From IMG/VR virus record IMGVR_UViG_3300025000_000394, positions 1 to 25,115 of that record: a stretch of DNA of 25,115 bases; one strand, given 5' to 3'. Position numbers and translations under genes: made by a program. Of this stretch, positions 1 to 25,115 are shown piece after piece. Numbering within the stretch: the first letter of the stretch is position 1; each line of letters begins with the position of its first letter. The notes beneath the pieces are model-generated. The model was not told the DNA's origin. It saw only the letters and a program-made list of their open reading frames with translations, and searched no databases. This DNA is from a virus.

Positions 1-2
1 TG

Positions 3-83
3 GCGGCGTCGCTTCTTTTCAGCAACGCCCCCGTGCGTGTGAAGAACGCCGCCCGCCTTTCCCTTTTCAACCTGGCCCGATAG
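3..83 (+). CDS. 3' end of an upstream phage gene (partial)
   Basis: An open frame enters from the left edge and stops at TAG 81-83, giving a 26-residue tail that ends in SLFNLAR. The stop lies just before the ribosome binding site of the next gene, as expected for tightly packed phage genes. The fragment is too short to assign a function. Another frame is also open here, so the choice rests mainly on the well-placed stop. Confidence 0.4.
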   Translation, partial: AASLLFSNAPVRVKNAARLSLFNLAR

Positions 84-92
84 GAGAAGATC

Positions 93-506
93 ATGGCCGT
101 CAACAACGATCCGGTGTTCGGAAAAACCCCCAAGATGGCGCACGCTGCGTCCGCAGCCGCCAACGCCAACGTGGACGGCACGGGGACGATCATCACCCTG
201 CTGACCGCCGGCGCCGATGGCGCCATCGTCACCAGCCTCAAGGCCTGGGCGACGGCAACCAACGCCGGCGCGGCCCGTCTGAACGTGTTCATTTCGCAGG
301 ACGCCGGAGCTACGTGGAAACTGCATGAGAGCGCACTGATGGCGCTCTACACGGTGGCGGCGACCACGGTTCAGACGGCGGTGACGTTCGTTGACAAGGA
401 AACGCCGGACAGCGCTATCATCCTGCCGGCCGGCGCCGTCGTCGGCGTCACGTCCATGGATACCGAGGGGGTGGTGTTCGCCGCCGAGTACCAGGATCTT
501 TCGTGA
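93..506 (+). CDS. small beta-rich phage structural or accessory protein
   Basis: This encodes 137 residues from ATG 93, with GGAG at 83-86 as ribosome binding site. The sequence is rich in Ala, Thr, Val and Gly with alternating hydrophobic stretches, has no signal peptide or membrane helix, and looks like one beta-sandwich domain. It starts with MAVNNDPVF and contains a DGTGTI stretch near residue 30. As I recall, similar small proteins sit among virion or tail-fibre genes of other phages, but I cannot name a family. It overlaps the next gene by one base (stop TGA 504-506, next ATG 506). A virion decoration or fibre-associated role is inferred from fold and position only. Confidence 0.6.
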   Translation: MAVNNDPVFGKTPKMAHAASAAANANVDGTGTIITLLTAGADGAIVTSLKAWATATNAGAARLNVFISQDAGATWKLHESALMALYTVAATTVQTAVTFVDKETPDSAIILPAGAVVGVTSMDTEGVVFAAEYQDLS

Positions 507-1126
507 TGATCGTCACGCGCTCGCCCGCCTTGATCCCCCGTGGCCGGCCGGGGTTGTGCCGGCCGGTCCAGGTGGCGGCGCCCGGGTTGATTGTCGACCG
601 GCCACGGCGGGCGAGCCCTGCGGCCGGCTGGGGGCCTATCCAAGCCATCGACTCCTACGACATCGCCAACCAAAACGAAGAAGAGTCGATGTACTCCGGC
701 GGCGATATCGGCAAGGCGCAGTGCATTACCCTGGCCCAACCGACCTGGATAACCGGGGTCGCGTGGGATTTGAGAAAGCAGGGCAGCCCGACCGGCACGA
801 TTTACGCCAATCTGTACGCCGTCAGCGGGACGGTCGGCTCGACCGCCGTGCCGACTGGATCGGCCCTGGCCACGGCCGCGCTCGACGTGTCGACGCTGGA
901 CGTCGGGTTTGCCTTGGTCTGGTTCGCCTTTGCTTACAAGGCGCCGGCCGGCGGCATCGCGCTAAACGTCGAATACAGCGGCGGCGACATCTCGAACCGG
1001 CCGTTTGTCGGCATCGACACCACGTCGCCGGCGCACGGCGGCAATTACGCGGCCAACGGCGGCGCCTGGGCGGCCGCCGCCGCCGTCGACGCCATTTTTT
1101 CCGTAATCGGCCGGCCGGCGATATAG
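506..1126 (+). CDS. jelly-roll-like phage surface or tail-fibre-associated protein
   Basis: This encodes 206 residues from ATG 506; GTG 503 is also possible. From about residue 45 the protein looks like a beta-sandwich module found in phage and bacterial surface proteins: an IDSY segment, a GSPTGTIYANLY strand, a VPTGSALATAALDVSTL strand, and an NVEYSGGD strand ending in a hydrophobic C-terminus. The role is inferred as virion surface or ligand binding. The first 40 or so residues are rich in Arg, Pro and Gly, carry little fold signal, and overlie a strong DNA hairpin (541-570). Translation may therefore begin further downstream, for example at ATG 689, although that would cut off the IDSY segment. 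It is followed by AGGAGG and the next gene. Confidence 0.6.
   Translation: MIVTRSPALIPRGRPGLCRPVQVAAPGLIVDRPRRASPAAGWGPIQAIDSYDIANQNEEESMYSGGDIGKAQCITLAQPTWITGVAWDLRKQGSPTGTIYANLYAVSGTVGSTAVPTGSALATAALDVSTLDVGFALVWFAFAYKAPAGGIALNVEYSGGDISNRPFVGIDTTSPAHGGNYAANGGAWAAAAAVDAIFSVIGRPAI
541..570 (+). other. GC-rich stem-loop at the start of the second gene
   Basis: TGG plus CCGGCCGG at 541-551 pairs with CCGGCCGG plus CCA at 559-570, with one unpaired T (567) and a 7-nt loop. This gives 8 contiguous pairs plus 3 more. No T-run follows, so it is not a standard rho-independent terminator. It lies where the encoded N-terminus looks least protein-like. Confidence 0.5.
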
Positions 1127-1135
1127 GAGGCAAAA

Positions 1136-1546
1136 ATGCTACACTGGCTCACCCTCGACGCTTCCGGCGCCATCGCGTCGGCCTCCCCGACGCCCACGCG
1201 CCGCGCCACCGAAATCCGCGACGACAGCGACCCCGAGTTGGCCGCCTTCCTGGCGCCGTCGCCGGAAACCCCCGCCCAGGTCCAAGCCCGCATGTCCGCA
1301 GCCATCCAGGCCCGCCTCGACGCCTTCGCCCGCGAGCGACTGTATGATGGCATCCTGTCGCTCTGTACCTACGCGGCTTCCACCGATGCCGCGTTCGCCG
1401 CTGAAGGGCAGCGCGGCGTCGATCTGCGCGACGCCACTTGGCGGGCCGCCTGGGCTATCTTGGCCGATGTGCTCGCAGGCGCCCGCGCGGTGCCGACGCT
1501 CGAACAGCTTTTTTCCGAACTGCCGGCTTTGGAGTGGGACCAATGA
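1136..1546 (+). CDS. tail fibre assembly-like protein (DUF4376-type C-terminal domain)
   Basis: This encodes 136 residues from ATG 1136, with an ideal AGGAGG site at 1125-1130. The C-terminal half, from about residue 50, matches what I know of DUF4376-type domains in phage tail fibre assembly proteins: an Arg-rich helix (ARLDAFARERLYDGI), a segment ending in AAEGQRGVDLRDATW, and a last helix with LFSELPALEW. Such proteins act as chaperones or accessory factors for tail fibres and usually lie next to fibre genes. That fits the two beta-rich proteins just upstream. The stop overlaps the next start (ATGA at 1543-1546), which suggests translational coupling. Confidence 0.65.
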   Translation: MLHWLTLDASGAIASASPTPTRRATEIRDDSDPELAAFLAPSPETPAQVQARMSAAIQARLDAFARERLYDGILSLCTYAASTDAAFAAEGQRGVDLRDATWRAAWAILADVLAGARAVPTLEQLFSELPALEWDQ

Positions 1547-1929
1547 TCCTTACGCTGTCCATCGTTTTTTTCATCGTCGGCGCTTTGTGGCGGCGTTGGA
1601 TGGGTGGTTGGCTCGGCGGGGAGCGGTGGGTTCGCTTCGCCGTTCTGCCCCTTTTGGTGTGGCCCTTCTGGCTGGTGTGGTCGGCGCTTCCCGCGCTGCT
1701 CGCGTCGGCTGTGTGCGGGCTGTTCTTCGCGATGGCTCACGAATTCGAGGGGTGGGGCGCGGTTAAGAGGTACGTGCCGTTTGGCCTCGGGTATCCCCTG
1801 GCCTTCCGCTTTTGGCGATCGAGTTGGAACTGGCCGCCTTTTGTCGACGGCGGCACCGCGATCGGCGAGCTGTTTTTGGTGGGCACGTTCTGGGCGTGTG
1901 TTCCGCTGGTCTTGTGGGGGTGGGTATGA
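1543..1929 (+). CDS. small integral membrane protein of unknown function
   Basis: This encodes 128 residues from ATG 1543, preceded by GGAG at 1531-1534, eight bases away. The frame is open further upstream, but this start has the site and the ATGA overlap. The hydrophobic segments are an N-terminal one (ILTLSIVFFIVGALW), a long central one rich in Leu, Trp and Ala (around FAVLPLLVWPFWLVW), and a C-terminal one (LFLVGTFWACVPLVLW), so three to four membrane passes are likely. Tryptophan is unusually frequent. I do not recognise a family. A lysis-accessory or superinfection-related membrane role is conceivable, but the lysis cassette lies 20 kb away. Its stop overlaps the next start. Confidence 0.6.
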   Translation: MILTLSIVFFIVGALWRRWMGGWLGGERWVRFAVLPLLVWPFWLVWSALPALLASAVCGLFFAMAHEFEGWGAVKRYVPFGLGYPLAFRFWRSSWNWPPFVDGGTAIGELFLVGTFWACVPLVLWGWV

Positions 1930-2114
1930 TGGAGCGGGCATTGGACCACAGCGCGATAGCCGCGGCGGCGACGGCCAGCATCGTCCCCTGGCTGGGCATC
2001 ATCAACGGCGTGTTGTCGGCTTTGTTGGCTGCCAGCACTCTCGCCTTCCTACTGTGGCGGTGGCGCCGGCAAGTCCTGCTTGATCGGGCGGAGCGGAATG
2101 GCGCGTCGAAGTAG
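1926..2114 (+). CDS. very small single-pass membrane protein
   Basis: This encodes 62 residues from ATG 1926, which overlaps the stop of the preceding gene (TGA 1927-1929). One clear transmembrane segment runs from about residue 15 to 45 (around WLGIINGVLSALLAASTLAF). It is followed by a basic tail (RWRRQ) that should stay cytoplasmic. Its 3' end overlaps the terminase start by 17 bases. The size and topology recall small holin-like or Rz-independent lysis peptides, but nothing sequence-specific supports that. It is likely translationally coupled to its neighbours. Confidence 0.55.
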   Translation: MMERALDHSAIAAAATASIVPWLGIINGVLSALLAASTLAFLLWRWRRQVLLDRAERNGASK

Positions 2115-3762
2115 GCAAGCGGACGCGCAGTCGCTCGGTGACTCCGAGCGGCAGATTCGCCTGCTGGAGCGGGCGAAGAAGATTCAGCTTGCGCGGACCA
2201 ATTTGATCGACTTCGCCGAATTCATGATGCCCGATCCCGAGGATATGGACGACGCGACTCGCTCGCTTTATCGGGCGCAGCCATACCATATGTTGCTGGC
2301 CGAGGGGTTGGAGAGGGTCGACCGGGGCGAGTGCCTGCGGCTCGGCATGTCGCTGCCTCCGCAGCACGGCAAGACGCGGTTAGCCTCGGTCAACTTCGCG
2401 GCGTGGTACGCCGGCCGGCACTCGCGGCGCAACACCATTTTCGCGGCGTACAACGAGACGTATGCCAGCAAGATCGGCGGGCTGGTGCGGGGCGTCATGC
2501 AGTCGCCGCAGTATGCTGCCGTCTTTCCGCACGTTACGCTGGATAAGGGTTCGCGCGCCAAGGACGCGCTCGAGACCTGCGAAGGCGGCCAGCTCAACTT
2601 CGTTGGCCGGGGCGGGTCCGGCACGGGATTGCCGGCCGATCTCGTCGTGATCGACGACCCGATCAAGGGCGACAGCGAGGCGAATAGCCCGACGATTATC
2701 GAGTCGCTGCACGACTGGTATTCCTCGACGATCTATTCGCGTGTCCGTGCCACAACGGCGATCGTCATCATTCACACCCGCTGGGTTGAGGACGACTTGC
2801 TGGGGCGCATGTGTGACCCCGATCACCCCTGGCGGCAGACCGACGACGGCAAGGAAGAGGCGGCGCGCTGGGACTATATCAACATTCCGGCGGTACTCTT
2901 CGACGGGCCGATCGCCCAGGCGCTGAACAAAAATCTGGAGATCCCGACCGATCCGCAGGTGGTATCGGCGTTTGGAAAGAAGCCGATGGCGGCGTTGTGG
3001 CCGGAGGAATTCAACCTGCGCCATTTGGCGTCGGCCAAGAAGCTTGACAAGAACAATTTCGAGGCGCTGTACCAGGGGCACCCGAACCCCGAGGACGGCG
3101 ACTATTTCAAGGCGGAAGGGATTGTCGAGTACCAGGCGCAGGACTTGCCCCGGAATCTGCGCATCTACGGGGCGTCGGATCACGCCATCACCGAGAAAAA
3201 GAAGAACGACCCCAACGTCATCGGCTGCGTCGGCGTCGATGAGAAGGATCACGTTTGGATCTTCCCTGATTTAGTGTGGGAGCGTATGGAGACCGATCGG
3301 ATCGTCGAGGAATTGATCGCGATGATGCGCAATCGTCGGCCGCTGCTATGGTGGATGGAAAGCGAAAACATCTCCAAATCGTTTGGCCCGTTCCTCTACA
3401 AACGGATGATGGAAGAGAAGGTCTACTGCGCGATCGACGCGCAGACGCCGTCGGCCGACAAACGGGCGCGTGCCCGGGCGATTCAGGGCCGCATGTCGAT
3501 GAAAATGGTCCACTTCCCCGCGTTTGCGCCGTGGTGGCCGCGGGCGCGGGCGGAACTGCTGAAGTTCCCCCGGGCGACGCATGATGATTTTGTCGACTGG
3601 CTGGCGTGGATCGGCCGCGGGCTGATGGCGGAGGTGGCGGCGGACGCGGCGCCGCAGTGCGAGGAGAAGGTGATTAAGGTCGGTTCGATTTCGTGGATCA
3701 AGGCGGCATCGGCGCGTGAAGAGCGTCAGAGGAAGATGCGCAAGGCGACAGCGGGGTTCTGA
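2098..3762 (+). CDS. terL: terminase large subunit (DNA packaging ATPase/nuclease)
   Basis: This encodes 554 residues from ATG 2098, with GGAG at 2090-2093; TTG 2080 in the same frame is less likely. The protein packages concatemeric phage DNA into the prohead and cuts it. The N-terminal ATPase shows the terminase-type Walker A PPQHGKT (87-93), Walker B LVVIDDP (182-188) and a coupling motif HTRW (226-229). The C-terminal RNase H-like nuclease shows acidic residues at D361 (GASDHAI), E421 (MESEN) and the final HDDFVDWLAW segment (from 495). The length is normal for the family. No small terminase subunit was recognised in the window. The portal gene follows two bases after the stop, in the usual order. 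Confidence 0.95.
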   Translation: MARRSRQADAQSLGDSERQIRLLERAKKIQLARTNLIDFAEFMMPDPEDMDDATRSLYRAQPYHMLLAEGLERVDRGECLRLGMSLPPQHGKTRLASVNFAAWYAGRHSRRNTIFAAYNETYASKIGGLVRGVMQSPQYAAVFPHVTLDKGSRAKDALETCEGGQLNFVGRGGSGTGLPADLVVIDDPIKGDSEANSPTIIESLHDWYSSTIYSRVRATTAIVIIHTRWVEDDLLGRMCDPDHPWRQTDDGKEEAARWDYINIPAVLFDGPIAQALNKNLEIPTDPQVVSAFGKKPMAALWPEEFNLRHLASAKKLDKNNFEALYQGHPNPEDGDYFKAEGIVEYQAQDLPRNLRIYGASDHAITEKKKNDPNVIGCVGVDEKDHVWIFPDLVWERMETDRIVEELIAMMRNRRPLLWWMESENISKSFGPFLYKRMMEEKVYCAIDAQTPSADKRARARAIQGRMSMKMVHFPAFAPWWPRARAELLKFPRATHDDFVDWLAWIGRGLMAEVAADAAPQCEEKVIKVGSISWIKAASAREERQRKMRKATAGF

Positions 3763-3763
3763 C

Positions 3764-5884
3764 ATGGACGAGCAGATGGAAATGCGGCAGAGCGAACCTT
3801 CGGGCGATCGTCAGATGCCGGAAGTCGATCCCGCGCGCAAGGCGCTGGTGACGCAGTGGTTGACCAAGGTGCGCGCCGCCGAGAAGTATTGGGAGAAGGA
3901 CTTCAAGGCGATGCGCCGGGACATGGACCTGGCGCGATTGGGCGCGGATGGTGATTGGGTGGGCGCAGACAATTATGTGGCCAACCTGATCCAGCGGCAC
4001 GTCAACCAGAAGGTCGCAGCGCTCTACGCGCGTAACCCGCGGGCGCGAGCCAAGCGGCGGGAGCGACTGGAATTCGCGGTGTGGGATGGCGACCCGCAGA
4101 GCGCGATGGCGGCGCAGCAGGCGGTGGCCGCCCAGGCGCAGGCCACAAGGGCGGGCGACCCGATGGCGCCGCTGCTGGCGGACCCGCAGTCGCAGGCGAT
4201 TTTGCAGGACATCGCCGAGGCGCAGGCGCGCATCCGCATGTTGGATCGCATGGGGAAAACGCTGGAGATCCTGTTTCACTACTACCTCGATGAGCAGGAG
4301 CCCCGCTTCAAGAAGCTGGCGAAGATGATGGTGCGCCGGGCCATTGTGACCGGCATCGCCTACTTGAAGTTGGGGTTCCAGCGCATCTTGGAGCCGCAGC
4401 CGGACATCTCGGCGCGCATCAACGATGTGACCGAGCAGATCTCGGTGGCCGAGCGGATGATGGCGGACGCAGCCGACGGTGTCGACGTCGACCCGGATTC
4501 GCCGAACGTCGAGGAACTGCGTTTGCTGCTGGCTGACTTGCAGTCGAAAGAAAGCATCGTCGTGCGCGAGGGGCCGGTGACGCTGTTCCCCGAGTCGACG
4601 GCGATCATTCCCGACCCCAAGTGCAAGCAGTTGGATGGTTTCATCGGCGCCGATTGGGTGGCCGAGAAGTTTATCAAAACGCCCGACGAGGTGAAGGAGA
4701 TTTACAAGGTCGATCTCGGTAAGAACTATCGGGAGCACACGGCCGACACGTTGACCAAGTTCGAAAAGTTCTACGAGAGCGACGAGCCGTCGGCGAAGGA
4801 CGCGCACAAGGGTCTTTGCGTCGTCTATGAGATTCACCACAAGAAAAATCGCCAGGTGCTCACCGTCGCCGAAGGCTACCCCGACTTCCTGCGCGAACCG
4901 GCGGCGCCGCGGCCGATGTTGGAGCGCTTCTGGCCGTATTTGACCCTGACGTTCAACGACATCGCTCACGAGTGCGAACTGTTCCCAAATTCCGACGTGC
5001 GCATGCTTTATCCCATGCAGCAGGAGTACAATCGGTCGCGGCAGGGCTTGCGCGAACAGCGCCAGGCCAACCGGCCGAAGTACGTCACGGCGGCGTCGGC
5101 CGGCCTGGATCAGTCCGACAAGGATCAGCTCAAGTCACATCCGAACAGTGCCCTGCTGGAAATCAAGGCCCTGCAGCCGAACCAGAAGGTCGGCGACCTG
5201 ATCCAGCGCTTTCCTACGGTGCCGATCGACCCGGCGCTTTACGACACCACGCCGATCTTTGAGGACGTGTTGCGCACGGTCGGCTCGCAGGAAGCCAATT
5301 TCGGGCCGAACAGCGGAGGCACGGCGACGGAAAGCTCAATCGCCGAGTCCTCGCGCATGTCCGTGCAGTCTTCGGACGTCGACAGCCTGGATGACCTGCT
5401 GACTGATTACGCGCGGTCGCAGAGCCAGATGATGCTCTCGGAACTGCCCAAGGAGAGCGTTGTCGAAATCGTTGGGCCCGGCGCTGTGTGGCCGGAGGTA
5501 TCGCCGGAACAGAACGCCAAGGAGATTTGGCTCGAGGTTAAAGCCGGGTCGTCTGGGCGGCCGAATCGGGCGGCGGAGCTGGCTAACCTGGAGCGGGCGG
5601 CGCCGACCGTGCTGCAGGTGCCGGGCATCTCGCCGGTGTGGTTCGCCCGGCAGGTGCTCGAGCGGCTGGACGACAGCATCGATGTTTCCGAGGCGATCGT
5701 GGAGGGGCTGCCGTCGATCGTCGCCATGAACCAGATGGCGCGGTCGGCCGCTGGCGGGGCGGCGCAGATGGCTACCGGTGACCCGGCGACGGATCCGGCG
5801 CAGCAAGGTGGCGCGGGTGGTAAGGTGGCCGACGACCAGGCGAACCGGAACGAGCCGGGGGGTCAGCCCGCATTTCCTGCTTGA
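3764..5884 (+). CDS. portal protein
   Basis: This encodes 706 residues from ATG 3764, two bases after the terminase stop. The portal forms the dodecameric ring at the capsid vertex through which DNA passes and onto which the terminase and tail assemble. Features typical of podovirus portals are an N-terminal helical segment with DGDWVGADNYVANLIQ, an Ala/Gln-rich insertion at about 115-160, a helical stretch with MMVRRAIVTGIAYLKLGF, a central segment RQGLREQRQANRPKYV, and an Ala/Gln/Gly-rich flexible C-terminus. The order terminase, portal, scaffold, capsid supports the call strongly. The ribosome binding site is weak, so expression probably relies on coupling to terminase translation. Confidence 0.9.
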   Translation: MDEQMEMRQSEPSGDRQMPEVDPARKALVTQWLTKVRAAEKYWEKDFKAMRRDMDLARLGADGDWVGADNYVANLIQRHVNQKVAALYARNPRARAKRRERLEFAVWDGDPQSAMAAQQAVAAQAQATRAGDPMAPLLADPQSQAILQDIAEAQARIRMLDRMGKTLEILFHYYLDEQEPRFKKLAKMMVRRAIVTGIAYLKLGFQRILEPQPDISARINDVTEQISVAERMMADAADGVDVDPDSPNVEELRLLLADLQSKESIVVREGPVTLFPESTAIIPDPKCKQLDGFIGADWVAEKFIKTPDEVKEIYKVDLGKNYREHTADTLTKFEKFYESDEPSAKDAHKGLCVVYEIHHKKNRQVLTVAEGYPDFLREPAAPRPMLERFWPYLTLTFNDIAHECELFPNSDVRMLYPMQQEYNRSRQGLREQRQANRPKYVTAASAGLDQSDKDQLKSHPNSALLEIKALQPNQKVGDLIQRFPTVPIDPALYDTTPIFEDVLRTVGSQEANFGPNSGGTATESSIAESSRMSVQSSDVDSLDDLLTDYARSQSQMMLSELPKESVVEIVGPGAVWPEVSPEQNAKEIWLEVKAGSSGRPNRAAELANLERAAPTVLQVPGISPVWFARQVLERLDDSIDVSEAIVEGLPSIVAMNQMARSAAGGAAQMATGDPATDPAQQGGAGGKVADDQANRNEPGGQPAFPA

Positions 5885-5899
5885 TTGTTTTGTAGAAAA

Positions 5900-5962
5900 A
5901 TGAGAAAGTGCGCTTACTACATGTTCAACAAGACCAGCGTCGAGAAGCGCGGGATTCTTTAA
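5900..5962 (+). CDS. possible 20-residue ORF between portal and scaffold
   Basis: ATG 5900 to TAA 5960-5962 encodes MRKCAYYMFNKTSVEKRGIL. It fills most of the 88-base gap between portal and scaffold, an AT-richer patch in an otherwise GC-rich region. The peptide has a natural-looking composition (Tyr, Phe, Lys). No clear ribosome binding site precedes the ATG. It may be a small conserved phage peptide or simply spacer sequence. Confidence 0.3.
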   Translation: MRKCAYYMFNKTSVEKRGIL

Positions 5963-5972
5963 TGGAGACGAA

Positions 5973-7040
5973 ATGCCGAATTCGTCAGCGGTAGAGAAGG
6001 ATCCCGTCGGCCAGGGCAACCCGGTCGACGGGAAAAACGTGGACGGAAAAGAAAAGACTGCCGCGGATCCGTCCCCCGCGGATGGCAAGGGCGAAAAGAC
6101 GACCGCCGAGGTGCTGGACGAAGTTTTAGCCGCCAGCAAGCCCGGCGCGGAGCAGGCGCCCGACTCCGAGACAGGTCAGGAAGGCCCCGACGGGACCGAT
6201 AAGGCGGCCATCGACGACAAGTCGAAGGGCGCCGAGGAGGAACTGCCGGACGAAGTCACCGAAGACGAACTGAAGGCGCAAAAGCCGAAGACGCAAAAGC
6301 GGATGCGGCAACTGCTCGCCCAGCGGGACGAATACCGTGAGATCGGTACGCCCGAGGAGGTCAAGCAGTTCAAACATTCGCACGAGCAGTTCACGCGGAT
6401 CACCGCGTATATCGAGGAAGCGGGCCTCGTCTCGGAAGAGGTGAGCACCGGTTTCGAGATCATGCGGCTGATGAAGCAGGAACCGCTCAAGGCGAGGGAA
6501 GCGCTGCGGCCGTACATGGCTCGGCTCGAACAGATCGCCGGCGAGGTTTTGGCACCGGAACTGGCTGAGCGAGTCAAGCAGGGGGCGATCGCGGAAGAGG
6601 ACGCCCGGCAGCTGCAACGGTCGCAGTCGAGGGAAGCGCTTGCGCAGGCAGCGGCGAAGCGAGCGGCGGACAAGGCCGAGAGCATTCAGCAGCAGACGCA
6701 GACGCGGACGAACACGCTGGAGGTTCAGCAGTCTGTCTCCTTGTGGGAGCAGAAGTGGCGGGCAGCCGACCCTGACTATAAGGCCAAGCAGCCGCGAGTA
6801 CAGAAGGAAATCAAGCTCGCTGTTCTTGAGCTGGGGCATGTGCCTTCCGCCAAGGAAGCCGTCGCCATCGCCCAAAAGGCGCTCGACGAAGTCAACGCGG
6901 AGTTCAAGGCTCTTCGGCCCAGCAAAAAGGACGCGATCGATCCTCCGGTCTCCGGCGGCGCGGCGCCAGACGCGCAGCCCGTGCCGAAGACGACCCTGGA
7001 CGTCGTGAACCAGGCGCTTCGGGCATCGGCCGCGCGGTGA
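5973..7040 (+). CDS. capsid scaffolding protein
   Basis: This encodes 355 residues from ATG 5973, preceded by TGGAG. Scaffolds direct assembly of the procapsid and are lost before DNA packaging. The sequence fits: the first 95 or so residues are strongly acidic, hydrophilic and disordered-looking (many Asp, Glu, Gly, Pro, Lys). A long helical, coiled-coil-prone middle with many Gln, Glu, Ala and Arg follows (for example SIQQQTQTRTNTLEVQQS). The C-terminus is basic and Pro-rich with an ALRPSKKDAI segment. Scaffolds have little sequence conservation, so the call rests on composition and on position directly between portal and major capsid protein. Confidence 0.85.
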   Translation: MPNSSAVEKDPVGQGNPVDGKNVDGKEKTAADPSPADGKGEKTTAEVLDEVLAASKPGAEQAPDSETGQEGPDGTDKAAIDDKSKGAEEELPDEVTEDELKAQKPKTQKRMRQLLAQRDEYREIGTPEEVKQFKHSHEQFTRITAYIEEAGLVSEEVSTGFEIMRLMKQEPLKAREALRPYMARLEQIAGEVLAPELAERVKQGAIAEEDARQLQRSQSREALAQAAAKRAADKAESIQQQTQTRTNTLEVQQSVSLWEQKWRAADPDYKAKQPRVQKEIKLAVLELGHVPSAKEAVAIAQKALDEVNAEFKALRPSKKDAIDPPVSGGAAPDAQPVPKTTLDVVNQALRASAAR

Positions 7041-7069
7041 TCCAACCATCCGCGTAGAGGACAACCATC

Positions 7070-8143
7070 ATGCCTTTTACCGCTCTCGAACTCGAAAACA
7101 TCGCCAACGCGGTGATCGATTTTCACATGGACCAGGGCAAAATCTGGTCGCAGACCATTCAGGACAAGCCTCTTCTGAAGGCTATGGAGTCGGCCAAGAA
7201 GACCTTCCCCGGCGGCAAGGAGAACATCACCGTCCGGGTGAAGGGCACGTACACCACGGACATCGAAGGGTACTCCGAGGATGACGAGGTGTCCTACGGC
7301 AACCCGGCCAACATCAAAACCGCGAGTTTCCCGTGGAAGGAGTGGCATTCCGGTATCAAGGTCACCATGACCGAGCTGAAGAAGGACGGCATCTCCGTCA
7401 ACGACAGCACGACCGGCAAGAACACGTCCGAGCACAGCGGGCGCGAGAAGACCGCCCTGGCGAATCTCCTCGAAGACAAGGTCGAGGACATGGCCGAAGG
7501 CACCGCCCGTGGCGAGAACCTGATGTACTGGCGCGACGGCACCCTGGATTCCAAACTGGCCCCCGGCGTGCGGTCGTTCATCCTGGACAACCCCGCTTCG
7601 GCCACGGTGGTCGCCGGCATTGACCAGTCGACCAACACCTGGTGGCGGAACCGCTCCAACGTGAACCTGGCGGCGGCCCTGCTGACCGGCGGCGCGATCA
7701 ACGTGGCCACGCCGGCCAATCAGTTGCTCGTCACGGCGCTGCAGCGCGAGATGCGTCAGCTTCGCCGGTATGGCGCCCCCAAACACCTCGCCCTGGCGGG
7801 TTCCGACTTTCTGGACGCCTTCGAGCAGGAGCTTCGCGCGAAAGGCAACTACACCCTGGACGGTTGGTCGAAGAGCGGCCGGATCGACGCCAGCGTGGCC
7901 GATCTCGCCTTCAAGGGCGTCAATCTGGAGTACGACCCGACTCTCGACGATGAGGGGCTGTCGAAGTACCTCTTCCTCCTCGACACCAAGCACATCTTTC
8001 CGATGATGATGGAGGGTGAGGACAAGAAGCGGCACGCGCCGGCCCGGCCCGAGAACCAGTACGTCATCCATCGCGCGGTGACGTCGACCGGCGGTCTCGT
8101 CTGCCGGAAGCGCAACAGCTCGGGCGTGTACTGGATTTCGTAG
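7070..8143 (+). CDS. major capsid protein
   Basis: This encodes 357 residues from ATG 7070, with AGAGGA at 7056-7061. It is the main shell subunit, most likely HK97-fold. Recognisable features are an extended N-terminal helix region, a glycine-rich loop with VRVKGTYTTDIEGYSEDD, the segment FPWKEWHSGIKVTMTELKK, a spine-helix-like stretch (LANLLEDKVEDMAEGTARG), and a C-terminal beta segment ending in SGVYWIS. It follows the scaffold gene and precedes the likely decoration protein. The length is normal. I did not see a protease gene, so maturation probably does not involve a prohead protease encoded here. Confidence 0.9.
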   Translation: MPFTALELENIANAVIDFHMDQGKIWSQTIQDKPLLKAMESAKKTFPGGKENITVRVKGTYTTDIEGYSEDDEVSYGNPANIKTASFPWKEWHSGIKVTMTELKKDGISVNDSTTGKNTSEHSGREKTALANLLEDKVEDMAEGTARGENLMYWRDGTLDSKLAPGVRSFILDNPASATVVAGIDQSTNTWWRNRSNVNLAAALLTGGAINVATPANQLLVTALQREMRQLRRYGAPKHLALAGSDFLDAFEQELRAKGNYTLDGWSKSGRIDASVADLAFKGVNLEYDPTLDDEGLSKYLFLLDTKHIFPMMMEGEDKKRHAPARPENQYVIHRAVTSTGGLVCRKRNSSGVYWIS

Positions 8144-8179
8144 TCCAGGCGTCGGAAACAGAGAATAAGGAATTTTGTC

Positions 8180-9493
8180 ATGTCTTTCGATGTTGTGACC
8201 ACTTCCCTCGCCTCCGCCGTCGCGTCGGCCGGGACCATCACGCTCGCCTACCCCACCGGCCGCAGCGCCGGCGACTACACCGGGGCGCACGCGCACAAGA
8301 TGTATGCGATGGGTGCCAACTTCGCGGCCCCCAACGACTTCACCGTGGCTTTCGGCGCCACGATCGTCGTGACCTACAACGGTTCAACGACCATTCCCGC
8401 CGGAACCACGGTTCGCTTCCAGTTCGATCAACTCGGCAGCGATGACGGCGTCAACGAGGTGATCCTGCCGAACAACCTGGTTCCCGCCCGGTTGCACCTG
8501 ATCGACCTGGGCGCCCCGATCACTCTCGATGCCGACGGCCTGATCAAGGCGGCCACCAGCACCGAGTTGCCCGACACTGAGACCGTGACCTACACGATCG
8601 CGACGGCCGGCACGTCGCCGCTCGACGGTGCCAGCCAGACGTGGGTGCTGGACGCCCCTCGCAATATCACCGCGACCGTCACTCACGACTCGTCCGTTGT
8701 GGCCATGACGATCAAGGTGACCGGCAAGGACGTTTTCGACGTCGAGATGTACGAGGAGCTGTCCATCGCCGCGACCGGTACGTCGCAGACGGCGGCTGGT
8801 CTCAAGGCGTTCAAAGAGGTAACGTCGGTGGCGATCACCGCCGCGGCCGATGCGGAGGCCAATACGCTGAACCTCGGATGGGGCGACGTGCTGGGCCTGC
8901 CGGTCTACGTGCCGGACGCCAGTTACGTCGTGGCCGAGATGGAAGATGGCGTGTGCCTGCCCCGCAAGCCGGGATACGTCTACATCCCGTTCCACTACGG
9001 CGCCACGCAGATCAATGCCGGGACCGGGTGGTTCATCAACTCCCCGGTGGCGGGCCGGATCGTCGAACTTCGTACGGCGGTGGAAATCGCTTTCACCACC
9101 GGCGGGGCCGTCACCGTGAACGTTGGGGCCACGCCTGTTGACGGGCTTTCCGTCACCATCGGCACCGAGGCCGCCGACGAGTTGGACTCCGATACGGCCA
9201 CGGCGGGCCACGCTTCCGCCGTTGTCGCCAAGGGGGATCTCATCACGATCCTTGGCGCGTCAGGGTTTGACTCGGCGGGCGCAATCAACGGTGTGCTCGT
9301 CATCGCGGTCGATCCCGACGACCAGATGGACGGCACGTTCGTTGCCGGCGTCACCAGCAAGGCGACTGCGACCACGGGCGACGTTCGTGGCACCTACGAC
9401 GCCACGACGGCCTGCGATGGTTCCACGTCGTTTGCCCTGCTGGCCATGTTGGCCGACCCGGGCAACCGCGGCGTTCCGCAGTACGCGGCCTAG
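8180..9493 (+). CDS. probable capsid decoration / head fibre-type protein
   Basis: This encodes 437 residues from ATG 8180, with AAGGA at 8167-8171. The protein is rich in Thr, Ala, Val, Gly and Asp and looks like several beta domains. One contains VTYTIATAGTSPLDGASQTW, and a C-terminal domain contains GWFINSPVAGRIVELRTAVE. There is no membrane segment. Its place directly after the major capsid gene and before the adaptor, and the repeated beta architecture, point to a virion protein on the capsid surface. The family is not identified. The gene is followed by a strong hairpin that may end or reduce transcription. Confidence 0.65.
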   Translation: MSFDVVTTSLASAVASAGTITLAYPTGRSAGDYTGAHAHKMYAMGANFAAPNDFTVAFGATIVVTYNGSTTIPAGTTVRFQFDQLGSDDGVNEVILPNNLVPARLHLIDLGAPITLDADGLIKAATSTELPDTETVTYTIATAGTSPLDGASQTWVLDAPRNITATVTHDSSVVAMTIKVTGKDVFDVEMYEELSIAATGTSQTAAGLKAFKEVTSVAITAAADAEANTLNLGWGDVLGLPVYVPDASYVVAEMEDGVCLPRKPGYVYIPFHYGATQINAGTGWFINSPVAGRIVELRTAVEIAFTTGGAVTVNVGATPVDGLSVTIGTEAADELDSDTATAGHASAVVAKGDLITILGASGFDSAGAINGVLVIAVDPDDQMDGTFVAGVTSKATATTGDVRGTYDATTACDGSTSFALLAMLADPGNRGVPQYAA

Positions 9494-9502
9494 CACTCAA
9501 CC

Positions 9503-9540
9503 GGTCGGGAGGGGGTCGCCGCCCCTCCCGACCCCTTCTT
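9503..9540 (+). terminator. perfect 12-bp hairpin with short pyrimidine tail
   Basis: GGTCGGGAGGGG (9503-9514) pairs perfectly with CCCCTCCCGACC (9522-9533) around a 7-nt loop, followed by CCTTCTT. The T-run is weak, so it may act as a partial terminator or an mRNA-stabilising 3' end. It lies between the capsid genes and the tail connector genes, where different transcript levels would be useful. Confidence 0.65.
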
Positions 9541-9563
9541 CCAGGCAGAAAGGATAACGACGC

Positions 9564-9941
9564 ATGGATTTTTATAATTGCAAAGTTCGCCTTGGCGGCA
9601 ACGTGCTGAATGAGGTTCGCCTGTCTGACGTTCCAGCCCCCGAAATCCTGATTCTCAAATACATCCACGGTGGTGACGCAGTGGTGGAATTGGAGAAGAG
9701 CAAGGGCGGCCAGATCGAGCACGAGAAGGAGCGGGCCCGCCTGGAGGACAAGTATGGTCTTGTCCTGGCCAAGCGGGAACTGACCTTGAACGCGATTTTC
9801 GGGCCGCCGCACCAGGATCTCCCGATCCATGTGAACGGTGGCAAGGCGGCGGCTGACGACGGCCGGCGCAAGCGGACCCGGGCGCCGATGCCCGACGAGA
9901 TCGCCGAGACCGGCGAGGAATCCGCCAGCATCCTCGGATAG
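9564..9941 (+). CDS. conserved phage protein of unknown function next to head completion genes
   Basis: This encodes 125 residues from ATG 9564, with AAAGGA at 9549-9554. The first 70 residues are a compact domain starting DFYNCKVRLGGNVLNEV, with IHGGDAVVELE and a charged helix. The C-terminal 40 residues are Gly-, Arg- and Pro-rich and look disordered. Similar small proteins occur, as I recall, before adaptor genes in other podovirus-like genomes, which would fit a head-completion or assembly role. No enzymatic motif or membrane segment is visible. The next gene follows after 12 bases with its own GGGAG site. Confidence 0.55.
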   Translation: MDFYNCKVRLGGNVLNEVRLSDVPAPEILILKYIHGGDAVVELEKSKGGQIEHEKERARLEDKYGLVLAKRELTLNAIFGPPHQDLPIHVNGGKAAADDGRRKRTRAPMPDEIAETGEESASILG

Positions 9942-9953
9942 TGGGAGAGTTGA

Positions 9954-10652
9954 ATGGCCCGGGGTACGCAACTGCAATCGCTGGTTAGCCAGCTCCGGGC
10001 CGAGACTCGCGACAGCTCCAAGGTCTCGGTCGGCACCGATGCTGAGGATAATCTGAAGCAAATCCTGCGGCGCACGCAGGAAACGCTCTATGACGACCAC
10101 GACTGGAAATTCCTTCAATTCTATGTCTCGAAGGACCTGGCGGCCGGGCAGCGGTACTACGACATGCCCGATGGGCTCTCCGACGCGCGTATCACCGATG
10201 TCGCTGTCGAGTGGAGCGGCGAGCCCTACCCGATCGAGCAAGGCATTGGTTTCCAGGAATACGCTGAATACGACAGTGATGGCGACGAGCGGTCGGAGCC
10301 TGCCTTGCGCTGGGACTGGCGGCGTACGAGCGAGACGGCTACGCAGATCGAGGTGTGGCCGATTCCCTCGACCAACACGCAGAAACTTTGGTTCCGGGGC
10401 ATTCGTAACCTCAACCCTCTGGTGGCGAACACCGACCGGGCGACCCTTGACGACACACTGATTGTGCTTTTCTCCGCCGCCGAGATCCTGGCGTCGCGTG
10501 ATGCCAAGGACGCCAAACTGAAGCTGGCCGCGGGCCAGGGGCGGTTGGCGTCGCTGCTCAAGCAAACGTCAGGGCTGCATCAGCCTTTCGCCATTGGCGG
10601 CGGGGATGCTCGGCGTTCGATGCGCGGGCACACGATCATTCGGGTGCGCTGA
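9954..10652 (+). CDS. head-tail adaptor protein (T7 gp11-like tail tubular protein A type)
   Basis: This encodes 232 residues from ATG 9954, with GGGAG at 9943-9947. The adaptor ring sits under the portal and joins it to the tail nozzle. The protein matches my memory of phage adaptor proteins: an N-terminal helical segment with QLRAETRDSSKVSVGTDAED, then ILRRTQETLYDDHDWKFLQ, a central beta region with QRYYDMPDG and QIEVWPIPS, and a C-terminal helix AAEILASRDAKDAKLKLAAG. Size and position, directly before the large nozzle gene, support it. Its stop abuts the next ATG (10653), so the two are probably translationally coupled. Confidence 0.8.
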   Translation: MARGTQLQSLVSQLRAETRDSSKVSVGTDAEDNLKQILRRTQETLYDDHDWKFLQFYVSKDLAAGQRYYDMPDGLSDARITDVAVEWSGEPYPIEQGIGFQEYAEYDSDGDERSEPALRWDWRRTSETATQIEVWPIPSTNTQKLWFRGIRNLNPLVANTDRATLDDTLIVLFSAAEILASRDAKDAKLKLAAGQGRLASLLKQTSGLHQPFAIGGGDARRSMRGHTIIRVR

Positions 10653-13043
10653 ATGAGCTACGTCGTCGTCAAGAACTTTAAAGCGGGTCTGGACCGGCGC
10701 GGGTCGCAGGTTGGCGGCGACCCCGGCTCGTTGTGGGATGCCTGCAACGTGCTGATCAACCGCAAGGGGGAGATCGAGCGGCGCAAGAAGTTCGTTTCAA
10801 CGTATACCCTGCCGGCCGACACTTTTGGCATGCATGCGACTGGCTCGACGTTGCGGGTGTTCGGTTCCGCCGCGGCGCCCGTCGTGCCCTCGGGGGTGGC
10901 CTACCAGCGTCTTCAGCACCCCGACGGATCCACGGCGATGTCCAAAGTGTTGTCGGCCGAGAACTTCGATGGCAAGCCTTACGTCGTGGCGAAATTCGCC
11001 GACAACGGGGTGTACCATTTTTATGATGGTGCGTTGGTGCCCGACTGGTACGTCGGCATTGTGCGCGCGGATATGACCAACAACGACGGTATCGCCGAGC
11101 ACCTGAAGGCGCTGATCGACGCCAGCGCGGATTATAGCGCGACGCGATCGGGTGCGGTGATTACGGTGACAGGAGCCGCGAACGTCGCTTTCGATACCGA
11201 GACATCGGTCGAGAACGGCGGCGCGACGGACAACCAGGCGATTGCCACGGCGACCACGCAGACGGCGGTCGAGGATGTGATCGAAGTACGGGCGACCGGC
11301 GCAGTAACGGTGACCGCCGGAGCGTCGGCAACGGCGGCGACAGGCTCAGTAGAGCTAACGGGTGGGGCTTCGGGCAGTGTCGACAGCGTCACGGTCAACG
11401 GGGTCACGGTCACCAGTGGGGCCGTGCCATTCAACAGTTCCCTGGACCAGACAGCGACGGATTTGGCCGCTAACATCACGGCGCACACGTCGAGCCCGGA
11501 GTATACGGCCGCGGCGGTCGGCGCCGTTGTCACGATCAGCGCGGCGGCATCGGCCGGCGCGGCGCCCAACGGGTACGTCGTCGCGTCGTCGGTGACTACG
11601 ATCACCAAGACGGATGTCAACATGGCGAGTGGCGCCAATAAAGGGATATCCTCCGTCAAGGCCGATGGCGTCGAGGTGTTGGGCGCGCAGGTCAACTACA
11701 CGACCAGCAACTCGATTCTGGCCGCCGCCCTGGCGGCGCAGATCAACACTTACACGTCGAGCCCCGAATACTCGGCCACCGCCTCCGGGCCAACGGTGAC
11801 TATTCGTGCGGCGGCAGGCACCGGCGACGGCCTAAATGGCGCGCTGGTGGCGGTGACCGCGGACAGCGGTGTCACGGCGACAACGGCCAACATGGCGGGC
11901 GGCGTGGACGCCGTGACTGGCCAGCCGCAGAAAAACACGTTTACGATCAGCGGTACATTCGAGGTGGGCGACAAGTTCAATGTTGCCCTGGGTGACGAGA
12001 GTTTCGGCTACGTCGGGAATCCGCTGGTGCGCGGTGCTCAGTTGTTGACGCACAAGGCGAAGATGTACACCGTCTCTGGCAGTCTGGCGCAGTTCTCCGG
12101 TGTCAACAACGCGGCGTCATGGAATCGCGACAGCGTCGAGTATCCGGGTGCCAACTACATCAATCTGGCCAGCCAGGACGAAGGTTCGCAGACGCTTTAC
12201 GGGCTGGGGCAGTATCAAGGCAACCTTGCCTTTTTCGCGCGCAATGCGGTGCAGGTGTGGGCCATTTTCGCCGACGAGGATAGCAATACGCTACTGCAGA
12301 CCCTCAAGAACACCGGCAGCCGTTCGGGTGGCACGATCCTCGGATATGGCAACGACGATCTGTTCTACTACGCCGATTCCGGGTTCCGTTCGCTGCGGGC
12401 CCGGGACAGCAGCAACGCCGCTTACGTCAACGACGTGGGCACAGCGATCGATCCGTTTGTCAAGGAGTACGCCAAGACGCTGACGGATGCGCAGATCGAG
12501 GACGCGATAGCGGTGCTGCAGCCGGATGATGATCGGTATTGGGCGGCGTTGGGCACTAACCGGGTTTTTGTGTTCAACTACTTTCCGGGCTCGAAAATCA
12601 GCGCGTGGACCTATTTTGACACAACCGACGACGTCGGGGGGCAGATTACGGCTTGGGCGCGTATCGCCGAGAAGCTGTACGCCCGCGCCGGCGACACGAT
12701 TTTCCTCTACGGCGGATCTGACGGCGACACATACCCGGAGGACGATGAGGCGGTGGCGACGGTAGAGTTGCCTTTCCTCGACGCCGACCGGCCGGGGTCC
12801 GAGAAAACGGTGACAGGTGTGGGCCTGGGTTGCACCGGCCAATGGTTGGTGGCGCTCCTGGTCGAGCCGACCGACACCTCGGCGTACGTCACGATCGGTC
12901 GGTTCACGAAATCAAGTTTTAAGTCACCCGGCGGCGCGGGGGAGCACCGGACCACACACTTCGCGCCCAAGATGGTGTGCTCGCAGGCGGGCCCGGCGAC
13001 GTTGAACAGTATCATCGTGTTTCACAACGAGTTGAGCGAGTAG
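10653..13043 (+). CDS. tail nozzle protein (T7 gp12-like tail tubular protein B type) with inserted repeats
   Basis: This encodes 796 residues from ATG 10653, directly after the adaptor stop. The N-terminus (KNFKAGLDRRGSQVGGDPG, then a CNVLINRKGEIERRKKF stretch) and the C-terminal two thirds (YGLGQYQGNLAFFARNAVQV, a SGFRSLRARDSSN segment, an RVFVFNYFPGSKISAW segment) are typical of podovirus nozzle proteins, which form the end of the tail tube and anchor fibres. Between about residues 145 and 420 lies an Ala/Thr/Val-rich region with two clear copies of an 88-90 residue beta domain and a partial earlier copy, probably Ig-like domains pointing outward. The length is similar to T7 gp12. It is followed by the internal-protein block. 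Confidence 0.85.
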   Translation: MSYVVVKNFKAGLDRRGSQVGGDPGSLWDACNVLINRKGEIERRKKFVSTYTLPADTFGMHATGSTLRVFGSAAAPVVPSGVAYQRLQHPDGSTAMSKVLSAENFDGKPYVVAKFADNGVYHFYDGALVPDWYVGIVRADMTNNDGIAEHLKALIDASADYSATRSGAVITVTGAANVAFDTETSVENGGATDNQAIATATTQTAVEDVIEVRATGAVTVTAGASATAATGSVELTGGASGSVDSVTVNGVTVTSGAVPFNSSLDQTATDLAANITAHTSSPEYTAAAVGAVVTISAAASAGAAPNGYVVASSVTTITKTDVNMASGANKGISSVKADGVEVLGAQVNYTTSNSILAAALAAQINTYTSSPEYSATASGPTVTIRAAAGTGDGLNGALVAVTADSGVTATTANMAGGVDAVTGQPQKNTFTISGTFEVGDKFNVALGDESFGYVGNPLVRGAQLLTHKAKMYTVSGSLAQFSGVNNAASWNRDSVEYPGANYINLASQDEGSQTLYGLGQYQGNLAFFARNAVQVWAIFADEDSNTLLQTLKNTGSRSGGTILGYGNDDLFYYADSGFRSLRARDSSNAAYVNDVGTAIDPFVKEYAKTLTDAQIEDAIAVLQPDDDRYWAALGTNRVFVFNYFPGSKISAWTYFDTTDDVGGQITAWARIAEKLYARAGDTIFLYGGSDGDTYPEDDEAVATVELPFLDADRPGSEKTVTGVGLGCTGQWLVALLVEPTDTSAYVTIGRFTKSSFKSPGGAGEHRTTHFAPKMVCSQAGPATLNSIIVFHNELSE
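11085..11906 (+). repeat. internal protein-level tandem repeats in the nozzle gene
   Basis: Two copies of an 88-90 residue unit lie at about 11367-11636 and 11640-11906. Shared landmarks are SSPEYTA / SSPEYSA, VVTISAAA / TVTIRAAA, and NMASGA / NMAGGV. A shorter related segment at 11085-11222 carries ADYSATRSGAVITVTGAA. The DNA copies share the run ACACGTCGAGCCC near both SSPEY positions but have otherwise diverged. Confidence 0.7.
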
Positions 13044-13045
13044 GG

Positions 13046-13504
13046 ATGGAACTACAAAACCCCGTCACCTACGAATCCGCCTTGTTCGTCGCGGAACGTA
13101 TGCGCGAGTGGGACCACCGTGAGATCTACGCCACCCGTTGGACGGAAGACCCTCGTGTGGTGGCGATGGACTGCGCTGGCGCGGGTTCTTTTTCGTGGTG
13201 TGCGGGGCTGGAGAAGCCTATTGCGGTCATCGGCGCCGTACCGACCTGGCCGGGGGTGTGGTCGGTGTTCATGTTCGCGACCGACGATTTTCGACGGATT
13301 TCGTTTTCCCTGACAAAGTTCGTCAAGCGTGTTATGATCCCGGCATTGAGACAAACGGGCGCGCATCGCGCGGAATGCTGCTCAATTGAAGGCCATGAAA
13401 TCGCCCATCGGTGGCTGGAGCTGCTTGGTGCCAAACAGGAAGGTCCGACGATCGAAGACTACGGCCGAAACCGGGAGTCTTTTCGCCGGTACGTTTGGAG
13501 ATGA
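13046..13504 (+). CDS. T7 gp13-like protein (DUF2833, GNAT-like fold)
   Basis: This encodes 152 residues from ATG 13046, two bases after the nozzle stop; an upstream in-frame extension is not needed. The sequence resembles the DUF2833/gp13 family: a short N-terminal helix region, a PIAVIGAVPTWPGVWSVFMF segment around residue 60-77, TDDFRR, a helix LTKFVKRVMIPALR (89-102), HRAECCSIEGHEIAHRWLELL (108-128) and LGAKQEGP. That pattern is GNAT-like, but acetyl-CoA binding residues are not obvious. In T7, gp13 is a late protein associated with internal virion protein assembly. Its stop overlaps the next gene's ATG cluster. Confidence 0.75.
   Translation: MELQNPVTYESALFVAERMREWDHREIYATRWTEDPRVVAMDCAGAGSFSWCAGLEKPIAVIGAVPTWPGVWSVFMFATDDFRRISFSLTKFVKRVMIPALRQTGAHRAECCSIEGHEIAHRWLELLGAKQEGPTIEDYGRNRESFRRYVWR
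13497..13500 (+). promoter_or_regulatory. ribosome binding site choosing ATG 13507
   Basis: GGAG is followed by three consecutive ATG codons (13501, 13504, 13507). Only the third sits at a 6-base spacing, and it gives a protein starting Met-Cys like the following gene. Confidence 0.55.
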
Positions 13505-13506
13505 TG

Positions 13507-14115
13507 ATGTGCCTGCCTTCTGCAAGTGTCCCGAAAGATAATTCCGCCGAGATCGCCCGCCAGGAGGAGGCCGCCCGCCAGGCGCGCATTACCGAAGGTG
13601 AGGCTAAGATCGGCGAGGCTTTTGGTCAGTTTGATGACCCTTTCTACGCCTCCCGTGAGAAGTCGTACACGGACTACTATTTCCCGCAACTGGAGGAACA
13701 GTACAACGACGCGCGGCGAAAACTGGTGCTGTCTTTGGCGGGTTCGGGCAACCTGAACTCGGGCTCCGGCGCCGGCGAGATGGCGGACCTGACGAAGGCG
13801 TTTGAGACGCAGCGAAGCACGACGGCCGGCAGCGCGCTCGACTTCGGTAACACGACTCGCAGCAACGTCGAGGCCGCCCGCCAGGAGTTGATCGCGCAGA
13901 ACCGGGCCGCCGCCGATCCATCGGCGGCCGCGTCGTCGGCCATGGCGCGTGCGGGCGTGCTTACCCCGCTGCCGGCGTTTAGTCCTCTGGGTGACATTTT
14001 CGCCAGCCTGATCAGCAGCGCGGCGATCCCCCTGGCGGCGGAGAGTAAGGGCTACCCGGGGTTCAAGACGGGGTTGTTCTCGGCGGACAGTTCCGCCGTG
14101 CGGACGGTGAAGTAA
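13507..14115 (+). CDS. probable internal virion / ejection-associated protein, Met-Cys start
   Basis: This encodes 202 residues from ATG 13507; ATG 13501 and 13504 are in frame but less well spaced. It starts MCLPSAS, then a helical charged stretch (EIARQEEAARQAR). A conserved-looking block follows with FGQFDDPFYASREKSYTDYY and a QLEEQYNDARRKLVLSLA segment, then a Gly/Ser-rich linker and an Ala-rich C-terminus with a mildly hydrophobic LGDIFASLISSAAIPLAA. Position between the gp13-like gene and a gp14-like gene suggests a virion-internal role. The cysteine at position 2 is not a lipobox. I cannot name a family. Confidence 0.6.
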   Translation: MCLPSASVPKDNSAEIARQEEAARQARITEGEAKIGEAFGQFDDPFYASREKSYTDYYFPQLEEQYNDARRKLVLSLAGSGNLNSGSGAGEMADLTKAFETQRSTTAGSALDFGNTTRSNVEAARQELIAQNRAAADPSAAASSAMARAGVLTPLPAFSPLGDIFASLISSAAIPLAAESKGYPGFKTGLFSADSSAVRTVK

Positions 14116-14832
14116 ATGTGCGATCCGATGATTGCCACGGGCCTCGCGTTGAACGCGGCTGGGACGGCGTACAGCGGTCAGCAGCAGGCCAAGAATGCCA
14201 AGAGGCAGGTCGCTGCCCGCAATGACACGGCGGAGGCGGAGCGTATTCGCCAGAAAGCGCACCAGGAGGCGGCGGCCGGCGTGTTCAACAAGTCGCTCGG
14301 CGAGTATCAAGGCGCGGAGCAGGCGAAGGGCGAGCGGCAGGCGGTGGACCGTCGAATGACGGCTGTCGATAAAGCGGCTGCCGAGACCAAGTCCGTTGGC
14401 CTGCCGACGGCGGGCAGCGCGCCACAGGTGGTCCGCGCGGAAGCCGCGCGTAAGATGGCCGGCGCCTCCGCGGACGCGCGGGCCGAGGCGTCGCGCGCCG
14501 CCAAGTTGGGCGGTTTCGGGGATCTGTTTTTCAACAACAGCCAAATGCTGACAGGCAACCGGTCGAAGTTGGGCACCATCGGCGATTTTTCGGCTCGGTC
14601 GGCGGGATTGCTGCCATACGAGCAGCAGGTGGCCGCCGCCAACGCCACGAAAGCGCCGGGCATGTTTGGAGACCTTTTGAAACTGGCGGGAACGGCCGCG
14701 ACGATATACGGCGCCACGGGAGGCAACTTCGGTAAAATCGCGGATATGTTCAGCGGCGGGGGTCATGCGCGGACGTTCGCGCCGGACAACGCCTCGTGGT
14801 CGACGATGCCCCACACCGGAAACATCTGGTGA
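14116..14832 (+). CDS. T7 gp14-like internal virion protein
   Basis: This encodes 238 residues; ATG 14116 directly follows the TAA of the preceding gene. The N-terminus (MCDPMIATGLALNAAGTAYS followed by GQQQAKNAKRQ) resembles internal virion protein gp14 of T7-like phages, which starts Met-Cys, has a short hydrophobic segment and then an Ala/Gln-rich helical body. Gp14-type proteins are ejected from the capsid and help form the channel across the outer membrane. The rest is Ala-, Lys- and Glu-rich helix, with a hydrophobic glycine-rich patch near the C-terminus (LLKLAGTAATIYGATGG). Similarity is by pattern and position, not measured. Confidence 0.65.
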   Translation: MCDPMIATGLALNAAGTAYSGQQQAKNAKRQVAARNDTAEAERIRQKAHQEAAAGVFNKSLGEYQGAEQAKGERQAVDRRMTAVDKAAAETKSVGLPTAGSAPQVVRAEAARKMAGASADARAEASRAAKLGGFGDLFFNNSQMLTGNRSKLGTIGDFSARSAGLLPYEQQVAAANATKAPGMFGDLLKLAGTAATIYGATGGNFGKIADMFSGGGHARTFAPDNASWSTMPHTGNIW

Positions 14833-14836
14833 TTCG

Positions 14837-16303
14837 ATGCCGACGATTGTCAACCCCTACGGCTACCAAACCCCGATCGGCTCCGCGCTTGGCCAGATGA
14901 TGGACGTGTTTTTGAAAGCGCCCGGCCCCGATGAGAAAGCGCTGTCGGCGGCCAAGCTGTCGACTCTGGAAGAGAGCCGACGGAAGACGCTGCTTGAGGC
15001 GGACGCGCTGCGTCGCAAACAAAAAGCGGGTGTGGACCTGTCGAGCCTGTTTACCGGTTTGCAGGGCCTGGCGACGGCGCCGTTTGTGTTCGCCGATACC
15101 AACGAGGGCGCGGTGGAGGGGGCGCAGGCGACGGCGCTTCCGCGGCGCAGGGACGAGATGCGCGCCGCATTGCCGGCTGCCGCGGGGCAGGCGGCCTCGA
15201 TCGCCGCCGGCGGGGGCGTCGACCCCAAGGACGTCGCCAACATGTGGCGCTTCTTCGTTGGCAACACCGGCATGGGCGGGGGCGAGGCCGGCGCGCGTTC
15301 TTTCCTCGGGGCTGGCGACGCGCTCGATCCCGGAAAGGCATACGCCGCCGAAGATTTGCAGCCTCTTCGGGATCAGGTCCAGGGTAACGAGATTTCCAAG
15401 ATCTTCGCCCGGCCGGTTGACACGGCGGCGGGTGCCGTCACCACGTTCGCGCCGGACGACCCGCGCGGCGGGCCGGTCTACGGCAGAGACACCGAGTCGA
15501 CGGCGAAGGCCGCTTTGGTCAACAAGGCGGCGGCCGGCGAAGATGTCAGCCCGATCGTGCGGGCGATGATTGGCGCCAACAGCGGTACGCCGCGCAACTA
15601 CCTGTCGGCCGACGGCACGCGCGGCATCACCTTGGACGGCATCACCGATTCGCAGAGCGGACAGCCGATTGCCGGCGGCTCGACGGTGTTCACCGGGCAG
15701 GTGCAGACCGGTACGCCGGGCGACCTGACCAAGTCGACCGTCACGGCGCTGCAAAAGGATGCGATCGGCATCCAGCGATTCAGCACCCTGCTCGATCAGA
15801 CGCGCGCCCTGGCGCAAAAAGACCCGAACAACTTTGGCCTGCCGGGCTTCGTCAAGGGTAAGATGCAAGACATGCAGGCGTTGACGGAGGGTATGGCCAC
15901 GGGGCTCGGGTATACCGGAGCCAACGAGGCAGCCGCCGAGCTGCGCGCCAAGATTACCAGCGATCCAAACCTCGATCCCGCGCTGTTCAGCGGTATCTTC
16001 GATCCCAGCCTGCCGGCGCTGGAAACGGCTTCCGACCTGCTGGTGTACTCGGCCGCCGAGGCGCTGGCCGGACAGTCGGGCCGGGGCATCTCCGACCGCG
16101 ATGTCAAGATCTTCAAAGACATCGTCGGCAATCCGCGCGACTTCCTGACATCACAGCAGCGCTACCTCGCCAAGTTGGACATCATCGAGCAGATCGTCAG
16201 CGGCCGGAAGAAGGTCATCGACAACGCGCTGGGCAAGGGAAAAGGTACGCCGCCCATCTCCACAGGCAACACGTCCGACGATGACCCGCTGGGGCTCCGC
16301 TGA
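14837..16303 (+). CDS. putative internal virion / DNA ejection protein (T7 gp15 position)
   Basis: This encodes 488 residues from ATG 14837, four bases after the preceding stop. The protein starts MPTIVNPYGYQTPIGSALGQ and contains an amphipathic helix with LSAAKLSTLEESRRKTLLEA. Long Ala/Gly-rich segments follow, with little hydrophobicity. Near residue 420-450 an SGRGISDRDVKIFKDIVG segment is followed by a YLAKLDIIEQIVSGRKK helix. Segments of the form 'GR(I)SDxDV' occur near the end of large ejection proteins of several podoviruses as far as I know. No enzymatic domain is visible. The function is inferred from gene order. Its stop overlaps the next start (TGATG at 16301-16305). Confidence 0.6.
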   Translation: MPTIVNPYGYQTPIGSALGQMMDVFLKAPGPDEKALSAAKLSTLEESRRKTLLEADALRRKQKAGVDLSSLFTGLQGLATAPFVFADTNEGAVEGAQATALPRRRDEMRAALPAAAGQAASIAAGGGVDPKDVANMWRFFVGNTGMGGGEAGARSFLGAGDALDPGKAYAAEDLQPLRDQVQGNEISKIFARPVDTAAGAVTTFAPDDPRGGPVYGRDTESTAKAALVNKAAAGEDVSPIVRAMIGANSGTPRNYLSADGTRGITLDGITDSQSGQPIAGGSTVFTGQVQTGTPGDLTKSTVTALQKDAIGIQRFSTLLDQTRALAQKDPNNFGLPGFVKGKMQDMQALTEGMATGLGYTGANEAAAELRAKITSDPNLDPALFSGIFDPSLPALETASDLLVYSAAEALAGQSGRGISDRDVKIFKDIVGNPRDFLTSQQRYLAKLDIIEQIVSGRKKVIDNALGKGKGTPPISTGNTSDDDPLGLR

Positions 16304-19290
16304 TGGCGACGCTTGCTGAAATCCGGCAGAAGTATCCGCAGTACAGCGACCTGCCCGATGCGGATCTTGCTGACCGGCTGTACCGGAAATTCTACGCCGA
16401 CATGCCGCGCGAGGAATTCGACGCCAAGGTCGGCTTGCAGACGCAGCCGGCCGCCGAACCGGAACCCAAGTCTCCGCTGGCCGATTCGTTTGCCGCGTTG
16501 GCCGCCGCAGGCAGGCCCCTTCCAACGAGGGACGCGGGGGACGTTGGCCGAGATTTGAAGATCGCTGTGCAAGGCGCAGGCCGGGGCATGGCCGATCTCG
16601 TCGGAATGCCGGCCGATTTATCAACAGGCGCGGCCAACCTTGCGCTGGGGACGGCGGACAAAGGGGGCCAAGGCGCGCAGTGGCTCCTGGAGGCCCTGCT
16701 GCCGGGTTGGGCAGAGAAGTACGTCCCGGATATGGGGGTCGACTACCGGTTCCAGCCGAGTCCGCTAGGCGCCGACTCCATCGCCGCCGGCGCCGATCTG
16801 CTGGCCAGCAAGGCGGGTGTCGAGACGGTTGAGCCCGAGCAGATGAGTCTTTTTGAAAAAACCAAGTACAACGTCAACCGCTTCGGTTCGCAGGCCGTGG
16901 TCGGTGGCGGGGGATTGGCCAAGGCCGCGATGAAAGAAGCGCCCGAGATGGCCGCCCGCGCGCCAAAACTCTTGGACGCATTTTTGATGCCCTACATCGA
17001 AAACGTGGGCAAGGCGCTCAAGGTCGACGCCGCGGCCGGTGCGGGTGCGGGCGTCGGCCTAACCGCCGAGCAGGCCGTCGTACCGGAGGACTCCTCCTTG
17101 CGGCCGATCGCCGATTTCATGGCGATGATGTTAGGCGGTGGTGGCGCGGCGACGGCGGCCTCGGCCGGCCGCTCGGCGGCGCAAACCGCTGGAAAAGTGC
17201 GGGGGTATGCTAACGACCGCGGAATCGACTATGTAAAAAATGAAAAAGGCCAGATGAAAGGCACGCCAAAAAGGATCGCGGATAGGGCCGCACGCTTTTT
17301 CCAGAATCAGGCGTCGGATGCGGACGCCGCTGTTGGCCGAATTGATCAGCGCGCGTCTGATGCGCGTTTTTATGGCGAGCCTCTGCCCACGGTGGGGCTC
17401 GCGTCCGACGACATCGGGCTTGTGGCCGCTGAAAAAGGGCTGCGGGTCAAGTACTCGAAGGATTTTGAGGAACGGGACCAGGCGCTGCGGACCTGGGCAA
17501 GTGAGAAAGTGGAGGGGCTGAACGACATCAGCGCGGACCCGACTAAGGCAACGGCTGAAGTTGGTAGGCAGACGGCGGTGAAACGCGACGCCGCCCAGGC
17601 AGAAGTGGATAATGCCGCGCAGAATACCGAGATGGTGGAAAAGTCGCGCGTGGCCGAGGGAGACAAGCTCGCGGCTAATCGCGATCCCACCGGGCAGGCG
17701 AGCGCGGACTTGTCCGAGGCGGTCGGCAAGACCAAGGAGGCCGATACCGCGAAGAAGGCCGGGCTGTACCGTGAGGCTGAGACCCTGGCCAAAGACGTCA
17801 AGGTCGATCCCTCGCCGCTGGCCGACGACGCCGTGGCGATCAAGGATGAAATCAGCAAGTTGGCCGGCCATTCGCCGGAACTGAACAACGTGCTCGACGA
17901 CCTGGCCCGGCTGGCACCGAAGGATGAGACCGTCGATACCGGGCTGCTGGATGCCACCGGAGCGCCGATCACCAAGGCCGCGCCGGTCGAGGATATCACA
18001 GCCGCCGACTTGATCGCCATGCGTCCCCGGCTGTCGCGTGCCCGTGACGCCGCCCGCAAACTGGTGCGAGGTGACGTGGTCGAGCGGCTGGATCGGGTCA
18101 ACGCCGGGCTGGTCAGCCAGTTGAACAAACTGGCCGACGGCGGCAACGCCGCAGCGCTCAAGTGGCAGGAAGCCGAAGCCAATTTCAAGAGCGACTTCGC
18201 GCCGAAGTACCGTGAGGGCGTGGGCGGCCAATTGGACAAGGCCGAGCGCGCCAAGACGCCGGTGCCGCCGTCGGCGATGGCTGGGCACCTCTTGAAGGCC
18301 GGCCCGGGGGGCAAGGAAGCCGCCGAGAACCTGCGCACCATTTTAAAGGGATCCCCTGTCGAAGCGGACGGGCTGGCTGCCGGCCGGAGGGTGCTTTTGG
18401 ATTGGGCGGCCGGCGTCGTCGGCGTAGACGGCAAAGTCAGCCCACACCGCTTTAAGATCTGGCGCGACAAGTACGCGGGGGCCATCGGGCAGATCCCCGG
18501 CCTCAAGGACGAAATTGACCAGGCGGTGCGCGCAGCGCGTGGCGGCGCGGACCTGGAAAACAAATTCCTGGGCGAACTCAAGGCCGCGCAGAAAGCACAG
18601 AAGATGACCGAGGAACAGATCCAGAAATCGGCCGCGGGCATTCTCTTGGATGAAGACCCGATCAAGGCGGCGACGCGGGTGCTTAACCTGGGGCCATACG
18701 AAGCGCCGAAGAAAATGGCGGAGATCGTTCGGCTGTTCAAAGACTCGCCGGAAGCGGCAAAAGGGTGGAAACAGGCCGTCGTAGAGCACATGCTGTTCAA
18801 GGTGCGGACCACCCGGCAGGGCGTCTCGGGTGACGCATCGGATCTGATGAAGTTCTTCGAACAGAACGAAAAAACACTGGCGGAGGTGTTCACCGGGGCG
18901 GGTGAGATGCACGCCCTGCACCGGGCGCAGAAAATGCTGGAGCCGTTGCGCAATCTTCGCCGTCAAGCGATTACGGGCTCGGCCACTTCTGAAAACGACA
19001 TGCTGTGGAACAGCGTCGAGGCCGGGCTGCTGGCGGTCACTGGCAATGCCATCACGGCAGGCATGATCATGAAGCGTGTCCGCGTCGCGTTGAAGTTCCT
19101 GCCGGATGAAGACGCGCAACTTCGGGAGTTCGTGAAGCGCGCGATGCTGGATCCCGACTTGGCAAAAATGCTGCTGACCCGAAAAGTCGCGGATATCAAC
19201 AATCCCGCATGGAATAAGAAGCTGACCCGCATTCTGGCGGCCGGTCAGGCGTCACGCGCCGACGCGGCGGAGAACGAAGAACAGCCTTGA
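16303..19290 (+). CDS. large putative DNA ejection protein (T7 gp16 position)
   Basis: This encodes 995 residues from ATG 16303, overlapping the previous stop. The N-terminal 45 residues (LAEIRQKYPQYSDLPDADLA, then KFYADMPREEFDAKVG) form a small helical motif common at the start of large phage virion proteins. Downstream come a Gly/Ala-rich possibly membrane-interacting stretch (about 245-300), a long charged coiled-coil-like region (about 370-640), and helical C-terminal domains. No lytic transglycosylase catalytic motif of the T7 gp16 kind was seen, so peptidoglycan crossing may rely on another protein. The largest protein of the window, it closes the internal-protein block and is followed by the palindrome at 19315. 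Confidence 0.65.
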   Translation: MATLAEIRQKYPQYSDLPDADLADRLYRKFYADMPREEFDAKVGLQTQPAAEPEPKSPLADSFAALAAAGRPLPTRDAGDVGRDLKIAVQGAGRGMADLVGMPADLSTGAANLALGTADKGGQGAQWLLEALLPGWAEKYVPDMGVDYRFQPSPLGADSIAAGADLLASKAGVETVEPEQMSLFEKTKYNVNRFGSQAVVGGGGLAKAAMKEAPEMAARAPKLLDAFLMPYIENVGKALKVDAAAGAGAGVGLTAEQAVVPEDSSLRPIADFMAMMLGGGGAATAASAGRSAAQTAGKVRGYANDRGIDYVKNEKGQMKGTPKRIADRAARFFQNQASDADAAVGRIDQRASDARFYGEPLPTVGLASDDIGLVAAEKGLRVKYSKDFEERDQALRTWASEKVEGLNDISADPTKATAEVGRQTAVKRDAAQAEVDNAAQNTEMVEKSRVAEGDKLAANRDPTGQASADLSEAVGKTKEADTAKKAGLYREAETLAKDVKVDPSPLADDAVAIKDEISKLAGHSPELNNVLDDLARLAPKDETVDTGLLDATGAPITKAAPVEDITAADLIAMRPRLSRARDAARKLVRGDVVERLDRVNAGLVSQLNKLADGGNAAALKWQEAEANFKSDFAPKYREGVGGQLDKAERAKTPVPPSAMAGHLLKAGPGGKEAAENLRTILKGSPVEADGLAAGRRVLLDWAAGVVGVDGKVSPHRFKIWRDKYAGAIGQIPGLKDEIDQAVRAARGGADLENKFLGELKAAQKAQKMTEEQIQKSAAGILLDEDPIKAATRVLNLGPYEAPKKMAEIVRLFKDSPEAAKGWKQAVVEHMLFKVRTTRQGVSGDASDLMKFFEQNEKTLAEVFTGAGEMHALHRAQKMLEPLRNLRRQAITGSATSENDMLWNSVEAGLLAVTGNAITAGMIMKRVRVALKFLPDEDAQLREFVKRAMLDPDLAKMLLTRKVADINNPAWNKKLTRILAAGQASRADAAENEEQP

Positions 19291-19314
19291 CACTCTTGTC
19301 GGCTTTGTGAGAAG

Positions 19315-19334
19315 TTGTAGGAAGTTTCCTACAA
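19315..19334. promoter_or_regulatory. perfect 20-bp palindrome, candidate operator
   Basis: TTGTAGGAA and TTCCTACAA flank a GT centre (19324-19325). It is a perfect inverted repeat placed 3 bases before the GGAGG of the next gene. A TTGACA hexamer overlaps the upstream stop (19287-19292), but no -10 box stands at standard spacing. No T-run follows, so it is not a terminator. It could be a protein-binding operator or an RNA hairpin near the ribosome binding site. Confidence 0.6.
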
Positions 19335-19337
19335 ATC

Positions 19338-19342
19338 GGAGG
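19338..19342 (+). promoter_or_regulatory. GGAGG ribosome binding site fixing a TTG start
   Basis: A consensus GGAGG is followed after 6 bases by an in-frame TTG (19349). The longer frame beginning at GTG 19307 would run through the palindrome and has no such site. Confidence 0.7.
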
Positions 19343-19348
19343 CCGGCG

Positions 19349-21049
19349 TTGTCAACACCCCCCCTTTCGGAAGTCCTGGCCAAACAGGCGATTGACACTG
19401 TAAATGGAGCGCTGGCGGCTGGATTTCGTGCGTCCGGCAACGGGCGATCGCCAACCGCACCGGCGGAAGCGGCGCGCCGGCTTGGGCTTGATAGGGGTAC
19501 GTTTCGCCACCGGCTGCTGAGCGCCGAGCGCGTGCATGGTTTGGTACCCGACTGGCCGGATGCACAGATAAAGGAATCGGCGCTGTCCGGTTCCATCATG
19601 CCGGTGCAGTACGCGCCAGCGCCGCAGCCGATCCGGCCGACGGGAAAGCGTTACATCCTGACGAGCGCGCAGAACAACACGAAGGTCCATGATGCGGTGT
19701 GGGCCAACCTGCATGCGCTGGCCAAGCACTACGGCGCGCGGATCATGGTCAGCCGCTTCACCTACAACAAGGCGGCCTACGGCGCCAAGGCGGTAAAGCC
19801 GGGCACCAGCCAAGCGGCGGATTTCGACGACGCCTGGTATGACGAGCGCATCCTACCTTATGTCTGCGACGTGCGCCTCGAGATGGCCCCCGGCCTTGTC
19901 TTCTGTGGTGAAATGAACATCCTGCCGACCGCCGTGCGTCCGCTGTCGGGTTTGGAGAGCTACACCGGCCGACAATCCGGCATCTTCCCTCACCCGAAGT
20001 TCTCTATGGAGAGCGTCGCCAGCGGCAAGAACGAGGCGACCAAGTTCAACTGGACAACCGGCACGGTGACGCTGCGCAACTACCTCGGCAAGAAGGCCGG
20101 GCTCAAGGCGGAATTCCATCACGCCTACGGCGCGCTGCTGGTCGAGATCGACGACGCCGGCGAATGGTTCGTCCGCCAGCTCAACGCACGCGACTCCGAC
20201 GGCACCATCCACGACCTGGATGTGAAGGCCGAGGCGGGGGTGGTGACAACCGGCCACGCCGTCGAGGCGATCACCTGGGGCGACGTCCACCGCGAGCAGA
20301 TCGACCCTGAAGTGGAGCGGACCTCCTGGGGCGAAGGGGGCATGCTCGACACCCTACGGCCGCGTTTCCAGTTCATCCACGACCTGATCGACTTCCGGGC
20401 GCGCAACCATCATGAGCGCGACGATCCGCACCGTCGTTTCCAGCGCTTCATCGAGGGCACCGACGACGTCGAAGCGGAGTTCTCGCGGGCGGCGCGTTGG
20501 CTTTCCGAGACGGCGTATCGCGACTGGTGTTCAACGGTGGTGGTCGACTCCAACCACGACAACGCGGCGGAGCGCTGGCTGCGGGAGGCGGACTACCGCG
20601 GAGACCCGACGAACGCGCTCTTTTTCCTCGACGCCCAGCGGGCCAAGTACCGGGCGATCGCGGTTGGCGCCGTGAAGACGTTTCATCTGGTCGAATGGGC
20701 GCTGCGTGAGCGTGGCTGCCCGCCGGAGACCCGCTTCCTGCGCGAAGACGAGAATATGGTGATCTGCCCCGATGCGCACGGCGGCATCGAGTGCGGCATG
20801 CACGGCCATCTCGGCATCAACGGCCGCCGCGGCGCACCGGCGCAGTTCGTCAAGATGGGCCGCAAAGCCAACACGGCGCACACCCATTCGGCGGGCATCA
20901 TGGACGGCGTCTACACCGCCGGCAGTTCAGCCAACCTGGACATGCAATACAACGTCGGCCCGTCGTCGTGGTCGCACAGTCATATCGTCACCTACGTCAC
21001 GGGAAAGCGCGCGATCGTGACGATGTGGCGCGGCAAATGGCGCGCTTGA
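19349..21049 (+). CDS. helix-turn-helix plus metallophosphoesterase-like protein, possibly T5 A1-like
   Basis: This encodes 566 residues from TTG 19349, chosen because GGAGG lies 6 bases upstream. Residues 36-64 (TAPAEAARRLGLDRGTFRHR) look like a helix-turn-helix. From about 98 on the protein carries motifs of calcineurin-like metallophosphoesterases in order: WGDVH (310-314), SNHD (401-404, in place of GNHD), GMHGH (483-487) and AHTH (510-513, in place of GHTH). The first Asp-x-His motif is not obvious. Phage T5 A1, about 556 residues as I recall, is a metallophosphoesterase-type nuclease used in DNA transfer and host DNA breakdown. This protein may be related, which is an inference from motifs and length. 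A nuclease acting on host or incoming DNA is the most likely role. Confidence 0.6.
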   Translation: MSTPPLSEVLAKQAIDTVNGALAAGFRASGNGRSPTAPAEAARRLGLDRGTFRHRLLSAERVHGLVPDWPDAQIKESALSGSIMPVQYAPAPQPIRPTGKRYILTSAQNNTKVHDAVWANLHALAKHYGARIMVSRFTYNKAAYGAKAVKPGTSQAADFDDAWYDERILPYVCDVRLEMAPGLVFCGEMNILPTAVRPLSGLESYTGRQSGIFPHPKFSMESVASGKNEATKFNWTTGTVTLRNYLGKKAGLKAEFHHAYGALLVEIDDAGEWFVRQLNARDSDGTIHDLDVKAEAGVVTTGHAVEAITWGDVHREQIDPEVERTSWGEGGMLDTLRPRFQFIHDLIDFRARNHHERDDPHRRFQRFIEGTDDVEAEFSRAARWLSETAYRDWCSTVVVDSNHDNAAERWLREADYRGDPTNALFFLDAQRAKYRAIAVGAVKTFHLVEWALRERGCPPETRFLREDENMVICPDAHGGIECGMHGHLGINGRRGAPAQFVKMGRKANTAHTHSAGIMDGVYTAGSSANLDMQYNVGPSSWSHSHIVTYVTGKRAIVTMWRGKWRA

Positions 21050-21059
21050 GCGAGGCAGC

Positions 21060-21458
21060 ATGCAACAGCTTTTGAAATATGGGATCGTCGCCCTGGTCGG
21101 CATTGCCCTGGGGCTCATGATACTGGTGGGCGCGGTCAGCCAAGCGAGCCAAACGCCGAGCGCGGTATCCAACACCTGCCCCTCGATCACAATGGCGCAG
21201 GCACGCGAGCAGGCCGCCTTCGCCGGGATGCAGGTGATCGAATTGGATCCCGGCCAGATCACGCGCTTCATGAGCCACTGGAATGCCGCCGAACCGCCGA
21301 CGAGCCAGAAGGCCGACGCGATCTTCGTGGGTGTACACCCGTTGAACCCGGACGTGGTCGCGGTGCTGATCTTCTGGCGGGACTGCGCGGTCGGCACCGC
21401 CACCGGATCGAAAGCGGAGATCATGAACCTGACTGCGCTACCGGGACAAGGTGTGTGA
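21060..21458 (+). CDS. small membrane-anchored or exported protein
   Basis: This encodes 132 residues from ATG 21060, with GAGG upstream (about 21051). The N-terminus has one hydrophobic segment (ALVGIALGLMILVGAVS, about 11-27) after a short basic start, either an uncleaved signal anchor or a signal peptide. The rest is a small soluble domain with CPSITMAQAREQAAF and an IFWRDCAVGTATG end, with two cysteines that could form a disulfide outside the cytoplasm. It lies between the metallophosphoesterase gene and the lysis cassette, and its stop overlaps the holin start. I do not recognise the family. Confidence 0.55.
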   Translation: MQQLLKYGIVALVGIALGLMILVGAVSQASQTPSAVSNTCPSITMAQAREQAAFAGMQVIELDPGQITRFMSHWNAAEPPTSQKADAIFVGVHPLNPDVVAVLIFWRDCAVGTATGSKAEIMNLTALPGQGV

Positions 21459-21721
21459 TGCGCCTGATCGACGACTGGCGAGACGCCTACAAATTCTGGT
21501 CGGTGCGGGTCGGAGCCATCGGCGCGGTACTCATGGGCACCGTAGCCGCGTGGCCTGATGGAGCCATCATCCTTTGGAACTACATGCCGATCCAGGTGCA
21601 GACGCTTCTACCTGAGCGGCTGCTGCCGATCGCCGGCGTCGCGCTCTACGTGCTGGTGATCCTGTCGCGTGTCGTCAAGCAGGCCAAGCTGGAGAAAAAC
21701 AATGGCCAGCGCAAAGCGTAA
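21458..21721 (+). CDS. putative holin (two transmembrane segments, DUF7940-like)
   Basis: This encodes 87 residues from ATG 21458, one base overlapping the previous stop (TGATG), with AAGG at 21448-21451. The first residues (LIDDWRDAYKFWSVR) are followed by a first membrane segment (about 15-33), a short loop with PDGAIILWNYMP, a second membrane segment (about 56-73, PIAGVALYVLVILSR) and a strongly basic tail (KQAKLEKNNGQRK). This matches small phage holins of the DUF7940 type as I remember them. It lies directly before the endolysin, overlapping its start. It would form the lesion or depolarise the membrane that triggers SAR endolysin release. Confidence 0.75.
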   Translation: MRLIDDWRDAYKFWSVRVGAIGAVLMGTVAAWPDGAIILWNYMPIQVQTLLPERLLPIAGVALYVLVILSRVVKQAKLEKNNGQRKA

Positions 21722-22187
21722 GGTCGGCCTTGCGGCCGTCGTCGGTGGTGTCGCGGCGGCCATTCTCTACGTCGTGGTGCCGGATTTCGAAGGCACGGTC
21801 AACGTCGGATACACCGACATGGTCGGCATTCCGACCAAGTGCAGCGGGGACACGACGGACGTGGTCATCGGACGTCGCTACACCGACGCCGAATGTAGGG
21901 CCAGCCTGGAGACGCAACTAATCGCCCACGCGGCTCCGGTGCTCGATTGTGTGCCCCAACTGGCGGGCCACCCCTACCAAATCGCCGCCTCGGTCAGCCT
22001 CGCCTACAACATCGGCGTCGAGGCGTTCTGCAGGTCGACCGCCGCCGCTCGGTTCAGGGCCGGGGACTGGCGCGGTGCCTGCCGCGCCATCGAAATGTGG
22101 AACACGGCCGGGGGCCGCGTGGTCCCCGGCTTGGTCCGCCGCCGGGCCGAGGAACGGGCTCTTTGCGAAACGGAGATGCCGAAATGA
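21702..22187 (+). CDS. SAR-type endolysin, GH24 lysozyme
   Basis: This encodes 161 residues from ATG 21702, with GGAG at 21691-21694; the start lies inside the holin gene. It hydrolyses the glycan backbone of peptidoglycan. The T4-lysozyme-type catalytic triad has the exact spacing Glu-8-Asp-5-Thr: E30, D39, T45. A Cys and a SGDT segment follow. An Ala/Gly/Val-rich weak membrane segment (about 8-26) precedes the catalytic Glu, which is typical of a signal-anchor-release (SAR) domain. That allows export by the host Sec system and activation when the membrane collapses. The C-terminal half shows AYNIGVEAFCRSTAAARFR and EMWNTAGGRVVPGL, common to the family. Confidence 0.9.
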   Translation: MASAKRKVGLAAVVGGVAAAILYVVVPDFEGTVNVGYTDMVGIPTKCSGDTTDVVIGRRYTDAECRASLETQLIAHAAPVLDCVPQLAGHPYQIAASVSLAYNIGVEAFCRSTAAARFRAGDWRGACRAIEMWNTAGGRVVPGLVRRRAEERALCETEMPK

Positions 22188-22696
22188 TGGCGCTGTTCAA
22201 ACTCGCCGTCGGAGGCTGGAAGACGTGGGCCATCGCGGCGGCCGTCGTCGTTGCCGTGGCGATCGGCGCCTACGTCAAAGGCCGTGTGGACGGCGCCTCG
22301 ATCTGTGACGGCCGGCTGGCCACCGCCGCCGCCGAGTACGCCGAGGCCCGCGACAAGGCCGTTGCCGCGGCCGAGGCCCGACGCGTCGCCGTGGCCCGGC
22401 ACTTCGTCGAAATCGACGCCCGATACACCAAGGAGCAATCCGATGCCAAACTGGCGCTTGACGCTCTTCGCCGCGATGTTGCCGCTGGCCGTCGCCAGTT
22501 GCGGGTCGCGGCTCAATGTCCAGCCGCCCCCGGTGTGCCCGCCGCTGCCGGAAGTACCGGCCTGGGTGCTACAGCCTCCGCCCGATTGGAGGGGCCCGCT
22601 GAACAGGATTATTACACCCTCGTCGACCGTCTCACCCTGATGGAAGCGCAGTTGCGCGTCGCCCAGGAGGCGCTACTGAAAGAGCGCTCGCCGTGA
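22184..22696 (+). CDS. Rz: inner-membrane spanin (Rz-like)
   Basis: This encodes 170 residues from ATG 22184, which overlaps the endolysin stop (ATGA). GGAG at 22172-22175 serves it. One N-terminal membrane anchor (about 14-34, WAIAAAVVVAVAIGAYVKG) is followed by a long Ala/Arg/Glu-rich periplasmic coiled coil (DKAVAAAEARRVAVARHF), a Pro/Ala/Gly hinge, and a C-terminal helix with EQDYYTLVDRLTLMEAQL that is typical of Rz proteins. It joins with the lipoprotein encoded inside this gene to span the periplasm and fuse the membranes at lysis. Confidence 0.85.
   Translation: MMALFKLAVGGWKTWAIAAAVVVAVAIGAYVKGRVDGASICDGRLATAAAEYAEARDKAVAAAEARRVAVARHFVEIDARYTKEQSDAKLALDALRRDVAAGRRQLRVAAQCPAAPGVPAAAGSTGLGATASARLEGPAEQDYYTLVDRLTLMEAQLRVAQEALLKERSP
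22430..22435 (+). promoter_or_regulatory. ribosome binding site for the embedded spanin lipoprotein
   Basis: AAGGAG lies inside the Rz-like gene, 7 bases before ATG 22443 in a different reading frame. It supports separate translation of the embedded gene. Confidence 0.7.
22443..22640 (+). CDS. Rz1: outer-membrane spanin lipoprotein (Rz1-like), embedded in the Rz gene
   Basis: This encodes 65 residues from ATG 22443, fully inside the Rz-like gene in another frame, with AAGGAG 7 bases upstream. It shows a short signal peptide (WRLTLFAAMLPLAVASC) ending in a lipobox VASC with the lipidated Cys at residue 20. A proline-rich mature part follows (NVQPPPVCPPLPEVPAW). This is the classical signature of Rz1 o-spanins, which are anchored in the outer membrane and bind Rz. 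The longer open frame upstream (from 22251) is an Ala/Pro-rich shadow and is not used. Confidence 0.85.
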   Translation: MPNWRLTLFAAMLPLAVASCGSRLNVQPPPVCPPLPEVPAWVLQPPPDWRGPLNRIITPSSTVSP

Positions 22697-23004
22697 GATA
22701 CGCTGTTGCCCTCGACACCAGCCGGCCCGACAAGCCGCACGGCCTATTCGACAAAAAGGCGGGTATCTTCGTAGGGCATTTTCACAACATCGACCACGCC
22801 AGATTGACGGCGGAACTGTACGAGTATCTTGAACCGCTGGAGGCCCTGAAATGCCCCGCAAAAAGAGGGATCTCCCCTGGTGCGAATCCATCGGGGGCGT
22901 CTATTACATCCACTGGTACGACGCCGCCAAGCGGCGAACACAGCGCCTCTCTCTGCGTACGTCGGATGCTCGCGAAGCGCAGAATCGCTTTGCCGAATTC
23001 CTGA
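22693..23004 (+). CDS. small ORF overlapping the integrase start, unknown function
   Basis: This encodes 103 residues from GTG 22693, which overlaps the Rz stop (TGA 22694-22696). The first 52 or so residues look like a real small protein (DTSRPDKPHGLFDKKAGIF, HFHNIDHARLTAELYEYLEP). The rest runs 154 bases into the integrase gene in another frame and is low-complexity (Ser, Thr, Gly, Pro), as expected for a shadow. Either the protein has an overprinted C-terminus or an ancestral stop near 22850 was lost. The ribosome binding site is poor (GAAAGAG about 10 bases away). Function unknown. Confidence 0.45.
   Translation: MRYAVALDTSRPDKPHGLFDKKAGIFVGHFHNIDHARLTAELYEYLEPLEALKCPAKRGISPGANPSGASITSTGTTPPSGEHSASLCVRRMLAKRRIALPNS
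22839..22843 (+). promoter_or_regulatory. ribosome binding site fixing the integrase start
   Basis: GGAGG is followed after 7 bases by ATG 22851. It sits inside the small upstream ORF and supports an integrase that starts there, despite the long overlap. Confidence 0.7.
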
Positions 23005-23894
23005 CGCAAGGAGAGGACATCTACCGGCCGGCCGACGAAGCGGCGCTAACCTGCGACGCGGCGCTCGACTACTATCTCAAGGAGCATGTGCGAGGCGGCC
23101 AAGTCGTCGATGTCGTGCGTACCGAGAACAGGGTCAAGAACCTGCGGCGGCATTTCGGCCCGCTGCCGGTGGCCGGTGTCGACATCCCCGACTGCCGCGC
23201 CTACGCCGAGAAGCGCCGCACCGGTCTCTGCGGGCGCCCCGGCAACGACGGCACCATCAGAGGCGAGCTGGCCACCCTGCACGCGGCCATGGCACACTGC
23301 CTGAAATGGAAGCACTTCGCGGGGCCTGTGCCCTTTATCGAGAAGACGCCGGCGTCGGCGCCTCGAGAGCGCTGGCTGACGCATGATGAGCTGGCCCTCC
23401 TGCTGGCCACCTGCGTCGACGACACCCGCGTATGGGGATTCGTCCAGTTGGCCTACTTCACGGCGTCCCGTCGAGCCGCTTTGGAGGGGCTGACGTGGTT
23501 CCAGTGGAACGATGCCACGGATCGGATAAATCTGGCCCCGCCAGAGCGCCGCCAGACGCGGAAGAGGCGTCCGGTGGTGCCAGTGGACCCGGAATTGAAA
23601 CGCGCGCGTACGAGGCTGTGGCAGTCTTTTGGAGGCACCGGGTACGTGCTCGGTTCGCAGCGGCCGATTTACGCCGAATTCGTGGCTGTTTGCCAGCGGG
23701 CGGGATTGAAAAACGTGACGCCACACACGCTGCGGCACACAAGAGCAACCCATTTGCTACAGGCCGGAAAGTCTATTTGGACGGTCGCGCAGTTGCTTGG
23801 CGACGGTGTCGCCACCGTCGAGAAGAACTATGGCCATCACTGCGTCGACCACCTGGCCGACGCGATCGGGAACAAAGAAAGCAATGGGGTGTAA
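22851..23894 (+). CDS. int: tyrosine recombinase / phage integrase
   Basis: This encodes 347 residues from ATG 22851. It catalyses site-specific recombination between phage and host attachment sites through a tyrosine-DNA intermediate. The N-terminal 60 residues (VYYIHWYDAAKRRTQRLSLR) look like an arm-binding or beta-strand module, followed by a SAM-like core-binding domain (about 65-165) and the catalytic domain. Catalytic residues seen: box I Arg in TASRRAALEGLTW (R207), a basic hairpin around RKRRPVVPV, box II HTLRHTRATH (H292, R295), and the nucleophile in EKNYGHH (Y327). The usual second His/Trp after LLG is Asp (LLGDG, D318), a variant known in some integrases. It is the last gene of the plus-strand block and is followed by a terminator. 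Confidence 0.9.
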   Translation: MPRKKRDLPWCESIGGVYYIHWYDAAKRRTQRLSLRTSDAREAQNRFAEFLTQGEDIYRPADEAALTCDAALDYYLKEHVRGGQVVDVVRTENRVKNLRRHFGPLPVAGVDIPDCRAYAEKRRTGLCGRPGNDGTIRGELATLHAAMAHCLKWKHFAGPVPFIEKTPASAPRERWLTHDELALLLATCVDDTRVWGFVQLAYFTASRRAALEGLTWFQWNDATDRINLAPPERRQTRKRRPVVPVDPELKRARTRLWQSFGGTGYVLGSQRPIYAEFVAVCQRAGLKNVTPHTLRHTRATHLLQAGKSIWTVAQLLGDGVATVEKNYGHHCVDHLADAIGNKESNGV

Positions 23895-23928
23895 CGCGCA
23901 AAATGCGGCCCCGATTCGTCGGGAAAAT

Positions 23929-23987
23929 CCGACAAAAGCATAAAGCCAAGCCTAGCAACTCCGCGCTTTCGACAATAACCGACATTT
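23929..23987 (+). repeat. three YCGACA-type direct repeats, candidate integrase arm sites
   Basis: CCGACAAAA (23929), TCGACAATA (23969) and CCGACATTT (23979) share a YCGACAWWW form in the same orientation. A reverse-strand relative CCGACAGAA lies at 24087-24095. They sit directly after the integrase gene, where arm-type sites are often found. Short repeats like these can occur by chance. Confidence 0.3.
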
Positions 23988-24023
23988 CCCAACGGGGAAC
24001 GTGTGGGACTAGAGAAAAGAAGA

Positions 24024-24056
24024 GACCGGTGGCGATGCCCCGGTCCCTAATTTTTT
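24024..24056 (+). terminator. rho-independent terminator after the integrase gene
   Basis: GACCGG (24024-24029) pairs with CCGGTC (24040-24045). Past one bulged T, GGC and GCC extend the stem around a GAT loop. CCTAA and then six T (24051-24056) follow. It would end rightward late/integrase transcription. An A/G-rich flank on the left gives only a weak T-rich tail in the opposite direction. Confidence 0.75.
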
Positions 24057-24109
24057 GTTCTGCTTTGCTTTTTCGCCGTTGTCGCGTTCTGTCGGGCGAA
24101 AGAACAAAA
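24053..24109. repeat. bulged inverted repeat in the convergent region
   Basis: TTTTGTTCT...TTCGCC (24053-24077, with a 10-base insertion) is complementary to GGCGAAAGAACAAAA (24095-24109). The inner arms TTTCGCC (24071-24077) and GGCGAAA (24095-24101) are perfect. It partly overlaps the terminator T-run. Confidence 0.45.
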
Positions 24110-24116
24110 GGAGATT

Positions 24117-24137
24117 TGCGCGTTATGCTGCGCGTTA
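24117..24137 (+). repeat. direct repeat TGCGCGTTA, 12-base period
   Basis: TGCGCGTTA occurs at 24117-24125 and again at 24129-24137, separated by TGC, just past the end of the minus-strand gene. With only two copies it is a weak candidate for a binding site. Confidence 0.4.
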
Positions 24138-24139
24138 CG

Positions 24140-24499
24140 TCATTTCTGGTGGGTGCCCTCGACGCCACGGACCATCCGGGCGCGGGTCCGGGACAGCAGC
24201 CAGTGCTGCGCTTCCTCCAACTTGGTCAGCGCCAGCGCGTTCTCGCGGCAGGCATAGGGGCCAGCCCGGAATGAACGCAGTCGGTCGATGCAGATCGCGA
24301 TCAACACCTCCTGCGTCACCCCGTTGACGCCGGCCTCGGCAATTGGCCCGTTCTGGAAGTAGATGTCCAGCCCGTTCTCCGAGCCGTCGACGTCCACCGC
24401 GTAGTGGTGGTTGGCCCCGCCCACCCCGGGCTCATCCATCACCGTGATTTCGATCCGGTCATTCGCCAGGTTTACCTTGTGGTCCTCGATTTTTCGCAT
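24140..24499 (-). CDS. Tad1-like anti-defence protein (nucleotide-signal sponge)
   Basis: This encodes 119 residues on the minus strand from ATG at 24499, chosen because AAGGAG (24506-24511) lies 6 bases before it. GTG 24514 would place the site inside the gene. The protein resembles Tad1: an N-terminal beta domain with MDEPGVGGANHHYAV (21-35), then FQNGPIAEAGVNGVTQE (48-64), then a hairpin of two helices with IDRLRSFRAGPYACRENALA (71-90), the ALTKLEEAQHW helix and the ending RGVEGTHQK. The C-terminal part matches the Acb2/Tad1 hairpin domain. Known Tad1 proteins bind and sequester the cyclic ADP-ribose signals of Thoeris, and some also bind CBASS cyclic oligonucleotides. It lies 43 bases downstream of the DNA polymerase end, so it is probably expressed early with replication genes. 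Confidence 0.75.
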   Translation of the reverse strand: MRKIEDHKVNLANDRIEITVMDEPGVGGANHHYAVDVDGSENGLDIYFQNGPIAEAGVNGVTQEVLIAICIDRLRSFRAGPYACRENALALTKLEEAQHWLLSRTRARMVRGVEGTHQK

Positions 24500-24505
24500 T
24501 ACGCA

Positions 24506-24511
24506 CTCCTT
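24506..24511 (-). promoter_or_regulatory. ribosome binding site for the Tad1-like gene
   Basis: On the minus strand AAGGAG is followed by TGCGTA and ATG. The strong site fixes the start at 24499 and suggests good translation of this protein. Confidence 0.75.
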
Positions 24512-24519
24512 CACCTAAA

Positions 24520-24534
24520 ACGCCTACGGGGCGT
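24520..24534 (-). other. small hairpin between DNA polymerase and Tad1-like genes
   Basis: ACGCC (24520-24524) pairs with GGCGT (24530-24534) around a 5-base loop. Read on the minus strand it is followed by a short TTT. It is too weak to be a convincing terminator but could reduce read-through or mark an RNA processing point. Confidence 0.3.
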
Positions 24535-24542
24535 CGCCGTCG

Positions 24543-25115
24543 CTATTTCCGGTACCTCTTACACCTAAAGCCCTCGGCCGTGACCGGACAGCCCGCCGCC
24601 CACTTCGGCAGCTCCGACATCACCGCGATAAAGTCGTCGACGTCGCCGGTGCCCTCCGGCACCTGAACGATGATCTCGTCGTGAACGTGCAGCACGACCG
24701 GGTACTTGGTCGACTCGACCGGCCACAAAGTATCGCCCCCTGGCGAGTCGCCCTCGGGATCGATCCTGGCGATCGCTTCGGCCAGCAGATCGCGCGCCAC
24801 CGCCTGGGTGATGTTCTCGACCAGCTTTCCGCCGTAGGTGTCGGTCCAATCCCAGCGGTTGGACGGCGAGTTGACCGTCTTGTAAATCAGCCCGTCACCC
24901 TTCTCGCGCACCTTCCAGCCGGCGTGCAGCCGCGCCTCGGTCTCGCACTCCGGGAAGACGCCAAACTGCGCGCCCTTGACCGCCTTGCAGTACGGCCCGA
25001 GCCGGGGGTACGGATAGCAGAGCGCGCGGCCGGACGGCAACTGGCACCACAGGAATGAGCCGGCGGTGCGGAACTTGACCTTGCGCGCCTCGACCACCCG
25101 GCCCGGCAGCCGCAC
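24543..25115 (-). CDS. DNA polymerase family A, C-terminal part (runs off the window)
   Basis: The last 190 or so residues of a family A (Pol I-like) DNA polymerase lie on the minus strand; the gene continues past 25115, so the GTG at the edge is not a start. Visible features are FLWCQLPSGRALCYPYPRL, a segment YGGKLVENITQAVARDLLAE typical of the palm just before the last motif, and motif C as LHVHDEIIVQVPE, whose Asp-Glu pair belongs to the active site. It would replicate the phage genome. It is transcribed towards the integrase and is followed by the Tad1-like gene. Confidence 0.9.
   Translation of the reverse strand: MRLPGRVVEARKVKFRTAGSFLWCQLPSGRALCYPYPRLGPYCKAVKGAQFGVFPECETEARLHAGWKVREKGDGLIYKTVNSPSNRWDWTDTYGGKLVENITQAVARDLLAEAIARIDPEGDSPGGDTLWPVESTKYPVVLHVHDEIIVQVPEGTGDVDDFIAVMSELPKWAAGCPVTAEGFRCKRYRK

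Follow-up and report, generated by a model that had tools for sequence, protein, structure and literature searches.

A T5 A1 homologue in the late region of an integrase-bearing phage: predicted domains, an exchangeable locus and a possible role in DNA degradation

Introduction

The A1 protein of phage T5 has long been known as essential for the destruction of host DNA and for the second step of DNA transfer. The presence of a related gene in the middle of a late region, between genes of the ejection type and genes of lysis, raises the question of what such a protein would do there, of which domains it is made, and whether this place in the genome is held by A1 in particular. These questions are addressed here for one gene in a 25,115-nucleotide stretch of viral DNA, which is referred to in full as the window.

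Two alignments of the family were used. The wide one had 92 rows, from which six were dropped (five partial and one duplicate), and the resulting 86 sequences, a few of them still truncated, take in the phage's own copy and its near-duplicates. The smaller one, with 26 sequences, was used for the AlphaFold2 model and for residue counts.

Results

The gene, its leader and its family

The reading frame beginning with TTG is present in the window as the earlier note described it, and it is preceded by the good Shine-Dalgarno sequence GGAGG (Table 1). An alternative in-frame GTG at 19307 is without a visible Shine-Dalgarno, and a simple gene caller picked an internal ATG at 19598 instead of the TTG. 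The TTG start is favoured because the homology to two relatives (L045 and L064), as found by tblastn, begins at residue 1 of the protein started in this way.

Table 1. Features of the A1 locus in the window (residue numbers refer to the TTG-started protein).
Feature	Position	Strand	Basis
Ejection-type protein, 995 aa, upstream neighbour	16303..19290	+	named by position and size, no family match
Perfect inverted repeat in the leader, TTGTAGGAA-gt-TTCCTACAA	19315..19334	+	just 5' of the Shine-Dalgarno
Shine-Dalgarno-like GGAGG	19338..19342	+	6 nt ahead of TTG; read directly
A1-family gene, 566 aa, TTG start	19349..21049	+	phrog_1745 match, identity to T5 A1
N-terminal HTH, about residues 36-64	19454..19540	+	model helices; HTH_8/HTH_30 in relatives
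Middle domain, residues 87-305, predicted MPE-like fold, no canonical metal motifs	19607..20263	+	modelled alone
C-terminal MPE domain (predicted), about residues 304-566	20258..21046	+	fold matches, residue counts
Holin, endolysin, spanin	21458..22696	+	phrog_1356, phrog_7, phrog_13
Tyrosine integrase	22851..23894	+	Pfam Phage_integrase, E 9.1e-13; phrog_1, E 2.6e-40

The inverted repeat of the leader was considered as a conserved operator of A1 genes and rejected, given that it is nearly absent outside the phage studied. It occurs once within the window, in 2 of 82 loci, both from this phage (L001 and L081), and upstream of 1 of 87 A1 genes, the phage's own (control: 4 of 435 random stretches); none of the 59 genomes in the family of the genome behind locus L084 has it, and across all viral contigs it appears in three stretches, one of which is the phage studied. 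The RNA fold of the leader is not remarkable (z -1.23), no promoter-like sites were found near the gene, and the one terminator-like site near it lies on the opposite strand; shuffled sequences yield as many or more.

By sequence comparison, the product of this gene is a homologue of T5 A1 and a member of phrog_1745. This profile, named 'DNA transfer protein', is common to both proteins, being matched by the window protein at E 1.8e-185 (residues 93-565 to positions 80-541 of 542) and by T5 A1 at E 8.5e-244, and the two proteins share 42.5% identity over residues 99-566 of the former. The earlier note had said that the protein recalls T5 A1, and the kinship stands, while the notion of a mere resemblance gives way to membership by homology. 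Up to E 1, the window protein matched only phrog_1745 and one weak other profile, and the profile of phrog_284, a family that is discussed below, found no match in it.

Relatives of A1 were detected by tblastn in 1125 of 50,697 phage records, in 5 of 72,556 plasmid records, in 113 stretches of a viral collection (the best 80 of which were used for further work) and at six loci in a collection of bacterial genomes, among which two partial ones come from a single genome; in the class of the genome behind L085 (385 genomes, that one included), five matched, one of them weakly. Given these counts, the T5 A1 family is widespread and known, and the gene itself is an ordinary member of it.

The N-terminal HTH and the C-terminal domain

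The N-terminal region is the most variable part of the family. The HTH that the earlier note placed at about residues 36-64 is borne out both by the model, with helices at 37-44 and 49-63, and by profile matches in relatives, where the best E-values are 2.3e-7 for HTH_8/Fis and 7e-7 for HTH_30. Among the 26 members, 11 match HTH_30 and 7 match HTH_8 at E 0.1 or better; the match of the window protein alone is weak (E 0.018, under the Pfam cut-off), and in some members, such as those of RcRudolph (L082) and N37 (L090), the HTH looks shortened or absent. The joining of an HTH to A1 is no novel fusion, given that many members match an HTH profile and that the case of phage phiCbK was published in 2012; there, the A1 homologue has an N-terminal TyrR-like HTH (HHpred probability of 94%), and a role in transcription was proposed (PMC3556154).

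The metal-site motifs noticed from the translation are all present, i.e., WGDVH at 310-314, SNHD at 401-404, GMHGH at 483-487 and AHTH at 510-513. They are not a product of chance, since D312, H314, D345, N402, H403 and H485 are identical in all 86 aligned sequences, T5 included, and H513 in 84 of the 86. The forms SNHD and AHTH, which had been regarded as altered, prove to be family-wide, with S401 found in 25 of 26 sequences and either A or G at position 510 in all 26 (H511 is replaced by D in four of the 26). The reference scheme of the metallophosphoesterases (MPE), which we take to be D-x-H, GD, GNH[DE], H and GH-x-H, was used to assign the motif set D312-x-H314, D345, N402-H403-D404, H485/H487 and H511-T-H513, and all five motifs are present with neighbours specific to the family (D-V-H, HD345, SNHD, H485 and AHTH).

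In the full model, built from the smaller alignment (pLDDT 84.0, pTM 0.79), the motif residues lie one to three residues behind successive strands, with D312/H314 after the strand at 307-310, D345 after 340-344, N402/H403 after 394-399, H485 after 480-482 and H511/H513 after 507-509, an order that we take to be the canonical one of MPE proteins. When the whole model was compared with the PDB by Foldseek, nothing was found at E 0.001 or better, the best being PolD DP1 at E 9.3e-3; VIA-align of residues of about 304-563 matched PolD DP1, a proofreading exonuclease (Z 12.9, rmsd 3.7, 201 aligned), LpxH (Z 11.6), Mre11 (Z 10.6) and SbcD (Z 10.1). As modelled, this C-terminal domain has a calcineurin-like phosphoesterase fold, with Z of 10 to 12.9 to many proteins of this kind, as the earlier note had proposed; a predicted fold of another type, which the note had named as a refutation, was not what the model gave. 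The likeness in fold to Mre11 and SbcD is seen in these last two scores. The fold alone does not pick a substrate, given that LpxH scores among the phosphoesterases that act on DNA.

Compared with predicted viral structures, the model is closest to a protein of Pseudomonas phage pf16 (E 6.2e-63), which is also a relative of A1, and several named calcineurin-like phosphoesterases rank behind it. The A1 protein of the relative N37 weakly matches the phage metallo-phosphoesterase profile phrog_221 (E 0.011), a PDB sequence search with the A1 profile found no MPE, and the 25 Pfam families listed for the A1 alignment include none of the MPE type.

The middle domain

The earlier note missed a second, predicted MPE-like domain in the middle of the protein. 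Residues 87-305, when folded alone, gave a model with pLDDT 84.2 and pTM 0.85, for which Foldseek found nothing at E 0.001 or better; 13 of the top 14 rows, at E 4.4e-3 to 0.11, are of the MPE type (Vps29, the B-subunits of DNA polymerases delta and zeta, SMPDL3B and GAP50, all of which we take to have the MPE fold). In VIA-align, the first 12 rows are all Vps29, the best with Z 9.3, rmsd 3.2 and 146 residues aligned to a target of 184, followed by a bacterial MPE (7.8), YfcE (7.5), purple acid phosphatase (7.5), LpxH (7.2) and Mre11 (7.1). As models without a clear match typically reach a best Z of 7 to 8 in this program, the match to Vps29 is rated as moderate, and the middle domain may, with this moderate confidence, also be assigned to a Vps29-like MPE fold. 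An internal duplication at the level of sequence was rejected, with a probability of 0.5% between the profiles of the middle and C-terminal domains; given this lack of a link, it is the fold on which the reading of two MPE domains in tandem is based.

The middle domain is without the usual ligands, having SAQNN or SAQDD instead of D-x-H. All 26 sequences of the smaller alignment agree in T105, Q108, Y139, C186, E188, T194, P198, H215, T236-T237-G238 and H258, and in the set of 86 the counts are 85 for Q108, 86 for Y139, 85 for T194, 85 for P198, 82 for H215 and 85 each for T237, G238 and H258, all above 95%, a list from which C186 and E188 are missing. In the tandem reading, the residues of a second site would be Q108, Y139, H215, the TTG of 236-238 and H258.

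One relative (L074) carries, directly after the HH equivalent to residues 257-258, an in-frame insertion of roughly 295 residues, which starts with Cys, ends in Asn before Cys and has no Pfam match at E 0.01; this start and end we take to be the hallmarks of an intein. Inteins favour functional sites, and the intein-like insertion is therefore a hint against regarding the middle domain as a dead remnant.

Genome context

The genes of the window run in the order terminase, portal-type protein (named after relatives at 43% and 38.6% identity), major head protein, internal virion protein, 995-aa ejection-type protein and A1, followed by a 132-aa ORF, the holin, the endolysin, the spanin and the tyrosine integrase, so that the placing of the gene between ejection and lysis genes was correct. 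The ejection-type protein has no PHROG match better than E 0.22, and it is 40.6% identical to the protein at the same place in a related locus (L101). An identical A1 is also found on a 43 kb contig, where its neighbours are those of the window at 99-100% identity, and in the far part of this contig there are genes for a primase/helicase, RuvC, an exonuclease, SSB, a DNA methyltransferase and a DNA polymerase, together with dATP/dGTP pyrophosphohydrolase-like and deoxyribosyltransferase-like genes; the phrog_284 profile found no match in this record.

The presence of a tyrosine integrase gene suggests that the phage, a podovirus, is temperate. The A1 gene stands here outside the first-step-transfer (terminal repeat) setting, and no A2 was found in seven records or genomes with A1, one of them the 43 kb copy, in a search that recovered the T5 control and was made with a single sequence, which may miss distant relatives, in virus records that may be fragments. 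An ATPase of the SbcC/Rad50 type (AAA_23, PF13476) was found in none of three records (the 43 kb copy, L101 and L115), which may likewise be fragments, with 14 of 14 controls recovered. Given the integrase and the lack of an A2 or SbcC-type partner in the 43 kb copy, a T5-style two-step DNA transfer is unlikely in this phage. A tie between the late position of A1 and a temperate lifestyle was considered and finds no support as a general rule: 16 of 44 A1 records contain an integrase domain, nine of these in a frame of 345 aa or more, and in five integrase-less loci (L005, L011, L013, L015 and L035) A1 comes soon after a GTA-type tail gene.

Exchange with phrog_284 proteins

In two phage lineages, A1 has been exchanged at the same locus for a different HTH-MPE protein, of the family phrog_284. 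The firm cases are the lineage of the window and L101 and the T7-like lineage of N37 and L115. In the former, L101 is related to the window in its major head protein (69%), ejection-type protein (41%), integrase (37%) and endolysin (44% over 62 aa), and where the window has A1 it carries a 131-aa ORF together with a 427-aa protein, which matches phrog_284 ('exonuclease') at E 1.3e-42 and, weakly, HTH_8 and Metallophos_2 at E 0.022 each. In the latter, the order in N37 is DnaB, A1, gene 16, pyrophosphohydrolase-like gene, gene 18, ligase, gene 20 and PolA, and that in L115 is DnaB, phrog_284, deoxyribosyltransferase, pyrophosphohydrolase-like gene, small ORFs and PolA, with identities of 52% for DnaB, 57% for the pyrophosphohydrolase-like protein, 57% for PolA and 46% for the exonuclease; in ParKuw1, the order is DnaB, an ORF, A1, deoxyribosyltransferase, an ORF, kinase, ligase, ORFs and polymerase.

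A looser parallel is provided by L086, with an endolysin, an 83-aa ORF, A1, a 206-aa ORF and a kinase-like gene (phrog_139 at E 2.3e-8, with a family of unknown function as the better match), and L111, with an endolysin, small ORFs, phrog_284 and a dNMP kinase (E 4.9e-35); the endolysins are 39% identical, and the kinases have no mutual match at E 1e-3. Podovirus ct7QV12, which has an integrase and a repressor, carries a phrog_284-type gene 36.9% identical to that of L101, in the order injection-protein gene, hypothetical gene, 1.2 kb unannotated, phrog_284-type gene and a chitinase-named gene (taken as lysis). Its kinship with the window phage is unsupported, given that none of eight other proteins of ct7QV12 matched those of the window or L101 at E 1e-3, and the parallel is one of gene order alone. 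Another relative of the window (N65) has nothing between the ejection-type gene and the lysin, and L109, with a terminase and a portal that share 42% and 46% identity with those of the window, keeps its phrog_284 gene at another place, immediately ahead of the gene for the terminase.

The MPE domains of A1 and phrog_284 show no sequence similarity (profile comparison probability of 0.1%). A shared HTH as proof of domain shuffling between the families was judged weak, since the comparison of whole-family profiles finds the HTH alone, at 18.6%; against 1858 targets, the A1-family HTH profile scored four phrog_284 members at E 4e-4 (L114), 2e-3 (ct7QV12), 0.015 (L109) and 0.97 (L101), with some other proteins scoring equal to or above them. 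Phrog_284 was found in none of 44 A1-bearing viral records, picked from the best 80 (positive controls, three of three), and phrog_1745 in none of eight phrog_284 records, where no control was recovered and the count hence shows no absence; mutual exclusion shows little by itself because phrog_284 is uncommon, and for this reason it was dropped as a statistic.

Proximity to nucleotide-salvage genes

Genes of A1 lie near nucleotide-salvage genes more often than expected by chance. Such a nucleotide-pool gene is found within three genes of A1 in 25 of 55 dereplicated loci, compared with a mean of 9.5 in permutations that drew random centres within the same A1 loci (0 of 1000 as high). The salvage categories were picked after viewing the flanks of A1, and several seeds lie in such flanks. 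Because many of the first-round seeds came from there, the test was repeated with fewer, i.e., two from the far region of the window phage and five from the nucleotide-gene cluster of RcRudolph, with edges corrected and with RcRudolph left out as a locus, its cluster being itself downstream of A1. The repeat gave 12 of 40 loci within three genes (4.8 expected, 0 of 2000 as high) and 10 of 40 within two (2.8 expected, 0 of 2000 as high), and within one gene the signal was gone (2 of 40 against 1.45; 854 of 2000 as high). These loci are not independent samples, given the post hoc choice of categories and the partial relatedness of the loci.

In the window phage, the immediate neighbours of A1 are lysis genes and not salvage genes. 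Of the six phrog_284 loci kept, two have a nucleotide-pool neighbour within three genes (51 of 1000 draws as high), and in a further one (L113) the gene was missed by the gene caller. A DNA polymerase gene is among the six genes on either side of A1 in 27 of 89 placed loci (not dereplicated), and within three genes in 6 of 55 dereplicated loci.

Discussion

The HTH, the two-metal motif set, the replacement by a family annotated as an exonuclease and the nearness to salvage genes are the grounds on which we hold a DNA nuclease, brought to its target by the HTH and degrading DNA in lytic growth, to be the most likely function of the A1-family protein, with a probability that we would put at about even. 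Judging from motifs and model, the C-terminal site would be a metal-dependent, probably Mn2+-dependent, DNA phosphodiesterase, which the HTH may bring to DNA, while the middle domain, by analogy with Vps29 or the B-subunits of DNA polymerases, could be a scaffold or bind a partner. During the lytic phase, DNA, chiefly that of the host, would be degraded and the products reused by the phage, and the slot between the ejection-type and lysis genes would silence the gene in the lysogen. For T5, one source reports that A1 is essential if host DNA is to be degraded (PMC13250531), and a meeting report calls it a putative DNase (PMC7232257). On the other hand, according to a 2021 paper no nuclease activity had been reported for T5 A1 (PMC8541194), and the reported binding of T5 A1 to RNA polymerase, the lysis genes next to A1 in the window, the post hoc choice of the salvage categories, the absent neighbour signal at one gene and the lack of a PDB match at E 0.001 or better in Foldseek also count against a nuclease.

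One other use of the C-terminal site would be in counter-defence, through the hydrolysis of a nucleotide, cyclic or otherwise, that carries signals in host immunity. A signalling-nucleotide role was proposed on comparative grounds for T5 A1 orthologues, and a mycobacteriophage phosphoesterase was reported to evade immunity (PMC7824862 and PMC12287305, respectively), and phosphoesterases of the LpxH type score nearly as high as nucleases; such an enzyme would, however, leave both the HTH and the host-DNA phenotype of T5 A1 unexplained, and we consider it unlikely. No PADLOC model was matched by A1 or by the phrog_284 protein of L101, which bears weakly on this question since PADLOC lists defence and not counter-defence proteins. 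The protein might instead be a transcription factor, in which the HTH and the binding of RNA polymerase alter gene expression and the phosphoesterase domain is secondary. The binding is reported for T5 A1 (PMC8541194 and PMC3556154), the latter source favours a transcription role for the phiCbK A1 with its TyrR-like HTH, and the leader has its perfect palindrome; yet this palindrome is confined, among the 87 A1 genes, to the phage's own, the N-terminal region is the least conserved and looks shortened or absent in some members such as RcRudolph and N37, and six invariant metal-site residues are hard to explain without catalysis, which makes this account distinctly improbable.

The place of the gene, directly after the ejection-type gene and ahead of the lysis genes, would also suit a role in the virion, in which the protein is produced late, enters the particle alongside the ejection proteins and travels with the DNA into the next host. 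In this way a late gene would supply a pre-early function. A similar slot is held by the phrog_284 protein in L101 and, by gene order, in ct7QV12. The polymerase genes near 27 of the 89 loci speak against this, as does the lack of an A2 homologue in the 43 kb copy and six other A1-bearing records, and, in Lacusarx, the A1-like gene belongs to the replication region and not to the structural module, in which 13 of the 16 virion proteins are encoded (PMC5648845); we regard packaging as very unlikely. The same low probability is given to an SbcD/Mre11-like nuclease that would act on DNA ends or in recombination, for the replication or packaging of the phage and not for the destruction of host DNA. 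The closeness of the fold to Mre11, SbcD and PolD DP1 and the polymerase genes, both within six and within three genes, are in its favour, but no AAA_23 ATPase accompanies A1 or its replacement in the three records searched.

Returning to the preferred reading of a DNA nuclease, a wider proposal may be tentatively made, to which we give rather less than an even chance. The A1 family would combine an HTH, a Vps29-like middle MPE with a functional site of its own and a catalytic MPE into a DNA-targeted nuclease module, exchangeable for the unrelated HTH-MPE of phrog_284 and silent in the late operon of an integrase-bearing phage, and selection would keep the combination of HTH and phosphoesterase and not a particular gene. 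From this domain reading follow precise targets for mutation in each of the two domains, and the phrog_284 replacement is an independent enzyme to compare for the same activity.

Comparison with known systems

Podophage homologues of A1 have been published before, as has an A1 with an HTH at its N-terminus, and what is new here is the predicted MPE-like fold of the middle domain, the exchange with phrog_284 at the same locus and the proximity to salvage genes. In the open-access literature, mostly titles and the openings of abstracts, we found no tandem MPE reading of A1, no nuclease assay of A1 and no exchange of A1 with phrog_284. An A1 homologue had been published for the T7-like podophage Palo without a functional test (PMC7844081), where the A1 match lies at 10891-12342 of the 46,322 bp record, under a gene annotated as 'hypothetical protein'.

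The window protein resembles T5 A1 in its homology over residues 99-566, in the common profile, in the metal motifs and in having about 100 residues ahead of the part that is shared. The T5 gene, however, sits in the first-step-transfer DNA together with A2 and dmp, whereas the gene described here lies in the late module of an integrase-bearing phage, in which no A2 was found. Like phiCbK and Palo, this phage has an A1 homologue outside the T5-like phages, and phiCbK shares the N-terminal HTH, although its A1 gene is close to a DNA polymerase gene (PMC3556154).

Among the proteins of similar fold, PolD DP1, Mre11 and SbcD are alike in the C-terminal domain, with 9-14% identity in the rows listed, and the A1 proteins differ from Mre11 and SbcD in that no ATPase of the Rad50/SbcC type was found in the 43 kb, L101 and L115 records. 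Vps29 is a scaffold with an MPE fold, and it is alike in fold to the modelled middle domain, but it is a subunit of the eukaryotic retromer, with 9% identity in the best row. Finally, the phrog_284 proteins, annotated as exonucleases and some of them as 'DNA polymerase II small subunit', share with A1 the HTH, the canonical MPE motifs and the corresponding loci, but they are shorter and, judging from the alignment, would have no room for a second MPE-like domain.

Features of the A1 gene and its surroundings

Coordinates of the features in the window and in the compared loci
Locus	Position	Feature
Window	19315-19334	Inverted repeat of 20 bp overall, with two perfectly matching 9-bp arms, immediately 5' of the Shine-Dalgarno of the A1-like gene
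L101, relative of the window phage	13615-14898	phrog_284 protein (HTH and phosphoesterase)
L093, 43 kb contig with an identical A1	7968-8549	Gene matching phrog_2252 ("endolysin; inhibits RNA polymerase") and phrog_801 (dATP/dGTP pyrophosphohydrolase)
L093	15012-15620	ORF with unreadable codons (X in the translation), preceding a DNA methyltransferase gene
L074	9782-12415	A1 homologue with an in-frame, intein-like insertion of ~295 residues

The inverted repeat in the leader of the window gene is absent upstream of the other A1 genes in the comparison, which took in 87. In L101, the phrog_284 protein occupies the slot held by A1 in the window phage. The insertion in the L074 homologue lies directly behind the HH of the A1 middle domain.

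Relatives of the L093 gene with the double PHROG match stand close to A1 in 12 of the 55 dereplicated loci, and the lysis label of this gene looks wrong. The X codons of the other L093 ORF are probably unread bases.

A single Pseudophaeobacter leonis genome has two partial A1 matches, on separate contigs, which span residues 100-527 (L088) and 441-566 (L089). In the Rhodobacter phage RcCronus (L125), which also encodes RepA and a plasmid-partitioning gene, the A1-like gene is flanked by tail-region genes and an SSB gene.
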